This document shows positions 1 through 64,000 of a stretch of 64,000 nt of DNA, one piece after another (the stretch's first letter is position 1; every line of letters begins with the position of its first letter). Below the pieces are notes generated by a model. It was not told the origin of the DNA. It saw only the letters and a list, made by a program, of their open reading frames with translations, and ran no database searches. A program made the translations under genes and the position numbers. The stretch spans positions 1 to 64,000 of the forward strand of contig NZ_SMKX01000007.1 in assembly GCF_004349055.1 (NCBI RefSeq), given 5' to 3'. The stretch is from Kribbella antibiotica (lineage in GTDB: Bacteria > Actinomycetota > Actinomycetes > Propionibacteriales > Kribbellaceae).

Positions 1-357
1 CCCCTACCCTCGACCTAACACACGCACTGTCCGACATGTCCCCTCCGACACTGTCCGACATGTCCCTTCACATCACACCCCAAAATCGGCTAGTTATGCT
101 CCCCAGCCTCAAGCAACCGCCACTTTCCACGCGACCGCACCACTAGAGCAACCACAGAACGTCACCTCAAGCAACGTTCACCGCGGTCGCGGCCTCGCCA
201 TCCAGCTCAGCCACCGGATCGGCCCACCCGAAGGCTCAGTGGCCGCCGTCAGGCGGCCGAACCCCGCGCAAACCCCCGCCTTTGTGGACCGCCAAGGCCA
301 CCAGCCGCCCACCAGGATCCACAAAGCGACCAATCCCGCGATCCGGCCCCCGCGGTC
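1..357. other. Non-coding left edge
   Basis: No convincing gene is visible here. The open frame beginning near 239 has low-complexity, proline-rich composition, no ribosome-binding site, and runs antisense into the dienelactone hydrolase gene, so it is not called. The only structure noticed is the pair of 18-bp direct repeats listed separately and a short repeated CCTCAAGCAAC near 107 and 166. The region lies downstream of the hydrolase gene (minus strand), so it may hold that gene's terminator, but I see no strong hairpin. Confidence 0.5.
25..66. repeat. Two direct copies of an 18-bp sequence containing a palindrome
   Basis: CACTGTCCGACATGTCCC occurs at 25-42 and again at 49-66, a 24-bp period. 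Each copy contains the 8-bp palindrome GACATGTC. Such paired motifs can be transposase or integrase end-binding sites, or operators. No transposase gene is visible inside the window, so the role is unknown. Confidence 0.6.
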
Positions 358-1047
358 TCAGGTAGTGGTCGCCTTGATGAATGCGAGCGCCTGCGGCCAG
401 GCGAGTTTGTACGCGGTGGCGTTGACCTCGTCGCCGTGGCGGGACTTGTCGGTGAAGCCGTGGGCTGCGCCGGGGAAGTACTGGGTGAAGGTGGCTCCGG
501 CGGAGCGGGACTGGAGGGCGGTCTGCAGGGCCTCGAAGTCGGCGTTCGGCACGAGTGTGTCCGCGCTCGGGTAGCTGACCAGCACTGGCGCGGTGATGCT
601 CACCGCATCGGCGATGGTGTCGTGGGTGTGCTGCGGGTGCAGCTCCGACGGGCTCGTTGGGTGGAAGGCGACCACGTTGGCCAGGCGCTGGTCACGCGCG
701 CCGAGCAGAAGCGCGAACCGTCCGCCGAGGCACCAGCCCATCACGCCCACCTTGCTGCAGCCGAGGTCGTCGACGAGGTAGTCCAGCAGGGCTTGCTGCT
801 CAGCGAGTGCCTCGTCGTCGTCCTTCTGGAGTAGCAGCTCGGACAGCTCCTCCCGCGTCGAGTTATCCGTGCTCCGGCCCTTGAACGGATCCCAGACCAA
901 CGCAGTGATCCCGGCGGCGGCGAGCTCGTCCGCCCACTCGCGGATCTGCTCGCCGATGCCGGTGATCATCGGCAGCAGCAACATCCCTGCCCGGCCGACG
1001 CGCGCCAGATATGCGTCCTGGTCCCCAACTTTCACAGTCACACCCAT
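358..1047 (-). CDS. Dienelactone hydrolase family protein
   Basis: A 229-aa alpha/beta hydrolase of the dienelactone hydrolase family, a usual length for it. The nucleophile elbow reads GWCLGG with Cys106 as the expected nucleophile, as in carboxymethylenebutenolidase. Asp163 and His196 (in AAHGF) complete a plausible triad. No signal peptide, so cytoplasmic. It begins 10 bp after the stop of the MFS transporter gene and is probably in one operon with it. The substrate is not evident: many members act on small lactones or esters other than dienelactone. Confidence 0.85.
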   Translation of the reverse strand: MGVTVKVGDQDAYLARVGRAGMLLLPMITGIGEQIREWADELAAAGITALVWDPFKGRSTDNSTREELSELLLQKDDDEALAEQQALLDYLVDDLGCSKVGVMGWCLGGRFALLLGARDQRLANVVAFHPTSPSELHPQHTHDTIADAVSITAPVLVSYPSADTLVPNADFEALQTALQSRSAGATFTQYFPGAAHGFTDKSRHGDEVNATAYKLAWPQALAFIKATTT

Positions 1048-1057
1048 GTAGCGGAGC

Positions 1058-2278
1058 TTAGTGTTTGATCATCCGCGGGACAGCTGCGTTGACCAGGATG
1101 AGGATCAGGACCGAGAAGATCAGCAGGGCCGTGGCTGCCGGGAGGAGCGCAATCCCGAGGCCGATCGCGAGGACGGGTAGCGCCAGACCGGCGTACGCGA
1201 TCAGGAAGAGTGCGGCGAGGACTTCACCGCGCGAGCCTGCGTCGGCGAGTGAGGCGGCCGTCGCGACCGCGCCGCGGAAGACCAGGCCGACGCCGGCTCC
1301 GGCGATCACGCCGCCGATGACGAAGAGCGCGAGGCTCGGGATCAGGCCGCCGATCGCGATGCCGACCAGGCCGACCGACATGAAGGCCAGGCCGAGGCGG
1401 AGCTGGTTGCGGCGTTCCATCTTGACGAAGATCACCTGGCTGGCAGCTCCGGCGATGAAGACCGCGAAGGTGACCACGCCGGCCAGGATCCGCGACGGCT
1501 GGTGCAGCACGCCTGCCAGGAACGTCGGCGCGAGCGAGGTGAACAGTCCGAAGATCGAGAACGCCGCGAAGGCGCCGATCGCGCTGGCGAAGAACAGCGG
1601 CTTCGCGGCAGCCGGTAAAGCGACGCGCTGCGGCCGGTACGCCGGACGCTCTTCCAGCCGCTCGACAGTCTCGGGAACCAGCGCGATTCCGACTGCGCTC
1701 AGCAGGAGCAGAACCAGGAAGATCTCGTACGGGCGCTCGAGCGGAGAGGCGACGTACTGGGCCAGGATGCCGCCGACGAGCGGGCCGAACGCCAGACCAC
1801 CGAGGTTGACCATGCTGGAGATCAGCGCCGACCGGCTCGGATCTTCTTCCGGCCGCGCGATCTTGCGCAGTTCGGAGAGGTGCGCGGTGGCGGTCGCGGT
1901 CAGCACGCCGACGCCGACACCGGAGATGAAGCGCGCGAGCAGTAGCCCGGGCACGTCCGGCCAGATCAGGAAGATCGCTGCGGCAACGGCCTCGGCCAGT
2001 ACGGCGAGGAGGGCGACCCGGCGGCGACCGAGCCAGTCGCTGACGTGGCCGGCCAGGTACAGGCTGACCATCACGCCGACCGCGTAGGCCGCGAAGATGA
2101 TCGTGATCAGGTACGTCGGGAATCCGTCGCGCCGCTGGTAGAGGGCGTAGAGCGGGGTCGGGACCGTGGAGAAGGCCATCGTGATCAGGAAGGCGGTCGC
2201 GATCACCCAGAACCCGGGTTGATGAGCGAAGCGCACCCGGGAGTCGGCCAGGCGGGACGGCGTCAGCGTTGTGGACAT
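1058..2278 (-). CDS. MFS transporter, drug/metabolite efflux type
   Basis: A membrane transporter of about 406 aa with roughly twelve hydrophobic segments. After TM2 it has the MFS motif A (LAGHVSDWLGRRRV). The reading frame stays open to 2779, but that upstream part reads through the LysR promoter and coding sequence. I start at ATG 2278, just before the TPSRLADSRVRF stretch and the first membrane helix. It lies divergent from a LysR regulator and upstream of the dienelactone hydrolase, so LysR probably controls export together with hydrolysis of a common compound. Substrate unknown. Confidence 0.85.
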   Translation of the reverse strand: MSTTLTPSRLADSRVRFAHQPGFWVIATAFLITMAFSTVPTPLYALYQRRDGFPTYLITIIFAAYAVGVMVSLYLAGHVSDWLGRRRVALLAVLAEAVAAAIFLIWPDVPGLLLARFISGVGVGVLTATATAHLSELRKIARPEEDPSRSALISSMVNLGGLAFGPLVGGILAQYVASPLERPYEIFLVLLLLSAVGIALVPETVERLEERPAYRPQRVALPAAAKPLFFASAIGAFAAFSIFGLFTSLAPTFLAGVLHQPSRILAGVVTFAVFIAGAASQVIFVKMERRNQLRLGLAFMSVGLVGIAIGGLIPSLALFVIGGVIAGAGVGLVFRGAVATAASLADAGSRGEVLAALFLIAYAGLALPVLAIGLGIALLPAATALLIFSVLILILVNAAVPRMIKH

Positions 2279-2323
2279 ATCAACAGCATGCGCCCGTTGA
2301 TCTATCGAGTCCAACGAAAGTTC

Positions 2324-2353
2324 TTGCACTGTCTTATCACTCCTGGCGATAAT
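2324..2353 (+). promoter_or_regulatory. LysR-gene promoter and LTTR box
   Basis: TTGCAC (2324-2329), an 18-bp spacer and GATAAT (2348-2353) form a good promoter, and the ATG of the LysR gene begins 7 nt after the -10, so the transcript may be leaderless. Overlapping it, TTATC-N9-GATAA at 2334-2352 is an inverted repeat of the T-N11-A kind bound by LysR-type regulators. Its position over the LysR promoter suggests autoregulation, with control of the divergent MFS gene. Confidence 0.6.
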
Positions 2354-2359
2354 TGCTGG

Positions 2360-3253
2360 ATGGACAGTCGGCAGCTCGAATACTTCGTCGCGGTCGCGGA
2401 AGAGCTGAGCTTTACCCGGGCGGCGCAGCGACTCTTCACCGTGCAGTCGACGGTGTCGGCCGCGATCCGCGCCCTGGAGACCGACCTTCGGGTCACGCTG
2501 TTCGACCGGTCGACCCGACGGGTGACGCTGTCGACCGCGGGCGCCGCGCTCCTGCCGGAGGCGAAGGCTGCGCTGGAGGCTCTTGACCGGGCTCGCGCGG
2601 TGGTCGAGGAGGCGTCGACCGGGCTGCGCGGGAACCTGCGGATCGGCACGATGACCCGGCTCGGGCTGGTTGACCTCGCTGAGCTGCTGGGAGCTTTCCA
2701 CCTCAAGTATCCGCTGGTCGACGTACAGGTGACGACGTCGCCGACTGGGTCTAGTGGGCTGGCGGACGACGTACGGCATGGGCGGCTCGATGTCGCGTTG
2801 CTCGGCCTACCGCCGTCGGAGCTGAGTGGGCTGGATGTCCGCGAGCTGGCTGCGGTGCCGTTCGCCGTACTGGTTCCGCCTTCGCATCGGCTGGCCGGAG
2901 CGGCATCGGTTGCGTTGGAGGATTTGGCCGGGGAGCGGTTCGTCGACATGCTGCGCGGGTTCGGCAACCGGCGGATGGTGGATCAGGCGTTCGAGCGGGC
3001 CGGGATTCCGCGGCAGGTGCAGGTCGAGGTGCCCGACCTGAGCGAGGTGCCGGAATACGTCCGCGCGGGGCTCGGGATCGCCGTCGTACCGGATATTTCG
3101 CCGTCGGTTGCCGGGGTGGTGCACCTGCCGCTGGCGAGGCCGGCGCTGGCGTGGACGTTGTCGGTGGCAACGATCGCCGGCCGGACGCCGAGCCGGGCCG
3201 TGGTTGCGCTGCAGGAACTGTTCGCCGATGCAGTCCGGCCGGGCTACTTCTGA
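2360..3253 (+). CDS. LysR-family transcriptional regulator
   Basis: A 297-aa regulator of normal LTTR length. The N-terminal winged helix-turn-helix is clear (MDSRQLEYFVAVAEELSFTR, then AAQRLFTVQSTVSAAIRALE), followed by a periplasmic-binding-protein-like co-inducer domain from about residue 90. The start at ATG 2360 places the usual LTTR N-terminus first; longer frames upstream run antisense through the MFS gene. Its divergent arrangement with the MFS transporter is the classic LTTR layout, so those two minus-strand genes are its likely targets. Ligand unknown. Confidence 0.92.
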   Translation: MDSRQLEYFVAVAEELSFTRAAQRLFTVQSTVSAAIRALETDLRVTLFDRSTRRVTLSTAGAALLPEAKAALEALDRARAVVEEASTGLRGNLRIGTMTRLGLVDLAELLGAFHLKYPLVDVQVTTSPTGSSGLADDVRHGRLDVALLGLPPSELSGLDVRELAAVPFAVLVPPSHRLAGAASVALEDLAGERFVDMLRGFGNRRMVDQAFERAGIPRQVQVEVPDLSEVPEYVRAGLGIAVVPDISPSVAGVVHLPLARPALAWTLSVATIAGRTPSRAVVALQELFADAVRPGYF

Positions 3254-3288
3254 CCTGCTTGACCGGGGAGACGCCCTAGGCTTGGTGG

Positions 3289-3708
3289 ATGTGGCCTAAG
3301 GGTGCACCTGGAGTGCTTGAACTGCCGTCGGGACGGCTCGTGCGCGGACGCGGTCTGCGCAACGGCCCGACGGCGGCGCCATTTCCGGCGTACGGCGTTT
3401 ATCTGCTCGGGTCTGAGCCGCCTGCGGTGGAATGGGAATCGCGGTGGTTGCGCTGGCCGGACTTCCGCTTGCCGTCCTCTCGCTCGGAGGCGCGGTCGGT
3501 GTTCCTGGACGCGTTGGAGCGTTCGGGATCGGAACGCGTCGAGTTCGCATGCGCAGGCGGGCGCGGAAGAACCGGTACGGCGCTCGCCTGCCTCGCCGTA
3601 CTGGATGGTGCGCCGGCCGCGGACGCGGTGGCTTATGTGCGCCGCCACTACAGCTCGCATGCGGTGGAGACGTTCTGGCAGAAGCGCTATGTGCGGCAAT
3701 TCAGTTGA
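3289..3708 (+). CDS. Tyrosine/dual-specificity phosphatase-like protein
   Basis: A small 139-aa protein with the two hallmarks of Cys-dependent phosphatases: a WPD-type loop (WPDF, Asp58 as general acid) and a P-loop CAGGRGRTG with Cys88-X5-Arg94. The residue before the catalytic Cys, usually His, is Ala at position 87. It is short for a classic PTP and fits a minimal actinobacterial phosphatase. It stands alone between the LysR and RidA-like genes. Activity and substrate are inferred from the motifs only. Confidence 0.75.
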   Translation: MWPKGAPGVLELPSGRLVRGRGLRNGPTAAPFPAYGVYLLGSEPPAVEWESRWLRWPDFRLPSSRSEARSVFLDALERSGSERVEFACAGGRGRTGTALACLAVLDGAPAADAVAYVRRHYSSHAVETFWQKRYVRQFS

Positions 3709-3741
3709 CGTAAGCAACCGCGGTCCCGTTGGCTCGGTGCT

Positions 3742-4137
3742 GTGACGATCTCGCGCAGCAACCCTTCTGGACTGCATCCGACGCCCGGCTACCACCACGT
3801 GACCACGGTTCAGGCCGACACTCTCATCTACCTTGCAGGTCAATGCCCGCTTGACCCTTCCGGCGACCTCGCCTCCGATTCCTTGTCTGGCCAGACCACG
3901 CAGGTGATCGACAACATCCTGGCCGCTCTGTCCGCGGCCGGCGCTCGGCCGGATGACGTCGTACGGACTGTTATCTATGTGAAGAGCACAGACCGCTCAG
4001 AGTTGGCGGCGGTGTGGACGCAACTGAATGACTCTGCGCTCGCTCCCGCCTTCACCTCGGCCAGCACCCTGCTCGGCGTTGCCCAGCTCGGATTCCCCGG
4101 TCAGCTCGTCGAGATCGACGTCACTGCAGCGCTGTGA
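3742..4137 (+). CDS. RidA/YjgF-family protein, catalytic Arg apparently absent
   Basis: A 131-aa member of the RidA (YjgF/YER057c/UK114) family, with the expected length and C-terminal signature (QLVEIDVTA). Canonical RidA deaminates reactive enamine/imine intermediates using a conserved Arg near residue 105, in a context like PARST. Here that site reads SASTLLGV and the Arg is missing, so this is probably one of the non-RidA subgroups with unknown activity. It starts at GTG 3742. The 3' end overlaps the convergent FAD oxidoreductase gene by 17 bp. Confidence 0.85.
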   Translation: MTISRSNPSGLHPTPGYHHVTTVQADTLIYLAGQCPLDPSGDLASDSLSGQTTQVIDNILAALSAAGARPDDVVRTVIYVKSTDRSELAAVWTQLNDSALAPAFTSASTLLGVAQLGFPGQLVEIDVTAAL

Positions 4138-5368
4138 TTTCGTGGTTCGGCGCCAGCCTGCGGTTGGCGTCGTACCGGTTGCGGAGGGCTAGCAGCCGCG
4201 GGAAGTCGTCGTAAGCCTCGGCGATCTCGGCGGCCGTCAGGTTCTCGTAGCTGAAGTTGAGGAACCGGCCGACGGTCGACGCCTGCCACGGTTCGAAGAC
4301 GCGCCGGTCGACGTCCTTGCGGCCGGGCGCCAGCACAATCAGCGAGTACGACGCGTCGCGGTGACCGACGGCGTTGTCGACCTCGCAGGCGAGGGCGCCG
4401 CCGAGATGCCGGATCGCGACGATCGCTGACTTCGGGAGGCTGCGCAGCGCCTGCGGGTCGAGGTCGCTGAGCAGCGCGTTGTGGGAGCGGTAGCTGTCCG
4501 GGTTGTCGGGTTCGGCGAAGATCTTGCCGGACTCCACGTAGGGCAGGTCGCCGACGGTGTCGAGGACCGGTTGCCCGATCCGCCGCAGCGGTTCGATCAG
4601 TTCGGGGCCGGCGAGGACCGCGACCTGGATCTGCGCGATGTACTTGCCGCGCAACGGCTCCGGGACCTGCGGGATGTCCGGGAACGGGATCATCGTGACC
4701 CCCGACGTCACCTCGTCCGGGACCGATTGCGTCCAGTCCCGCCAGGCCTCGACGGCGGTCGGGTGCTGGGCAAGATCGAAGTACAGACTGCCGCCGTACA
4801 GGGTCGGGACGTCGAAGAGTGCGATCTCCATCCCGGTGACCACGCCGAAGTTGCCGCCGCCACCGCGGAGCGCCCAGAACAGATCCGGATCCGCCTCGGC
4901 CTTGCGGCTGACGCCATCCGCGGTCACGACGTCGATCCGGTGCACGTGGTCGGCGGCGTACCCGAACTTGCGCGCCATCAGCCCCATCCCGCCGCCGAGC
5001 GTGTAGGCGACCGCGCCGACGCCCGGCGAGCTGCCGGACAACGGAGCCAGCCCGTACGGCGCGGTCGCGATCATCACGTCTTGCCAGGTCGCCCCGGCTT
5101 CCACCCAAGCAGTCTTCGCGGCCGCATCGACCCGGACGCCGTTGAACCGGCGGGTCGCGATCAGCACGCCCTTCTCGATCCCTTGCGTCAGCCCGTGGCC
5201 GCTTCCTTGGACGGCGATGCGGTGGTCGTGGTCGACGGCATACCGAACCGCCTCCTCGATCTCGGCCGCGCTCGTCACCTCGAAGATCACCTCGGGCCGG
5301 TGTGGATCCAGCCGCTGGTAACCGAGGCGGGCGTCGTCGTACCCCTTGGCTTCGTTCGTCAACATCAT
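4121..5368 (-). CDS. FAD-dependent oxidoreductase, berberine-bridge-enzyme type
   Basis: A PCMH-type FAD-binding protein of about 415 aa with a C-terminal BBE tail (NFSYENL...YDANRRLAPNH). GSGHG supplies the His usually 8-alpha-linked to FAD. Around the second covalent site the sequence is GVGAVAYTLGGG with no Cys, so FAD is probably linked through a single bond. I prefer the ATG at 5368. An ATG at 5398 would leave only 12 bp to the divergent regulator's start and would lie inside its promoter. Likely oxidises an alcohol or sugar; substrate unknown. Confidence 0.85.
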   Translation of the reverse strand: MMLTNEAKGYDDARLGYQRLDPHRPEVIFEVTSAAEIEEAVRYAVDHDHRIAVQGSGHGLTQGIEKGVLIATRRFNGVRVDAAAKTAWVEAGATWQDVMIATAPYGLAPLSGSSPGVGAVAYTLGGGMGLMARKFGYAADHVHRIDVVTADGVSRKAEADPDLFWALRGGGGNFGVVTGMEIALFDVPTLYGGSLYFDLAQHPTAVEAWRDWTQSVPDEVTSGVTMIPFPDIPQVPEPLRGKYIAQIQVAVLAGPELIEPLRRIGQPVLDTVGDLPYVESGKIFAEPDNPDSYRSHNALLSDLDPQALRSLPKSAIVAIRHLGGALACEVDNAVGHRDASYSLIVLAPGRKDVDRRVFEPWQASTVGRFLNFSYENLTAAEIAEAYDDFPRLLALRNRYDANRRLAPNHEITALQ

Positions 5369-5372
5369 GGAT

Positions 5373-5403
5373 CTGACGCTAACGGCCCTTGCGGACATAG
5401 GCT
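5373..5403 (+). promoter_or_regulatory. Candidate promoter of the WYL regulator, leaderless
   Basis: TAGGCT at 5398-5403 fits the actinobacterial TANNNT -10 element and lies exactly 7 nt before the ATG at 5411. CTGACG at 5373-5378 is a possible -35, with a long 19-bp spacer. This predicts a transcript starting at or next to the A of the start codon. Confidence 0.45.
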
Positions 5404-5410
5404 GTCCTTA

Positions 5411-6379
5411 ATGAGCGAGATGCCAGGCCGGATGCTCCGGCTGCTTTCACTGCTGCAGAGCCGCCGCGAGTGGTCCGGCCGCGAGCTGGCCGAGCACCTC
5501 GGCGTCACCGAGCGGACGGTACGCCGCGACATCGACCGGCTGCGCGCCCTCGACTATCCGATCACCGGCACCACCGGTACGGCGGGCGGCTACCGCCTCG
5601 GACCGGGGTCCCAGCTGCCGCCGCTCCTACTGGACGACGACGAGGCGATCGCCGTCGCGCTCGGCCTGGTGAGCGCGGGGAGCGGCGGGGTGAGCGGGAT
5701 CGCGGCCAGCTCGATGAGTGCGCTGGCCAAGCTCACGCAGGTCCTGCCAGCACGGCTGCGACCGCAGCTCGCGGCAATGGCGTCAGCGGAGGCGATCCCG
5801 CGCCTTGGTGTTCCGCAGGTCGATCCAGACGTGCTGGCGACGTTGGCGCGCTGCTCCCGGAACCATGAGGTCGTCGGCTTCGAGTACGTGAGCCGGCAGG
5901 ATGTGTCTACTCGGCGTCGGGTGGAGCCACATCAGTTGCTGACTGTCGCGTGGCACTGGTACCTGCTGGCCTTCGATCCGACCCGGGACGACTGGCGGTT
6001 CTTCCGGGTCGACCGGATCAGCGCGGTCAGTCCGGTGCTGCATCGGTTCGCTCCGCGTCCGCTTCCAGCCGACGACGCGGCGTCCTACCTGGTCGAGTCG
6101 TTTGCCCAGGCGTCGTACCGGCACAGCGTCCAGCTGACCGTGCAGTTGCCGGCCGACGAGGTGGCGGCCCATTTCTACGGGTTCGTCCCGGGCCGGATCG
6201 CACCGGCCGGGCCGACGTCGTGTGTCGCCGAATTCTCTGCCGAGACGCCGTCCTTGCTGCTGCAGCTCGTCGCCGGGATAGTTGCCCTGGGCGCCGACTT
6301 CACGGTCGACGAAGCGTCGCCGGAGACTCGAGCCATGATCGCCTCCGTTGGTGAGCGGCTGCAGTCGTTCAGGCCGTGA
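5411..6379 (+). CDS. HTH/WYL-domain transcriptional regulator
   Basis: A 322-aa regulator. The N-terminal HTH_11/DeoR-like helix-turn-helix spans about residues 5-60 (SGRELAEHLGVTERTVRRDI). A WYL ligand-binding domain follows at about 150-250 (VEPHQLLTVAWHWYLLAFDP) and then a WCX-like C-terminus. This is the common YafY-type layout. The start at 5411 is the first residue that makes sense; the open frame upstream is antisense to the FAD oxidoreductase. Divergent placement makes that oxidoreductase the likeliest target. WYL domains may sense nucleic acids or small ligands; which one is unknown here. Confidence 0.9.
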   Translation: MSEMPGRMLRLLSLLQSRREWSGRELAEHLGVTERTVRRDIDRLRALDYPITGTTGTAGGYRLGPGSQLPPLLLDDDEAIAVALGLVSAGSGGVSGIAASSMSALAKLTQVLPARLRPQLAAMASAEAIPRLGVPQVDPDVLATLARCSRNHEVVGFEYVSRQDVSTRRRVEPHQLLTVAWHWYLLAFDPTRDDWRFFRVDRISAVSPVLHRFAPRPLPADDAASYLVESFAQASYRHSVQLTVQLPADEVAAHFYGFVPGRIAPAGPTSCVAEFSAETPSLLLQLVAGIVALGADFTVDEASPETRAMIASVGERLQSFRP

Positions 6380-6770
6380 TGAGGCCGATCCCCAGCGTCA
6401 GCACGCCTCCCGCTAGGACCACGGCGCCGAGCCAGAGCAGCCAGAGGAATTTGTTAGGAGAGGTTCGGCCCTTGCCCGCGGACGAGGCGAAGAAGCCGCC
6501 GGACATCAGAATCGCCGCGAGCGGGATCGCTAGCCGTGCAATCCAGAGCGGTACGCCGGTCAGGCTGGTCTGGTCGACGTACAGGAGTCCAACCAGGCCG
6601 AGGATCACCAGGACGCCGGCGTGCGCATGGCCGGCCCGGGCGAACGACTTCTGGAAGTCGGTCATCGGGACCTGGCCGCGAACGATCTTGGTCATGAAGT
6701 AGCCGCCGAACTGGATCGTCACGATCGTCAGCAGGATGACGCCGGCGAGGATCCGTGATGCGTCGGTCAT
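6369..6770 (-). CDS. Four-helix integral membrane protein
   Basis: A 133-aa hydrophobic protein with four predicted membrane segments (about residues 5-25, 48-66, 73-95, 108-130) and a conserved-looking histidine pair between helices 1 and 2 (RAGHAHAG). No characterised family is recognised with certainty. Its start overlaps the end of the DoxX-like gene by 4 bp (ATGA), indicating translational coupling. Its end overlaps the convergent WYL-regulator gene by 11 bp. Function unknown; it probably works with the DoxX-like protein under MerR control. Confidence 0.75.
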   Translation of the reverse strand: MTDASRILAGVILLTIVTIQFGGYFMTKIVRGQVPMTDFQKSFARAGHAHAGVLVILGLVGLLYVDQTSLTGVPLWIARLAIPLAAILMSGGFFASSAGKGRTSPNKFLWLLWLGAVVLAGGVLTLGIGLITA

Positions 6771-7240
6771 ACGTGCACCTCTTTCTTGGTTTCGATCCGG
6801 CCGGCGACGTAGAGGGCGGCGGCAATGTAGAGCAGCTGCTCGGGGATTCGCTGCCAGAGCGGGCTCGCCGTGCTGACATCCGCGATGGCTGCGTAGATGT
6901 TTGCCGGGAGCAACGAAACGAAGAGCAGCGCCAGCCCGGCTGCGGCCGCGCGACGGGTCGCGGTCAGGACAAGGCCGGCCGCTCCCATCAACTCCAGGAC
7001 ACCGGTCAGGTAGACGACACCGTCGGCGTACGGGACGAACGGCGGCACCATCGCGACCAGGTCGTCGTGGGTGGGCATGACGGTCACGGTGGCCGGGACG
7101 AAGTGCGCGCTCGCGGTGAACAGCAGCATCACGGCCATCCCGTGGGCGGCGGCCGTGCGCCAGTCGGCGAAGCGGCGTACGCCTAGCGCCCCCAGACCCC
7201 GGACGCCGGCTGTGGCCAGCAGCAGTACGAGGACGATCAT
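6767..7240 (-). CDS. DoxX-like membrane protein
   Basis: A 157-aa protein with four membrane segments in the DoxX-like pattern (GVLELMGAAGLVL then LLFVSLLPANIYAA). DoxX-family proteins are small quinone- or redox-associated membrane proteins; a direct function is rarely known. First gene of a two-gene minus-strand operon, divergent from a MerR regulator whose candidate operators lie 14-53 bp upstream of this start. Regulation by that MerR protein is therefore likely. Confidence 0.8.
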   Translation of the reverse strand: MIVLVLLLATAGVRGLGALGVRRFADWRTAAAHGMAVMLLFTASAHFVPATVTVMPTHDDLVAMVPPFVPYADGVVYLTGVLELMGAAGLVLTATRRAAAAGLALLFVSLLPANIYAAIADVSTASPLWQRIPEQLLYIAAALYVAGRIETKKEVHV

Positions 7241-7253
7241 CGATTCCCCTTAT

Positions 7254-7293
7254 GGATAGTAGCGGTATCCGTTTATGGATACTGATACTATCC
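7254..7293. promoter_or_regulatory. Two copies of GGATA-N7-TATCC, probable MerR operators
   Basis: GGATA-N7-TATCC occurs at 7254-7270 and again at 7277-7293, 23 bp apart, filling the gap between the divergent DoxX-like and MerR genes. Paired inverted repeats with short spacers in a promoter region are typical of MerR-family binding. The spacing of about two helical turns would place both dimers on one face of the DNA. The regulator probably controls its own gene and the DoxX-like operon. Confidence 0.65.
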
Positions 7294-7318
7294 GTCGTAC
7301 GGCGACGAAAGGCAAGCG

Positions 7319-7942
7319 ATGCGGATCGGTGAACTCAGTAAGGCGACCGGTATCCCGGTCCCGACGATCAAGTACTACCTCCGCGAAGGCCTGCTCGCGC
7401 CCGGTGAACTCACCAGCCCGAACCAGGCGTCGTACGGCGAAGTTCATATCCGCCGGCTGCGCCTGATCCGCGCCCTCGTCGACCTCGCCCAGGTGCCCGT
7501 CGCCCAGGTCAAGGAGATCGTCGAGTCACTCGACGCCGACGACATCCCCCTGCACGACCAGATCGGCCGCGCCCACCGAGCCCTCACCCCGGCTCGCAAA
7601 CCCACGGCCTCCCCCGAGGCCCGAGCCGCCGCGGCCGTCGAGGTCGACGCCCTCCTCACCCGCCGCGGCTGGACCGTCGAACCCGAAGCCCCCGCCCTCG
7701 CCACCCTGATCGAAACGGTCGCTGCCCTCCGCACCCTGGGCCAGGACAACCTGGTGGCCTTCCTCGACGCCTACGCCGAAGCCGTCGAACGCTTCACCCA
7801 GCTAGAGGTCGAAGCCGTCGCAGCCCCCACCCGCGACCAACTGGCCGAGTCCGTAGTCATCGGCACCATCCTCGGCGAAACCCTTATCACCTCGATGCGC
7901 CTACTAGCCCAAGAGTCCACCTCCGCCAACCTCTGGCGCTAG
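7319..7942 (+). CDS. MerR-family transcriptional regulator
   Basis: A 207-aa regulator beginning with a textbook MerR winged helix (MRIGELSKATGIPVPTIKYY, then LREGLLAPGE). Dimerisation helices follow around residues 75-110, then a roughly 100-aa C-terminal region without the metal-binding cysteines of MerR/CueR, so a non-metal signal is likely. ATG 7319 is preceded by GAAAGG at good spacing. The C-terminus overlaps the convergent hypothetical gene by 4 bp. Targets are probably the divergent DoxX-like pair. Confidence 0.9.
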   Translation: MRIGELSKATGIPVPTIKYYLREGLLAPGELTSPNQASYGEVHIRRLRLIRALVDLAQVPVAQVKEIVESLDADDIPLHDQIGRAHRALTPARKPTASPEARAAAAVEVDALLTRRGWTVEPEAPALATLIETVAALRTLGQDNLVAFLDAYAEAVERFTQLEVEAVAAPTRDQLAESVVIGTILGETLITSMRLLAQESTSANLWR

Positions 7943-8445
7943 AGCAGTCGCTCCAGCTCTTTCACCTGGTACGTCGGCTCACCGAGAAACGCATCCCGCT
8001 CAGGTGTTCCGTGGAAGAGATTGAGCGTGTCCAGCCGGTAGACCCACTCCTCACCCCAATGACTCGGGTACCGGTAATTGATCTGCCACCTGACCCACTC
8101 ATCCGGCGCCAAACTCACCGCCCGTGCCCGGTTCGGCCGCAACGGCATCCCGTACGGCGTCACTGTTAACTGCACCCGAACCAGCCCGTCGATCGGCCTG
8201 ACCTCGACGCCGCTCTCGAGCCGTTCCCGACCGCGAGTCACCGTGACCTCACCAGGCAGACCGCTCTGAGTCCCCTCCCACACCTTGAAGTCGTCCTGCT
8301 CCTGCATCACCACTCCATGCACGAACGGCGGCTCATCCTCAGGCAGCCGAAACCCCACCGGCACCGCATTCCGTCGACTCGCGCCCGGCGCACCGCGCGA
8401 CCTCTTGGTCCACGTGGTCCGGACCCACTGCACAACGACCCTCAT
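7939..8445 (-). CDS. Hypothetical protein, coupled to the HEAT-repeat gene
   Basis: A 168-aa soluble protein not recognised. It has a basic N-terminus, a central predicted beta-rich part (GEVTVTRGRERLESGVEVRP) and an aromatic stretch (WVRWQINYRYPSHWGEEWVY). No signal peptide or membrane helix. Its ATG overlaps the stop codon of the HEAT-repeat gene by 4 bp, so the two are translated together. A shared complex is plausible but unproven. Confidence 0.65.
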   Translation of the reverse strand: MRVVVQWVRTTWTKRSRGAPGASRRNAVPVGFRLPEDEPPFVHGVVMQEQDDFKVWEGTQSGLPGEVTVTRGRERLESGVEVRPIDGLVRVQLTVTPYGMPLRPNRARAVSLAPDEWVRWQINYRYPSHWGEEWVYRLDTLNLFHGTPERDAFLGEPTYQVKELERLL

Positions 8446-9830
8446 CGGGTCCCCGTAAGAAACCTGAGCCGGTCCTCGACGTCTCGGGGCAGGTCGGCCC
8501 GGTCAAGGTGCGCTCGGATGGCTTCGCGGTCGGCGGTACCGAGAGGCTGGTACGTCGTGGCTGCGTGGTGCATGAGCCAGCTGTGCAGGTCCTGCCTGCC
8601 CGCGTTCATCAGCTCCTCGTCGGCATCCTGCCTGACCTCGAGGTCGGCCCGCACCCGATTCCATCCACCCAGCTCACGCCGCAGCCGCCAGGCGGCCCGC
8701 CTCTGATTGGCGTGCTCGGAAGCGGCGGCCGCCGAGACGTCGTCGTACCGGATGCCGGGAGTGGTGGCCAGCAGACGAGCGGCGTACCTGACGACCGCGC
8801 CACTCGGATCAGCGAGCAGGGTGAGCAGGAGTTGCTTGGACGGCCGCTCCGGCGGCCACATCTGCAAGGCCGCCAATCGTAGGCGCGAATCGCTGCTCGC
8901 CAAGGCTTCTTGAGCTTCGGCCGCGCCGAAGCGTTGACCGGTCTCGTGCAGTCCGGCGAGAGCTTCCGCGGCGCCGTCCTCTTCCCAGGCGGCGCGATAG
9001 TACGGCGCGGGCTCGTGGCCGGCGCGCCGATATCGCCAGCACGCGGCCGCGCGGACTCTGCTTGACCGGTCGAGCATCCGCTCCTCGAGCTCATCGCGCT
9101 CGAACAGCTCGTCAGAGCCGTCGTACAACACCATCAGTCGACCCTCGACGTACCGGGATCCCAGCAGGCGTTCCTTCGCGACCACGGGGTCGACGGCCAT
9201 CCAACGCTCGACCAACCGCCGCCGAGACCACTGATCCGTCTCGACCTCAAGCTGTTCCCCGATCTCGCCGGAGGCCATCTCCGCCAGCACTCCGTCGTAC
9301 GCAAACCGTCGCACCACGAGGTCGGGCGATGCCAACAGCTCCCGCGCCTCGAAACGCTCGCCGTACGACGTCAGCGCAGCCGGCCCATGGAAGCGATTTC
9401 GCAGCCGAAGGAGCACGCCCAGCGCCACCACATCCGGGCGCTCGACCAAGGCCTTCAGCGCAGGCTCTCGCACCTGCGACACGTGATCCACAGCCCGCAA
9501 GGCCAAACAACGCGCGCCTACCCCACCCTCGCGATCCGCCAGCAACCGCACCGCATGCTCACGCACATAGCCGTTCGCATGGAGCGACGCCACACACTCG
9601 GTCAGCAGGTCACCGCGCCCCAGAGCATCACTCCAGAACGGCGTCCCTCCCCAGGCCTCCGAATACCACCACCAATACATCCGGCGCCCACGCTCGCTGA
9701 GCAACAGCACTTCCACCGGCGAAAGCTGAGCCAGCCAGACAAGCCCCTTGGCACGCGCCTCATCGTCAGCGCCGAGGCAGGCTGCCCGAAGCCCCTCGAG
9801 GGCAGCATCCACTTCAGTCGGCGTCATCAC
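8442..9830 (-). CDS. HEAT-repeat-like protein
   Basis: A 462-aa soluble protein made of repeated helical pairs, for example RLAALQMWPPERPSKQLLLT, then LLADPSGAVVRYAARLLA. The pattern of short helices with conserved D-P/S-R-A positions is characteristic of HEAT-like solenoids, which act as protein-binding scaffolds. No catalytic motif seen. It lies 41 bp after dnaB on the same strand and overlaps the next gene by 4 bp. A tandem GTG/ATG makes the start uncertain by one codon. Function unknown. Confidence 0.7.
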   Translation of the reverse strand: MMTPTEVDAALEGLRAACLGADDEARAKGLVWLAQLSPVEVLLLSERGRRMYWWWYSEAWGGTPFWSDALGRGDLLTECVASLHANGYVREHAVRLLADREGGVGARCLALRAVDHVSQVREPALKALVERPDVVALGVLLRLRNRFHGPAALTSYGERFEARELLASPDLVVRRFAYDGVLAEMASGEIGEQLEVETDQWSRRRLVERWMAVDPVVAKERLLGSRYVEGRLMVLYDGSDELFERDELEERMLDRSSRVRAAACWRYRRAGHEPAPYYRAAWEEDGAAEALAGLHETGQRFGAAEAQEALASSDSRLRLAALQMWPPERPSKQLLLTLLADPSGAVVRYAARLLATTPGIRYDDVSAAAASEHANQRRAAWRLRRELGGWNRVRADLEVRQDADEELMNAGRQDLHSWLMHHAATTYQPLGTADREAIRAHLDRADLPRDVEDRLRFLTGTR

Positions 9831-9871
9831 CCCTCGATGATCGCCGACCGCACACCGCCGACGCGAAGCCT

Positions 9872-12800
9872 TTAGCTGTCGTGCGCCATGTCGACGAACC
9901 GCGAGTAGTGACCCTGGAACGCCACCGTGATGTCGGCGGTCGGGCCGTTACGGTGCTTGGCCACGATGAAGTCCGCCTCGCCCGGTCGCGTCGACTCCCG
10001 CTCGTACGCGTCCTCACGGTGCAACAGGATCACCATGTCAGCGTCCTGTTCCAGGGAATTATGTGTAGCGATGCCTTCGGCAACGAAGTTGTGGGTGCCG
10101 AGGACGGTGGCGTCGTACACCTCCTGCTCACCGAGGCTTTCGACCGAGGTGATGGCGTCCCAGAAGATGTCGTTGGTGGCGAGGACCTCAAGGTCGGCGG
10201 AGTCCAGGACGTCGGCGACCTTGGCGAGGCGCTGGCGGCTGGGGGCGTGCTTCCACAGGGTGGAGCCGGAGAACTGAGTGCCCATGGCTGCGGCGAACTC
10301 GCGGTGGGTGACCTGGCGGTCGGCGAGGACTTGACGCACCTGCGACCAGACTTCCTTCGGCACCGTGTCGAGGTTGGTGTTGCCCTTCACATCACGCAGC
10401 GCCGTGGCGACTTCGAGCACCTTCAAGCCGCGCAGTCCGTGGACACCGATCTCGTCACAGAAGCGAAGCTGGTTGGCCGCGCCATAGATATGCAGGTGGT
10501 AGCCGTCGCGATAACCCGCCTTCTTAGCGACCTTGATGCGGGTAAAGATGTTGTGGCGGAGCAGCAGCCGAGCGAGGTCGTCGACCAGGCGGCGGCTGGT
10601 GCTGGCGTAGTAGATGCGAGCCTGGCCGACCTTCGCGTCCCAGCGGACGGAGCCATCGGTGGCCCAGATGTGGCGGATGAAGTGCGCCACCTGCTCCTTT
10701 GGCAGACCGAAGACGCCGTCGGGGACGAACTTCTCGTGGCTGCGCAGGCCGAACAAGCCCAGACCGTCGAGCCAGGCGGCGATCGGGTTCCGCTTGCCGC
10801 GGGCCAGCCGGTACGGCGCTGGGAGGCGGAGCGTGGTGACGCGGGCAGCGGCGTACTCGTCGCGGATCGGCGTGATGCCGAACCGGCGGTTGGCCGCCTC
10901 ACCGACTGCGGTCAGGTTCGCCTCGTCGATGCTCGCGTAGCGAATCGGCTGCCGCTTGACGAACGAACCGTCACCGGTCAGGTGGGCGAGCAGCGTGAGC
11001 TCGTCCTCGTCCCACGGGGTGACCTCGAGCGGCGGCGGGACGTGGCGCAGCGAGCCCAACCGGGCGCCCGGGGCCAACTCACCGAGCGGCTTCCAACCGT
11101 CGTACGTGAGGAAGGGGTGGTTTGCCGTTGCCTTGATCTCGCGACCGGAGGCCAACTTCAGCCGGAATACTTCCTTCACCCCGCTGGGGAAGGCGTGGGT
11201 CAGCGTGCGCGGCACCAGCTTCAGCCGGTCGTCGAGCGACCAGACCGGGATGTCGCGAGCGTCCGTGGCCAGCAGCTCACCCAGCGAGATCTCCGCACCG
11301 GTGTCGGCCCGCATCAGCCGCGTGTCCGCGGTCAGACATCCCGATTCACGAAGGTCCGAGGACATGGGGCGTTTGTCGGCGCGTTGTTCGGAGCCACGGT
11401 TGAGCTGACAGATCGCCACGACGGGGAGTTCCAGTTCTTTGGCGAGGAGCTTGATGGAGCGGGAGAACTCGGAGACTTCGAGCTGGCGGGACTCGACCTT
11501 CTTGCCCGACGTCATCAGCTGGAGGTAGTCGATGATGATGAGGCGGAGATCGTGGCGCTGTTTGAGGCGGCGGGCCTTGGCGCGGATCTCCATCATGGTG
11601 AGGTTGGGCGAGTCGTCGATGAAGAGGGGGGCTTCGGAGACTTCGCCCATCTTGCGGGCGAGGCGGGCCCAGTCCTCGTCGGTCATCTTGCCGTTGCGCA
11701 TGTGGTGCAGGGGGACCTTGGCTTCGGCCGACAGCAGCCGCATGGTGATCTCGTTGCGGCTCATCTCCAGGGAGAAGACGCAGGAGGCGAGGCCGTGCTT
11801 GATCGAGGCGGAGCGGGCGAAGTCCAGGCCGAGGGTGGAGTTGTGGGTCGGGATCATGGTCTTGCCGGCCAGGTAGAGATGGGCGGCGTTGTCGACCTCG
11901 ACACAGCGAACGGGGACGCTCGCGACCTCGTCGATCCACTCGATCCGGCGGTCGGTCTCGTCGGAGAGCGCGGCCGGGAAGCCGTGGCCGGTGACCTGAC
12001 GGGGGGCTGAGCCCGGGATCGGCGGGGTGAGGCCGGGGCTTGCCTTCATGGCTGTGAACAGGTCGGCGGTCGTGCAGATGATCGGGTAGCGGCCGTCCTC
12101 GACGAGCCACTGGTGCTCGGCGTCGGCGACGATGGCGCTGCCGTCGGAGAACGAGAGCCGGTAGCACGGGCGGTCGACCATGACCTCGGTGGCCGCGACG
12201 ACGGTGGTCGGCAGGCCTTCGGCGTCGAGGAGCTGGTCGCCGACGGCGACCTCGGCCATCGTGGTCCAGCCGGTGGGCGTCGGCAGCGGGGTGTCGAGCG
12301 CGAGCGCCTTACCCATGGCGGGACGGGCGGCGACGATGATCATCTGGCCGGGGTGCAGGCCGTTGGTCAGCTCGTCGAGGTCGGTGAAGCCGGTCGGTAC
12401 GCCGACCATCGAGTCACCACGGGAGTCGATCGCCTCGATCTCGTCGAGGGCGCCCTCCATGATGTCCTTCAGCGGCGCGTAGTCCTCGGTGGTGCGCTTC
12501 TCGGTGACCTGGTAGATCTCGGCCTGCGCCTCGTCGACGACGTCGTCGACCTCGCCCTCCCCCGCATATCCGAGCTGGACGATCTTGGTGCCGGCCTCGA
12601 CCAGCCGCCGCAGGATCGCCTTCTCGCGGACGATGTGCGCGTAGTAGCCCGCGTTCGCGGCGAGCGGCACCGAGGCGACCAGGGTGTGCACATACGGCGC
12701 GCCACCGATCCGGGCCATGTCGCCGCGCTTGCTCAGCTCGGCGGCGACGGTGATCGCGTCGGCCGGCTCACCGCGGGCATACAGATCGGTGATCGCGTCG

Positions 12801-13006
12801 AAGACGGACTCGTGCGCCGGGCGGTAGAAGTCCGTCCCGCGCAGGGTCTCGATCACGTCGGCGATCGCGTCCTTGGACAGCATCATCGCGCCGAGCACAC
12901 ACTGCTCTGCGGGCAGATCCTGCGGCGGCGTGCGATCGAACCCCATCTCGGGGTTGCGCTCTTCGCGGCCGCCGTCCTGACCACCGCGGAACTCCGCCAC
13001 GCTCAC
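9872..13006 (-). CDS. dnaB: Replicative DNA helicase DnaB with two inteins
   Basis: The hexameric replicative helicase that unwinds DNA at the fork. The precursor is 1044 aa. Removing residues 234-389 and 557-983 leaves a 461-aa helicase, the normal length. The N-terminal DnaB domain starts at DLPAEQCVLGAMM, and the RecA-like ATPase has the P-loop AARPAMGK/ST split by intein 1 and DYLQLM as Walker B. The second split is at DLRESG/SLEQDADM. I chose GTG 13006 because GGAGGT stands 6 nt upstream; the frame upstream to 13219 lacks helicase features. Splicing of both inteins is required for activity. Confidence 0.96.
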   Translation of the reverse strand: MSVAEFRGGQDGGREERNPEMGFDRTPPQDLPAEQCVLGAMMLSKDAIADVIETLRGTDFYRPAHESVFDAITDLYARGEPADAITVAAELSKRGDMARIGGAPYVHTLVASVPLAANAGYYAHIVREKAILRRLVEAGTKIVQLGYAGEGEVDDVVDEAQAEIYQVTEKRTTEDYAPLKDIMEGALDEIEAIDSRGDSMVGVPTGFTDLDELTNGLHPGQMIIVAARPAMGKALALDTPLPTPTGWTTMAEVAVGDQLLDAEGLPTTVVAATEVMVDRPCYRLSFSDGSAIVADAEHQWLVEDGRYPIICTTADLFTAMKASPGLTPPIPGSAPRQVTGHGFPAALSDETDRRIEWIDEVASVPVRCVEVDNAAHLYLAGKTMIPTHNSTLGLDFARSASIKHGLASCVFSLEMSRNEITMRLLSAEAKVPLHHMRNGKMTDEDWARLARKMGEVSEAPLFIDDSPNLTMMEIRAKARRLKQRHDLRLIIIDYLQLMTSGKKVESRQLEVSEFSRSIKLLAKELELPVVAICQLNRGSEQRADKRPMSSDLRESGCLTADTRLMRADTGAEISLGELLATDARDIPVWSLDDRLKLVPRTLTHAFPSGVKEVFRLKLASGREIKATANHPFLTYDGWKPLGELAPGARLGSLRHVPPPLEVTPWDEDELTLLAHLTGDGSFVKRQPIRYASIDEANLTAVGEAANRRFGITPIRDEYAAARVTTLRLPAPYRLARGKRNPIAAWLDGLGLFGLRSHEKFVPDGVFGLPKEQVAHFIRHIWATDGSVRWDAKVGQARIYYASTSRRLVDDLARLLLRHNIFTRIKVAKKAGYRDGYHLHIYGAANQLRFCDEIGVHGLRGLKVLEVATALRDVKGNTNLDTVPKEVWSQVRQVLADRQVTHREFAAAMGTQFSGSTLWKHAPSRQRLAKVADVLDSADLEVLATNDIFWDAITSVESLGEQEVYDATVLGTHNFVAEGIATHNSLEQDADMVILLHREDAYERESTRPGEADFIVAKHRNGPTADITVAFQGHYSRFVDMAHDS
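10058..11338 (-). other. DnaB intein 2: class 1 with LAGLIDADG endonuclease
   Basis: 427 residues (557-983 of the precursor) inserted after DLRESG and before SLEQDADM, the position used by the Synechocystis DnaB intein. It starts with Cys (CLTADTRL), has block B TANHPFL, block F YDATVLGTHNF and ends GIATHN followed by Ser+1. This is a complete class 1 splicing set. Two dodecapeptide motifs, LLAHLTGDGS (about 672-681) and IRHIWATDGSV (about 777-787), mark a LAGLIDADG homing endonuclease with the acidic residues kept, so homing activity may persist. Confidence 0.92.
11840..12307 (-). other. DnaB intein 1: class 3 mini-intein in the P-loop
   Basis: 156 residues (234-389 of the precursor) between GK and ST of Walker A. 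The first residue is Ala, not Cys or Ser. The class 3 Trp-Cys-Thr signature is complete: Trp300 two residues after the block B His (DAEHQW), Cys368 at block F (PVRCVEVDNA), and Thr387 just before the terminal HN (IPTHN). Class 3 inteins use the block F Cys as first nucleophile. No endonuclease domain is present, so it is a mini-intein. Confidence 0.9.
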
Positions 13007-13144
13007 TGTCCGACCTCCATCGTTCGCCGCTGCCCCCGAACCACCGACGACCGGGGCTCGAACACCTGATCGAACCGTAGCCGCATGGACTGACAATTTT
13101 CTGCCGCCCGCCTGGACACCCAGGCACGCGACCGTACGCCGGTC

Positions 13145-13333
13145 TTGTCCCCAGGTGGTAGCCAGCCGTCCACAGGGGATGTGGAAGAGCTGTGGGAAAA
13201 CCCGCCAACGCCTGTGCACAGGCTGGGAACAACCCTGTGGATATCTGTGGGCAAGATTTCTCCACAGGCCTCTGACCTGCGGTTTCGTCCATGCACAACT
13301 GTGGAGAGAAAAAAGTCGGCCAGCTTGTTCACA
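13145..13333. promoter_or_regulatory. Cluster of DnaA-box-like 9-mers between dnaB and the MATE gene
   Basis: At least seven 9-mers resemble the actinobacterial/E. coli DnaA box (TTGTCCACA or TTATCCACA): 13145, 13166, 13236 (minus strand), 13246 (minus), 13258, 13300 (minus) and 13325. CCGTCCACA at 13166 fits the degenerate high-GC consensus; the others differ at one position. The 360-bp gap holds no gene. No dnaA, dnaN or recF is nearby, so this is probably a DnaA-responsive control or titration region, not the main origin. Confidence 0.5.
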
Positions 13334-13353
13334 GGCCTGCCCACAGCCGTGGG

Positions 13354-13359
13354 TAACCT
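13354..13359 (+). promoter_or_regulatory. Candidate -10 element of the MATE gene, leaderless
   Basis: TAACCT matches TANNNT and stands 7 nt before the GTG at 13367, the spacing expected for a leaderless mRNA. No Shine-Dalgarno sequence is present before that GTG. No clear -35 at standard spacing. Confidence 0.35.
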
Positions 13360-13366
13360 GCCTCCA

Positions 13367-14689
13367 GTGAGTCGTAACCGCTGGGTCGGCAACCAGGATC
13401 GGGAGATCCTGCGGCTGGCCGTTCCCGCCTTCGTGGCCCTGGTTTCAGAGCCGCTGATGCTGCTCGCGGACTCCGCCATCGTCGGGCACCTCGGCACGCC
13501 CCAGCTGGCCGCCCTGGGGATCGCAGGGACGGTTCTGCAGACGCTGGTCGGCCTCTGCATCTTCTTGGCCTACGGAACCACCTCGGCCGTCGCCCGTCGG
13601 ATCGGCGCGGGCGATCACCGCGGTGCGCTGGCGCAGGGCATCGACGGACTCTGGCTGGCACTGCTGCTGGGCGTCGTACTGGCAGTGGCCGGAGTGGTGT
13701 TCGCTCCCCAAGCCATCGGCGTCTTCAACCCGTCCCCCGATGTCGCTGAGCACGCACTGACGTATCTGCGCATCTCCTACATCGGCATCCCGTCCATGGT
13801 GCTCCTGCTCGCGGCCACCGGCGTGCTGCGCGGCCTGCAGGACACCAAGACCCCGATGGTCGTCGCCATCTCGGCAAACCTGGCCAACATCGTTCTGAAC
13901 CTGCTGCTGGTCTATGGCCTGAATCTAGGCATCGCAGGCTCCGCCCTCGGTACCGTGATCGCCCAGACCGGAGCCGGTGTCGCGCTGGTCGTCGTGGTGG
14001 TCAGAGGCGCTCGCCGTGACGGTGCGAAGCTCAAGCCCGATCTGCCCGGCATCCTCGCCTCCGCCCAGATGGGCCTGCCACTGGTCGTCCGGACGCTGAC
14101 ATTGCGTGCGGCGATCCTCCTGCTCACCTACGTCGTCACCGGACTCGGTACGACGTCTCTCGCCGCCCACCAGGTCGCGTTCACGCTGTGGAACTTCCTG
14201 ACGCTGGCCCTGGACGCCATCGCCATCGCCGCCCAGGCCCTCACCGGCCGCGCACTGGGCGCAGGCGACGTCGCGAGTACGCGCTCCATCACCAGGCGGA
14301 TGATGTGGTGGGGTCTGTGGTCCGGAGTGGTCTGCGGACTCATGCTCTGGGGCCTGCACTCGGTCTACGTGCCCTGGTTCACCACGGACCCGGAGGTGCG
14401 CCACACGCTCTCCGCCATCATCGTCGTCGCGGCCATCTGGCAGCCCCTGAACGGCGTGGTCTTCGTCCTGGACGGCGTGCTGATCGGTGCCGGTGACGGT
14501 CGCTATCTGGCAATCGCAGGCGTCATAGCGCTGGTTCTCTACGTACCGCTGGCTTTGAGCGTGCTGTGGTTCGACGGGAGCGTGGTGGCTCTCTGGTGGG
14601 CGTTCAACGGGTTCATGCTGCTCCGGCTCATCACCTTGGTCACCCGCGAGCGCCGGGACGCGTGGTTGGTCACCGGGGCTACCCGCTGA
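13367..14689 (+). CDS. MATE-family efflux transporter (DinF-like)
   Basis: A 440-aa integral membrane protein with twelve hydrophobic segments in two homologous halves, typical of MATE cation-coupled multidrug exporters. Helix 1 reads LRLAVPAFVALVSEPLMLLA with the DSAIVGHLG stretch that follows it in DinF-type members. GTG 13367 puts SRNRWVGNQDREILRL at the N-terminus, as usual. The open frame to 13145 runs through the DnaA-box region and is rejected. A MATE gene next to dnaB is also found in Streptomyces (from memory), so it belongs to the conserved block. Substrate unknown. Confidence 0.9.
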   Translation: MSRNRWVGNQDREILRLAVPAFVALVSEPLMLLADSAIVGHLGTPQLAALGIAGTVLQTLVGLCIFLAYGTTSAVARRIGAGDHRGALAQGIDGLWLALLLGVVLAVAGVVFAPQAIGVFNPSPDVAEHALTYLRISYIGIPSMVLLLAATGVLRGLQDTKTPMVVAISANLANIVLNLLLVYGLNLGIAGSALGTVIAQTGAGVALVVVVVRGARRDGAKLKPDLPGILASAQMGLPLVVRTLTLRAAILLLTYVVTGLGTTSLAAHQVAFTLWNFLTLALDAIAIAAQALTGRALGAGDVASTRSITRRMMWWGLWSGVVCGLMLWGLHSVYVPWFTTDPEVRHTLSAIIVVAAIWQPLNGVVFVLDGVLIGAGDGRYLAIAGVIALVLYVPLALSVLWFDGSVVALWWAFNGFMLLRLITLVTRERRDAWLVTGATR

Positions 14690-14715
14690 CCCTGGAAATA
14701 CGGCATCGTGGGGCC

Positions 14716-15243
14716 ATGGCCGACAAGGATGACGAACTGGTCGAGGACCGCGAAGCCGCTGAACTCAACGAGGAAGAGCTTGAGCGGGCCGCGGGCGAAG
14801 AGCGCGAGCTCGAGGAGATCCGCAACCGCCGCGAGACACTCGATGCCACCGCGGAGACCGCTGAGGCCATCCGGCTCGCTGAGGCCAACGAGGCCGCTGG
14901 CGCGCGGCACCGCGAGCTGGCCGACGGCGAACGGCGCCAGGCCCGCAGCGACCATGCCCACGGCAACCATCTGCTCGACGAGTCGGCAGCCCGCCCGGAC
15001 GAGCCCGGTGCGGACGCCACTGCTGCCGCCGGTCGCCGCTACCAGCGCGCCGGCGACCGCGAGGACCGCGCGGCGTCGTACGACGATCGTGTCGCGGACC
15101 GGTATGCCGACGCGAGCCGTGATCAGGCGCCGGCCAGCGATGCCGCCCGGCGCCCCGCTCAACCTCCTGAGGCCCGCAAGTTCGTCCAGCCGCGCAAGGC
15201 CAAGAAGCGCGAGAAGAACACGGGCTTGGATCTAGACCTCTAG
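14716..15243 (+). CDS. Highly charged coiled-coil hypothetical protein
   Basis: A 175-aa soluble, highly charged protein. Residues about 5-75 are Glu/Arg-rich with heptad-like spacing (LNEEELERAAGEERELEEIR) and probably form a long coiled coil. The C-terminus is Arg/Lys-rich (RKAKKREKN) and ends in an acidic tail. No catalytic motif or membrane helix. It begins 26 bp after the MATE gene and ends in a 4-bp overlap with the convergent last gene of the secretion-like operon. Function unknown; not part of a family I recognise. Confidence 0.7.
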   Translation: MADKDDELVEDREAAELNEEELERAAGEERELEEIRNRRETLDATAETAEAIRLAEANEAAGARHRELADGERRQARSDHAHGNHLLDESAARPDEPGADATAAAGRRYQRAGDREDRAASYDDRVADRYADASRDQAPASDAARRPAQPPEARKFVQPRKAKKREKNTGLDLDL

Positions 15244-15614
15244 ATGCCCCGCACGGGCGGCTGGCGCTGGTCGAAGAACAGGCCAGCCGGCGGCTCTTCC
15301 ACTGGGAGCGGCGGGACCGGGTAGTCGGTGTGCGAACCCCGGCAGGCCGCAAACGGGCCGTCGGGGTCGAGCAGCGTCATCATGTGCGGGTCCGCGTGGT
15401 CACGCCACCAGACCGACATCCCGGTCGCGGGGTCCAGTCGCAGGTGCTCCCAGGCGCGCCAGATCGAGTCCAGCCGGCTCAGGGCTTCGGCGTGCCGGAA
15501 CCACTCGGGGCACCACACGTACTGCTGCCCGATCCGGCGTGAGTACAGGTAGATCAACCGGTCCTCGACGAACGCCGCGACGTGCGGGTAGAAGAGTTCC
15601 TGCTCACCATCCAC
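15240..15614 (-). CDS. DUF4913-like protein, last gene of the secretion-like operon
   Basis: A 124-aa soluble protein rich in Trp, Tyr and His, with the pattern seen in DUF4913 proteins (LDSIWRAWEHLRLDPATGMS, then VWWRDHADPH). These small proteins accompany actinobacterial conjugation clusters; their function is unknown. GTG 15614 is preceded by GAGGAG at about 7 nt and overlaps the end of the coupling-protein gene by 11 bp, so coupled translation is likely. The longer frame to 15686 would read through that gene. Confidence 0.7.
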   Translation of the reverse strand: MDGEQELFYPHVAAFVEDRLIYLYSRRIGQQYVWCPEWFRHAEALSRLDSIWRAWEHLRLDPATGMSVWWRDHADPHMMTLLDPDGPFAACRGSHTDYPVPPLPVEEPPAGLFFDQRQPPVRGI

Positions 15615-17460
15615 GACGCTGCTCCTCAGTCTGCTCCCACACCGGTACGCCGGTCGGCATCGGCGGCGGACCGCCCTGCTGCCCACCAGTCACCCAGGGG
15701 TTCGCTCCAGCTCCAGGCCCACCCTGCGACAACTGCGGCGCTGTCGCGCCCGGGTCGTACTTCGCCAGCGACGCCTTGACCGCTCCGGCGTCCGCGCGCG
15801 TGAACCACGGCACCGTCTTCACCATGGTGGCCGGGATGCCGGACGGGAACACCACCGCCCGGCCGGGCGGCATCGCTGCCAGGTCGGAGATCTCGAGGAT
15901 GTTCTGCCGCTGCGTCTGCCGGCTGGTCCCTCGCTTGCCCTCGTTGTACGAGACCGAGCTGGAGACGATGTCGTAGTCGCCGATCAGCTTGCTCAGCCGC
16001 TCCAGGAAGTTCGCGTCGGACGCGCCACCGCCGTACACGCGGATGTTGGCGGCAGACCAGAGCTTCTCCATGCCGTGCTCGCCCCAGCACTCCTGGCCCT
16101 GCGCCCAGGACTGCAGGATCGTCATCAGGACGATGCCGCGGGAGCCGAAGTGGCTGTAGAGGTCGGGGAGGTTCTTCCAGCGGCACACGTTCGCCGCCTC
16201 GTCCAGCACGCCGACCAGTGGGTTCGGCATCCGGCCCATCGGGCAGCCCTTGGCGTACTCCTCGGCCGCCTCCACGACGGCGACGGTCAACGCGGTGACC
16301 AGCGGACCCGCCGTACCGGCGCCTTCCTTGGAGAGGCTGTAGAGCGTGCCGCCCTTGCGGACGAACTCGTGCGGGTTGAACTGCGGACGCGTGTCGTTAG
16401 GGCCCTGCGGGATGACCCAGCGGGTCACCTTGCGGTTCACCAGGAACTGGGCGCTCTGCTGCGCCGTGCCGTACACACCGGCGCGCTGCTTGTCAGGTGC
16501 GTTGATGACACCGGACAGTGCGTCGGCGGAGAGCTGCAGGCCCGGAGTGTTCCGCAGGATGCGTTCTGGCTCGTCGTTGCGCTGGTCCGCGAGCCACGTG
16601 TACACCTGCGTGATCGGACGCTTGGCAACCGCCGCGGCGAGCAACAGCCCAGCCAGCAGGTCCGTACCGGCCGAGTCGAAGAACGCATCGGTCTGTGCAC
16701 CGACCTGACGCTGTGAGGCGACGAAGTGCTCCGCCAGCTCCCGTGCCTTGGTCTCGTCGGTGATGTAGGACAGCGGGTTCCACCACCAGTTCGGCGGCTC
16801 CTCACAGACCTCTTGCGGGTCGAACACCCAGACCGGGCCCTTGTCGAGCCGCGGGCCGCGGGTGGCGTCCACGATGTCGCGCTTGTTGGAGGTGGCGACC
16901 ACGGAGCCAGGAGCATCCAGAATCGCCGGTACGGCGCGGGACGTCGTCTTACCGGTCCGCGGGCCCCAGATGTCGATGTGCATGTCTTCCCAGGACCCGA
17001 AGACCTCCAGGTTGTCCCGGACGGTCCGGCCGATCAGGATGCCCGGACCGGCATGTCCGGCGCCGAGCCGGTTCGCGATGCCCTGCGCGCCTTCGCGGGT
17101 CAGCTTGAAGATCTCCGACCGCTTCGACATCAGGAACGCCTGCCGGTCCACCCGACCGCCCGACGCCTTCCGGCGGCGGAGCAGGTACCACCCCAGGCCG
17201 ACGAGCAGGCCCAGCAGCACGAGCTCAAGGATCAGTACGCCGGTCGCTGCGCCGGACCAGCGCAACCGGCCCTGGATCAACTGCGACAGCGCGCTGAACG
17301 GGTTCGCCGGTACGGCGCGGGTGCCGTCGATCGAGGCCGTTGCCTTCAGGGCACCCCAGATCGTGCCGGCGGCGACCACGAGCACGCCGCAGCCGATGAA
17401 GATCAGGACCGTCTCGACGGACAGGCCGCCCGGTCCGGTCGTGCGTTTGCCGTCAGCCAT
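15604..17460 (-). CDS. VirD4/TraG-like type IV coupling ATPase
   Basis: A 618-aa membrane-anchored ATPase that in conjugation systems couples substrate DNA-protein to the secretion channel. Two N-terminal membrane helices (about 17-38 and 72-94) precede a cytoplasmic ATPase domain. Walker A is GPRTGKTT (166-173) and Walker B is LVGVLDEAANV (415-425), followed by the TraM-recognition-type C-terminal part. The P-loop is uninterrupted, unlike in the neighbouring VirB4-like gene. Its start overlaps the end of that gene by 8 bp. No relaxase is visible, so the transported substrate may be protein or unknown DNA. Confidence 0.88.
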   Translation of the reverse strand: MADGKRTTGPGGLSVETVLIFIGCGVLVVAAGTIWGALKATASIDGTRAVPANPFSALSQLIQGRLRWSGAATGVLILELVLLGLLVGLGWYLLRRRKASGGRVDRQAFLMSKRSEIFKLTREGAQGIANRLGAGHAGPGILIGRTVRDNLEVFGSWEDMHIDIWGPRTGKTTSRAVPAILDAPGSVVATSNKRDIVDATRGPRLDKGPVWVFDPQEVCEEPPNWWWNPLSYITDETKARELAEHFVASQRQVGAQTDAFFDSAGTDLLAGLLLAAAVAKRPITQVYTWLADQRNDEPERILRNTPGLQLSADALSGVINAPDKQRAGVYGTAQQSAQFLVNRKVTRWVIPQGPNDTRPQFNPHEFVRKGGTLYSLSKEGAGTAGPLVTALTVAVVEAAEEYAKGCPMGRMPNPLVGVLDEAANVCRWKNLPDLYSHFGSRGIVLMTILQSWAQGQECWGEHGMEKLWSAANIRVYGGGASDANFLERLSKLIGDYDIVSSSVSYNEGKRGTSRQTQRQNILEISDLAAMPPGRAVVFPSGIPATMVKTVPWFTRADAGAVKASLAKYDPGATAPQLSQGGPGAGANPWVTGGQQGGPPPMPTGVPVWEQTEEQRRGW

Positions 17461-20380
17461 TGTTCGTCACCTCCGGCCGCGCGACGACCCGGGTGGTCGG
17501 GTCGGGCGGCGGCAGCATCGCGGGGTCGTCGAAGCTGTACTCCTCGACGACCTCCTCCGTCCCGTCCTCGGCGACCTCGACCTTCAACGGCCGTCCGTCG
17601 GCGCCGGTCTTCCACAGCTTGTTCGTGTCGTTGATCTCGCGCTCCACCGAGGTGAGGCCGACGTGCACCGGGATACCCGGGCGGCCACCGACCTTGATCA
17701 GGAAGTTTCCGCGACCTGGGGGCGCCGCTTCTTCACCGGTGGCCGGGTCCCAGGCGGGCGGGTCCTGCCAGCCGATGAGCATGTTCTGCTCTTCCTGCGA
17801 CATCGGCACGACCTCGGTCAGGTTCTCCATCTCGGCCCGCGGCAGACCGCCGAGGACGACCATGCCGGACCGCTCGACGAAACCCTTGGCCTTCATCCGG
17901 TCCTCGGGGTGCTCGAGCGCGAGCAGGTCGGACATGGTGTGCGAGATCATCGCCATCCCGACACCACGCTGCCGGTTCAGGCGGGTCAGTGCGTCGACGC
18001 GGTCGACCAGACCACGCCCGGCACGCAGCACCCGCCACAGCTCGTCGAGGATGACGAAGTAGTGCCGCCGCGGCTCGAGCCCGGCATCGGCCAGCGCCTG
18101 TGCGACCGCGACCGCACCGAAGCCGTACGACCAGCAAGCCAGCAGTACGGCGGCTTGCAGGTTCGTCTCGGAGTCGTCGATGTTGGACACGTCGAAGACG
18201 ACCGGACGGTCCATCTTCATCGGGTTGTCGGTCTGCTCGGAGAAGATCTCGCCGAGCCGGCCACCGCCGACCAGACCGATCAGCGAGGCCTCGAGACCTT
18301 CGGTGATCTGCCGGTACCGGTCGAGGCTGCCGCGGTCCAGAGCCACGTTCCGCACCCGGTCCGGCGCGTCCTGGACAACCTTGAGCAGATCGCGCAGGAC
18401 CGGCGTACCGGTGTGGCGTTCGTCGAGGACCTTGAGGGCCTCGTCGATGATCGTCTCTTCGCGGTCGGTCGGCGGGGCCGAGCGCATGATCGAGATCAGC
18501 GCCGAAACCATCGTCTGCCGGCGGCCGTGCGCGTCGGCCTGGATCGCCTCGCGAGCCTTGCCGGTCAGCCGCAGCGCGGCCTCCCGCGACTCCCCCGGGT
18601 CCAGGATGTTCAGATGCCCGCGTCCGCGGCCGAGCTGAATGACCTGCCCGCCCAGCGACTCGATCAGGTCCTTGTAGTCGGGCTTCAGATCGCCGAGCAC
18701 CAACGGCTGAACGCCGTACCCGGCGAGGCCGAGCGCCATCCGCCGGGTGATCGTTGAGTTGTGCGTGGTGATGAAGGTGCGACCAGCCAGGTAGAGGCCA
18801 TCGGAGTTCGCCACCTGGATGCACCGGACCGGCCTGGACGTGACTCTGCGCGCCGACACGACGTACCGATGTGAGGTCCGGGCCGGGTTGCCGACCGTCC
18901 TCTCTGCGTGCGTCTCGTGCTTTCGACGCAGTCCGAACACCTCGTCGGTGGTGGTGAATCCGATCGTCCACTTCGGACCGCAGTCCTTGCCGTTCACTGT
19001 CGCCCGTCCCTCACGAAGGGTCGGGCGATAGCCAAGGCTCGCGACGAGTTCCAGTACGTCGTCAGCCAACCGCCGGTTGGTCGCGGTGTACTGGACCTGG
19101 CCACCCGCCGGTGAGACCGTGCCGTCGGTGTCGAGCAGACCGGCGAGCAGGTCGCGCCGCTGTCGGTCCGATCCACGCAGATAGGTCGTTGGAATGTGCT
19201 TGGCATTCAGAACGCCAAGCTCACTCAGGACCTGCGTGAGGCCGATTCCCTTCTGCCGGTAGGTCCCGGGAATCGTCAGCCGGTAGAGCATCGGCCCGGT
19301 CTGCTCGCATTCAATTCCTGCGGCCCGAATCCGATCGACGATGCCCTGGTCGATCGAGGTCAGTCGCGGCGCCGCACTGTGCCCATCACCCAGCCAGGCG
19401 CCCAGCACGTACGGATCCAGAGGCAGACCGGCTTCGCGCAGGACAAGACCTTCCATCACCCGGACAGCGTGATTGGCCTTGCCGCCCGCGACCAGGGTTG
19501 CTGCGATCTGGGCCGTCGTGACGGCCTCCTTCTGCGGCGTCCGGTCACGCTGATCATTCTTCGTCCGGCGCAGCGCCTCGTCCACCGCACCGACCAAGGT
19601 GGATGGGTCGTACCAGCGTCGGCTGCCCTTGCTGCGAACCGGTTCCACGGTGCTCGCCCAGCGGTAGACCGAGCTTTCACGGGTGGTGCCGTTCCAGCCG
19701 AGGGCACGGGTCAGATCCCGGACCGTAACCGGCTCGGCGCCAAGACTCGTCCGGGCGGCACCAACAGCCGTGAGTTCGGCGTCCGTACCGACCGGAAGCC
19801 GCTTGCGCGGCACGTTGTGCTCCACCCAGCTTCGCCGACGATCTTCAGCTGTCTCCGTCACCCACAGGTGCTCGGCGTCGGCGACGATGGTCTCACCGCT
19901 GGAGAAAGTGAGCTCCCAGCAGTCGCGCTCGTTCATCACCTCGGACACCGCAACGACCGCCGTCGGCAGGCCGTCCGCACCGAAGACGAAATCGCCCGGC
20001 TGCAAGTCAGCCATGCGTCGCAATCCGTCCGGCGTCGGGATCTGGGTGTCGACGTCGAGCGCCTTACCCAGACCGGGTTTACCGAGGACGAACATCGATG
20101 GGTTCGAGATCAGTTTGGCGCGCATGAACCAGCTGATCGGGTCGCAGCACATGGTTGCGCCGGAGAGGATGTTGCGGCCGATCGGTACGCCGACCATCGG
20201 GCTGCCGGTGCCGGCCGAGAACGGCCACATCCCGCAGACCTGGACCGTCGTACCGCGCCACTCCTGCGGAGCCTGGAGGTAGGTCGAGTACCCGCCGCCC
20301 ATCCCCGGCCAGCCACGCGGCATCGGCCGCTTGCCGCGCCGGGTCGGGTCGACGGCCTTCTCCGGCTTCGGCTTGCTCAC
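17453..20380 (-). CDS. VirB4-like secretion ATPase interrupted by an intein
   Basis: A 975-aa precursor; removing intein residues 107-541 leaves a 540-aa ATPase. Walker A is KPGLGK/ST, split by the intein, and HYFVILDELWRVL (773-785) is Walker B. Downstream, GMAMISHTMSDLL and the arginine-rich region resemble VirB4/TraC hexameric ATPases that power pilus assembly and transfer. Its first residues overlap the SCO6880-like gene by 4 bp (ATGA). The protein cannot bind ATP until the intein splices. Confidence 0.88.
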   Translation of the reverse strand: MSKPKPEKAVDPTRRGKRPMPRGWPGMGGGYSTYLQAPQEWRGTTVQVCGMWPFSAGTGSPMVGVPIGRNILSGATMCCDPISWFMRAKLISNPSMFVLGKPGLGKALDVDTQIPTPDGLRRMADLQPGDFVFGADGLPTAVVAVSEVMNERDCWELTFSSGETIVADAEHLWVTETAEDRRRSWVEHNVPRKRLPVGTDAELTAVGAARTSLGAEPVTVRDLTRALGWNGTTRESSVYRWASTVEPVRSKGSRRWYDPSTLVGAVDEALRRTKNDQRDRTPQKEAVTTAQIAATLVAGGKANHAVRVMEGLVLREAGLPLDPYVLGAWLGDGHSAAPRLTSIDQGIVDRIRAAGIECEQTGPMLYRLTIPGTYRQKGIGLTQVLSELGVLNAKHIPTTYLRGSDRQRRDLLAGLLDTDGTVSPAGGQVQYTATNRRLADDVLELVASLGYRPTLREGRATVNGKDCGPKWTIGFTTTDEVFGLRRKHETHAERTVGNPARTSHRYVVSARRVTSRPVRCIQVANSDGLYLAGRTFITTHNSTITRRMALGLAGYGVQPLVLGDLKPDYKDLIESLGGQVIQLGRGRGHLNILDPGESREAALRLTGKAREAIQADAHGRRQTMVSALISIMRSAPPTDREETIIDEALKVLDERHTGTPVLRDLLKVVQDAPDRVRNVALDRGSLDRYRQITEGLEASLIGLVGGGRLGEIFSEQTDNPMKMDRPVVFDVSNIDDSETNLQAAVLLACWSYGFGAVAVAQALADAGLEPRRHYFVILDELWRVLRAGRGLVDRVDALTRLNRQRGVGMAMISHTMSDLLALEHPEDRMKAKGFVERSGMVVLGGLPRAEMENLTEVVPMSQEEQNMLIGWQDPPAWDPATGEEAAPPGRGNFLIKVGGRPGIPVHVGLTSVEREINDTNKLWKTGADGRPLKVEVAEDGTEEVVEEYSFDDPAMLPPPDPTTRVVARPEVTNNG
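18758..20062 (-). other. Class 3 intein with LAGLIDADG endonuclease in the VirB4-like P-loop
   Basis: 435 residues inserted between GK and ST of Walker A. It begins with Ala107, has Trp173 in block B (DAEHLW), Cys520 in block F (PVRCIQVAN) and Thr539 before the terminal HN, the class 3 Trp-Cys-Thr signature. An endonuclease is present: VLGAWLGDG (325-333) and LLAGLLDTDGT (411-421) are LAGLIDADG dodecapeptides with their acidic residues. Its first 67 residues align without gaps to DnaB intein 1, with about 37 identities counted by eye. Confidence 0.9.
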
Positions 20381-21885
20381 AGCGACTCCCGCAGACCGGC
20401 CGGAACGGACAGGTGGCTCTGCAGTACGACGCCGAGCGGCAGCCCGGCCACGAACGACGAGTCCTGCGATCCGTACGCCGGTCGCAGCAGCACCCGAGCT
20501 GTCGCGCCCAGGTTGTCGATGGCGGCGATCATGTCCGGGATCTGCTCGGCCGTCATCACTGTTCCGGTGACGATCATGCCGAAGTTCACCAGACCGGCCC
20601 CGCGCGCCTCTTCCTGCGCGGTGCGGTCAGCAGCGCGGGCCTCGGCCATCGTGCGCGCCGAGGGCCGGGCGGTGGTCGTCGCGCGGAAGGATGCGTTGCG
20701 CTTGTCGGCCTCGACCATGCGGGCCGCGGTGGCCGCGTCGAGCGGCCGGTAGAGCAGAGTGACGCGCTTGCGGTCGATGTCGTTGTGCGGACCGACCAAC
20801 TGCGACAGCACGGACGAGAACACCTCGCCGCGCGGAGCCTGCGTCATCTGCCAGGTCACCGACCAGGCGGAGTCGTGCCGGTACTTGTCCCAGAACGCCT
20901 GTGCACCAGCCGGACCGACATCGGTCCACTGCAGCTCGGGCGCCATGCCCTGGCTCCGAGCCTCATCAATCAGTACGGCGGACGCCGGGTCATAGGCGAT
21001 CCGGATCGTCTCGCATAGCTCCTGCGCAGTGACCGGGCGAGCCGCTCCGGCGCCAGTCGCGTTCAAGCTCTGGGTGAGCGCGGGAAGCCGGGACGCGAGC
21101 TCCCGGCCCATGTCCTCTTCCTTGCGCCGCTTGCCGTTGCGGTCGGTGCCCTTGAAGGTCAGCGCGACCCGGGCCGACACGAGCGCCGAACCCTCGGGGT
21201 AGCTCTGCACGACCTCGGCGAGCATCGCCTGAGCGATCGCCGGGGAACCGGGCTGGATGTTGTGGTTGACCTCGCGCCGCAGCCGGATGCCGGTGTCCGG
21301 TGCACTCTCCACCGTCACCGAGGCGGCGACGATGCCCGGCTCGTGGCCGAGCGAGGCGAGCCACTGGCCCCAGTGCGCGACCCAGTTGTCGATCTGGTCG
21401 TCGTCGACCAGCGACGCGCCGTCCGGCTCGGCGTTGATCACGACGGTGAAGTGCCGCGTGCTCGGGTAGAACAGCAGCGCGAACGGCCGGCCGTACGAGT
21501 CCTTGTACTCGCTCAGCTGCGAGGCGGCGGCCAGGCCAGGGATCTGGAACTTGCCCCAGGCGGTGCGGCCGAGCGGACCGGAACGGTAGATGTTGTGCTT
21601 CGCCATCTTTGCTCGTTGCCATCCAATACGGGTCGAGAGCCGTTGCAGGGCGGACAGGTTGTGTTTGTCCTTTGTCATCAGCAGCAGCAGCATCACGCCG
21701 ACGACCAGCAGACAGATGAAGGCACCGAGGATTCCGCCCGCCATCATCGAGAAGATCGTGGCCAGCAGGCCACCCATCATGATGCCGGTGCCCAGCGTTC
21801 CCAGGCCGGCGATACCCGCCGAGGCGGGCTGCCGCCAGTTGCCGTAGGTGCGCGGAACGCTTCGTACGTTGTCAGCTGCTGCCAC
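20377..21885 (-). CDS. SCO6880-family conjugation protein
   Basis: A 502-aa protein of the family named after S. coelicolor SCO6880, found in actinobacterial conjugation-like clusters. Two N-terminal membrane segments (about 24-48 and 50-70) are followed by a large cytoplasmic domain (SALQRLSTRIGWQRAK onward). The family is thought to combine VirB3/PrgI-like membrane parts with the N-terminal region of VirB4. It has no P-loop, consistent with the separate ATPase gene downstream. It overlaps the upstream TrbL-like gene by 14 bp and the downstream gene by 4 bp. Confidence 0.85.
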   Translation of the reverse strand: MAAADNVRSVPRTYGNWRQPASAGIAGLGTLGTGIMMGGLLATIFSMMAGGILGAFICLLVVGVMLLLLMTKDKHNLSALQRLSTRIGWQRAKMAKHNIYRSGPLGRTAWGKFQIPGLAAASQLSEYKDSYGRPFALLFYPSTRHFTVVINAEPDGASLVDDDQIDNWVAHWGQWLASLGHEPGIVAASVTVESAPDTGIRLRREVNHNIQPGSPAIAQAMLAEVVQSYPEGSALVSARVALTFKGTDRNGKRRKEEDMGRELASRLPALTQSLNATGAGAARPVTAQELCETIRIAYDPASAVLIDEARSQGMAPELQWTDVGPAGAQAFWDKYRHDSAWSVTWQMTQAPRGEVFSSVLSQLVGPHNDIDRKRVTLLYRPLDAATAARMVEADKRNASFRATTTARPSARTMAEARAADRTAQEEARGAGLVNFGMIVTGTVMTAEQIPDMIAAIDNLGATARVLLRPAYGSQDSSFVAGLPLGVVLQSHLSVPAGLRESL

Positions 21886-23497
21886 GTGGTCCGTCCGAAT
21901 CTCGTCTGTGGTCGTCGCGGGGCTGGCGCTGCTCCCGCTGCCGTTCCCGGTTCACATCCCGCTGTGAGCCGCCACTGCCGGACGGTCCACCACCGCCACC
22001 ACCACCACCGCCGCTGCTGCCTTCGCTCCCGCCGCCGCCACCGGAGCCCTGCGGGGCATCGTCGCCGAGCGTCTCTTGCGCGGCCATCTCGCCGGCCTGC
22101 TTGGTCGCCTTGACACCGGCCGCAACGATCGCGATCGGCGCCGCCACAGCGGCCGCTGGGCCTGCTGCGGCCGCCGCACCACCGGCTGCCGCGCCGCCAC
22201 CGGCCGCTGCTCCACCGGCCGCTGCTCCACCGCCCGCAGCACCGCCCGCAGCACCGCCACTGGCGCCGGCCGTTGCAGGGGGTGGCGTAGCGCCCCCTGT
22301 GGGAGCTCCCTTCGGACCACCCGTACTCGGCGCCTGCTGTTTGGCCTTCCCGACGTTCTTGGAGCCGGTCGGGCCGTCGCCGCCACCACCCTCGCTGCCG
22401 CTACCGCCTTCGCCCTGGAGCGAGTCCTGCAGCTTGCCGGCCAGCTTGTCCGCACCGACCAGCTTGGCGGCGATCATGCCGGCGCCGGCCTGTCCCGCGG
22501 TCGCAGCGACCATCGGAACGATGAACCGCATCAGACCGGGAAGTGCGAACAGCGCAAGCACCAGCAGGGTCAGGCCGGTGACCATGTTCATCACCGAGTT
22601 GCCCGCCGCCGTGGTGGAGGTGAGGTTCAGGCCGCCGCCGTTGTTGGACGTCAGCCTGATCGCGGTCGCATAGACGATCGCGGCCACCGGTTTGTAGAGC
22701 ACGAAAGCGAACATCCAGCCGAGGATCTTCTTGAACCAGTTCCGGCCCATCTCGGTGTTGGTCGCCGCCGCCGCGATCGGCAGCATGCCGACCAGCAGGA
22801 TCAGCATCGCGCTGCGCACCACCATCAGGATGATCTGGATCACCCCGGCGATGATCGCCAGGATCCCGATCGCGATCGGCAGCGCGATCCCCATCGGCCC
22901 GACCCGCGACGAGACCGCCAGCATCGTGGTCATCGCGGCGCCGAACGTCGTGTGTTTCGGGGCATTCGGTTTCGTGAGGTCGCTGAGCTCGCACTGCCAG
23001 CCGAGCTTCGGATCGTCGAACAAGGAGGTGTTGACGATGCACTGGGAGAACTGGTCACCGAACTCGATCAGGGCCTGCGTCACGCCGACGACGAGCAGCG
23101 ACGCGACGCCCAGGGTGATCAGCGACCGGAGCAGGTCGCGGGCCGACTCGCCCCGCTGGCTGTAGGCCATCTTGATCCCGGCGATCAGCACGCCGACGAT
23201 CGCGACGGAGAAGGCGATGTAGTGGGTGTGCGACCACACCCAGGCGACCGTGCCGGAGGCGGGCTGCCCCGGGTTGTCGCCCATCGTCGGGGAGCCGACC
23301 GCGATGGTCGGGACGTAGACCCAGAAGGTGGCGATGGTGCCCATCACCACGGTCACGGCTTGGGAGATCGCATCGAGAATCGGCTGGAAGATCATGCCAA
23401 TCAACCACTTCACTTGGTCGCCGACCCACTCGGTGATCTTGGCCCAGACACAGTCCAGCCAGTTGCCACACAGCGGGATCAGGTAGAGGCGGTTCAC
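21872..23497 (-). CDS. VirB6/TrbL-like polytopic membrane protein with Gly/Ala-rich tail
   Basis: A 541-aa channel-type protein. The N-terminal two thirds carry about six or seven membrane segments and the stretch NTEMGRNWFKKILGWMFAF, then VLYKPVAAIVYA, shared with the upstream paralogue. From about residue 365 the protein turns into a long disordered tail of Gly, Ala, Pro and Ser repeats ending in basic residues. VirB6/TrbL proteins form the inner part of the transfer channel. The start is 2 nt from the preceding stop. Confidence 0.8.
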   Translation of the reverse strand: MNRLYLIPLCGNWLDCVWAKITEWVGDQVKWLIGMIFQPILDAISQAVTVVMGTIATFWVYVPTIAVGSPTMGDNPGQPASGTVAWVWSHTHYIAFSVAIVGVLIAGIKMAYSQRGESARDLLRSLITLGVASLLVVGVTQALIEFGDQFSQCIVNTSLFDDPKLGWQCELSDLTKPNAPKHTTFGAAMTTMLAVSSRVGPMGIALPIAIGILAIIAGVIQIILMVVRSAMLILLVGMLPIAAAATNTEMGRNWFKKILGWMFAFVLYKPVAAIVYATAIRLTSNNGGGLNLTSTTAAGNSVMNMVTGLTLLVLALFALPGLMRFIVPMVAATAGQAGAGMIAAKLVGADKLAGKLQDSLQGEGGSGSEGGGGDGPTGSKNVGKAKQQAPSTGGPKGAPTGGATPPPATAGASGGAAGGAAGGGAAAGGAAAGGGAAAGGAAAAAGPAAAVAAPIAIVAAGVKATKQAGEMAAQETLGDDAPQGSGGGGGSEGSSGGGGGGGGGPSGSGGSQRDVNRERQREQRQPRDDHRRDSDGPRGSS

Positions 23498-23498
23498 G

Positions 23499-24407
23499 TC
23501 AGGAGGTCTTCGGTGAGACGAAACGGAGAATGGCCGGTAGCGCGACCACGGCGAGAAGCATCATGGTGACGCCCATGACGATGTTCAGCATCTCGGGGGT
23601 GCCCTTGGGCGGCGTGACTCCCTTGGGCGCCGCCGGCGTGGAGATCATCGTGATGGCCGCCGCGTAGATGAGCGCGGCCACCGGTTTGTAGAGGATGAAC
23701 CCGAACAGCCAGGCCAGTGATCGCTTGAACCACATCATCCCCATCTCGGTATTGGTCGCCGCGGTGGTGATCGGGAAGATGCCGACCAGCAGGACGAGCA
23801 TCCCGTACCGGACGACCATCAGGGCCAACTGGATGATGGCGCAGATCACCATCAGGATGCCGACGAAGATGATCATCGCGAAACCCAGGAGCTCCGTCGG
23901 AGACTTCAGTGGCTCGACCATCCGGATCGTGAGCTCTTTGGCGAAGTCATGCTTGTTGGTGGCCAGAGCCTCGCCGATGATCCACCCCGAGAACTGGTCG
24001 GCATAGTCGACCAGCGCACCGACGACGGACAGCAGTCCGGCGTTCACCACCACCATCGTGAGCAGCGACTTCAGGATGTCCCGCAGCGGCTCGCCGCGGT
24101 GTGACACCGCCATCTGGATCGCGCCGACGATGACGGCCAGCGTGGCCACCGAGATCATGATGAAGGTCGTCCGGGTGTGGATCCACGAAATCGCGCCGTT
24201 GTTCTGAACATCCCCGGTCGGGATGTAGATCCACAGGAACGCGACCGCCTTCATGACCGCCTCGACGGCCTCGATGACGACCTTGGCGATCGCCTCGAGC
24301 AGCAGCTTGAAGATCGGCGAGAGCGTCCTGTCGACCACCTCGCCGAGGAACTCCGCGACGCAGTCGTCCCAGTCCCAGGGCGCGAGCGAACAGCCGAGTG
24401 CCAGCAT
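23499..24407 (-). CDS. Second VirB6/TrbL-like membrane protein, no tail
   Basis: A 302-aa polytopic membrane protein paralogous to its downstream neighbour: both share an N-terminal amphipathic region, a YADQFSGWI / FGDQFSQCI segment and NTEMG..WFK..L.W.F.F.LYKPVAA. It lacks the long Gly/Ala-rich tail. A tandem duplication of the channel component is the simplest explanation, and the two may form a heteromeric channel. Its ATG overlaps the TGA of the VirB8-like gene by 1 nt (TGATG). Confidence 0.8.
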   Translation of the reverse strand: MLALGCSLAPWDWDDCVAEFLGEVVDRTLSPIFKLLLEAIAKVVIEAVEAVMKAVAFLWIYIPTGDVQNNGAISWIHTRTTFIMISVATLAVIVGAIQMAVSHRGEPLRDILKSLLTMVVVNAGLLSVVGALVDYADQFSGWIIGEALATNKHDFAKELTIRMVEPLKSPTELLGFAMIIFVGILMVICAIIQLALMVVRYGMLVLLVGIFPITTAATNTEMGMMWFKRSLAWLFGFILYKPVAALIYAAAITMISTPAAPKGVTPPKGTPEMLNIVMGVTMMLLAVVALPAILRFVSPKTS

Positions 24408-25246
24408 CAGGCCCCCTGGAATCCGACGTAGCTCTCCAGCGATCCGAGCAGGTCCGGCTCGGTGCTGCCGTTGAAGCTGCCGTCGGTCTGCAGCTTGCCC
24501 TTCCAGTCCTTGCCGTCCCAGACCATCGTGACCGGCAGCGCGCCGGTGGTGCGTTCGTCGTACCGGACGGCGATCGAGACGATCGCGCGAGTCGGCTCGT
24601 AGTCGACCACCTTGAAGCCGGCGAACTGCCCCGGCTTACCTTCGTTGCGCGGGGTCGGGGTGGCCCGGTTCTGCTGAACCGCGATGTCCCGGCCCGGTCC
24701 CGGAGCGACCCGGGTGGCCAGTACGTCGGTCGTCAGCACCGGGTTCTTGATCTGGGCGAGCAGCGCGAAGGCCGCGAACACGGCACCGGTCGGCGAGTGG
24801 GCGAAACAGGAGCGAACGCCCTTGCGGTCCGTCAGCGCCGGCCCGGCCTCCTGCTGGAGCGGGAACAGCATGTCGTCCTCGAACTGCCAAACGACGCCCA
24901 CTGGTGCCACCCGCGGGATCAGTTGACTGGGCTTGGCCGTCTTGCAGCCGCCACTGCCCGGCTTCGGGAGCTTGGGCGTCGGCGTACTGGTCGGGTCATC
25001 GGACGGCGTGGCGGGCGGTCCGGTGGGGTCATCAGAGGGATCGGAGGTCGGGCCGCCGGTTGCCGTCGGCACCGGTGTCGGCTGCGGCTGGGCCTCGTTG
25101 CCGCCGGAGCCGCCAATGAAGATCCACAGCAACACGCAGACCAGCACCGCGCCGAGCACGACGGCACCGGCGACGAAACCCCGCTCCTGCCAGAAGCCGG
25201 ATGCCTCGTCACCGTCGCCGTCGTCACCTTTGCTGAACAGCCCCAC
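24407..25246 (-). CDS. Single-pass membrane protein, VirB8-like position
   Basis: A 279-aa protein with one membrane helix at about 23-45, a Pro/Thr/Ser-rich linker (about 50-100) and a C-terminal extracytoplasmic domain of about 180 aa. That layout and its place in the operon resemble VirB8/TcpC-type assembly factors of monoderm systems, although no sequence motif proves it. The domain contains a few cysteines (GGCKTAK, RSCFAHS) that could form a disulfide. Function by context only. Confidence 0.6.
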   Translation of the reverse strand: MGLFSKGDDGDGDEASGFWQERGFVAGAVVLGAVLVCVLLWIFIGGSGGNEAQPQPTPVPTATGGPTSDPSDDPTGPPATPSDDPTSTPTPKLPKPGSGGCKTAKPSQLIPRVAPVGVVWQFEDDMLFPLQQEAGPALTDRKGVRSCFAHSPTGAVFAAFALLAQIKNPVLTTDVLATRVAPGPGRDIAVQQNRATPTPRNEGKPGQFAGFKVVDYEPTRAIVSIAVRYDERTTGALPVTMVWDGKDWKGKLQTDGSFNGSTEPDLLGSLESYVGFQGA

Positions 25247-25275
25247 TGTCGATCAGGCTCCCGTCGAGGACGTCG

Positions 25276-25560
25276 TCAGGTCTTCAGCTGGCCGACGAGC
25301 AGCGACGCCGAGCCGATCACGACACAGGCCGCCAGGACCCAGCCGAGCCGGGCAGCGTGCTCGCCACCCTCACCGCGACGCTGACCAACCGCCATCATCG
25401 CGCCGGCGATCAGGATGCCCAGGATGCAGATGCTGAACGCGATCCAGCGGATCCAGTCGATGACCAGGTCGAGCTTCTCCGCACCCGGGGGGCGGGTGCC
25501 GGGGCCGTCGCCCATCGGGAGCAAGGAGGGAATCTCCGAGATCAGGTGTGCCAACATCAT
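25276..25560 (-). CDS. Small two-helix membrane protein, pilin-like (VirB2/TrbC-like)
   Basis: A 94-aa protein with two membrane segments (about 37-57 and 72-90) separated by a short charged loop (GQRRGEGGEH), the topology of VirB2/TrbC-type pilins. The N-terminal 30 residues are not a classical signal peptide. It lies 29 bp before the VirB8-like gene. Small two-helix proteins at this position are usual in SCO6880-type clusters; direct evidence of pilus formation is lacking. Confidence 0.6.
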   Translation of the reverse strand: MMLAHLISEIPSLLPMGDGPGTRPPGAEKLDLVIDWIRWIAFSICILGILIAGAMMAVGQRRGEGGEHAARLGWVLAACVVIGSASLLVGQLKT

Positions 25561-25574
25561 CGAAGTACAGCCTT

Positions 25575-26192
25575 TCAGTACGGGGCGGGGTAGTCCGCTG
25601 GGTTTGACGCGCGTAGAGCGTAGATGGATTCAAGAACTTCGAAAACCTCGTCGGGGGTGTTCTCGGGCGTGGCCGCCTCCCCTCGGCGCCACTCCTCGAT
25701 CCAGGGCAATTCCCAGACTCTGGGGACACCGCCGCCGACGATGTCGGCGAAGTCGTCGAGCACGCGGGGCAGGCGGCCCTTGGCATCGGCGATCAGCACC
25801 AGGCCGAGCACGGCCACTCCCTGCACGACACCGGAGGCCCACTCGGTCGCCGCCCGCTGGGCAGCGCGCAGGCCGGCGCCGTTCGTCCGGGCGACCAGGA
25901 TCACCGGGGTCGGCACCGGCGGCGGCGGGATCGGCCAGCGGTGGTTGGCTGCCCGGGTCCCCGGGAGCAACTGCGCCATGGTCGACTCGCCCGAGCCACC
26001 GTGCACACCGACCCACCACAAGGTGTCGGCCGCCGGGATCGCGAACTTCGGCAGCCGCTCGTCCTCGGCGGGCGCCGGAACACCGTGCTGGGGGGCCGAG
26101 GGCCCCCGCCGCGACAGGTCCACAGGCTGGGCAGGCCCCAGCGCCGGACCTGGCTCCGGCTCTTGCTGCCGGGTCCACGGATTCTGACTCAT
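25575..26192 (-). CDS. P-loop-like protein with degenerate Walker A (DUF6668-like)
   Basis: A 205-aa soluble protein, first gene of the secretion-like operon. Around residues 60-72 it reads WWVGVHGGSGEST, matching the deviant P-loop of MinD/ParA-like proteins except that Lys is replaced by Glu. It is followed by LVARTNGAGLRAAQ and VLIADAKGRLPRVL, resembling the core of an ATPase fold. Similar proteins start actinobacterial conjugation clusters; I recall the name DUF6668 but cannot confirm it. ATP hydrolysis is doubtful. Confidence 0.6.
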   Translation of the reverse strand: MSQNPWTRQQEPEPGPALGPAQPVDLSRRGPSAPQHGVPAPAEDERLPKFAIPAADTLWWVGVHGGSGESTMAQLLPGTRAANHRWPIPPPPVPTPVILVARTNGAGLRAAQRAATEWASGVVQGVAVLGLVLIADAKGRLPRVLDDFADIVGGGVPRVWELPWIEEWRRGEAATPENTPDEVFEVLESIYALRASNPADYPAPY

Positions 26193-26444
26193 GAGACCTC
26201 CTCTCCCGCTGTGTCACTGGCTGTCGCCCACAGTATTGTCTCGCTTTCCAGGTGTACGGTCGTGACCCATCCACAGGCGAGGATGTTTCTACCCCCTTGT
26301 CGGGGTCAGCGGAGCCGCCGGGCTCACGGGGTTTCTGCCTGCCGGAAGTCTCCTGGCATGCCTTCACGTGCGGGGGACATGCTAGAACGAGTGCGTCGGC
26401 TCCGGATGAACGAGGGAGATCTGTGGCTGTAATGAGAGGTCGTC
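26193..26444. promoter_or_regulatory. Divergent control region of the secretion-like operon
   Basis: A 252-bp gap between the minus-strand operon and the plus-strand membrane protein gene, so it must carry promoters for both. No long palindrome or DnaA-like cluster was found. GAGAGG at 26434-26439 is the ribosome-binding site for the GTG at 26445. The precise promoters could not be assigned by eye. Confidence 0.4.
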
Positions 26445-27881
26445 GTGGCTGAGAAGATCCCATCGTGGCCGAAGGTCACGATTCGGCTTTACGACGACCA
26501 CAACGCCGAGGTCAAGATCGCCGGGCGCAGCCACCCAGTCAACCACCACGATCCGCGGCAGGCCGCGATCGCGCTGGTGACCGAGCGCGCGGCCCAGCTC
26601 GGCCGGGCGATGAAGGCGACTGCGGTCGAGGCCGACGGCACGTCGTGGCCGCTCGTCATCCACCCCGACGGTGAGGTCGAGGCCGTCGCGACCGACACCC
26701 GCAAGCGCGGGGGCAGCAGCGGTGGTGGCGGCAGCAGCGACCAGAAGCCGATCTGGCCGATCATCGTCGCGTTCGTGATGGCCGGCATCCTCATCTTCGG
26801 TACGACGCTGTACCTGACGGTGTGGCGGCATCGGACCGACAAGCCCGTTGTCCAGACCGAGCCGGGCAAGCTGCCCACGCTCCCGGAGCCGAGCGTCGGG
26901 CCGGATGAGTTCAGCGATCGCCCGGTGCCACCGGGCTGGTCGGCCAAGGCCGACTGGTCGGTCGACATCGCCGCGAACAGCGAGCCGGCCGTCTCCCCCG
27001 ACGGCACCGAGGTCGCAGTTCTGACACCGGACAAGAAGATCGCGGTCTTCGACAGCAACGGCAAGGTCCTTTGGCAGGACAAGGTGCCGACTGGCGCCAA
27101 GAGCCCGGTCTACACGACCATCGACTCCAAAACCGTGCTGGCAGTGGCGTCCGAGGACATCCTGTACTACTGGCCCGGTGGCGGCACCGAAGCGGTCGAG
27201 GTCGAGCTGCCGAACTCGTCCGACGTCCAGTTCTTCGGTACGTCGCCCCTGATCGAGCTGGCCGGAGATGCCGGCGCCAGCGTGGTGTCCGGCAGCGAGC
27301 TGAAGGCAGTCCCGAACCAGCCCCGGTCGTCCACCGTGTTACTTGCCCAAGGCACCAGAGCGTTGATGTCGCGGTACGCCGGTCCGCTGTACTGGAGTGA
27401 GCCGGGTAAGGACTTGCAGAAGCTCAACCTCAAGGCGCCCGGTGGCGGTAAGACGATCGATCACGTGGTGGCCGCGAGCCCCGATTTCGCCTTGGCCTTC
27501 TGGCACAGCGCGAAGGCGGGCGAGGTGATCCCGACCGTGCACTCGACCACGACCGGTGCGGTTGCCGCCACCTGCCGACCTGCGCAGGAGAACAGCACCG
27601 AGAACTGGCAGTGGCTGCCCGACCCGAACCGCAAGATCGCTGCCTGGGGCCCGTGCCTGATCAACTTCAGCAACGGCCGGACCTTTGTCTCCCCGAGCTT
27701 CCAGCCGCTCTCGATCTCCGGGACGACGATCTACGGGACGAACGGCATCAACCTGCTCGCGATCACCCCCGGCGGGAAGCCGAGCACACTGGCGGCCGAC
27801 ACCGCCCGGCCGTGGGGTATTGCCGGCGGCCACGCGATCATCATGCACGACTCGGTCGTCTACGCCCTGGCCAAGAAGTGA
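26445..27881 (+). CDS. Membrane-anchored beta-propeller-like protein
   Basis: A 478-aa protein. Residues 1-105 form a cytoplasmic domain (KVTIRLYDDHNAEVKIAGRS) ending in a Gly/Ser linker, one membrane helix follows at about 109-131, and about 320 residues lie outside the cell. The outer part has repeats like EPAVSPDGTEVAVLTPDKK, then IAVFDSNGKVLW, typical of WD40/PQQ-type propellers. GTG 26445 has a good Shine-Dalgarno. Divergent from the secretion-like operon and translationally coupled to a small secreted protein, so it may be an accessory surface component. Confidence 0.65.
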   Translation: MAEKIPSWPKVTIRLYDDHNAEVKIAGRSHPVNHHDPRQAAIALVTERAAQLGRAMKATAVEADGTSWPLVIHPDGEVEAVATDTRKRGGSSGGGGSSDQKPIWPIIVAFVMAGILIFGTTLYLTVWRHRTDKPVVQTEPGKLPTLPEPSVGPDEFSDRPVPPGWSAKADWSVDIAANSEPAVSPDGTEVAVLTPDKKIAVFDSNGKVLWQDKVPTGAKSPVYTTIDSKTVLAVASEDILYYWPGGGTEAVEVELPNSSDVQFFGTSPLIELAGDAGASVVSGSELKAVPNQPRSSTVLLAQGTRALMSRYAGPLYWSEPGKDLQKLNLKAPGGGKTIDHVVAASPDFALAFWHSAKAGEVIPTVHSTTTGAVAATCRPAQENSTENWQWLPDPNRKIAAWGPCLINFSNGRTFVSPSFQPLSISGTTIYGTNGINLLAITPGGKPSTLAADTARPWGIAGGHAIIMHDSVVYALAKK

Positions 27882-28120
27882 AACGCCTGCTGGCGACTCT
27901 GGCCGCGGGGGTGGTGGCCGCTACCGTCTGCCTGACGCCGGCCGTCGCCGCCGAGGACGACCCGAAGCCGGCGAAGTACCCGCAGGTTCAGCGCCCGGAC
28001 AACGGCGGCAACACCAGTGATCCGGGACCGGCGAAGTACCCAAGAATCGAGAAGCCGAGTACGACCGGCGGCAACGACGATCCCAAGCCGGTCAGCTGGC
28101 CCGCTCCGACCCCGGGCTGA
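27878..28120 (+). CDS. Small secreted Pro-rich repeat protein
   Basis: An 80-aa protein starting at a GTG that overlaps the previous stop codon by 4 bp (GTGA). A Sec signal peptide (VKRLLATLAAGVVAATVCLT ending PAVAA) is followed by a mature part of about 55 residues with three imperfect repeats: DPKPAKYPQVQRP, DPGPAKYPRIEKP and DPKPVSWPAPTPG. No cysteines in the mature part. Coupling to the propeller-like protein suggests they work together on the surface. Function unknown; no family recognised. Confidence 0.6.
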   Translation: MKRLLATLAAGVVAATVCLTPAVAAEDDPKPAKYPQVQRPDNGGNTSDPGPAKYPRIEKPSTTGGNDDPKPVSWPAPTPG

Positions 28121-28152
28121 ACCAGCACCGGAGCTCGTCCCACCAACCACGC

Positions 28153-28188
28153 AAAGGCCCGCGTCCCCTGGGGGGAACGCGGGCCTTT
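28153..28188. terminator. Bidirectional hairpin terminator
   Basis: AAAGGCCCGCG (28153-28163) pairs perfectly with CGCGGGCCTTT (28178-28188) around a 14-nt loop. It lies between the ends of the secreted-protein gene and rplI, which converge, and its A- and T-ends suit termination in both directions. Confidence 0.85.
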
Positions 28189-28202
28189 GAAGTGGAGCTG
28201 GG

Positions 28203-28649
28203 TCAGCCGGCCGCAACCTCGATGCGGACGGTCGCCGCCACGTCGGAGTGCAGCTGCACTGCGACCTGGTGCTTACCAGTGGTCTTGATCGGCGACGCGA
28301 TGCTGATCGCGCGCTTCTCGACCAGCGGGCCGCCGGCGGCCTTGATGGCACCGGCGATGTCGGCCGGGGTCACCGAACCGAACAGACGACCGGTCTCACC
28401 GGCCTTGACGCCCAGCGTGACAGTGAGCTGCTCGAGCTGGTTCTTGACCTCGCTCGCGTGCTCCTTGCCCTGGATCGCCCGGGCGTCACGCGCCCGCTTG
28501 ATCGACTGGATCTGCTTCTCGGCGCCCCGGGTCCACCCGAGGGCGAGACCACGCGGAACCAGGTAGTTACGGCCGTAGCCGTCCTTGACCTCAACGATGT
28601 CGCCGGGGGCTCCGAGGCCCTCGACCTCCTGCTGCAGAATGAGCTTCAT
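28203..28649 (-). CDS. rplI: 50S ribosomal protein L9
   Basis: 148 aa, the normal length of bL9. The N-terminal domain is unmistakable ([20 protein letters not shown] then [11 protein letters not shown]), a long connecting helix follows ([15 protein letters not shown]), and then the C-terminal RNA-binding domain ([12 protein letters not shown]). L9 binds 23S rRNA and supports reading-frame fidelity. Last gene of the rpsF-ssb-rpsR-rplI operon, 14 bp after rpsR. Confidence 0.98.
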
Positions 28650-28663
28650 GTGTCGGACCTCCC

Positions 28664-28897
28664 TCAGCGAGCGGTGCTCGTGTAGGGCAGCAGAGCCACC
28701 TCACGAGCGTTCTTGATAGCGGTGGCCACGTCGCGCTGGTGCTGCACGCAGTTCCCAGTCACCCGGCGGGCGCGGATCTTACCGCGGTCCGAGATGAACT
28801 TGCGCAGCAGCGCGGTGTCCTTGTAATCGACGTACGTCGCCTTGTCCTTGCAGAAGCCGCAAACCTTCTTCTTGGGCTTCCGAATGATCTTGGCCAT
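28664..28897 (-). CDS. rpsR: 30S ribosomal protein S18, zinc-ribbon (C+) form
   Basis: 77 aa, typical of bS18. The ordinary S18 core is present ([17 protein letters not shown] then RARRVTG). It retains a zinc-binding set: CGFC near the N-terminus and C-x2-H in GNCVQHQRD. Actinomycetes often carry a C+ and a Zn-independent C- copy; this is the C+ copy. It partners with S6 (rpsF) in the 30S platform and in binding the operon leader. Confidence 0.97.
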
Positions 28898-28977
28898 TGT
28901 GGTGCTCTCTTCCTACTTCCAGAGCCCGGTACGGATACCGGAATGGTCTGACTTACCGAACTCGATCCGAGGGCGGA

Positions 28978-29574
28978 TCAGAACGGAGGCTCCTCCATCG
29001 AGCCGCCGCCCTGGCCTGCAGCCCAGGGGTCGTTCTGCGGAGCGGCCTGACCGCCGCCGCCACCGCCTTGCGGGGTCGCCCAGGGGTCGTTCTGCGGAGC
29101 AGCGCCACCCTGGCCGCCACCACCACCGAAGTTGTTGCCACCGCCCTGGTTACCGCCACCGCCACCGCCACCGCCGAAGTTGCCGCCGCCGCCTTCGCCG
29201 CCACCGGACCGCATGGCTTTGGTGACCTTGGCGGTGGCACTGCGCAGGCTCGGGCCGACCTCGTCGACGTCGATCTCGAAGACCGTGCGCTTGGTGCCGT
29301 CACGATCGTCGTACGAGCGCGACTTGAGCCGGCCCTGCACGATCACGCGCATTCCGCGCTGCAGCGACTCGGCCACGTTCTCCGCGGCCTGGCGCCAGAC
29401 GGAACAGCTCAGGAACAGCGATTCGCCGTCCTTCCATTCACCGGACTGCCGGTCGTACGTCCGTGGGGTCGACGCGATCCGGAAGTTCGCGACGGCCGCA
29501 CCGGACGGCGTGAACCGGAGCTCCGGATCGTCGACAAGATTGCCGACCATTGTGACGACGGTTTCGCCTGCCAT
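28978..29574 (-). CDS. ssb: Single-stranded DNA-binding protein
   Basis: 198 aa. An N-terminal OB fold of about 110 residues ([20 protein letters not shown] then ANFRIA) binds single-stranded DNA. A long Gly/Gln/Asn-rich disordered linker follows, containing a repeated PQNDPWA, and the protein ends in MEEPPF, the acidic tip that recruits partner proteins, with Pro instead of the usual Ile. ATG 29574 follows a strong AGGAGG. Located between rpsF and rpsR, as usual. Confidence 0.97.
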
Positions 29575-29666
29575 TGCCGTTCCTCCTGCTTTCGGGTGTG
29601 ACTGTGTCTACAGCTATTGGTATCGGCCTGCGCCGACAGTTCCAATGGCTGCTGACGACCCCAGGC

Positions 29667-29957
29667 TCAGTGCTGGTCGGGCCGGAGGACCTTGGTGCGG
29701 AGGATCGACTCGTTCAGACCGAGCTGACGGTCGAGCTCCTTCACCACCGCGGGCTCCGCGGTCAGGTCGATGACGGCGTAGATGCCTTCGGCCTTCTTCT
29801 TGATGTCGTACGCAAGCTTGCGGCGGCCCCAGATGTCGAGCTTCTCGACGGTGCCACCCTCCTTGCGGACGATGTTCAGGTACGTGTCGATGGACGGCTC
29901 AACCGTGCGCTCGTCGAGCTCCGGGTCGAGAATCACCATGACTTCATAACGACGCAT
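29667..29957 (-). CDS. rpsF: 30S ribosomal protein S6
   Basis: 96 aa, the expected length for bS6. Starts [20 protein letters not shown] and contains [15 protein letters not shown], the conserved segment that packs against S18. I start at ATG 29957: it has GGAGG upstream and the 12 extra residues of the longer frame (to 29993) are not seen in S6. First gene of the operon; its long leader carries three hairpins. Confidence 0.97.
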
Positions 29958-29989
29958 GCGCGAACTCCACCTCCTTCGGACTTTGGCGG

Positions 29990-30099
29990 CCACGGTCTTT
30001 CCGTGGCAGGAGGGCGATGCGATTGCACTTCACCCCAGCACTTGCCGCTGGGATCAAGCAACGAGCCCGGTCGATGGACCGGGCCACATCCAAAGAATA
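29990..30099 (-). promoter_or_regulatory. rpsF leader with three hairpins and candidate -10
   Basis: On the minus strand the leader can fold into three stems: GCCCGGTC/GACCGGGC (30065-30084), CCCAGC/GCTGGG (30034-30052) and CCACGG/CCGTGG (29990-30006), the last just before the rpsF Shine-Dalgarno. TATTCT at 30094-30099 is a plausible -10, giving a leader of about 130 nt. Leaders of rpsF operons in several phyla bind the S6:S18 complex for feedback; this one is a candidate. Confidence 0.5.
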
Positions 30100-30168
30100 C
30101 CAGCGTTCGGATGCCGGATTGACCATATCCACAGGGCAGCAGCAGCGGCCACTGTCACCGCGGGTGGA

Positions 30169-30828
30169 TCAGTCGTCACTCTCCGGACCCACGACCAGCA
30201 GGTCGATATGGATCCCGAGCGTGCGGCCTTCGGCGTCCACCGTGCGCACCACCGGATACGCACCGTCACCCCAGCCGGAGTGGGCGAGGATGAGATTCTC
30301 ACCCTCCGTGGCCAGCGGGAAGACGATGTTGGCGCAGCCCTCCCGCAGGTGGTCGGGCGAGTCCATCAGCGCGAACCAACTGTCGTCCTCGCCGGTCTCG
30401 AAGAGGTCTTCGTACCAGTCGCCCTCCGGCATCTTGGCCCGGACCGCCTCGGCATCCGCGAAGGCGACGGTGCCCGCGTCGACCGGGACCAGCCAGAACT
30501 CGTCCTCACCGAGCTCTTCGCCGCCGCTCGTCGCCGCCTCGACCTTGGCGACCTCCCCCTCGGCCACCAGCAGCGACAGGTAGGCCTCCCGCAGGTGGCT
30601 GCCGTCCTGTGCGTCGGACACGTCGGCCACGGTCACGAACACCGGATAGTCCCCCGGCGGTACGTCGACGACCGGGCCCTCGCCCAGTGTCACGAACGGG
30701 TCGGAAGCCTCGAGCCGCCCACTCGGAACCCGCAGCACGCCGAGCTCATGGACGGTCAACGACCAGGTACGGCGGTCGACCTCGACGGGGCCGGGGCGCA
30801 GGGCACGGAACAGGCTCGGGGTGATCAC
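30169..30828 (-). CDS. DUF4241-like hypothetical protein
   Basis: A 219-aa acidic soluble protein. It has the marks of DUF4241 proteins, including a C-terminal SGWGDGAYPVVRT. DUF4241 proteins have no established enzymatic role; some are linked to immunity or polymorphic-toxin loci, but no toxin is seen here. It stands alone between the rpsF leader and nfo and is transcribed away from nfo. Confidence 0.65.
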   Translation of the reverse strand: MITPSLFRALRPGPVEVDRRTWSLTVHELGVLRVPSGRLEASDPFVTLGEGPVVDVPPGDYPVFVTVADVSDAQDGSHLREAYLSLLVAEGEVAKVEAATSGGEELGEDEFWLVPVDAGTVAFADAEAVRAKMPEGDWYEDLFETGEDDSWFALMDSPDHLREGCANIVFPLATEGENLILAHSGWGDGAYPVVRTVDAEGRTLGIHIDLLVVGPESDD

Positions 30829-30857
30829 CCGGCCAGCCTAGGCCCGGTGGTCGGAAA

Positions 30858-30880
30858 CTGTCGGACGACAGTTCTAGGGT
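30858..30880 (+). promoter_or_regulatory. Candidate PafBC-type DNA-damage promoter of nfo
   Basis: CTGTCGGAC (30858-30866), exactly 8 nt, then TAGGGT (30875-30880) resembles the mycobacterial RecA-independent damage promoter (TTGTCRGTG-N8-TAN3T), with 6 of 9 matches in the upstream element and a perfect TANNNT. The start codon follows 7 nt after the -10 element, so a leaderless mRNA is predicted. The element is also half of an 18-bp inverted repeat AACTGTCG-GA-CGACAGTT (30856-30873). Confidence 0.5.
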
Positions 30881-30886
30881 GGGGTC

Positions 30887-31690
30887 ATGAGTTTGAAGCT
30901 GGGTGCACATGTCGACCAGGAGGACCCGCTGGCCGAGGCGGCCGATCGGGGCGCCGACCTGGTGCAGTTCTTCCTGGGCAATCCACAGGACTACAAGGCG
31001 CCGAAGGTCGCGTATGCCGATGGCGAGGAGGCGCTGCGCGAGCGGGCCGCCGCGGCAGGCGTCGACCTGTACGTGCATGCGCCGTACCGGTTGAACGTGG
31101 CGAACACGAACAACCGGATCCGGATCCCCAGCCGCAAACTGCTGCAGCAGACACTCGACAAAGCGGCCGAGATCGACGTCAAGGGCGTCATCGTGCACGG
31201 CGGTCACGTCGGCGACGAGGACGATCCCGAGGCCGGCTTCGACAACTGGCGCAAGTGCATCGAGCGCGCCGAGCTGCCGGTCCCGTTGCTGATCGAGAAC
31301 ACAGCCGGCGGTGAGAACGCGATGGCCCGCCAGTTGGAGCGGATCGAGCGGCTGTGGGAGGCCGTGCAGGCCTCCGGCAACGACCGCCTGGAGAACGTCG
31401 GCTTCTGCCTGGACACCTGTCACTTCCACGCTGCCGGTGAAGAGCTGCCGAGCATCGTGGCGAAGGTGCTGGCGATCACCGGCCGGATCGACCTGGTGCA
31501 CGCCAACGGCTCGCGAGACGAGTTCGGCTCCGGCGCGGACCGGCACGCCAACTTCGAGGTCGGGCACATCGATCCGGCGCACATCGTCGCGGTCGTCGAG
31601 GCCGCCGGTGCACCGGTCGTGGTCGAGACGCCGAACGTCGACAACGGCCAGAAGACCGACCTCGACTACCTGCGCTCACATCTGAACTAG
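30887..31690 (+). CDS. nfo: Deoxyribonuclease IV (AP endonuclease, Nfo type)
   Basis: 267 aa TIM-barrel enzyme that cuts DNA at abasic sites in base excision repair. The zinc-ligand motifs are in order: VHAPYRLN, VHGGH, LLIENTAGG, GFCLDTCHFHAAG, and DEFGSGADRHANFEVGHI, ending with VVETP. Length is normal. Its promoter resembles DNA-damage-induced promoters. It ends in a 4-bp overlap with a convergent membrane protein gene. Confidence 0.95.
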   Translation: MSLKLGAHVDQEDPLAEAADRGADLVQFFLGNPQDYKAPKVAYADGEEALRERAAAAGVDLYVHAPYRLNVANTNNRIRIPSRKLLQQTLDKAAEIDVKGVIVHGGHVGDEDDPEAGFDNWRKCIERAELPVPLLIENTAGGENAMARQLERIERLWEAVQASGNDRLENVGFCLDTCHFHAAGEELPSIVAKVLAITGRIDLVHANGSRDEFGSGADRHANFEVGHIDPAHIVAVVEAAGAPVVVETPNVDNGQKTDLDYLRSHLN

Positions 31691-32193
31691 TCCTGCTCGC
31701 TCTCCGCCTCCGCGGCTTTCTGCTCTTCCGCGGCTTTCTGCTCTTCCGCGGCTTTCTGCTCTTCCGCGGCTTTCTGGGCCGCGAGGTGGTAGAGCCAGTA
31801 GCCGATACCGAACGGCAGCAGCAGCCCCAGCACGGTGGTGGTGCGCGGCGGGATCAGTACGCCGACCAGCACCGCCGCCGCGGCCAGGAGCGTCGTCACC
31901 TGGAACAGATCGAACCGGCCGTACGCGCGGTCGTGCAGATCGGCGCGCTCCAAGGCGCACCGCGCGTAGATGCTCGCCAGGCCGAGGAGCAACAGCGTCA
32001 GGACCGCCAGACCGAGAACAGCGAGGGCGTCGAAGCCGTTCATCCCACTCAAGGTGTGGGTGTACTGGAAGGCGCCGATCAGCAAGGTGACCCCCGTACA
32101 GACCCAGTACAGGCTGTTCGGGCTCTGCTTGGCGGGCCCCGGATCGGGTTCTGCGTCAGGCTCGGCGTCGGGCGCGGGATCTGCTGGGGCCAT
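31687..32193 (-). CDS. Membrane protein with C-terminal AAEEQK repeats
   Basis: A 168-aa protein: an acidic Pro/Asp-rich N-terminus (about 1-25), four membrane segments between about 30 and 135, and a cytoplasmic tail of repeated AAEEQK hexapeptides, a likely helical, charged extension. The start at ATG 32193 precedes MAPADPAPDAEPD; the longer frame is antisense to the Nudix gene. Overlaps nfo by 4 bp at the 3' ends. No family recognised. Confidence 0.65.
   Translation of the reverse strand: MAPADPAPDAEPDAEPDPGPAKQSPNSLYWVCTGVTLLIGAFQYTHTLSGMNGFDALAVLGLAVLTLLLLGLASIYARCALERADLHDRAYGRFDLFQVTTLLAAAAVLVGVLIPPRTTTVLGLLLPFGIGYWLYHLAAQKAAEEQKAAEEQKAAEEQKAAEAESEQD
31712..31777. repeat. 18-bp tandem repeat encoding AAEEQK
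   Basis: Three complete and one partial copies of GCGGCTTTCTGCTCTTCC in perfect tandem (31712-31729, 31730-31747, 31748-31765, then 31766 on). It stays in frame in the minus-strand gene and encodes AAEEQK. The perfect identity suggests recent slippage expansion and possible length variation between strains. Confidence 0.9.
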
Positions 32194-32229
32194 GGCGGCG
32201 ACGGTAGCGCACGAAAGGACAATGGCGGC

Positions 32230-32772
32230 ATGCAGACCGAGGAATCCTGGGCCGAGCAACTCCCCGAGCTCTTCGCTCCCGGCTACTGGCCCTGGGGTGA
32301 GCTCGACGTCCGCTTCAGCACCGCGGAGCCGGCCGACGAGCTGATCAGCAACGTCCACGTGATCTGCCGGACCGAGGGCGGAATTGTTGCCTGCGGCAAC
32401 GATCTCGGCTGGCGGTTCCTCCCCGGCGGAACGCGTGAGCCAGGCGAGACGATCGAGCAGCTGGTGGAGCGGGAGCTCATCGAAGAGGCCGGTGCCCGGA
32501 TCACCGGTCCGCTGACTTGGCTCGGTGCCCATCGCGCAGACCATCGGCGACCGGCGCCGTACCGGCCGCATCTGCCGCACCCGCTGTCGTACTGGGCCAA
32601 CGTCGTCGCGGACGTGGTCATCGACCAGGCGCCGACCAACCCCGACGACGGCGAGCAGGTGACTCAGGTGCTCGTGCTTCCGCCCAGTGAGGCGGCGGCG
32701 TGGCTCGAGGAGCAGCCCGACGGCATCATGGGCCCGATCGTCAGACTGGCTCTGGCAATGGGGCTGGTTTAG
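32230..32772 (+). CDS. Nudix hydrolase
   Basis: A 180-aa protein with an intact Nudix box at about residues 71-93 (GGTREPGETIEQLVERELIE then EAG), fitting GX5EX7REUXEEXGU. It hydrolyses a nucleoside diphosphate linked to some moiety; which one cannot be told. The start at ATG 32230 gives a normal N-terminus. The 3' end overlaps the convergent MFS gene by 32 bp. Confidence 0.88.
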   Translation: MQTEESWAEQLPELFAPGYWPWGELDVRFSTAEPADELISNVHVICRTEGGIVACGNDLGWRFLPGGTREPGETIEQLVERELIEEAGARITGPLTWLGAHRADHRRPAPYRPHLPHPLSYWANVVADVVIDQAPTNPDDGEQVTQVLVLPPSEAAAWLEEQPDGIMGPIVRLALAMGLV

Positions 32773-33949
32773 CCGACTTCCACGGCAGGATGGCGGCAGT
32801 GAGCAGCGCGACTGCACCGCCGAAATACATCGCGCCACGCAACCCCAGTACGGCGGTCAGCACGCCGCCGAGCGCGATGAACGCGGGCTGGACGCTCCGT
32901 GAGGTGATCGACCAGGACGTCAGCACGCGAGCCATGTGACTGTCATCCGTCACCTCCATCCGGTATGTCGCGAAGGACGGGTTGAACGCACCGGCCGCCA
33001 CCAGCAGCGCGGTCTCGGCGACCAGCAGCCACACGAATCCGGCCATCCCGGACGGAGCCAGCGGCAGCAGCAGCGTCCACGGAGTCCGTAGTACGCCGAA
33101 CCAAAGCAGCATGCGGTGGAGTCCGAACCGCCTGGTGAGCGCCGGCGCGATCCAGGCGCCGAGCACGCCCCCGAGGCATGAGACGCCTAAGAAGACGCCG
33201 TAGCTCCACGGCGCCAGGTGCAGCTCGCGCAGCATGAAGACTGTCAGCAGCGGGGAGACCATCATCAGCGGGCCACCGAACAGCTGCGCGTTGACGAACA
33301 GCACAGCCAGCCCGCGATTCGCGAAGATGTACTTCCAGCCGGCGGCGAGGTCGCGCTTACCGGTGTGCTCGGCCGGAGTGGGCTCGGGCTGCCGGATGCG
33401 CCGGATGCCGAGCGCCGACAGCAGGAACGACACCGCATCCACCACCAGCGTCAGGGGTGCGCCGACCAGACTGACAAGACCACCACCGATCGCCGGCCCG
33501 GCGCTCATGGTCAGCCAGAAGACCTGCTCGAACTTGCCGTTCGCCTCCGCTCGCCCTTCGGGCCCGACGAGCGTCTTCAGATGCGCGCCACTCGCGCTGG
33601 TGAACGCGATCAGCGCCGCCATCTGCAGGACGCCGACCACACACAGCTGTGGATAACTCAGCACTCCGAACGCCGCCGCGACCGGCACACTCAGCAACGC
33701 CGCGAACCGGATCAGGTCCGCGGCGATCATCACCGGCCGCTTGTGGCGCCGTTCGATGAAGTCGCCCATCGGCAGCGCGAGCACCGCGCCCGCCAGGGCC
33801 GAGACTGCCGCCAGCATCGACACCTGCAGCGTGCTGACATCAAGAACCAGTACGGCGATCAGCGGCAGCGCGCCGAACCCGATCCCCGACCCCAGTGCGC
33901 TGACCGCGTACGCGAACCTCAACCGCCGAAAGTCCGGCCCCAAAGACAT
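32741..33949 (-). CDS. MFS transporter
   Basis: A 402-aa major facilitator with about twelve membrane helices, a normal length. Motif A-like DFIERRHKRP follows helix 2. It resembles actinobacterial MFS exporters of the macrolide-efflux/enterobactin-exporter type. It stands alone between the Nudix and SDR genes; substrate unknown. The gene contains a perfect DnaA-box sequence (TGTGGATAA, 33648-33656), probably by chance. Confidence 0.85.
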   Translation of the reverse strand: MSLGPDFRRLRFAYAVSALGSGIGFGALPLIAVLVLDVSTLQVSMLAAVSALAGAVLALPMGDFIERRHKRPVMIAADLIRFAALLSVPVAAAFGVLSYPQLCVVGVLQMAALIAFTSASGAHLKTLVGPEGRAEANGKFEQVFWLTMSAGPAIGGGLVSLVGAPLTLVVDAVSFLLSALGIRRIRQPEPTPAEHTGKRDLAAGWKYIFANRGLAVLFVNAQLFGGPLMMVSPLLTVFMLRELHLAPWSYGVFLGVSCLGGVLGAWIAPALTRRFGLHRMLLWFGVLRTPWTLLLPLAPSGMAGFVWLLVAETALLVAAGAFNPSFATYRMEVTDDSHMARVLTSWSITSRSVQPAFIALGGVLTAVLGLRGAMYFGGAVALLTAAILPWKSAKPAPLPEPV

Positions 33950-33982
33950 CTCGCGATCGTAGGAGGGCCTACCGACAGAAAC

Positions 33983-34699
33983 TCAGCGCAGGTTCAGGCC
34001 ACCGTCGAGCAGGACGATCTCACCGGTGACATAGCTGTTGTGGATAAGTGCCGAGATCAGGTCAGCCACGTCTGCAGGTTGGGCGGCACGACGCATCGGG
34101 CTCAAGGTTTTCCACAGGTCTTGAGCGTCCGTCCAGTCAGCGGTCATCGGTGTATCCACAAGCCCCGGTGCCACGGCATTCACCCGAATCTCCGGTCCGA
34201 GCGCAGCCGCGAGCAGCTTGGTCACATGGTTCAGAGCGGCTTTGCTGGCGGCGTACGCGATCGAACTTCCCTTCGGCCGCACACCCGCATGACTGGTCAC
34301 GTTGACGATGCAGCCGCCGGACTCGCGCAGGGCCGGAAGTGCCGCCGTACAGAGCAACCAAGGCGCGATCAGGTTGACGTCGAGCAACCGCCGCCAGTCG
34401 TCGGCCGACAGCCCGTCGAGCTCGGCATGCGGCACCGGCCAGCTGATCCCCGCGTTGTTCACCAGTACGTCGAGCCGCCCGTGCTCGCCCACGACCTCCG
34501 GCACCAACCGTTGAGCCGCAGCGTCATCAGCCAAGTCAGCCTGGTGATACGACCCACCCAGCTCCGCCGCCAGCGCGATCCCAGCATCCCGGCTCACCCG
34601 CGAATGCACCGCGACCGTGAACCCGTCCGCCGCCAACCGCCGCGCGACCCCGGCCCCGATCCCCGAGACCGACCCCGTCACCAACGCAACCTTCGCCAT
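33983..34699 (-). CDS. Short-chain dehydrogenase/reductase
   Basis: A 238-aa classical SDR: cofactor motif TGSVSGIG near the N-terminus, NNAG at about 87, and the Ser-Tyr-Lys set (VTSHAG, then YAASK). The Arg in HSR after beta-2 suggests preference for NADP(H). The start at ATG 34699 places MAKVALVTG first; the frame upstream overlaps the TetR gene. It begins 4 bp after the TetR gene ends and is probably co-transcribed. Substrate unknown. Confidence 0.88.
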   Translation of the reverse strand: MAKVALVTGSVSGIGAGVARRLAADGFTVAVHSRVSRDAGIALAAELGGSYHQADLADDAAAQRLVPEVVGEHGRLDVLVNNAGISWPVPHAELDGLSADDWRRLLDVNLIAPWLLCTAALPALRESGGCIVNVTSHAGVRPKGSSIAYAASKAALNHVTKLLAAALGPEIRVNAVAPGLVDTPMTADWTDAQDLWKTLSPMRRAAQPADVADLISALIHNSYVTGEIVLLDGGLNLR

Positions 34700-34703
34700 C
34701 GGA

Positions 34704-35273
34704 TTAGGAAGATCGGTAGCGCAGGCCGTCGAGGAGGAGGTCGAGGAGCCGACCGGCTGTTTCACGGTTGTCGCCGGCCGCGAGGGCGACGCCGCTGATG
34801 CCCTTGAGTACGTCGTCCGCGGAGATGTCGGAGCGGATGTCACCGGCGGCGATACCGGCGGCGAGCAGCGGCTCGATCGCACCGACGAGCAGCTCGAGGC
34901 TCTGGTCGTACGGGTTGGCTCCGGCCGCGATGATCGCGCGCAGGGCGTCGGCCATGCCCATCTTGCGGTGCATGTAGTCGGCGAAGCGGTCCATCCAAGC
35001 CCGCAGTGCTTCGGCGGGTGGGAGCTTGTCGAGGAGCTCGGGGGCGGCCTCGCAGACAGTCGCGAGCTCCTTGCGGTACGCCGCTTCGATCAGCGCCTCG
35101 CGGGTCGGGAAGTGCCGGTACAGCGTGCCGATGCCGACGCCGGCGTCCTTGGCGATGCCCTCGAGCGTCGCCTCCAGCCCGCACTTCGTGAACGCCCGGG
35201 CCGCCGCGGCCAGCACCTGGTCACGGTTGCGCTGAGCGTCGGCCCGGAGCGGCCGCGTCTTCGGTTCCGTCAT
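34704..35273 (-). CDS. TetR-family transcriptional regulator
   Basis: A 189-aa repressor with a clear TetR helix-turn-helix at about 15-60 (LEGIAKDAGVGIGTLYRHFP) and an all-helical ligand domain. It is divergent from the plus-strand SDR and upstream of the minus-strand SDR, with two palindromes in the gap, so it most likely represses both. The family usually responds to small hydrophobic ligands. Confidence 0.92.
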   Translation of the reverse strand: MTEPKTRPLRADAQRNRDQVLAAAARAFTKCGLEATLEGIAKDAGVGIGTLYRHFPTREALIEAAYRKELATVCEAAPELLDKLPPAEALRAWMDRFADYMHRKMGMADALRAIIAAGANPYDQSLELLVGAIEPLLAAGIAAGDIRSDISADDVLKGISGVALAAGDNRETAGRLLDLLLDGLRYRSS

Positions 35274-35318
35274 TTCCCCTCCTCACCCCAACTCACCAAA
35301 ACCTAGCGGACTTGATAT

Positions 35319-35364
35319 CCGGAGGCCCCTCCGCTTAACTGGAGCTATCCGGAGGCTCCTCCGG
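35319..35364. promoter_or_regulatory. Two CCGGAGG-N2-CCTCCGG palindromes, probable TetR operators
   Basis: CCGGAGG-CT-CCTCCGG at 35349-35364 is an exact inverted repeat. A near-perfect copy, CCGGAGG-CC-CCTCCGC, sits at 35319-35334. Centres are 30 bp apart, about three helical turns, in the gap between divergent TetR and SDR genes. Each is preceded by TAT (TATCCGGAGG). Strong candidates for the TetR regulator's binding sites. Confidence 0.75.
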
Positions 35365-35399
35365 TATTAAGACTAGCTCGTAGAACGGGATGAACCCTG

Positions 35400-36317
35400 A
35401 TGAGCAGAATCACCACCCCCTTCGGCTATGACTCCACTGCCGCCGAGGTGATCGCGGGCGTCGATCTGACCGGTCGTCGCGCGGTAGTCACTGGTGGCGC
35501 GTCCGGCATCGGCGTGGAGACGGTCCGCGCACTGGCATCGGCCGGCGCCGAGGTCACGCTGACCGCCCGCGACCAGGTCGTCGGCGAGCGCGTGGCCGCA
35601 GGAATCATTGATTCCACTGGCAACAGCCGCGTGTACGTCGCTCCGCTCGAGCTGGCCGACCAGGCGTCCGTACGGGCGTTTGCCGCCAACTGGGACGGGC
35701 CGCTGCACATCCTGGTCAACAACGCCGGCGTGATGGCCGAGCCGCTGAACCGCACCTCCGAGGGCTGGGAGCACCAGTTCGCCACCAACCACCTCGGCCA
35801 TTTCGGTCTCGCGCTCGCCCTCCACGACGCACTGGCTGCGGCCGGCAACGCTCGCCTGGTTGCGGTCAGTTCGAGCGCGCACCTCAGCTCGGACGTCCAC
35901 CTCGACGACCTGCACTTCGACAACCGCCCGTACGACGCCTGGTCGTCGTACGGGCAGTCGAAGACGGCGAACATCCTGTTCGCGGTCGAGGCGTCGAAGC
36001 GCTGGGCGAGTGACGGAATCGTCGCGAACGCCCTGATGCCAGGCGGGATCCGGACCGCACTGCAGCGGCACGTTTCGGCCGAAACTCTGCAGCAATGGGA
36101 CGACTTCCCCTGGAAGACGCCGGAGCAGGGCGCGGCCACTTCTGTCCTGCTGGCCGCCTCTCCCCTGGTCCAGGGTGTGACCGGCCGGTACTTCGAGGAC
36201 AACAACGAAGCGCTGCCCAACGTCCCCGGCGAGAACACCGGTGTGGCGCCGTACGCGCTGGACCCGGAGACGGCCACGAAGCTGTGGGAGAGCTCACTCG
36301 AACTTTTGAGCAAGTAA
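35400..36317 (+). CDS. Short-chain dehydrogenase (retinol-dehydrogenase-like)
   Basis: A 305-aa SDR of the longer, WW-oxidoreductase/retinol-dehydrogenase-like type. TGGASGIG cofactor motif at about 31-38, NNAGVM at about 110, VSSSAH with the catalytic Ser, and YGQSK with the Tyr-Lys pair. ARD after beta-2 suggests NADP(H). Divergent from the TetR gene and downstream of its two candidate operators, so probably induced when TetR binds its ligand. Substrate unknown. Confidence 0.9.
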   Translation: MSRITTPFGYDSTAAEVIAGVDLTGRRAVVTGGASGIGVETVRALASAGAEVTLTARDQVVGERVAAGIIDSTGNSRVYVAPLELADQASVRAFAANWDGPLHILVNNAGVMAEPLNRTSEGWEHQFATNHLGHFGLALALHDALAAAGNARLVAVSSSAHLSSDVHLDDLHFDNRPYDAWSSYGQSKTANILFAVEASKRWASDGIVANALMPGGIRTALQRHVSAETLQQWDDFPWKTPEQGAATSVLLAASPLVQGVTGRYFEDNNEALPNVPGENTGVAPYALDPETATKLWESSLELLSK

Positions 36318-36384
36318 GGTGCGTTCGATCAGGTTGCTGACTCGGCTGGGGTTTCCTCAGGTTGGGCCGGTAACCTGACCGACC

Positions 36385-37515
36385 GTGAGTGACTTGAGCA
36401 TCCGGATCATCTCGGCCGACGAGCACGCCGCCTATATCGCGGCACGTCCGTCGGCCAGCTTCCTGCAGACGCCTGGCTGGGCGGCGGTGAAGAGCGAGTG
36501 GAAGGCAGAGTCACTCGGCTGGTACGAGCCGAGCAACCCGGCCGAGCTGGTCGGCGTCGGCCTGGTGCTGTACCGGCAGATGCCGAAGGTGAAGCGCTAC
36601 CTCGCCTACCTGCCCGAGGGGCCGGTCATCGACTGGGACGCGATCGACCTCGGCCGCTACCTGCGGCCGCTGGCCGAGCACGCGGCGGCCCAGGGCGCGT
36701 TCGGTCTCCGGATGGGCCCCCCGGTGCCGACCCGGCGCTGGAGCGCGAAGACCATCAAGGACGCGATCGCCGGCGGCCAGCAGCCACGGCTCCGCGACGT
36801 CCGGCCGGACGTGATCGAGCCGTCCGGCGCCACCGTCGCGAACCAGCTGAACGCACTGGGCTGGAAGGCTCCGCGCGTCGGCGAGGGCTTCGCGGCCGGT
36901 CAGCCGCAGTTCGTCTTCCAGGTCCCGCTCGCCGGCTTCGGCCCGGAAGACCTGCTCAAGAACATGAACCAGCTCTGGCGGCGCAACATCAAGAAGGCCG
37001 ACAAGATGGGCGTCGAGGTCACCCAAGGCGGCCTCGAGGATGTGAAGGCCTTCCACCAGCTGTACCTCGAGACGGCCGTGCGGGACCACTTCACGCCGCG
37101 CCCGCTGCCGTACTTCGAGAAGATGTACACGGCGATGGCGAGTCAGCCCGCCGGATGCTGTGACTTCCGGGTCTACAACGCCCATCACGAGGGCGATCTG
37201 GTCGCGTCGACGATCTGGATCCGGGTCGGTGGTCATTCGTGGTACTCCTACGGAGCCAGCTCGACCGCCAAGCGGGACGTGCGTGGATCGAACGCGATCC
37301 AGTGGCGCATGATGTCGGATGCACTCGCCGAGGGTGCGACCGTGTACGACCTACGGGGCATCACCGACACCTTGGACCCGAACGACCCGCATGTGGGGTT
37401 GATCCAGTTCAAGGTCGGCACCGGCGGCGAAGCCGTCGAGTACGTCGGTGAGTGGGATCTGCCGTTGAACAAGGCGCTCTACACCGCATTCGACCTCTAC
37501 ATGAGACGGCGTTGA
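36385..37515 (+). CDS. femX: FemX-like peptidoglycan interpeptide-bridge aminoacyltransferase
   Basis: A 376-aa member of the FemABX family, which transfers an amino acid from aminoacyl-tRNA to the lysine or LL-diaminopimelate side chain of lipid II. The two GNAT-like halves can be followed, with LWRRNIKKADKMGVEV and SWYSYGASSTAKRDVRGSNA characteristic of the second. In S. coelicolor the orthologue FemX (SCO3904) adds the bridging glycine. It starts at GTG 36385, 67 bp after the SDR gene, and is followed within 5 bp by the racemase-like gene. Confidence 0.85.
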   Translation: MSDLSIRIISADEHAAYIAARPSASFLQTPGWAAVKSEWKAESLGWYEPSNPAELVGVGLVLYRQMPKVKRYLAYLPEGPVIDWDAIDLGRYLRPLAEHAAAQGAFGLRMGPPVPTRRWSAKTIKDAIAGGQQPRLRDVRPDVIEPSGATVANQLNALGWKAPRVGEGFAAGQPQFVFQVPLAGFGPEDLLKNMNQLWRRNIKKADKMGVEVTQGGLEDVKAFHQLYLETAVRDHFTPRPLPYFEKMYTAMASQPAGCCDFRVYNAHHEGDLVASTIWIRVGGHSWYSYGASSTAKRDVRGSNAIQWRMMSDALAEGATVYDLRGITDTLDPNDPHVGLIQFKVGTGGEAVEYVGEWDLPLNKALYTAFDLYMRRR

Positions 37516-37519
37516 CACC

Positions 37520-38521
37520 ATGCCCCTGACCCTGCACGTCGATTCCGATCGATGGCGCGATCACCTCCGTTCCACGTGGAACCCCGACATCGTCCCGGTC
37601 GCCAAGGGCAACGGGTACGGGTTCGGCAACCACCGGCTGATCGCCGAGTCGCGGGCGCTGGGTGCTCGCACGGTCGCGGTCGGTACCTACTTCGAGGTCC
37701 CGCCGGACCCTCGTGAGGACGTCGTCGTACTGACGCCGTGGCGGCCGTTCCTGGAGATGTCGCAGAGCAAGAACGTGATCCACACGGTCAGCCGGCTGGC
37801 CGACCTGGTCTCGATCCCGGCCGGCAGCCGGGTGCTGATCGAGGTCCAGACGTCGATGCGCCGGCACGGGATCGGCGCCCGCGAGCTGCGGCACACGATG
37901 CTGCTGAACGCCCTGGACCGGATCCGCTTCGAGGGCTGGTCACTGCACTTCCCGATGGGCGCGGGCGGTACGTCGGCCAACGTCCGCGAGGCGGCTCAAC
38001 TCGCCAAGCAGGCAACCGACGTACGGCGTGGACCGCTGTGGGTGTCACATGTCCCGGCCCAGAAGCTCGGTGACATCGGCGAGAACGTCAAGCTCCGGAT
38101 GGGTACGGCGCTCTGGCTCGGCGACCGTGGTGCGCTGACCGTCCGTGCGACCGTGCTCGACGTCCATTCGGTCCGCCGTGGTGAGCGCGTCGGCTACCGG
38201 CAGCGCCGGGTCAGCGGCGACGGCCACATCCTGGTTGTGTCCGGTGGCACCGCGCACGGTGTCGGCCTGGAGGCCCCGACCGCGGCGGCGACCGTCCGGC
38301 AGCGCGCGATCGCGATGGCCAAGGGCAGCCTGGACGCCGCCGGGATGGCGTTGTCGCCGTTCACCATCGAGGGCAAGCAGCGCTGGTTCGCCGAGCCGCC
38401 GCACATGCAGGCGAGCATGCTCTTCCTGCCGTCGGCCGTGGCACCCCCCGCGGTCGGCGACACGATAGGAGTCGACGTCCGCTTCACCACGACCTCGTTC
38501 GACCGCGTCTCGATGGATTAA
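37520..38521 (+). CDS. Alanine-racemase-like PLP protein
   Basis: A 333-aa protein with the N-terminal PLP-barrel of alanine racemase; the PLP lysine is Lys29 in PVAKGNGYGFG, and MRRHGIG and the later MGTALWLGDRGAL correspond to barrel and dimer regions. It is shorter than Alr and may not racemise alanine. It follows femX by 4 bp, a pairing I recall in Streptomyces, so a role in supplying or modifying the bridge amino acid is a reasonable guess. It ends in a 4-bp overlap with the convergent amidohydrolase gene. Confidence 0.75.
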   Translation: MPLTLHVDSDRWRDHLRSTWNPDIVPVAKGNGYGFGNHRLIAESRALGARTVAVGTYFEVPPDPREDVVVLTPWRPFLEMSQSKNVIHTVSRLADLVSIPAGSRVLIEVQTSMRRHGIGARELRHTMLLNALDRIRFEGWSLHFPMGAGGTSANVREAAQLAKQATDVRRGPLWVSHVPAQKLGDIGENVKLRMGTALWLGDRGALTVRATVLDVHSVRRGERVGYRQRRVSGDGHILVVSGGTAHGVGLEAPTAAATVRQRAIAMAKGSLDAAGMALSPFTIEGKQRWFAEPPHMQASMLFLPSAVAPPAVGDTIGVDVRFTTTSFDRVSMD

Positions 38522-39927
38522 CGACCCAGCAGTACGTCGATGCGGTCGCTGGCCGCATCGGCGTCGCGGATCACCTTCGCGGTGTCGACGCCGATCAGGT
38601 GACCGTCGCGCTTGACCGCGACGCCGTTGACGAAGACCCACTGGACGTTGACGGGCTGGGCGTTGAAGACGAGCTGGCTGACCCAGTTGCCGTTGGGTGC
38701 GAAGTTGAGGGCCTGCGGGTCGATGATCTGCAGGTCGGCCTTCTTCCCCGGCGTCAGCGAGCCGATCTCCTGATCGATCCCGAGCGCCTCGGCGCCACCC
38801 AGAGTGGCCATCCGCAGTACGTCGGCCGGCTGCGGGTAGCGGGTCGGGTCCATCGCGGTCGCGCGCTGGAGGCCGACCGCGGCGCGCATGTCGTTGAACA
38901 TGTCGGTGGTGTCGTTGGTCCCGCCGTCGATCCCGAGACCGACCTTGATTCCGCGGGAAGCCATCTCCGGCAGCCGGATGACACCGGACGCCAGGCGCAT
39001 GTTGGACAGCGGGTTGTGCGCGACCCGGATGTCGTTGGCGGCCAGCTCATCGAGCTCCGCGTCGGTCATCTGGACGGCGTGATTCATCAACAGACCGGGC
39101 CGGATGGCACCGACCTTGCGCAGGGCCTCCATCTGGCCGGTGGCCGGGTCGGTCTTCGACTCGTGGACATGCACGTTGAGGGCGACACCGAGCTCCTTGG
39201 CCAGGTTCTCCGCGGCGGCCGTGCTGGCGAGGTTCTGCAGCGTGGGGTGCTGACCGACCTGCAGGTGCGCCAGCGGGTTCGGGTCGATGACCTGCTTCTT
39301 CACCCGGCGGATCTCGTCGAGGGTGGCCGGCTTGGTGTTGGCCGTGTACGAGAAGAAGAAGCGCATCTTCGAATCGGCGAGGGCCTTCAGGCTGCCGTTC
39401 GCGAAGTCGGCGGAGAAGCTGTGCGACCAGTCGGTCGTGGTGGTGATGCCGGTGCCGATCGCGTCCAGGGTGGAGAGGCGGGTCCCGGCGTACGCGTCGG
39501 CAGCCGACGGCTGGTTGCCGTACAGCGGGAGCACACACTCGGCGAGCCAGCCGTTGAGCTCCTTGTCGGTGGCACAACCGCGGATCAGCGACTGCCAGGT
39601 GTGCGTGTGCAGGTCGACGAAGCCGGGCATCACGATCTTGCCGCGGCCGTCGATCACCCGCGCACCGGCGGTGGCCGGCAGATCCTTGCCGACCGCGGTG
39701 ATCGTGTTCTTGGTCATCAGTACGTCGGCATCCTGCAGCATGCCGAGTGATCCCTGGCCGAGGGCCGGGTCCATCGTGAGAACCATCGATGCGTCGCGGA
39801 TCAGCACCTTCGCGGTGCCGTCGTAACCGCGCGCATCGGGCTGATCCAGTTGATTGGCGCCTACCGGCACCGCGACACCGGCCAGCAGGGTGAGTCCAAG
39901 GGCGAGGGCGTTGCGCCTGGTGATCAT
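38518..39927 (-). CDS. Exported amidohydrolase (TRZ/ATZ-like)
   Basis: A 469-aa metal-dependent amidohydrolase. The N-terminus is a signal peptide with a twin-arginine start (TRRNALALGL, cut near PVGA). Metal-site motifs are in order: DLHTHTW (His107, His109), HVHES, NHAVQ and GIDGGTND. TRZ/ATZ-type enzymes deaminate or dechlorinate ring compounds and purine-like substrates. An exported member is less common. No linked transporter is seen. Confidence 0.82.
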   Translation of the reverse strand: MITRRNALALGLTLLAGVAVPVGANQLDQPDARGYDGTAKVLIRDASMVLTMDPALGQGSLGMLQDADVLMTKNTITAVGKDLPATAGARVIDGRGKIVMPGFVDLHTHTWQSLIRGCATDKELNGWLAECVLPLYGNQPSAADAYAGTRLSTLDAIGTGITTTTDWSHSFSADFANGSLKALADSKMRFFFSYTANTKPATLDEIRRVKKQVIDPNPLAHLQVGQHPTLQNLASTAAAENLAKELGVALNVHVHESKTDPATGQMEALRKVGAIRPGLLMNHAVQMTDAELDELAANDIRVAHNPLSNMRLASGVIRLPEMASRGIKVGLGIDGGTNDTTDMFNDMRAAVGLQRATAMDPTRYPQPADVLRMATLGGAEALGIDQEIGSLTPGKKADLQIIDPQALNFAPNGNWVSQLVFNAQPVNVQWVFVNGVAVKRDGHLIGVDTAKVIRDADAASDRIDVLLGR

Positions 39928-40012
39928 GGCGCCGAACCTAACTCTTGCCAGGTCCGGTGCCCCACCCCTTTCCAGCTCGGTCGAACCTTGTCTGCCTGAT
40001 CGCGCAGGTTCT

Positions 40013-40042
40013 TGACTTCAGGTGCACCTGAAGTTGCATCGT
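40013..40042 (+). promoter_or_regulatory. Promoter with a 20-bp perfect palindrome
   Basis: ACTTCAGGTGCACCTGAAGT (40015-40034) is a perfect palindrome filling the spacer between TTGACT (40013-40018) and CATCGT (40037-40042, weak -10). ATG 40049 follows 7 nt later, predicting a leaderless mRNA. A palindrome within an 18-19-bp spacer is the arrangement used by MerR-family activators. Confidence 0.6.
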
Positions 40043-40048
40043 GAGGCC

Positions 40049-40771
40049 ATGGGCTTTCTGGAACGGATCGAGGAACAGCCCGGAGCCGCCGAGCTTCGGG
40101 CCGAGTCGTACCGGCTGCTGGGTCTCAAGCGCGGCGCGAGCGTGGTCGACGTGGGCTGTGGCGCGGGGCACGCGGCCGAGGAACTGGCGGCCAAAGGGTT
40201 GAAGGTGACCGCGCTGGACGCCGATTCCGAGGCGATCGCGGCCGCCCGGACCCGCGTCCCGGGCGCAATGTTTCACGTGGCACATTCCGGCGACCTGCCG
40301 CTCGCCGACGAGTCGATGGACGGCTACCGGGCGCTGCGGCTCTTCCATCTGCTCGAAGATCCGGTCCCGACGGTCACCGAGGCCTATCGGGTGCTGCGCC
40401 CCGGCGGGCGGATCGTGGTCGGCGGCCAGGACTACGGTTTCCTGCTGATCGACAGCTCCGATCAGGACCTGACCGACGTCATCCTGCTCGGTCTCGAGTC
40501 GCGCTCGGTCGCTCCGCGCGCGGTCCGGAACCTCCGAGATCTCCTCCTGGACGCCGGATTCCGTGACCCCGAGGTCGTCGTACACACCGATGCCGTCACC
40601 GACTACGCCGCCCTGGCGCCGCAGCTCGCGGCCGCCGCGACGGCAGCCGTCGGCAAGGCCTTGATCACGCGGGCCGATGCTGACGGCTGGTTGGCCGAGC
40701 AGGAAACCAGAGGCCGGTCCGACCGCTTCCTCACCGTTCTTCCGACGCTGCTGGTCAGCGCTCGGCGTTAG
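40049..40771 (+). CDS. SAM-dependent methyltransferase
   Basis: A 240-aa class I methyltransferase: motif I is VVDVGCGAGHAAEE (about 32-45), the acidic residue after beta-2 is in LDADS, and VLRPGGRIVVGG marks the post-motif strand. The UbiE/COQ5 or Methyltransf_11 pattern does not identify the substrate. ATG 40049 is chosen because the alternative GTG 40022 lies inside the promoter palindrome. Stands alone between the amidohydrolase and GtrA genes. Confidence 0.85.
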   Translation: MGFLERIEEQPGAAELRAESYRLLGLKRGASVVDVGCGAGHAAEELAAKGLKVTALDADSEAIAAARTRVPGAMFHVAHSGDLPLADESMDGYRALRLFHLLEDPVPTVTEAYRVLRPGGRIVVGGQDYGFLLIDSSDQDLTDVILLGLESRSVAPRAVRNLRDLLLDAGFRDPEVVVHTDAVTDYAALAPQLAAAATAAVGKALITRADADGWLAEQETRGRSDRFLTVLPTLLVSARR

Positions 40772-40864
40772 ACGCCCTCTTAGCGTTGACCTAGTGCAAC
40801 CGGTCGGCCACGCCGCGCAGAACTTGTCCGGTCAAAGATCAACCCGCAATAGTTGACGTGCACA

Positions 40865-41374
40865 ATGGATGCCGTGCGCATCCTTTACCGACTCGCGGCG
40901 CGCTTCGGCCTGCGGCGCAGCCGGATGGTGCTGTGGGCAAAGTATTCGGCGTCGCAGGCGATATCGACTGCAGTCAGTCAAGTTGCCTTCGCCTTGTGTT
41001 ACTTCTTCGGCGCTGCGGCCTTGTGGGCCACGGTGATCGCCTGGATGGCCGGCGGCATCCCGAACTACGCCCTCAGCCGCCGCTGGGCCTGGAACCGCCG
41101 CGGCCAAATGTTGCCCTACGCAATCATCGTGGTCGGAAGTGCTGCGGTGGCAGCGCTGACGACGACGCTGGCCGACCAAGCGGCGCAAGCCTGGGTCGAC
41201 TCCCGGTTCTGGCAGACGATGGCGGTCAGCGGTTCGTACTTCGCCACGTTCGCGGCGCTGTTCGTGGTCAAGTTCTGGCTCTTCGACAGCTGGGTTTTCG
41301 CCGCGCCTGTTCAGCCCTTGAAGTACTCCCAGGTCAGCGCGAGCCCGTCTTCCAGCGACACCGTCGGCGCATAA
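40865..41374 (+). CDS. GtrA-family membrane protein
   Basis: A 169-aa protein with four membrane segments and the GtrA pattern (YSASQAISTAVSQVAFALCY, then NYALSRRWAW and VVKFWLFDSWVF). GtrA-like proteins are thought to flip polyprenyl-linked sugars for cell-surface glycosylation. I start at ATG 40865; the frame could begin at TTG 40853. The 3' end overlaps the convergent epimerase gene by 64 bp, an unusually long overlap. Confidence 0.85.
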   Translation: MDAVRILYRLAARFGLRRSRMVLWAKYSASQAISTAVSQVAFALCYFFGAAALWATVIAWMAGGIPNYALSRRWAWNRRGQMLPYAIIVVGSAAVAALTTTLADQAAQAWVDSRFWQTMAVSGSYFATFAALFVVKFWLFDSWVFAAPVQPLKYSQVSASPSSSDTVGA

Positions 41375-42141
41375 CCAAGGTCGTTGGCAACGTCCACAAC
41401 CACCTCTTCGACCGGTACGTCGATCTGCTCGACCGGCAGCGGTTTCCCGGTCACCGCGCGCACCGCCTCGACCAGCTCGAGCTCGGTCACCGAACGACCG
41501 GACCCGATGACGAAGCGGCCGTCGTACTGGTTGTCGAGTGCGATCAGTACGCCGTTCACCACGTCGTCGATGTAGACGAGATCGCGGCGTTGCGGCCCGA
41601 TCTCGACGCCGGTCCCAGCCTGGGCCGCCCGCATCACCCGCGACACGAGGTCGTCCTTGTCCGGCATCCCCGGTCCGTAGACATCCGTCAGCCCCAGTGT
41701 GGCGCCGGCCAGGCCGTAGCTACCCGAGTACGCCGCCAACAGCGCCTCGCCAGCCGCCTTGGTCGCGCCGTACGGCGTCTGTGGGCTGAGCGTGGTCGAC
41801 GCGAGCACGAACTGGCCGACGCCACTCCCGCGGGACAGCTCGAGCAGGACCTGCGTGATCGTCACGTTCTGCGCAAACGTCGCCATCGGCGCCTCGATCG
41901 ACCGCTCCACCGAGGTCAACGCGGCCAGATGCAGGACCACGGTCGGCCGGGTCTCGAAGGCCCCGATACAGACCTGCTGGGACGCCAGGTCCCCGGTCAC
42001 CACGGTCACGCCCTCGTCCCACGCCGGGTCCGGCGCCTCCCGATCGACGGCCGTGACCAGGACATCCTGCTCCCGGAGCGCCGCCACCACCGCGCGTCCG
42101 ATGAATCCTGCCGCGCCCGTCACCAGCACCCGTTCCGCCAT
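41311..42141 (-). CDS. NAD-dependent epimerase/dehydratase
   Basis: A 276-aa extended SDR: NAD motif GAAGFIG at 9-15, LHLAALT, and the catalytic YGATK (Tyr-x3-Lys). DLVYIDDVVNGVL and a C-terminal VSLEDGLALTWEYF resemble nucleotide-sugar epimerases. Likely acts on a nucleotide sugar, consistent with nearby GtrA and mannosidase genes, but the reaction is unproven. Confidence 0.85.
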   Translation of the reverse strand: MAERVLVTGAAGFIGRAVVAALREQDVLVTAVDREAPDPAWDEGVTVVTGDLASQQVCIGAFETRPTVVLHLAALTSVERSIEAPMATFAQNVTITQVLLELSRGSGVGQFVLASTTLSPQTPYGATKAAGEALLAAYSGSYGLAGATLGLTDVYGPGMPDKDDLVSRVMRAAQAGTGVEIGPQRRDLVYIDDVVNGVLIALDNQYDGRFVIGSGRSVTELELVEAVRAVTGKPLPVEQIDVPVEEVVVDVANDLGYAPTVSLEDGLALTWEYFKG

Positions 42142-42249
42142 AGGAGCAACCTACCGCCGCCGGAGCAACCGCAAGGCAGCCGGAAGCGGACTGCGACAAG
42201 GCCTTGACCAAGCGTCATGAAGATAGGGAAGATCACCCCGGACGCGGGC

Positions 42250-42280
42250 TGACAACCTTGTCATCGGGGCCGCGTTAAAT
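42250..42280 (+). promoter_or_regulatory. Possible control site of the GH92 gene
   Basis: TGACAA-CC-TTGTCA (42250-42263) is a short exact inverted repeat 37 bp before the GH92 ATG, followed by TTAAAT (42275-42280). The arrangement TTGTCATCG-N8-TTAAAT superficially resembles the damage promoter seen before nfo, but the -10 lacks the conserved A and this gene has no repair role. A conventional repressor site is likelier. Confidence 0.35.
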
Positions 42281-42299
42281 CACCCAGCAAGGAGCGTGG

Positions 42300-45200
42300 A
42301 TGATTCTCCGCCGCCCATTGGGGCTCGTCGCGTCGCTCGGGCTAGTTGTGACACTGTCACCTGTTATGACGTCAGCGCATGCCGTCCCACCCAGTACCTC
42401 GGCCACCCACAACGAGCCTGTCGTGAGCGGCGGGTCGTTCTTCACCTCGTTCGAGTCCGGGCAGCCGCAGCCCGGCTACACCGATATCGCCGAGAAGGCC
42501 GACGGGGTCCAGGGCCCGACGCCGACCGGGATCGGCGGCAGCGAGATGGACAAGGTCACCAAGGTGACCGCGAGCGGCGAGAACACCGGCGGCGGCGAGA
42601 TCGCCTCCAACGTCGCCGACGGGGACAAGTTCACCAAGTGGCTCGTCTTCACCAATGTCGGCTGGGTGAACTACGAGACCTCAGCCCCGGTCGTGATCAA
42701 GAAGTACGCGCTCACCTCGGCCAACGACGCCGAGGACCGCGACCCGCAGGACTGGACCGTGCAGGGCTCGAACAACGGCACCGACTGGACCGTGCTCGAC
42801 ACGCAGACCGGTCAGAGCTTCGAGAACCGGTTCCAGACCAAGGAATTCAGTTTCGCGAACGACACGGCGTACAAGTTCTTCAAGCTGGACGTCACGCGCA
42901 ACCACGGCGAGGACATCGTCCAGCTCGCCGACTGGTACCTGTCGAACGGCGCCCCGCTGCCGCCTCCTGGTGAAGCCGCCGAGTCGCGCCTGGATTCGGG
43001 CCCGACCAGCGCCTACAACGCTCGCGCGCGGGTCGGTTTCACCGGCGTGAAGTCGTTCCGGTTCGCCGGTCACCAGACCACCGAGGGCCGCGGCTACACC
43101 TGGAACAAGATCTCGGACGTCGACCTCAAGGTCGGCCGGGACACCCGGTTGTCGTACAAGATCTTCCCCGAGCACATCGAGGGCGACCTCAGCTACCCGA
43201 GCACCTACACCGCGATCGACCTGTTGTTCTCCGACGGGACGTACCTGAGCGACCTGAAGGCCAAGGACCACCACGGCTTCGGGCTCAGCCCGCGCGGTCA
43301 GGGCGACTCCAAGAGCCTTTCCACGAACCAGTGGAACAACATCGAGGCCGACCTCGGTAAGGTCGCGGGCGGCAAAACGATCAAGCGGATCCTGATCGGC
43401 TACGACAAGCCGACCGGGCCGGCCGACTTCCGCGGCTGGGTGGACGACATCCGGATCGCCGGGGCCATCAACCCCGACGACGCGGCTGCCCGCACGGCGG
43501 CCAAGCACCCGTCCGACCTCGCGCTGACCACGCGTGGCACCAACGCGACCGGTGGGTTCTCGCGCGGAAACAACTTCCCCGCGACCGCCGTACCGCACGG
43601 TTTCAATTTCTGGACTCCGGTGACGAACGCCGGCTCGCGCTCCTGGCTGTACGACTACGCCAAGGCGAACGACGCCGAGAACCGCCCGTCACTGCAGGCG
43701 CTGTCGATCAGCCACGAGCCCAGCCCGTGGATGGGTGACCGGCAGACCTTCCAGGTGATGCCGTCGACGGCCGCCACGCCGACCGCGAACCGTGCGGCCC
43801 GGGCGTGGACGTTCAGCCATGACAACGAGGTCGCCCGGCCGTACTACTACGGTGTCGAGTTCGACAATGGGAACGCCGCCGAGATCGCGCCGACCGACCA
43901 CGCTGCGCTGCTGCGCTTCAGCTTCCCGAAGGGTGGCGCGTCGCTGGTCTTCGACAACGCGACCAACGAAGGCGGCCTGACGCTCGACCCGGAGACCGGT
44001 GTCGTCACTGGCTTCTCCGACGTGAAGAGCGGGCTGTCGACCGGCGCCGGCCGGCTGTTCGTGTATGGCGTCGTCGACCAGAAGGTCGCGTCGTCCGGCA
44101 AGCTGGCGAACGGTGGCGGCGCCAACGTCGGTGGCTACTTCGGCTTCGACCCGAAGGTCACCCAGGTGCAGCTGCGGCTCGCGACCTCGCTGATCAGCAC
44201 TGAGCAGGCGCAGAAGAACCTCGAGATGGAGCTCCCGGCCGGCTCGAAGTTCGGCAAGGTGAAGGACGCGGCGCAGGCGCAATGGGACGCCAAGCTGCGC
44301 ACGATCGAGGTCGAGGGTGCCACCACGGACCAGCTGACCACGCTCTACTCGAACCTCTACCGTCTGTTCCTCTACCCGAACAACGGTTCGGAGAACACCG
44401 GCACCAAGTCCAAGCCGGTCATCACCTACGCCTCGCCCACCTCGCCGAAGGTCGGCGCGGACACCCCGACCACGACCGGCTCGAAGATCGTGGCCGGTCA
44501 GACCTACGTGAACAACGGATTCTGGGACACCTACCGCACGGTGTGGCCGGCGTACTCGCTCTTCGCGCAGGACGAGGCGGCCGATCTGGTCAACGGCTTC
44601 GTCCAGCAGTACAAGGACGGCGGCTGGATCTCCCGCTGGTCCTCGCCGGGCTACGCCAACCTGATGGTCGGTACGTCGTCCGACGTGGCCTTCGCCGATG
44701 CCTACCTCAAGGGGATCAAGGGCATCGACGTACCGGCCATGTACGACGCCGCGGTCAAGAACGCGAGCGTCGTACCGCCGTCGGAGAACGTTGGTCGCAA
44801 GGGCATGGACCGGGCCACGTTCAACGGCTACACGGCCAACACCACCGGTGAGGGCTACAGCTGGTCGATGGACGGCTACATCAACGACTACGGCATCGCG
44901 AACCTGTCGAAGGCGTTGTACGACAAGGCCAAGAAGAGCGACCCGCGCAAGCAGGAGTACCTGGACAACTACAAGTACTTCCTGAACCGGGCCCGCAACT
45001 ACGTCACGCTGTTCGACCCGACGCTGGGCTTCTTCCAGGGCAAGGGACCGGACGGGGTCTGGGGCACGTCGCCGGCGCAGTTCGACCCGCGCGACTGGGG
45101 TCACGACTACACCGAGACCAACGCGTGGAACATGGCCTTCTCGGCTCCGCAGGACGGCGCCGGAATCGCGGCCCTGTACGGCGGTCGCGACGGGCTGGCG

Positions 45201-46301
45201 AAGAAGCTCGACGAGTTCTTCGCGACTCCCGAGGACGCGCTGCACCCCGGCGGTTACGGCGGCACGATCCACGAGATGCTCGAAGCACGCGACGTACGGA
45301 TGGGTCAGTACGGGCACAGCAACCAGCCGTCGCACCACATCACCTACATGTACGACTTCGCCGGTCAGCCCTGGAAGACGCAGGCGCTCGTCCGCGAGGC
45401 CGTGTCGCGGCTCTACCTGGGCTCGGAGATCGGCCAGGGCTACCCGGGTGACGAGGACAACGGTGAGATGTCCGCCTGGTACCTGTTCAGCGCGCTCGGC
45501 TTCTACCCCCTGCAGGTGGGTTCGCCGACGTACGCGATCGGTTCACCGCTGTTCAAGAAGGCGACCGTCCGGCTGCCACACGGCAAGAAGCTGGTGGTCA
45601 GCGCTCCGGACAACAGCGCGAAGAACGTCTACGTGAAGGGCGTCCGGATCAACGGCAAGAAGTGGACGTCGACCAACCTGCCGCACGACCTGATCGCCAG
45701 CGGCGGCAAGATCGAGTTCGAGATGACGGACAAGCCGTCCACCTGGGGCTCGGGTCGCAACTCCGCGCCGCCGTCGATCACCACCCCCGGCGAGGACCCG
45801 ACCACCTGGCGGGACTCCACCTCCGACGAGGGTGCGGTCGTCACTGCGGACGGCGCTGACGTCGCTGCCCTGACCGACAACAACGCCAAGACGCAGGTGA
45901 CCCTCACTGGCGCCAAGCCCACCGTCACCGTCGCCCTCCAGCAGGGCCGGCCGGTCGGCATGTACACGCTGACCAACGGAGCCACCGGTACGGCGCCTGC
46001 CAGCTGGGTGCTGGAAGGGTCCAACGACGGCACGACCTGGGCAACCGTTGACCAACGGACCGGGGTCACCTGGCCCTGGACGTCGTACACGCGGTCGTTC
46101 AGCGTCAAGTCGCCGAAGGCCTACACGCAGTACCGCCTGGTGCTGACGCCCGCCGACGCGACGGGCGTGACCCTGGCCGAGTTCGAACTGCTCGGCACAC
46201 TGAAGGGCATCGAGACCGGCACACATCCGAGCGACAAGCGGATCGCCGAGACCCGCCCGAGCCCGACACCCTCGCAGTCGATCGACCGCAACTACGGCTG
46301 A
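42300..46301 (+). CDS. Secreted GH92 alpha-mannosidase with two discoidin-like domains
   Basis: A 1333-aa exported glycoside hydrolase. Signal peptide at 1-28 (ending SAHA), an F5/8 type C-like carbohydrate-binding domain at about 85-215, the GH92 N-terminal beta-domain, the (alpha/alpha)6 catalytic domain with GDEDNGEMSAWY (about 1050-1061), and a second discoidin-like domain at about 1165-1300 (VLEGSNDGTTW). GH92 enzymes are calcium-dependent exo-alpha-mannosidases, mostly 1,2-specific. AAGGAG precedes the ATG. Probably removes mannose from fungal or plant glycans. Confidence 0.92.
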   Translation: MILRRPLGLVASLGLVVTLSPVMTSAHAVPPSTSATHNEPVVSGGSFFTSFESGQPQPGYTDIAEKADGVQGPTPTGIGGSEMDKVTKVTASGENTGGGEIASNVADGDKFTKWLVFTNVGWVNYETSAPVVIKKYALTSANDAEDRDPQDWTVQGSNNGTDWTVLDTQTGQSFENRFQTKEFSFANDTAYKFFKLDVTRNHGEDIVQLADWYLSNGAPLPPPGEAAESRLDSGPTSAYNARARVGFTGVKSFRFAGHQTTEGRGYTWNKISDVDLKVGRDTRLSYKIFPEHIEGDLSYPSTYTAIDLLFSDGTYLSDLKAKDHHGFGLSPRGQGDSKSLSTNQWNNIEADLGKVAGGKTIKRILIGYDKPTGPADFRGWVDDIRIAGAINPDDAAARTAAKHPSDLALTTRGTNATGGFSRGNNFPATAVPHGFNFWTPVTNAGSRSWLYDYAKANDAENRPSLQALSISHEPSPWMGDRQTFQVMPSTAATPTANRAARAWTFSHDNEVARPYYYGVEFDNGNAAEIAPTDHAALLRFSFPKGGASLVFDNATNEGGLTLDPETGVVTGFSDVKSGLSTGAGRLFVYGVVDQKVASSGKLANGGGANVGGYFGFDPKVTQVQLRLATSLISTEQAQKNLEMELPAGSKFGKVKDAAQAQWDAKLRTIEVEGATTDQLTTLYSNLYRLFLYPNNGSENTGTKSKPVITYASPTSPKVGADTPTTTGSKIVAGQTYVNNGFWDTYRTVWPAYSLFAQDEAADLVNGFVQQYKDGGWISRWSSPGYANLMVGTSSDVAFADAYLKGIKGIDVPAMYDAAVKNASVVPPSENVGRKGMDRATFNGYTANTTGEGYSWSMDGYINDYGIANLSKALYDKAKKSDPRKQEYLDNYKYFLNRARNYVTLFDPTLGFFQGKGPDGVWGTSPAQFDPRDWGHDYTETNAWNMAFSAPQDGAGIAALYGGRDGLAKKLDEFFATPEDALHPGGYGGTIHEMLEARDVRMGQYGHSNQPSHHITYMYDFAGQPWKTQALVREAVSRLYLGSEIGQGYPGDEDNGEMSAWYLFSALGFYPLQVGSPTYAIGSPLFKKATVRLPHGKKLVVSAPDNSAKNVYVKGVRINGKKWTSTNLPHDLIASGGKIEFEMTDKPSTWGSGRNSAPPSITTPGEDPTTWRDSTSDEGAVVTADGADVAALTDNNAKTQVTLTGAKPTVTVALQQGRPVGMYTLTNGATGTAPASWVLEGSNDGTTWATVDQRTGVTWPWTSYTRSFSVKSPKAYTQYRLVLTPADATGVTLAEFELLGTLKGIETGTHPSDKRIAETRPSPTPSQSIDRNYG

Positions 46302-46308
46302 TCCGAGT

Positions 46309-46347
46309 CGCCGGTTCCTGCGCTACTTGTGGCTGCAGGAACCGGCG
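46309..46347. terminator. Hairpin terminator shared by convergent genes
   Basis: CGCCGGTTCCTGC (46309-46321) pairs with GCAGGAACCGGCG (46335-46347), a perfect 13-bp stem with a 13-nt loop. It sits just after the GH92 stop and covers the last codons of the convergent sigma-partner gene, so it can end both transcripts. Confidence 0.75.
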
Positions 46348-47063
46348 AACTTCAGCAAGGTCTTCTCGTCCCAGCCGAGGTTCACTGCGCCGTCGGTCAC
46401 CACAATGACGCGCGGGCCGGTCTTTTCCTGCCGGACGAAAACTTCTGTGCGCCCGTCGTAGGCACTCTTGCCGGTACTCACGGCTTCCTTGGTGCCGGCC
46501 ATGACGTGCGGCAGCTCCGACCACGGTTCGCTGTACTTGTCCGGTATCAGCCCGTGGCCCTCGTCCCGCATCGTCGCCCAGCGCAACCTGATCTGGTACG
46601 TGTATTCGCGGTACTGCTCGGGGTTGCTCAGGTTGGGGTCGGAAAGCTCGACCTGCTCGTCGTCGCCCCTGAGGAGCAGCTTGGTCGTCCATCCCTTGGG
46701 GACCAGGTCGCACGTGAGCCGACCCGGGAACTGCGTGGTCCTGGCCACCAACTCCACCGGTACGGCGGGTTTCGGGGGCAGCGGGCCAGTCGGCCGGCCA
46801 GGTGGGTGATCGGTGGTCGGCTGCGGGGTGGGCGTTGTGGTCGTCGCGACCTGCGGCTGGGTGTTCGCCGCTGAGAGCCCCGGCAGGAGGGCCCAGCCGA
46901 CGCCGATCACGGCGGCGGTCGCCGCGGCTCCGGCGCCGATCCCGGTGATCCGGCGGCGTCGTACGGCGCGCCGGCCGCGGTCGAGGTCGCCGGTCAGGTC
47001 GGCGTCGGTGAGGGCGGGCTCCTGGCCCGCGGCGTCGTCGAGCAGGGACTTGAGGTCGGTCAT
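46323..47063 (-). CDS. Membrane-anchored partner of the ECF sigma factor
   Basis: A 246-aa protein with a short cytoplasmic N-terminus ending in RRRRITG, one membrane helix at about 41-62, a Thr/Pro-rich spacer and an extracytoplasmic domain of about 150 residues with two cysteines (RLTCDLV, GSCSHK). Its ATG overlaps the sigma gene stop by 4 bp (ATGA). Position and topology suggest an anti-sigma or sensor protein, although no zinc anti-sigma motif (HxxxCxxC) is present. Confidence 0.7.
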   Translation of the reverse strand: MTDLKSLLDDAAGQEPALTDADLTGDLDRGRRAVRRRRITGIGAGAAATAAVIGVGWALLPGLSAANTQPQVATTTTPTPQPTTDHPPGRPTGPLPPKPAVPVELVARTTQFPGRLTCDLVPKGWTTKLLLRGDDEQVELSDPNLSNPEQYREYTYQIRLRWATMRDEGHGLIPDKYSEPWSELPHVMAGTKEAVSTGKSAYDGRTEVFVRQEKTGPRVIVVTDGAVNLGWDEKTLLKFAGSCSHK

Positions 47064-47572
47064 CGCAGGCTCTCCATCGTCTCGAGGGGTTCGTGCAGGA
47101 GATCGCGCATCGTCGCGAGGGCGCGGGACGTCTGGGACTTGACCGTGCCTTCGGTGCAGCCCATCAGCTCTGCGGTGGTCCGGACGTCGAAGTCGCGGAA
47201 GAACCGCAGCACGACCACGGCATGCTGCCGACGGGGCAGCTTGGCGAGCACGGCCAGCACCGTCAACCGGTCCGCCGGATCCGCGCCGGTCGGGGGCGAG
47301 GCGTCGTACAGGCGTTCGGTCGTGGCCTCCCGGTGGCGCCACATCCGCTTCCGTTCGTCGAGGAAGGCGTTGACCAGGATGCGGTGGGCATACCGCTCTG
47401 CGCCTTCGTCCCGCCGGACCTTCGCCCAGTGCACGTAGAGCTTGGTCAGCGCGACCTGCACCAGATCTTCGGCCCAATGGTCGTCCCCCGAGGCCAGCAG
47501 CCGCGCGGTCCTGAGCATTCGGCCGCGATGTGCGCTCACATACTCGAGGAACTCCGCTTCGCGATCGCTCAC
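47060..47572 (-). CDS. SigE-family ECF RNA polymerase sigma factor
   Basis: A 170-aa ECF sigma factor of the actinobacterial SigE-like group. Region 2 is recognisable (DHWAEDLVQVALTKLYVHWA) and region 4 contains FFRDFDVRTTAELMGCTEGT followed by VKSQTSRAL. GTG 47572 is preceded by GGGAGG and begins SDREAEFLEYVSAHRG, the usual N-terminus for this group; the longer frame to 47767 reads through the promoter. Coupled to its membrane partner. A GCAACC element upstream may be its own promoter. Confidence 0.88.
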   Translation of the reverse strand: MSDREAEFLEYVSAHRGRMLRTARLLASGDDHWAEDLVQVALTKLYVHWAKVRRDEGAERYAHRILVNAFLDERKRMWRHREATTERLYDASPPTGADPADRLTVLAVLAKLPRRQHAVVVLRFFRDFDVRTTAELMGCTEGTVKSQTSRALATMRDLLHEPLETMESLR

Positions 47573-47608
47573 GGTCTGCCCTCCCTTCGTCGGTGATCTC
47601 ACCCTGCA

Positions 47609-47639
47609 TCTACTGGGTGCACCCCGAAGGAGGTTGCAA
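47609..47639 (-). promoter_or_regulatory. Possible autoregulated ECF promoter
   Basis: On the minus strand GCAACC (47639-47634) and GTAGATG (47615-47609) are 18 nt apart, 36 nt or more before the sigma start codon. A -35 with AAC is characteristic of ECF promoters. The assignment is by eye only. Confidence 0.35.
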
Positions 47640-47730
47640 AGCCATCGGGCGGCGACCGTCGTCCGGTCGCCGCCCGTTCTGGTCCACCCGGCGGAGCCTG
47701 CCCCTGAGAGGTTCCGCCGGAAATTGAGGA

Positions 47731-47762
47731 GGGGTGGCGGTCCCCGCCCGGACTGCCACCCC
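47731..47762 (-). terminator. Hairpin terminator downstream of the PIG-V-like gene
   Basis: GGGGTGGCGGTCC (47731-47743) pairs with GGACTGCCACCCC (47750-47762), 12 of 13 positions, with a 6-nt loop. It lies 81 bp after the stop of the minus-strand mannosyltransferase-like gene and before the sigma promoter. No T-tract follows, as is common in high-GC genomes. Confidence 0.6.
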
Positions 47763-47842
47763 TTCACCCCTATCGACGGCCGGAATCGCCGGAGGGTTGC
47801 CTACCGATCCAAAAAGTCCACATCGCGGACAAACTGCCGTCG

Positions 47843-49087
47843 TCAGCCCGTCCAGCGGCCGGTGAAGAAGCCGGCGGCCCAGATCGCGGCCAGCGGGATC
47901 GCGATGGCGAGGTAGAAGCGGCCGAGCCAGCGATGTCGGTGAACGAGGACGGCCAAGCCGATCCAGAGCGGCCACCACAGCAGGGTCGCCCGGGTGAGCG
48001 AGTAGATCCAGAACGACGTACAGAAGGCGCCGACGGTGGCGGCGATCCAGGCGGCCTCACCCCAGGAACGGCGCCAGAGCAGCCAGGCGAGCAACAGCAG
48101 GCCGATCACCAGCGTGACGAGCTCAGCCCGGAACATCCAGGTCCAGTCGCTGCGCTCCCCCGGGAAATGGCCTCGGGAGGCGGCTTCCCAGGTGTGGATG
48201 ATCGAGTCCCACGGCCAGGTGAACTCGCGCGCCCAGCCCTTCTCCTGCGCCTCCTGCCAGGCGAACCAGGAGCCGTAGACCTCCTTCAGGTACGCCATGT
48301 AGCCGACGACTGGGATCGCCGGCAGCGCCAGCCAGGGAGCCGACGGCCAATCCCGCTTCTTCGAGGTGATGAACTCGACGATCAGCGCGCACGCCAGGAA
48401 AATCCCCGAGACCCGGACCGTTGCCGCCAGCGCAACGAACAGCGCAGCCCGCGCCCATCGGCCCTGTCTTGCGGCTAACCAGGCTGGGAAGGCGAACGCG
48501 CAGAACAGCGCCTCGGTGTACCCAGCCGCGAGGAACACTCCGACCGGAGCGCCGTACCAGACCACTGCGGCATTTGGGCCGAGTCCCTTGAGCTCGGGGA
48601 ACTCGTACTGCGCCAGTCGCGCGAGGTAGACGCCCGCGACCGCGCTCGCCACGGCGGACACCGCGATGCCGGCACCGAAGTACCCGATCCCTGACCACTG
48701 CACGATGTGAACGAGCAGGGGGAAGCCGGGGAAGAACGCCGCCAGCGGAGCCTGCGAGGGCTCACCATGCGTGTAGCCGAACTCCGCGAGCGCCTTCAGG
48801 TGCCAGACATCCCACTGCACCCAGGCCCGCTTGACATCCGGATAGTCGGACCCGCGGTTGAAGAGCAGCGGCGCCGAGACCGAGAGCACGAACAGCCCGA
48901 CCCGAGTGGCAAGCCACCACCCGAGCACCTCCCGCGTCATCGCCGCCGGCAACCACCGCCGCAGCCCGACCCCGTCCACCCGCGCCCGTCGCGCGCGCCC
49001 TACCCGTGTCGGGGTCGGCGTCTGCGGGGGCGGGGCGGCTGGACTACTGGCCACCGCCGCCGGGGTTCTCCGGATTCTCCGGGTCAC
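47843..49087 (-). CDS. PIG-V-like mannosyltransferase, integral membrane
   Basis: A 414-aa protein with about ten membrane helices. After helix 1 it carries WDVWHLKALAEFGY and APLAAFFPGFPLLV, the conserved luminal loop of PIG-V/GT-C mannosyltransferases that use polyprenyl-phosphate mannose. Residues 1-45 are a Pro/Arg-rich cytoplasmic extension. The start overlaps the end of the PBP gene by 44 bp; an internal ATG at residue 50 (AMTREVLGWW) is possible. Likely glycosylates lipids or surface proteins. Confidence 0.75.
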   Translation of the reverse strand: MTRRIRRTPAAVASSPAAPPPQTPTPTRVGRARRARVDGVGLRRWLPAAMTREVLGWWLATRVGLFVLSVSAPLLFNRGSDYPDVKRAWVQWDVWHLKALAEFGYTHGEPSQAPLAAFFPGFPLLVHIVQWSGIGYFGAGIAVSAVASAVAGVYLARLAQYEFPELKGLGPNAAVVWYGAPVGVFLAAGYTEALFCAFAFPAWLAARQGRWARAALFVALAATVRVSGIFLACALIVEFITSKKRDWPSAPWLALPAIPVVGYMAYLKEVYGSWFAWQEAQEKGWAREFTWPWDSIIHTWEAASRGHFPGERSDWTWMFRAELVTLVIGLLLLAWLLWRRSWGEAAWIAATVGAFCTSFWIYSLTRATLLWWPLWIGLAVLVHRHRWLGRFYLAIAIPLAAIWAAGFFTGRWTG

Positions 49088-51275
49088 CGCCCGGTGGAGT
49101 GAAGGTCGGCCAGCCGGGTGTCCTGGTCGGCGTCTTCGTCGGGGTGCTGGTCGGCGGGCCGGACGGGGTGTTGCTCGGTGTCTTCGTCGGGGTGCCGGTC
49201 GGCGGGCCGGACGGGGTGTTGGTCGGCGTGCTCGACGGCGTGCTGGTCGGGGTCTTCGACGGGATGACCGGATCCTCGAAGTCGTCGGTCTCCTTGACGT
49301 CCGCGAACGGCGTGTCCTTCCCGTCGAGGGACGGGGACGTCTTCATGTACTCGAGCCAGGTCTTCAGCGGCCAGTTACCACCGAAGAACGCGTCGTCCTT
49401 CGAGTACGGGTCGAGGTCGGACTCACCGTCCTTACCCGCCCGGTAGACCACCGAGGTCGAAAGGTCCGGTGTGTATCCGGTCCACCAGGACGTCAGGGTG
49501 TCGCCGCCGGCCAGACAGCCGTTGCACTTCTTGTCCTCGGCGCGGTGCTCGGCCGCAACGCCACCGGCGGTACCGGTCTTGCCAGCCACCGGGCGGTCGA
49601 GGTCCTTGGCGCCCTCACCGGTGCCCTTCTTGACGACGTCGACCAGGATGTCGTTGACCTGCGCGGCGAGGTCCGGGGGAAAGGCTTGGGTTTCCTTCAG
49701 CTTCTCGTCGGTGAAGATGACCTTGCCGTCGTGGTCGGTGATGCTCTTGATCGTGTGCAGCTCGACCTGTTTGCCACCGGCGGCGAAGGTCGCGTAGGCG
49801 TTGGCCATGTCGACCGCGGACGCGTACGGGTCCGGACCGAGCACGGTGGACGGGTTGTTCCGGCCGTCCTCGAGGTACTTGCCCTTCGGGATACCGGCCG
49901 CCTCCGCGGCGGTGACGAGCTTGTCCGGCCCGTCCGTCATCTGCTTGTCGACCAGGTCGTAGAAGGCGGTGTTGATCGATTCCTGGGTCGCCATCCGCAG
50001 ACCGACCGGACCGTAGTCATGGTTGAACTCGTTGTTGAGTTCCTGACCCTGGATCTCGATCGGGCTGTTGCCCTGCAGTTGCGTACCCATCGTCCAGCCG
50101 TCCTGGAGCGCTGCGGCCACCGCGAACGGTTTGAACGACGACCCGGGGCGGGCCTTGGAGGTGGCCCAGTTCAACTGGCTCTTCAGATAGTCCGGGCCGC
50201 CGTACATCGCGATCAGCCGACCGGTACCGGGTTTCACCGCCGCCATGCCGACGTGCAGGCCGTCCCGCTTCTTCGGCAACTCGTTCTCGGCCGCATTGAC
50301 CATCTTCTGCTGTTCTTTGGAGTCGAAGGTCGCGACAACCGTGTACCCACCACTGGTGATCTGGTTCTCGGTGTAGCCGCGGCGCAGCAGTTCCTTCTTC
50401 ACCATGTCGAGCAGGAAGCCCTTCGGGCCCCGGTACTTGTTGTTCTTCTCCGGCTTGTTGATCTTCGGCAGCGCTTTCGCGAACTTCGTCTGGTCAGCCT
50501 CAGTGATCGTGCCGCTCAGCCGCATCCCGTCGAGGACGTAGCGGTACCGCTCGAGGATCCGCTTGTGGTTCGCCTTGTTGTCGATGTCGAACAGCGTCGG
50601 GTTGTTCAGCACCGTGGCCAGGAAGGCGGCCTGCGGGACGGTCAGCTTGTTCGGGTCGGGGGTCTTGAAGTACGCCTGCCCAGCGGCCGAGACGCCGTAC
50701 GCACCCTCACCGAAGTAGATGGTGTTGAGGTAGCCCTCGAGGGTCTCGCTCTTGTCCTGCTGGCGGCTCAGCTTGGTCGCGATGAACAGTTCCTTGAACT
50801 TGCGGGACGCCGTGCGGTCCTGGTTCAGGTACATGATCTTCACGTACTGCTGGGTGATCGTCGAACCACCCTGCAACTGCTCGCCCTTGGCGATGTTGAA
50901 AGCCGCTCGGGCCATGCCGGTCGGCGAGATGCCGGGGTTGGTCCAGAAGGTCCGGTCCTCGGCGGCCAGGATCGCGTCCTGGACCCGCTTCGGGATCTGC
51001 TTCAACGGGACCGAGGTCCGGTTCTGGTCGTAGAACCGGCCGAGCTGCGCCCCGTCGGCGAACTTCACCGTCGTGGTGTTGGCCTCGAACTCCTTGTTGA
51101 CGTCCGGGATCTCGGTCCGCTGGTAAATGATGAAGAACGCCGCGGTACCGGCGATGATGCCGAGGAATCCCAGCGCGAGCAGCCAGCCGAGAACGCGCAG
51201 CGCCCAGTGCCTCTTGACCCGACCAGGCTTGGAGGCCTTGCGCGCCGGGGCGGCCTTTCTACGAGCTTCACTCAC
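49044..51275 (-). CDS. Class A penicillin-binding protein (glycosyltransferase and transpeptidase)
   Basis: A 743-aa bifunctional peptidoglycan synthase. Membrane anchor at about 26-50. The glycosyltransferase domain has EDRTFW (Glu106) and STITQQ (138-143). The transpeptidase domain has SSFK (Ser379/Lys382), SIN (433-435) and KTGT (566-569), all intact. The C-terminal 100 residues are a Pro/Thr-rich wall-spanning tail with tandem repeats and a Gly-rich end. It polymerises and cross-links peptidoglycan, and the nearby FemX would supply bridges. Confidence 0.95.
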   Translation of the reverse strand: MSEARRKAAPARKASKPGRVKRHWALRVLGWLLALGFLGIIAGTAAFFIIYQRTEIPDVNKEFEANTTTVKFADGAQLGRFYDQNRTSVPLKQIPKRVQDAILAAEDRTFWTNPGISPTGMARAAFNIAKGEQLQGGSTITQQYVKIMYLNQDRTASRKFKELFIATKLSRQQDKSETLEGYLNTIYFGEGAYGVSAAGQAYFKTPDPNKLTVPQAAFLATVLNNPTLFDIDNKANHKRILERYRYVLDGMRLSGTITEADQTKFAKALPKINKPEKNNKYRGPKGFLLDMVKKELLRRGYTENQITSGGYTVVATFDSKEQQKMVNAAENELPKKRDGLHVGMAAVKPGTGRLIAMYGGPDYLKSQLNWATSKARPGSSFKPFAVAAALQDGWTMGTQLQGNSPIEIQGQELNNEFNHDYGPVGLRMATQESINTAFYDLVDKQMTDGPDKLVTAAEAAGIPKGKYLEDGRNNPSTVLGPDPYASAVDMANAYATFAAGGKQVELHTIKSITDHDGKVIFTDEKLKETQAFPPDLAAQVNDILVDVVKKGTGEGAKDLDRPVAGKTGTAGGVAAEHRAEDKKCNGCLAGGDTLTSWWTGYTPDLSTSVVYRAGKDGESDLDPYSKDDAFFGGNWPLKTWLEYMKTSPSLDGKDTPFADVKETDDFEDPVIPSKTPTSTPSSTPTNTPSGPPTGTPTKTPSNTPSGPPTSTPTKTPTRTPGWPTFTPPGGDPENPENPGGGGQ
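49131..49226. repeat. 48-bp tandem repeat in the PBP C-terminus
   Basis: Two adjacent 48-bp copies (period measured from TCTTCGTC at 49133 and 49181) with few differences. They encode 16-residue Thr/Pro repeats (PSGPPTGTPTKTP type) in the minus-strand PBP gene. Shorter, more divergent copies flank it. Likely a length-variable wall-spanning spacer. Confidence 0.75.
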
Positions 51276-51386
51276 TGTGCAATCCTCGACGATCTCGCGG
51301 AAGTCATTGCCCCACAGACTACGGCGGGTGTGGTAACGGGCCCGAATCCGCTCCGGAGGCTACCAAGTCAGGAGTTCCGGGGCGAA

Positions 51387-52886
51387 TCATCCGATGACAT
51401 GCGGCGCCAGGAACGTCACAGCGAGTAACGCTGCGGGGAAACAGGCCAGGAACATGGTGAACGTGTAGCCCATGATGTCGCGGGCCTTGAGCCCCAAAAT
51501 AGCGAGCGTCGGCAACATCCAGAACGGCTGCAACAGGTTCGCGCTCGCCTCACCGAGGTCGTAGACGATGACCATCCAGCCTGCGTCGACCTTGAGTTCA
51601 TTGGCCGCCTGCAGCACGTACGGCGCCTCGATGACCCACTTGCTGCCACCACTCGGCACGAAGATTCCGAGGATGCACGAGTAGATCGCCACCAGCGGCG
51701 GGAACAGGAACTGACTACTTGCCTGCACCAACCAGCCGGCCAGGCGGGCGGAGATGCCGGTATACGCGATCATTCCGAAAATGCCGCCGTACAAGGGGAA
51801 CTGGAGCAGTACGCCGGCCGCCGCGGGAGCGCCGTCGCGCACTGCGCGCGCCATCCGCCACGGTCGCCAATGTAATAGGAGGGCGAGCAGAAACAGGATC
51901 AGGTTGACGGTGTTGAGATCCAGCGCACTGACGAAGCTCTTGCCGTCGAAGTAGCGGATCAGATACATCACACCGAGCGCGACGATGAACAGACTCAACA
52001 GTGGCGAATGCTCAAGCCAGTCACCCGGCCGGCGCTTCGCGCTCTCCTCGTGCTGACCGTTGGCTCCACTCTTCTTATAGGGGGATCCACGCCCGACAAG
52101 GGGTTTGAGCTCGACCCCGAGATCGCCCGCGGTCCGCGCACTGCCCTCACCCGGTGCGATGAACCACGCCATCACCACACCTACGACGTACACGAAAAGC
52201 GTTGCCAGCAAGGCCTGCCAGGTGAAGATCGTGTCGCTCAGCGGAATCAGACCACTCGCGCGACCGCCTGCCTTGATGACCTCCTGGACCGGCGCCGGAC
52301 TGCTGCTCGCACTGGCAACCTGCAGCGCCGCAGAACCCGACAATCCTTGTGCCCACACCGTTCCGAGCCCGAGGAACGCCATCGCGCCCAACGCGCGGTA
52401 GTCGGCCTTCGGCACATTCCGCGCCACCTCGCGCGCCAGGATCGCGGCGAAGATGAGGCTGAACGCCCAGTTCAGGTACGACGCGAGCATCGCGACCGCG
52501 GCCACGAACGCCACCGCGCTCCGCGGGTTCTTCGGGATCCGCGCCAACCGCGTGATCAGCCGCGCGACCGGTCCGCTGGTGGCGACGGCGTACCCGCCGA
52601 TGATGATCATCGCCATCTGCAGCGTGAACGTGATGAGGCTCCAGAACCCGATGCCCCAGGCATCGACCATCCCGAACCCCTTGGTCGCGGCCGGATCATC
52701 CGGGCGCTTGAGCAACGGCTCACCGGTCACCAGCCCGAACAGCAGCACCACGAAGGTGCCGACCAGCACGAAGCCGAAGGCGTCCGGCAACCACTTCTCG
52801 GTGAAGGCGGTGAACCGCAGCGCCACCCGGGCCAGCGGGGTCTCGGCCTCGAGCTCGTGCTTGGCGTGCTTTCCGTGGTCGGTCAT
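51387..52886 (-). CDS. atoE: Short-chain fatty acid transporter, AtoE family
   Basis: A 499-aa membrane protein with about eleven hydrophobic segments and the AtoE family pattern (FGMIAYTGISARLAGWLVQA, then FVPSGGSKWVIEAPYVLQAA). It probably imports short-chain fatty acids such as acetoacetate or butyrate. I start at ATG 52886, which has AGGAG 9 nt upstream; the frame could begin at 52922. Divergent from PadR; two palindromes in the gap may control it. Confidence 0.85.
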   Translation of the reverse strand: MTDHGKHAKHELEAETPLARVALRFTAFTEKWLPDAFGFVLVGTFVVLLFGLVTGEPLLKRPDDPAATKGFGMVDAWGIGFWSLITFTLQMAMIIIGGYAVATSGPVARLITRLARIPKNPRSAVAFVAAVAMLASYLNWAFSLIFAAILAREVARNVPKADYRALGAMAFLGLGTVWAQGLSGSAALQVASASSSPAPVQEVIKAGGRASGLIPLSDTIFTWQALLATLFVYVVGVVMAWFIAPGEGSARTAGDLGVELKPLVGRGSPYKKSGANGQHEESAKRRPGDWLEHSPLLSLFIVALGVMYLIRYFDGKSFVSALDLNTVNLILFLLALLLHWRPWRMARAVRDGAPAAAGVLLQFPLYGGIFGMIAYTGISARLAGWLVQASSQFLFPPLVAIYSCILGIFVPSGGSKWVIEAPYVLQAANELKVDAGWMVIVYDLGEASANLLQPFWMLPTLAILGLKARDIMGYTFTMFLACFPAALLAVTFLAPHVIG

Positions 52887-52994
52887 GACGCTGTGCTCCT
52901 GGATCGCGACGCTGGGTGTCACCCGATTAACGCAGATCGGCGCCTGACGTAACAGCTTCCTCGGCGCGCGCCCCGTGATGACTCAGTCGGGAGG

Positions 52995-53015
52995 TGACAA
53001 AGCTGACCTTTGTCA
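52995..53015. promoter_or_regulatory. Inverted repeat TGACAAAG-N5-CTTTGTCA
   Basis: Perfect 8-bp arms with a 5-nt spacer, in the gap between the divergent AtoE and PadR genes. It is unlike the PadR-type site 43 bp further on, so a second regulator may act here, perhaps on the transporter. Confidence 0.55.
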
Positions 53016-53057
53016 TGAGTTGTCCACAGGTCGGAGCTCTGCTTACAGTGGCGGAGC

Positions 53058-53078
53058 GATGTATCGAACCGATACATC
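53058..53078. promoter_or_regulatory. PadR operator GATGTATCG-N3-CGATACATC
   Basis: Perfect 9-bp arms around AAC, matching the ATGT...ACAT inverted repeats bound by PadR-family repressors. It ends 33 bp before the PadR start codon, so autoregulation of the PadR-ino1 operon is likely. Confidence 0.8.
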
Positions 53079-53111
53079 AGGTTCTGACAAACTGGATCGA
53101 GGAGGTGGGTC

Positions 53112-53693
53112 ATGGGAAACCGCAGTGGAGTCCTGGAGCTCGCCGTACTCGGTCTGCTGCACGAAGCGCCGATGCACGGTTACGAGCTCCGCAAGCGCGT
53201 CAACGCCCAGTTCGGCTGGGGACGCGTGCTGTCGTTCGGATCGCTCTACCCGTGCCTGAAGGTGATGCTCCGCAACGGCCTGATCACCGCCGACCCCGGT
53301 ACGCCGGAGTCCGGGCGCAGGCCGAAGATCGTCTACACGATCACCGCCGACGGCAAGGACCACTTCGCGCACGCCATGCACGATGCGGGTCCGTCGGCCT
53401 GGGAGGACGACACGTTCGGTGTCCGGTTCTCGTTCTTCGGCCGGACCGATCCGGCTACCCGGCTGCGCATCCTCGAGGGCCGGCGCGCCCGGATGGAGGA
53501 GCGGCTGGCGAACTTCCGGGCCGCGATGAGCCGGACCGCGGAACGGGTCGACACCTACACCCTCGAGCTGCAACGGCACGGCCTGGAGTCGGCCGAGCGC
53601 GAGGTCCGCTGGCTGAACGAGCTGATCGACGGCGAGCGGCGTCAGCATTCCTCCCAACATCCCCCACCGCCTGACCAAGGAGATTCCAGATGA
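53112..53693 (+). CDS. PadR-family transcriptional regulator
   Basis: A 193-aa PadR protein: winged helix at about 8-85 ([20 protein letters not shown], then [17 protein letters not shown]) and a C-terminal helical dimerisation region (PadR-C, about 100-180). GAGGAGG precedes the ATG. It overlaps ino1 by 4 bp. A PadR gene directly upstream of inositol-phosphate synthase is also found in mycobacteria (Rv0047c/Rv0046c) and streptomycetes, so control of inositol supply is the likely role. Confidence 0.93.
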
Positions 53694-54769
53694 CCTCGAT
53701 CCGGGTAGCGATCGTCGGCGTCGGCAACTGCGCCAGCTCGCTCGTCCAGGGCGTGCACTACTACCGTGACGCGAAGCCTGAGGAGCGCGTCCCCGGTCTG
53801 ATGCACGTCCAGTTCGGTGAGTACCACGTCCGCGACGTCGAGTTCGTCGCCGCGTTCGACGTCGACGGCAAGAAGGTCGGCCTCGACCTCGCCGACGCCA
53901 TCGGCGCCAGCGAGAACAACACGATCAAGATCTGCGACGTGCCGCCGAGCGGGATCACCGTGCAGCGCGGTCACACCCTGGACGGTCTCGGCAAGTACTA
54001 CCGCGAGACGATCACCGAGTCCGACGCGTCCCCCGTGGACGTAGTAGCTGCCCTGCGTGAGGCCCAGGTCGACGTACTGGTCTGCTACCTGCCGGTCGGT
54101 TCGGAGCAGGCGGCCAAGTTCTACGCCCAGTGCGCCATCGACGCGAACGTAGCGTTCGTCAACGCGCTCCCGGTCTTCATCGCCGGCACCAAGGAGTGGG
54201 CCGACAAGTTCACCGCCGCGGGCGTCCCGATCGTCGGCGACGACATCAAGTCGCAGATCGGCGCCACCATCACGCACCGCGTGCTGGCCAAGCTGTTCGA
54301 GGACCGCGGCGTCACCGTCGACCGGACCTACCAGCTGAACGTCGGCGGCAACATGGACTTCAAGAACATGCTGGAGCGCGACCGGCTGGAGTCCAAGAAG
54401 ATCAGCAAGACCCAGTCCGTCACCTCGCAGCTGGTCGACGACATCGACCCGCGCAACGTGCACATCGGCCCGTCGGACTACGTGGCCTGGCTGGACGACC
54501 GCAAGTGGGCCTTCATCCGGCTCGAGGGCCGCAACTTCGGCGACGTCCCGCTGTCGCTGGAGTACAAGCTCGAGGTGTGGGACTCGCCGAACTCGGCCGG
54601 CATCATCATCGACGCGATCCGCGCGGTGAAGATCGCCAAGGACCGCGGCATCGGCGGCCCGATCCTGTCCGCGTCGTCGTACTTCATGAAGTCGCCGCCG
54701 GAGCAGTACGCCGACGACGTCTGCCGCGACCTGGTGGAGAAGTTCATCCGCGGTGAGGTCGAGCGCTAG
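53690..54769 (+). CDS. ino1: Inositol-3-phosphate synthase
   Basis: A 359-aa NAD-dependent enzyme that converts glucose-6-phosphate to inositol-3-phosphate, first step for mycothiol and phosphatidylinositol. The actinobacterial type is short. [12 protein letters not shown] is the NAD site, and [12 protein letters not shown] and [10 protein letters not shown] belong to the catalytic domain. Translationally coupled to PadR (ATGA overlap). Confidence 0.96.
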
Positions 54770-54779
54770 GTTTTAAGGT

Positions 54780-55610
<831 letters not shown>

Positions 55611-55613
55611 GGG

Positions 55614-55622
55614 TTATCCACA
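55614..55622 (+). promoter_or_regulatory. Perfect DnaA box
   Basis: TTATCCACA, the E. coli consensus, 4 bp after the DUF72 stop codon and before the 57-aa gene. The stem CAGGAA/TTCCTG (55621-55638) follows and could be a weak terminator. A single box has limited meaning. Confidence 0.4.
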
Positions 55623-55699
55623 GGAAGAAAGTTTCCTGCTGAACGCGAGGTGAATCCTCGTATCTTCTCTGCCGAGATTCGACCTCGGAGGAGAAACCC

Positions 55700-55873
55700 A
55701 TGGAGCACGTCGAGACACCCCGGAGCACTGTCGCCGAGCATCGAGCCCGCGCAAAGATGCTAGTCGCGGAGCTGCAGCAGATCGCCGCTACCACCGACAA
55801 TCCGGACGAGCGAGCCCGAATCCGGCGCTCCGCCGACTCTCTCATCCGCCTGGCGACGGCGTACCGGCCGTGA
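55700..55873 (+). CDS. 57-aa hypothetical protein, coupled to a putative metallopeptidase
   Basis: A short gene: ATG 55700 with GGAGGAG upstream, 57 codons, TGA at 55871-55873 overlapping the next gene's GTG by 4 bp. The protein is hydrophilic and helical (AEHRARAKMLVAELQQIAAT, then NPDERARIRRSADSLIRLA), with no signal peptide or membrane helix. Tight coupling and size suggest a partner, regulator or inhibitor of the next protein. No family recognised. Confidence 0.7.
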   Translation: MEHVETPRSTVAEHRARAKMLVAELQQIAATTDNPDERARIRRSADSLIRLATAYRP

Positions 55874-56820
55874 GCACCCGAGCTCTCACTCCGCCGGCCT
55901 CCCTCGAGGAGCTCCTGCTCCGCAGTGGATCGGCGGCGCTCGAGCTGTCCGGTGCGCAGCAGTCCGCCTGGAACGGCCGGATCGTCGAGTCGGACGGCGA
56001 CGTCCTCGGCCTCGCCCACTGGGACGGCACGCTGCATCTCGACCGCGAGTCCATCCTCGACCCGGTCCGCGAGATGTATGCCCTGGCCGGCAAACACCAC
56101 CCCACTCCGCACCTGGCCCGCTACCGCGAGGCCATCGCCACGATCCTCCACGAGCATTCGCACTTCCTCGGCCCCGACGGCGCAACCCAGGAGGCGGCCC
56201 GCGAGGGCTTCATCCGCCCCGGCAGCCGCCAACTCGAAGAAGGCGTAGCCGAGGCCTGGTCCCAGGCTCACCTCAACGAGTATCTGCACCGCCTAGGCAT
56301 CGAGAAGGTTGCCCCCGGCATCGATTCTTTCCGGACCAACGGCCACTACGCCCCGTACGTCGCTGCCGTCCGGATGCTCACGTCAGATCTCGAATCGCGC
56401 GCTGCCCTGACCCCCGGCACAGTCCTCACCGCCCTCAACAACCAGACCGCCGAGCGCCAGTTCGACGTGCTCAGCACTCTCTACTACAACTCCACCCGCC
56501 TCCCCGAGCTGGAGCCCTCAGGTCCGCAAACCCGTCTCCACCTCGATTACCTGCTCCGCAAGCACCTGAGCACCCTCGACCCGCTCGTGCTCCAGCCGCA
56601 CCCGCAAGCGACCGCCCGCGCCCAAGCCGTCACCCAGACCTTCCTCTCTCAGCTCCACACCGAAATCGCCCGAGCCGAGTCGCTCTACCCGCCCCATCCC
56701 ACTCACACAGCGTTCGCCGGTATCGCTAGCCCCACCGCCACACCGCCACCCGCACCTGGCTCGACTGGGCTTGCTCCGAGGTCCCGGCCTGCGAGGAACC
56801 CATGTTCGATGAAGATCTGA
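55870..56820 (+). CDS. Putative zinc metallopeptidase (HEHSH), family not recognised
   Basis: A 316-aa protein without a signal peptide. At 94-98 it has HEHSH within ATILHEHSHFLGP, a zincin-type HExxH, and 25 residues later QLEEGVAEAW, where a Glu (123, 124 or 128) could be the third zinc ligand, as in gluzincins. The last 35 residues are Pro/Ala-rich and overlap the next gene by 19 bp. GTG start coupled to the 57-aa gene. It could be a peptidase or an effector. Confidence 0.65.
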   Translation: MSTRALTPPASLEELLLRSGSAALELSGAQQSAWNGRIVESDGDVLGLAHWDGTLHLDRESILDPVREMYALAGKHHPTPHLARYREAIATILHEHSHFLGPDGATQEAAREGFIRPGSRQLEEGVAEAWSQAHLNEYLHRLGIEKVAPGIDSFRTNGHYAPYVAAVRMLTSDLESRAALTPGTVLTALNNQTAERQFDVLSTLYYNSTRLPELEPSGPQTRLHLDYLLRKHLSTLDPLVLQPHPQATARAQAVTQTFLSQLHTEIARAESLYPPHPTHTAFAGIASPTATPPPAPGSTGLAPRSRPARNPCSMKI

Positions 56821-58367
56821 CTGCCCTGTCCACGACCGATCTGCTCGACTCGGTCGCGGGATACGTCTCCGTCGCCAATCGAGCCAACGTCCGCCAGTTC
56901 GAGGCGGCCCTCGTCTACGCCGACCGCTTCCACCCCGACAACACGCCCAACCGCCCCGGCCGCCGTTCGGCCGACGGGCGGGAGCGTTCCGTTGTGCTGG
57001 GCGGCGAGGGTTGTCCACCCATCGTCGAGTTCGCCATCACCGAGTTCGGGGTCATGCTCGGCGTTTCACCGCGCGTCGCCTCGAGCTACATCGGCAACGC
57101 CCTCGGCCTGCGCCATCGCTTCCCGTTCACCTGGGCGCGCGTCCTGTCCGGCGAAGCGACCGCCTGGAAGGCGGCCCGAATCGTCGCCGACTGCATCAAT
57201 CTCAGCGAAGAAGCCGCCGCGTACGTCGATCGCCGGATCGCCGCGCTGATCGACTCGATCACGCCGTACCGGCTGGGCAAGATCGTGCGCGCAGCGAAGT
57301 ATGCCGCCGATCCGGCCGGCGCTCGCGCGGAGGCTGATGCGCGAGCCCGCGAGCGTGGCGTGCATATCGGCCAGTCCGACGAGCACGGGACCAAGACCGT
57401 CTTCATCAAGGCCTCGGCCGGAGCCGTGAATCGGTATGACGCGACCATCGCCGGCATCGCGGAGGCGCTGAAGACCTTTGGCGACACCCGCGGTCTCCAA
57501 TGTCGCCGAGCAACTGCCGTCGGCATCATCGCCGACCCCCGCTACACCGAGGAGCTCCTCGCCCAGGCCCGCGCTCACCAGTCGACGAGCACCGCGCTCC
57601 AGGTGCCCCCGCCCGCACCCGAGCCGGTCGACTTTGCGCCAGACGACGAAGCCGACCGCGACGCGCCGCATCCCAGCATCAGTGACTTGCCCGACCCACT
57701 CGATGCTCAGGCCCGGCTCACGGCTGAGCCCTGGAGCTCATCCCCCGCCCCGGATGACGGCGTACCGATGGATGCTGCCGCGCAGCGTGCGCTTGACGCG
57801 CGGCTTGCACAGGTCAAGCAGGATGCCTACTCGAAGACCGACAGTGAGCGTGCGTCCGGCCGCCCCGGTAAGACCGAGCTCTACGTTCACCTGACCGACT
57901 ACACGCTCGCCACCGGCAGCGGCGTCCTGCGAGCCGAGGGCATCGGCCCGCTGATCGCCACCCAGCTTCACGAACTGATCGGCCACACCCCGTACGTCGT
58001 CAAGCCCGTGATCGATCTGCGCGAAGCGATCAGCGTCAATGCCTACGAGATCCCCGATCGGATCCGCGAGCGCGTCCGGCTCGCGCACCCCGTCGAGCTT
58101 TTCCCGTTCGGCACCCGCGAGACCCACCGCGACATCGATCTCGACCACATCACTGCCTACGATCCACTCGGACCACCGGGCCAGACCGCGACGGACAACC
58201 TTGCCCCGCTGGGAAGACTCAACCATCGGGTGAAGACGCATGCCCCGGGCTGGTCGGTACAGCGGATCAACCCGACAACGCTGGAGTGGACCACCCCGCA
58301 CGGTTTCGTCTTCCACGTCGACCCGACTGGCACTCACCGGGTCTTCAAGGACGCGCCGGGTCCGTGA
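56802..58367 (+). CDS. DUF222/HNH-type protein (13E12 repeat family)
   Basis: A 521-aa protein of the DUF222 family (13E12 REP family in mycobacteria). The N-terminal half is the helical DUF222 domain (LGVSPRVASSYIGNALGLRH). The C-terminus has a HNH-like segment (DIDLDHITAYDP then TDNLAPLGRLNHRVKTH), with Asp-His, Asn and His but no zinc cysteines. Such genes are multicopy and often found with mobile elements; activity is rarely shown. It overlaps the metallopeptidase gene by 19 bp. Confidence 0.8.
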   Translation: MFDEDLTALSTTDLLDSVAGYVSVANRANVRQFEAALVYADRFHPDNTPNRPGRRSADGRERSVVLGGEGCPPIVEFAITEFGVMLGVSPRVASSYIGNALGLRHRFPFTWARVLSGEATAWKAARIVADCINLSEEAAAYVDRRIAALIDSITPYRLGKIVRAAKYAADPAGARAEADARARERGVHIGQSDEHGTKTVFIKASAGAVNRYDATIAGIAEALKTFGDTRGLQCRRATAVGIIADPRYTEELLAQARAHQSTSTALQVPPPAPEPVDFAPDDEADRDAPHPSISDLPDPLDAQARLTAEPWSSSPAPDDGVPMDAAAQRALDARLAQVKQDAYSKTDSERASGRPGKTELYVHLTDYTLATGSGVLRAEGIGPLIATQLHELIGHTPYVVKPVIDLREAISVNAYEIPDRIRERVRLAHPVELFPFGTRETHRDIDLDHITAYDPLGPPGQTATDNLAPLGRLNHRVKTHAPGWSVQRINPTTLEWTTPHGFVFHVDPTGTHRVFKDAPGP

Positions 58368-58388
58368 TCGCGAGGGTACGGTGGCTGG

Positions 58389-59570
58389 ATGGATCTGGTG
58401 CGAGACAGTGGCGAACTCAAGGCGGGACTGGTGGAATTGCGGCGGGAGTTGCACCGGGATCCTGAGGTGGGGTTGGTGTTGCCGCGGACCCAGGCCAGGG
58501 TGCTTGATGCCGTGGCCGGGTTGCCGTTGGAGGTTTCGACGGGGCGCGAGGTGACATCAGTAGTCGGCGTGCTGCGCGGTGGGCAGCCGGGGCCGACTGT
58601 GCTGCTGCGCGGGGATATGGATGCGCTGCCCGTGGTGGAGGAGACGGGGCTGGCCTATGCCTCGGAGAACGGGAACATGCATGCCTGCGGTCATGATCTG
58701 CACACGGCGGGACTGGTCGGCGCGGCGCAGTTGCTGAGTGCACATCGCGAGGAACTGCGCGGGAACGTCGTGTTCATGTTCCAGCCTGGTGAGGAAGGGC
58801 TGGGTGGCGCGGGGTACATGCTGCGGGAGGGATTGCTGGCGGCGAGCGGCGACAAGCCGATCGCGGCGTATGCCGTGCACGTGTGGGGCCTTGCCGCGAA
58901 GGGGATATTCGAGACCCGGCCGGGAACGATGATGGCGGGCTCGAACCAGCTGCACGTCACCGTCCATGGGCGTGGTGGGCATGGGTCGACTCCACATACG
59001 ACAGCGGATCCGGTGCCAGTGGTGGCCGAGCTTGTCTCGGCGTTGCAGACGTATGTGACGCGGCGGGTCAGTGTGTTCGACCCGGTAGTCATCACAGTCA
59101 CGCAGTTGTCGGCCGGCGTCGCGATCAACGTCATCCCGAACTCGGCGAAGCTCGGCGCGACGGTCCGGACGTTGTCGAACGAGACGCTCGCCCAGCTGTC
59201 ACAGGAGTTGCCGGTGCTGGCGCAGTCGATCGCGGCAGCGCACGGGTGCACGGTCGATGCCAAACTCAACCTGCAATATCCGGTGACGATCAACGACGCC
59301 GATCGCACTCAGCACGCGATCGGCGAGCTGACCACGCTCTTCGGACCGGAGCATGTGCACCTCACGGCCAATCCGCAGATGGGGGCCGAGGACTTCTCGA
59401 TGGTGCTGCAGGAGGTGCCGGGGACGTTCATCATGCTCGGTGCGCGCCCCGACGACGTACCGGCCGATGAGGCTCCGTCCAATCACTCGAGCATCGTGCG
59501 CTTCGATGACGATGTGCTTCCGATGCAGGCCGCGGCGCTGGCGCAGTTGGCCGTGTCGCATCTGACCTGA
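58389..59570 (+). CDS. M20-family amidohydrolase (hippurate/indole-acetyl-amino-acid hydrolase type)
   Basis: A 393-aa M20D zinc amidohydrolase. MHACGHDLHTA supplies Cys100 and His102 of the metal site, QPGEEGLGGA carries the catalytic Glu pair, and a dimerisation domain begins about residue 180 (VHGRGGHGSTPHT). Such enzymes release N-acyl or N-aroyl amino acids. No signal peptide. Starts 21 bp after the DUF222 gene. Confidence 0.9.
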   Translation: MDLVRDSGELKAGLVELRRELHRDPEVGLVLPRTQARVLDAVAGLPLEVSTGREVTSVVGVLRGGQPGPTVLLRGDMDALPVVEETGLAYASENGNMHACGHDLHTAGLVGAAQLLSAHREELRGNVVFMFQPGEEGLGGAGYMLREGLLAASGDKPIAAYAVHVWGLAAKGIFETRPGTMMAGSNQLHVTVHGRGGHGSTPHTTADPVPVVAELVSALQTYVTRRVSVFDPVVITVTQLSAGVAINVIPNSAKLGATVRTLSNETLAQLSQELPVLAQSIAAAHGCTVDAKLNLQYPVTINDADRTQHAIGELTTLFGPEHVHLTANPQMGAEDFSMVLQEVPGTFIMLGARPDDVPADEAPSNHSSIVRFDDDVLPMQAAALAQLAVSHLT

Positions 59571-59609
59571 CCTGCGGCTGGCCCACGCCAGATCTTGGCC
59601 AGCCGCAGG
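59571..59609. terminator. Bidirectional hairpin terminator
   Basis: CCTGCGGCTGGCC (59571-59583) pairs perfectly with GGCCAGCCGCAGG (59597-59609) with a 13-nt loop, between the ends of the M20 gene and the first protease gene, which converge. Confidence 0.85.
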
Positions 59610-59620
59610 GGTTCGAGGGG

Positions 59621-61048
59621 TCAGGCGAGCTTGACGGTGTACGCGCCGCGACTGCCGTACGTCGTGTAGCCCGTGCTCAGCGGGTCGCCGTAGCCGACGT
59701 TGTCGATGCGGACGTAATAGGTGCCCGCAGCCAGGTTGGCGGTCACCGAAGCGCCGAGACCCGTCGGAGTCGCGGCATCGCTCTGGCCCGAGGCGGGGTC
59801 GGCCGAGGCGACGACGGCACCGGCGCTGTTGAGCAGGTCGAGCTTGATGTCCAGGTTTCCACCGGACGCGGCAGCGTTGGCGGTTGCCGTGTAGTTGCCG
59901 GCCGTGGTCACCGTGACCTTGTAGACGTCGGTGTCGGTCTCGGCCGCGATGTAGCCGGTGGCCGTCGTGCCGATCGCCAGCGCGGCAGCGGCGGCAGTCG
60001 TGTCACCAGCCTCGTCCGCGCGCAGTGCGAGACCGTGCGTACCCACTACGCCGAAGTCGTCTTCCTTGTTGTTGGCGTCGGCGTACTCACCCTTGCTCCA
60101 CTGGCTGATGCCGCGGTAGTACCCGACGCCCATGATCGGCGCCCAGGCGTTGTGGCCCTGGTAATAACCCACGGTCGAAGTGCCGTCGTGACTGAGACCA
60201 ACGTTGTGGCCGGCCTCATGCGAGGCTGCCTCGGCTAGGTTCTTCGCGCCGGTGCCGACACCCTTGGTGAAGACGAGCGCAGGCTGGTAGTAGTCGTGCT
60301 GGCTGCTGTTGTCATAGACACCGACATACGCGACACCGCCACAACCACAGCCGGACTGGTACCAGGTGTCCGGGTCGATCAGCACGCGCGTCCCGTACTG
60401 CGCATCCGACGCACCGGCCCGGTCGATCGCGGACTGCGCCGGCGCCTGCGTGGTGACGTCGACGTCGAAGGTGGCGTAGTCCTCCGCAACCCGCGTCCAC
60501 ACATCCCGTACGACGTCCTGTTCCGCGGTGCTGTAGCTCGCCGGGTTGCCGTCGGTGTCGTACGCCGACACGTTCACCGGGTCGATCGACTTCGCCGCGT
60601 TCCACGCCGTACCGGTGATGGTGTGGCCGTCGAAGTCCAGGTAGATCACGCGGTTCGAGCCGGGCTTGCTGTGCAGTTCGAACGCCGGACCGGTCGCCGC
60701 GTCGACGGCCTCCGTAGCCCAGCGCGGCGACGCCTCTTCGGACTTCTGCGTCGGAGTCAGCTGCGGTTCGCGGTAGAACAGGCGGCTACCGGCGTCGAGC
60801 CAGGCGGTCTTGTCGGTGGCCAGAATGCGCTGCAACTGGTCGGCAGGCAGTCCGTTGCTCGCGGCCACTTCAGCCAGCCGGCTCTTGATTTGAGCCAGTG
60901 CTTTGACACCGGGGGTGGGCTGTCCGAGCAGCTGGTCGAGCGGGAGCTGTTGTGCGGCGGCGTGGGCGCCGGCCGATACAGCGAGGCCTCCTATTACGAC
61001 CGCGGCAGTGCAAGCGAGCGCGCCAGTACGGCGGAGTTGTTTCCTCAC
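59621..61048 (-). CDS. Secreted metzincin-like zinc protease with PPC-like domain (copy 1)
   Basis: A 475-aa exported protease. Signal peptide at 1-32 (AVSAGAHA), a propeptide to about 105, and a catalytic domain with HEAGHNVGLSH (His277, Glu278, His281, His287) and the Met-turn IMGVGY (Met306), the metzincin set. The C-terminal 110 residues resemble the bacterial pre-peptidase C-terminal (PPC) fold (YYVRIDNVGYGDPLSTGYTT). Paralogous to the next gene upstream, with a terminator between them, so regulated separately. Confidence 0.85.
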   Translation of the reverse strand: MRKQLRRTGALACTAAVVIGGLAVSAGAHAAAQQLPLDQLLGQPTPGVKALAQIKSRLAEVAASNGLPADQLQRILATDKTAWLDAGSRLFYREPQLTPTQKSEEASPRWATEAVDAATGPAFELHSKPGSNRVIYLDFDGHTITGTAWNAAKSIDPVNVSAYDTDGNPASYSTAEQDVVRDVWTRVAEDYATFDVDVTTQAPAQSAIDRAGASDAQYGTRVLIDPDTWYQSGCGCGGVAYVGVYDNSSQHDYYQPALVFTKGVGTGAKNLAEAASHEAGHNVGLSHDGTSTVGYYQGHNAWAPIMGVGYYRGISQWSKGEYADANNKEDDFGVVGTHGLALRADEAGDTTAAAAALAIGTTATGYIAAETDTDVYKVTVTTAGNYTATANAAASGGNLDIKLDLLNSAGAVVASADPASGQSDAATPTGLGASVTANLAAGTYYVRIDNVGYGDPLSTGYTTYGSRGAYTVKLA

Positions 61049-61087
61049 GAAGGTCCTCCAGGGGTTGGGCGGTTGTTCCCCCCAGAA

Positions 61088-61126
61088 CCCGGGGCCGTCG
61101 ATCTCGGTGGGAACGACGGCCCCGGG
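61088..61126 (-). terminator. Hairpin terminator between the protease genes
   Basis: CCCGGGGCCGTCG (61088-61100) pairs perfectly with CGACGGCCCCGGG (61114-61126). It lies 16 bp after the stop of copy 2 and before copy 1, on the minus strand, so the genes are probably separate transcripts. Confidence 0.8.
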
Positions 61127-61141
61127 CAGCTCTGGTTGTAC

Positions 61142-62575
61142 CTAGCCGGCTGTCACACGCACCGTGTACGCGCCACGGCTCCCGTACGTCGAATAGCCGG
61201 TGTTCAGCGGGCTGGCATAGCCAACGTTGTCGACCCGCACGTAATAGCGCCCGGCCGTGACCTGGCGGCTGATGCTTGCGCTCAGACCGGTCGGCGTGGC
61301 CGAGTTGGACTGTCCGGCGGCCGGGTCGGCGGTGACAACGACGTTGCCGGCCGAGTCGAGCAGCTGGAGCTTGATGTCCAGGTCGCCACCGGAGTTGGCG
61401 GCGAAGGTGAAGGTGCCGGCGGCCAGGTCGATGCCGAACACGTCGACGTCGGTGTCGTTGGCGTAGACACCGGAGGCCGCCGTACCGAGCGTGAGCGCGG
61501 TGGCGTTGCTGGTCGCGTTGCCGTGGTCGTCGGCGCGTAGGGCGAGGCCGTTCTGGCCGACGACGGCGAAGTCGTCTTCCTTGTTGTTGGCGCCCGAGTA
61601 TTCGCCCTTGCTCCACTGGCTGATCGCCTTGGAGTAGCCGACGCCCATGATCGGGGCCCAGGCGCCGTGACCGGTGTAGTACCCGACCGACGCCGTACCG
61701 TCGTGGCTCAGGCCGACGTTGTGTCCGGCCTCGTGGGCGGCGGCTTCGGCGATGTTCTTCGCGCCGGTGCCGACACCCTTGGTGAAGACGAGGGCGGGCT
61801 GGTAGTACGCGTGCTGGCTGGTGCTGTCGTAGACGCCGACGTAGGCGACTCCGCCGCAGCCACAACCCGACTGGTACCAAGTGGTCGGGTCGATCAGCAC
61901 CCGCGTCCCGTACTGCTGGTCGGACGAACCAGAGCGCGTGATCGCGGACTCGGCCGGTGCCTGCGTGGTGACGTCTACGTCGAAGGGCGCGTAGTCCTCG
62001 GCCACCCGAGCCCAAACATCCCGTACGACGTCCTGTTCCGCGGTGCTGTAACTCCCGGGGTTGCCGTCGGTGTCGTACGCCGTGACGTTGACCGTGGCGG
62101 GCTTCCCGCCGGTGTTCCACGCCGTACCGGTGATGGTGTGGCCGTCGAAGTCCAGGTAGATCACGCGGTTCGAGCCGGGCTTGCTGTGCAGTTCGAACGC
62201 CGGACCGGTGGCCGCGGCAACTGCCTTGGTCGCCCAGCGCGGGGAAGCCGGGGCTGCCGTCTTGGCACTGTTGACAGGCTCGCGGAAGAACAGTTTGCCG
62301 TCGCGGTCGAGCCAGCTGGTCTTGTCGGTGGCCAGGATCTGCTGCAGCTTGGCGGCGGCGATGCCGTTGCGGTCGGCAAGCTCTGTGAGCCGGGACTGGA
62401 CGAGGCCGAGCGCGGTCTTGCCTTGGAGCTCCTTGCCGAGCAACTGGTCGATCGGGGTGGGGGCGGGAGCGGACTGCTGGGCGGTGGCCGAGTTGCCGGC
62501 GACAACGGCCAGGGCGCCGAACGCTACGGCACCGGCGCCAACGAGGGCACCGATACGGCGGGGGCGGGTGTGCAT
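61142..62575 (-). CDS. Secreted metzincin-like zinc protease with PPC-like domain (copy 2)
   Basis: A 477-aa paralogue of copy 1 with the same plan: signal peptide (about 1-32, ending SATA), propeptide, catalytic domain with HEAGHNVGLSH (His281, Glu282, His285, His291) and IMGVGY, and a PPC-like tail. The mature parts are very similar, and 96 bp of DNA is identical between the copies. ATG 62575 has GAGGAGG upstream; the longer frame to 62686 lacks a signal peptide at its start. Extracellular proteolysis; substrates unknown. Confidence 0.85.
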   Translation of the reverse strand: MHTRPRRIGALVGAGAVAFGALAVVAGNSATAQQSAPAPTPIDQLLGKELQGKTALGLVQSRLTELADRNGIAAAKLQQILATDKTSWLDRDGKLFFREPVNSAKTAAPASPRWATKAVAAATGPAFELHSKPGSNRVIYLDFDGHTITGTAWNTGGKPATVNVTAYDTDGNPGSYSTAEQDVVRDVWARVAEDYAPFDVDVTTQAPAESAITRSGSSDQQYGTRVLIDPTTWYQSGCGCGGVAYVGVYDSTSQHAYYQPALVFTKGVGTGAKNIAEAAAHEAGHNVGLSHDGTASVGYYTGHGAWAPIMGVGYSKAISQWSKGEYSGANNKEDDFAVVGQNGLALRADDHGNATSNATALTLGTAASGVYANDTDVDVFGIDLAAGTFTFAANSGGDLDIKLQLLDSAGNVVVTADPAAGQSNSATPTGLSASISRQVTAGRYYVRVDNVGYASPLNTGYSTYGSRGAYTVRVTAG

Positions 62576-62740
62576 AGAGGGGTCCTCCTCAGGGACTCCG
62601 CGTGTCTCACTTGACTTAGCCTCACGAGCGGTGTGTGAGAACGCACTGTGCGTAGCCTGCCCGATGACTTGGCCCGCTGTATACATTTTTCGCCGGATTT
62701 AACGTTTGAGCTGACCGGGTCCGGACAGCAGGATGAGCCC

Positions 62741-63178
62741 ATGCGATACGTGATGATGATGCGGGCCAGCGCGGGTTCCGAGGCGTGGGAGCAGCCGAGT
62801 GAGCAGAGCCTGAACGAGATGACTCAGGTGATGGCCGAGATGGCTGAGAAGGGCGTGCTGCTCGCGGGCGAGGGGCTGTTGCCCAGCTCGGAGGGGTTCC
62901 GGCTGGTGCCGGACGGCGGGAAGGCGCGCGTGGTCGATGGGCCGTTCACGGAGACCAAGGAGCTGATCGCCGGGTTCTGTCTGATCGAGGTCGCGTCTCG
63001 TGAGGAGGCTCAGGAGTGGGCTGAGCGGTGTTTCGCGGCGGACCACGGGAACACGGCGGGGATCGAGCTCAGGCGGGTCGCTACGGCGGAGGACTTCGGC
63101 GACAACTTCACGCCGGAAGCGCGGGCGCGCGAGGAGAACACCATGGCGGTGCTCGACGCGCGGCGGTCAGAGGACTAG
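62741..63178 (+). CDS. YCII-related (DGPF domain) protein
   Basis: A 145-aa cytoplasmic protein with the ferredoxin-like YCII fold and its signature DGPFTETKELIAGFCLIEV. Many members sit next to ECF sigma factors; here no sigma gene is adjacent. Function unknown. I start at ATG 62741, which gives the normal MRYVMMMRA N-terminus. The end overlaps the convergent dehydrogenase gene by 12 bp. Confidence 0.88.
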   Translation: MRYVMMMRASAGSEAWEQPSEQSLNEMTQVMAEMAEKGVLLAGEGLLPSSEGFRLVPDGGKARVVDGPFTETKELIAGFCLIEVASREEAQEWAERCFAADHGNTAGIELRRVATAEDFGDNFTPEARAREENTMAVLDARRSED

Positions 63179-64000
63179 TACCTGACGGATCGCCGTACCG
63201 GCGGCGAGGGTGTCGAAGGCTTCGTTGAGGTTCTCGAGGGCGACGGTTGCGCTGAGCAACCGGTCCACCGGGAGGCGACCGGCTTGGTAGAGGGCGATGT
63301 AGCGCGGGATGTCGCGGCTGGGGATCGCGGAGCCGAGGTAGGAACCCTTGATGGTGCGTTCTTCGGCGACGAGGCTGACCGCGGGGATGCTGAAGGTTTG
63401 CGAGGGATGCGGGAGGCCGACCGTGACGGTGGTGCCGCCGCGGCGGGTGGCGGCGTAGGCCTGTTCGAGGACCTTCCCGCTGCCGACGGTCTCGAAGGCG
63501 TAGTCGGCGCCGCCACGGGTGGCATCGCGGACCCCTTCTACTACGTCCGGGCCGGCGGGGACGACATGAGTGGCACCAAGGGACAGCGCAAGCTCAAGCT
63601 TCTCCGGTACGACGTCCACAGCGACCAGCGGGTGAGCGCCGACGAGGGCGGCACCGAGCAACGCCGCCAGCCCGACACCGCCTAGGCCGAAGACGACTGC
63701 ACTTTGGCCGGCGCGGACCTGCGCGGTATTCACCACGGCGCCGACACCGGTCATGACCGCACAGCCGAACAGGGCGGCGATCTCAGGCGGCAGCATCGGG
63801 TCGATCTTCACGGCAGACCGCGCTGAGACGACAGCATGGTCGGCAAATCCCGAGACGCCGAGATGGTGGTGAACCCCGTCCAGACGCCGTACGCCGGAGA
63901 GCAGCCTGCCAGCTGCGTTCGCCGCAGCGCCGGGTTCGCAGAGAGCCGCCCGGCCGGAGGCGCACGGACCGCAATCCCCACAGGCTGGGACGAAAGCGAA
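63167..64000 (-). CDS. Zinc-dependent alcohol dehydrogenase (5' end outside the window)
   Basis: A 277-residue C-terminal part of a medium-chain dehydrogenase; the frame stays open to the right edge. Residues near the edge, CGDCGPCASGRAALC, are the four-cysteine structural zinc site. GLGGVG is the NAD motif, and the protein ends TAIRQVLVL. The catalytic zinc Cys/His lie beyond the window. An in-frame GTG at 63811 is internal and not the start. Similar to class III-type or aryl-alcohol dehydrogenases. Confidence 0.88.
   Translation of the reverse strand, partial: FAFVPACGDCGPCASGRAALCEPGAAANAAGRLLSGVRRLDGVHHHLGVSGFADHAVVSARSAVKIDPMLPPEIAALFGCAVMTGVGAVVNTAQVRAGQSAVVFGLGGVGLAALLGAALVGAHPLVAVDVVPEKLELALSLGATHVVPAGPDVVEGVRDATRGGADYAFETVGSGKVLEQAYAATRRGGTTVTVGLPHPSQTFSIPAVSLVAEERTIKGSYLGSAIPSRDIPRYIALYQAGRLPVDRLLSATVALENLNEAFDTLAAGTAIRQVLVL

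Follow-up and report, generated by a model that had tools for sequence, protein, structure and literature searches.

Genes and inteins of the locus

The window, a 64,000-nt stretch of Kribbella antibiotica DNA (contig NZ_SMKX01000007.1, positions 1 to 64,000), carries a cluster of type IV secretion-type genes next to dnaB. The genes of this neighbourhood and the inteins that interrupt them are as follows:

9872-13219, minus strand: dnaB, replicative helicase gene with two inteins
10058-11338, minus strand: second DnaB intein, class 1, 427 aa, with a LAGLIDADG domain, at RESG/SLEQ (Intein_splicing, intein_Nterm and intein_Cterm matches)
11840-12307, minus strand: DnaB P-loop class 3 mini-intein, 156 aa, no endonuclease, cut at GK/ST, the site of Mycobacterium smegmatis DnaBi1 (PMC6195587)
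15604-17460, minus strand: VirD4/TraG-type coupling ATPase, without an intein in the window (its counterpart in genome G027 has one at the P-loop)
17453-20380, minus strand: VirB4-like ATPase gene (ORF), 975-aa precursor, 540-aa ligated exteins
18758-20062, minus strand: 435-aa class 3 intein bearing a homing endonuclease, inserted at GK/ST of Walker A; 33 Kribbella genomes have the exact site empty
20377-21885, minus strand: SCO6880 family protein of the same cluster (E value 5e-174)
21872-23497, minus strand: TrbL/VirB6-like membrane protein of the same cluster (E value 1e-6)

The ligated exteins of the interrupted ATPase matched the NCBIfam VirB4-like model conju_CD1110 (E value 1.6e-10; 39.9 bits against a cut-off of 325), a TraC-F-type model (E value 6e-5) and the VirB4 structure PDB 4ag5 (E value 9e-4). 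As the curated VirB4 family cut-off was not reached, and a match to Pfam AAA_10 was not returned, we refer to the host as VirB4-like only. These VirB4 matches, together with the gene order TrbL-like/SCO6880/VirB4/VirD4, support the original prediction of a VirB4-like host in a type IV secretion-type cluster. The cluster adjoins dnaB in 38/38 Kribbella genomes and therefore looks like a fixed chromosomal locus. When this genome was searched for a second VirB4 of the same family, only the gene itself and pieces of the DnaB intein were matched, so the ATPase presumably depends on splicing.

The two inteins of the neighbouring dnaB are reminiscent of those in M. smegmatis DnaB, where a class 3 mini-intein in the P-loop is likewise accompanied by an endonuclease-bearing class 1 intein (PMC6195587); the RESG/SLEQ site of the second Kribbella intein is apparently that of M. 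smegmatis DnaBi2. The DnaB copy had been described as lacking an endonuclease, which is correct for the P-loop intein but not for DnaB overall, since the class 1 intein bears one. The VirB4 and DnaB P-loop inteins, put 8 kb apart by the same prediction, are in fact separated by ~6.45 kb.

A class 3 intein with a LAGLIDADG endonuclease

The coordinates predicted for the VirB4 intein proved right to the base. Its junctions (...LGKPGLGK/ALDVDTQ...FITTHN/STITRRM) place the cut at K/S of Walker A, and the GK/ST cut is indeed at the same P-loop point in virB4 and dnaB, as had been proposed. The intein can be divided as follows:

19847-20062, minus strand: N-terminal splicing half, residues 1-72, blocks A and B; first residue Ala, W67 = B:12
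19535-19801, minus strand: extra helical module of ~85 residues (88-176) between the splicing domain and the endonuclease
18887-19519, minus strand: LAGLIDADG endonuclease domain, residues 182-392 (Pfam LAGLIDADG_3, E value 4e-9; fold matches PI-SceI, Z 26, and TliVMA, Z 26)
19382-19405, minus strand: first LAGLIDADG motif, LGAWLGDG (from residue 220), with D226
19121-19147, minus strand: second LAGLIDADG motif, LAGLLDTDG (from residue 306), with D313
18758-18862, minus strand: C-terminal splicing half, residues 401-435, blocks F and G; C414 = F:4, T433 = G:5, H434, N435

Each element of the signature by which PMC3196547 defines class 3 inteins is present. Position 1 is Ala rather than a Ser, Thr or Cys nucleophile, the WCT triplet consists of W67 (B:12), C414 (F:4) and T433 (G:5), and the block G His-Asn (T433-H434-N435) is followed by Ser at +1 (THN/S). 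The triplet is invariant across 22 aligned relatives, and 244 of the 246 inteins collected passed the WCT pattern. An AlphaFold model of the 435-aa intein (mean pLDDT 90.3) has a splicing domain that matches the class 3 DnaB inteins M. smegmatis DnaBi1 and M. chimaera DnaB-1 (PDB 6bs8, 6rix) at Z 22, with 69-70 residues of the N-terminal half superposing at 0.6-0.7 Å. These two resemble the VirB4 intein in class, WCT triplet, P-loop position and splicing fold, but they have no endonuclease, reside in DnaB and belong to another lineage. The class 3 assignment made in the original prediction is thus upheld by Ala1, the triplet, THN/S and the modelled fold.

Both acidic LAGLIDADG residues are kept, as claimed, in a domain recognised by Pfam and by its fold, and the intein is sporadic in the genus, occupying exact sites in five of 38 genomes and leaving 33 empty. 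The endonuclease appears intact from its sequence. PI-SceI, the yeast VMA intein, likewise combines a splicing domain with a LAGLIDADG endonuclease and matches over the whole length (Z 26), but it differs in its class 1 chemistry, its host and its target and is only 19% identical.

The ~85-aa helical module returned no Pfam match and possibly takes part in DNA recognition; 48 aa of it are deleted in the G027 VirB4 intein. The distance from the conserved Trp to the endonuclease is 152 aa in the Kribbella VirB4 intein and 158 in the VirB4 intein of Actinomadura (see below). Elsewhere it is ~150-162 in about half of DnaB inteins, mostly 50-100 in viral inteins, and 72 in the full Kribbella DnaB inteins, from which the module is absent. 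A Zn-ribbon-like insert between both LAGLIDADG motifs is present in the full Kribbella DnaB inteins, the Actinomadura VirB4 intein and the intein of genome G058, and absent from the Kribbella VirB4 inteins.

Relatives, trees and distribution

The original prediction regarded an intein in a type IV secretion-type ATPase as unusual, and our searches agree that it is uncommon in the family, though further cases were found. Among the listed close homologues from 395 genomes, only the VirB4 of this genome was split by an intein, and a class-wide search for VirB4 inteins returned, apart from this genome, only inteins hosted by DnaB. The VirB4 of Actinomadura kijaniata NBRC 14229 (L195/L355) carries an intein that agrees with the Kribbella one in host family, TrbL/SCO6880/VirB4/VirD4 gene order, P-loop cut, ALDVD start, ITTHN end and length class of the extra module (51% identity over 465 columns). 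It differs in being 512 aa long and in having the Zn-ribbon-like insert, and its host VirB4 is only ~35-41% identical; we found no published description of it. An apparently decaying intein host was found in a third genus (G892, L354), where a frameshifted VirB4 gene retains the remnant of an intein of the VirB4 lineage. Genome G058 encodes a secretion-type ATPase with a related intein (L104), by inspection probably of conjugation type, and also an FtsK-like ORF of 1817 aa (L103) with two inteins, of which the first lies in the P-loop and the other downstream of it.

More widely, class 3 inteins at a GK/S-or-T P-loop were found in DnaB, FtsK, FtsK-like, VirB4-like and many viral proteins. A Bifidobacterium longum plasmid (L344) encodes an AAA_10 ATPase with a large class 3-like intein at GK/T, and that of Curtobacterium plasmid D40 (L343) has such an intein after DPK, away from the P-loop; with Rhodococcus pRDE01 (L342), these plasmids account for the large class 3-like inteins seen in ATPases of the AAA_10 and FtsK-like types. 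Two Kribbella PhoH proteins, of G002 (L071, 348 aa) and G006 (L072, 356 aa), have class 3-like inteins that are 76% identical and sit at GRA/TLND, outside the P-loop. The VirD4 of G027 (L060/L121) is interrupted at P-loop GK/TT by a 373-aa class 3 intein, which is closest (39%) to the PhoH inteins of other Kribbella and ~33% identical to the VirB4 intein; it possibly marks a separate jump between unrelated ATPases. The TerL1-a inteins of mycobacteriophages are also inserted in the P-loop after the invariant Lys, a cut that has been called classic, and class 3 inteins are found among terminase inteins and are common to phage terminase and DnaB (PMC5050341). They differ from the VirB4 intein in their phage terminase host, and identity reaches ~41% at best. 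In the open-licence literature we found no papers on inteins in VirB4, VirD4, conjugation or type IV secretion ATPases, which does not prove that none exist.

Relatives for the trees were drawn from genomes, viral contigs and plasmids. Because the DnaB P-loop intein of the window has no endonuclease, the full-length test used the DnaB inteins of G014 and G028. Only two VirB4 inteins of the same lineage were found outside Kribbella, and the one in the broken G892 gene was left out. In the careful full-length tree, the Kribbella and A. kijaniata VirB4 inteins grouped together (100/96) and were joined by the G058 ATPase intein (97/95), while all DnaB inteins formed their own group (100/99), with the Kribbella P-loop inteins nested among actinobacterial DnaB inteins. 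Forcing the Kribbella VirB4 and DnaB inteins to be sisters cost 91.9 log-likelihood units and was rejected (AU p 1.4e-6); a quick full-length tree of 69 rows gave the same picture, with marginal rejection (p 0.048). The splicing-domain tree also joined the Kribbella and A. kijaniata VirB4 inteins (SH-aLRT 86-89) and kept the Kribbella DnaB inteins, mini and full, as a group of their own within DnaB inteins, although its ~105 columns are too few to reject sisterhood (AU p 0.47). The conclusion drawn from the trees therefore rests mainly on the full-length data, in which most columns come from the endonuclease. On these trees, the VirB4 intein stems from inteins of other VirB4-type ATPases and not from the neighbouring DnaB intein.

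Within Kribbella (38 genomes, including G006, K. catacumbae, G007, VKM Ac-2527, and G027, recorded as 'Streptomyces sp. SID13031' yet falling in Kribbella), the VirB4 intein is carried by G000, G002, G006 and G007 (435 aa) and by G027 (387 aa); virB4 is uninterrupted, with a clean empty site, in the remainder. The DnaB P-loop is occupied in 35/38 genomes, by 156-aa mini-inteins in 33 and by 413-aa inteins with an endonuclease in G014 and G028, and is empty in G003, G006 and G030. The class 1 DnaB intein is sporadic (26/38) and requires at least nine state changes.

Origin and meaning of the VirB4 intein

The original prediction raised ectopic spread between the two neighbouring genes: within Kribbella, a single class 3 intein would have passed from one of the two P-loops to the other, aided by a common target DNA. 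The two inteins share the GK/ST site within ~6.45 kb, and the ~37 identities claimed over 67 gap-free residues are close to the 38/70 that we counted, with a further 18/29 at the C terminus and 72% DNA identity over 211 bp (E value 7e-25, two-piece comparison); nor do splicing-domain data alone exclude sisterhood. By sequence comparison, this resemblance is real homology, but at the normal level for the class. Over the first 70 residues, the Kribbella DnaB inteins share a mean of 38.3 with the VirB4 intein, the Actinomadura VirB4 intein shares 44, and 118 non-Kribbella DnaB inteins share a mean of 36.4 (maximum 40), 28 of them 38 or more and so equalling the local copy. Beyond the full-length tree and AU test, in which each intein groups with its own host family from other genera, the grouping named beforehand as speaking against local spread, architecture also separates the two, the ~85-aa module of the VirB4 intein being absent from the full Kribbella DnaB inteins, which have the Zn-ribbon-like insert instead. 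As to the supposed common target, in a comparison that took in VirB4, DnaB and VirD4, the 27 nt around the insertion point were identical between VirB4 and DnaB of one genome at 17.5 positions on average, against ~24 for the same gene between species. Upstream, the two genes agree at 22/23 nt over MVGVPxG codons, but the match was judged to be chance, as its distances from the inteins differ. Moreover, G006 has a VirB4 intein with both LAGLIDADG motifs beside an empty DnaB P-loop, and G014 and G028 have a DnaB P-loop intein with endonuclease beside an empty VirB4 P-loop. The coexistence of either endonuclease with an unoccupied site in the other gene, together with the target divergence, is suggestive evidence against cross-homing, short of proof since an empty site may also reflect lack of opportunity. 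Taken together, we consider local spread extremely improbable.

Vertical descent of the VirB4 intein within Kribbella, followed by loss in 33 of 38 species, would fit the placement of G006 next to G027 on the gene tree and the sister relation of their inteins. However, the DnaB+VirD4 gene tree calls for at least four state changes, and G000 and G002 carry sister inteins in host genes that are not sisters. In the five carriers, dS of the intein is higher than that of the exteins by a factor of 1.4-2.9 (median 2.5), a ratio that alone is not decisive because the lower codon bias of the intein could inflate dS (GC3 0.77-0.82, against 0.90-0.95 in the VirB4 exteins). In contrast, the DnaB mini-intein has an intein/extein dS ratio of 1.00 (528 pairs) and host-like GC3 in 3/4 carriers measured; the corresponding dS ratio of the class 1 DnaB intein is 1.97. 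The VirB4 intein does not match its host gene in GC3, and its synonymous divergence looks too great for the two to have simply been inherited together; vertical descent followed by loss is highly unlikely. Repeated arrival of the VirB4 intein from outside, with vertical descent of the DnaB mini-intein, is the simplest reading.

Very probably, therefore, 18758-20062 is a full-length class 3 intein, probably splicing-competent and mobile, which belongs to a VirB4-type lineage, was acquired horizontally and is not a copy of the DnaB intein. From known class 3 chemistry, C414 would attack the Lys/Ala junction, the N-extein would pass to Ser+1, and N435 would cyclise, rejoining GK to ST and restoring Walker A. 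We infer that the endonuclease would cut intein-free virB4 alleles, allowing spread by homing. The VirB4-type-specific lineage would have entered the virB4 genes of Kribbella horizontally, probably on several occasions, and would be related to the DnaB P-loop inteins only through the older common origin of class 3 inteins at P-loops. An ancient form of ectopic spread is compatible with this explanation and, we think, likely: class 3 inteins would have jumped repeatedly among P-loop ATPases (phage terminase, DnaB, FtsK-like and VirB4-like), and the VirB4 lineage would go back to one such jump, which long predates Kribbella. The presence of P-loop class 3 inteins in several ATPase families, the shared WCT triplet and fold, the reported monophyly and phage origin of class 3 inteins (PMC3196547) and their sharing by terminase and DnaB (PMC5050341) all favour such jumps, but many deep forks are weak, and the trees do not settle their order and direction. 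More speculatively, and in our opinion improbably, actinobacterial secretion clusters may have been invaded repeatedly at motor P-loops (VirB4, VirD4 and other conjugation-type ATPases), with redox-sensitive splicing at Cys F:4, of the kind reported for DnaBi1, making assembly of the secretion apparatus dependent on stress.

VirB4-like secretion-type ATPases, and VirD4 in one strain, thus join the ATPases known to harbour class 3 inteins at the P-loop; the host is new, the intein class is known, and the find is not a surprising one. The dnaB-virB4 neighbourhood, where an apparently mobile intein lies close to a fixed mini-intein that is also of class 3, is a natural test with two related inteins at equivalent protein sites in neighbouring genes. 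Each intein keeps to its own gene, which argues that homing specificity may follow the gene-specific flanking DNA and not the shared Walker A.
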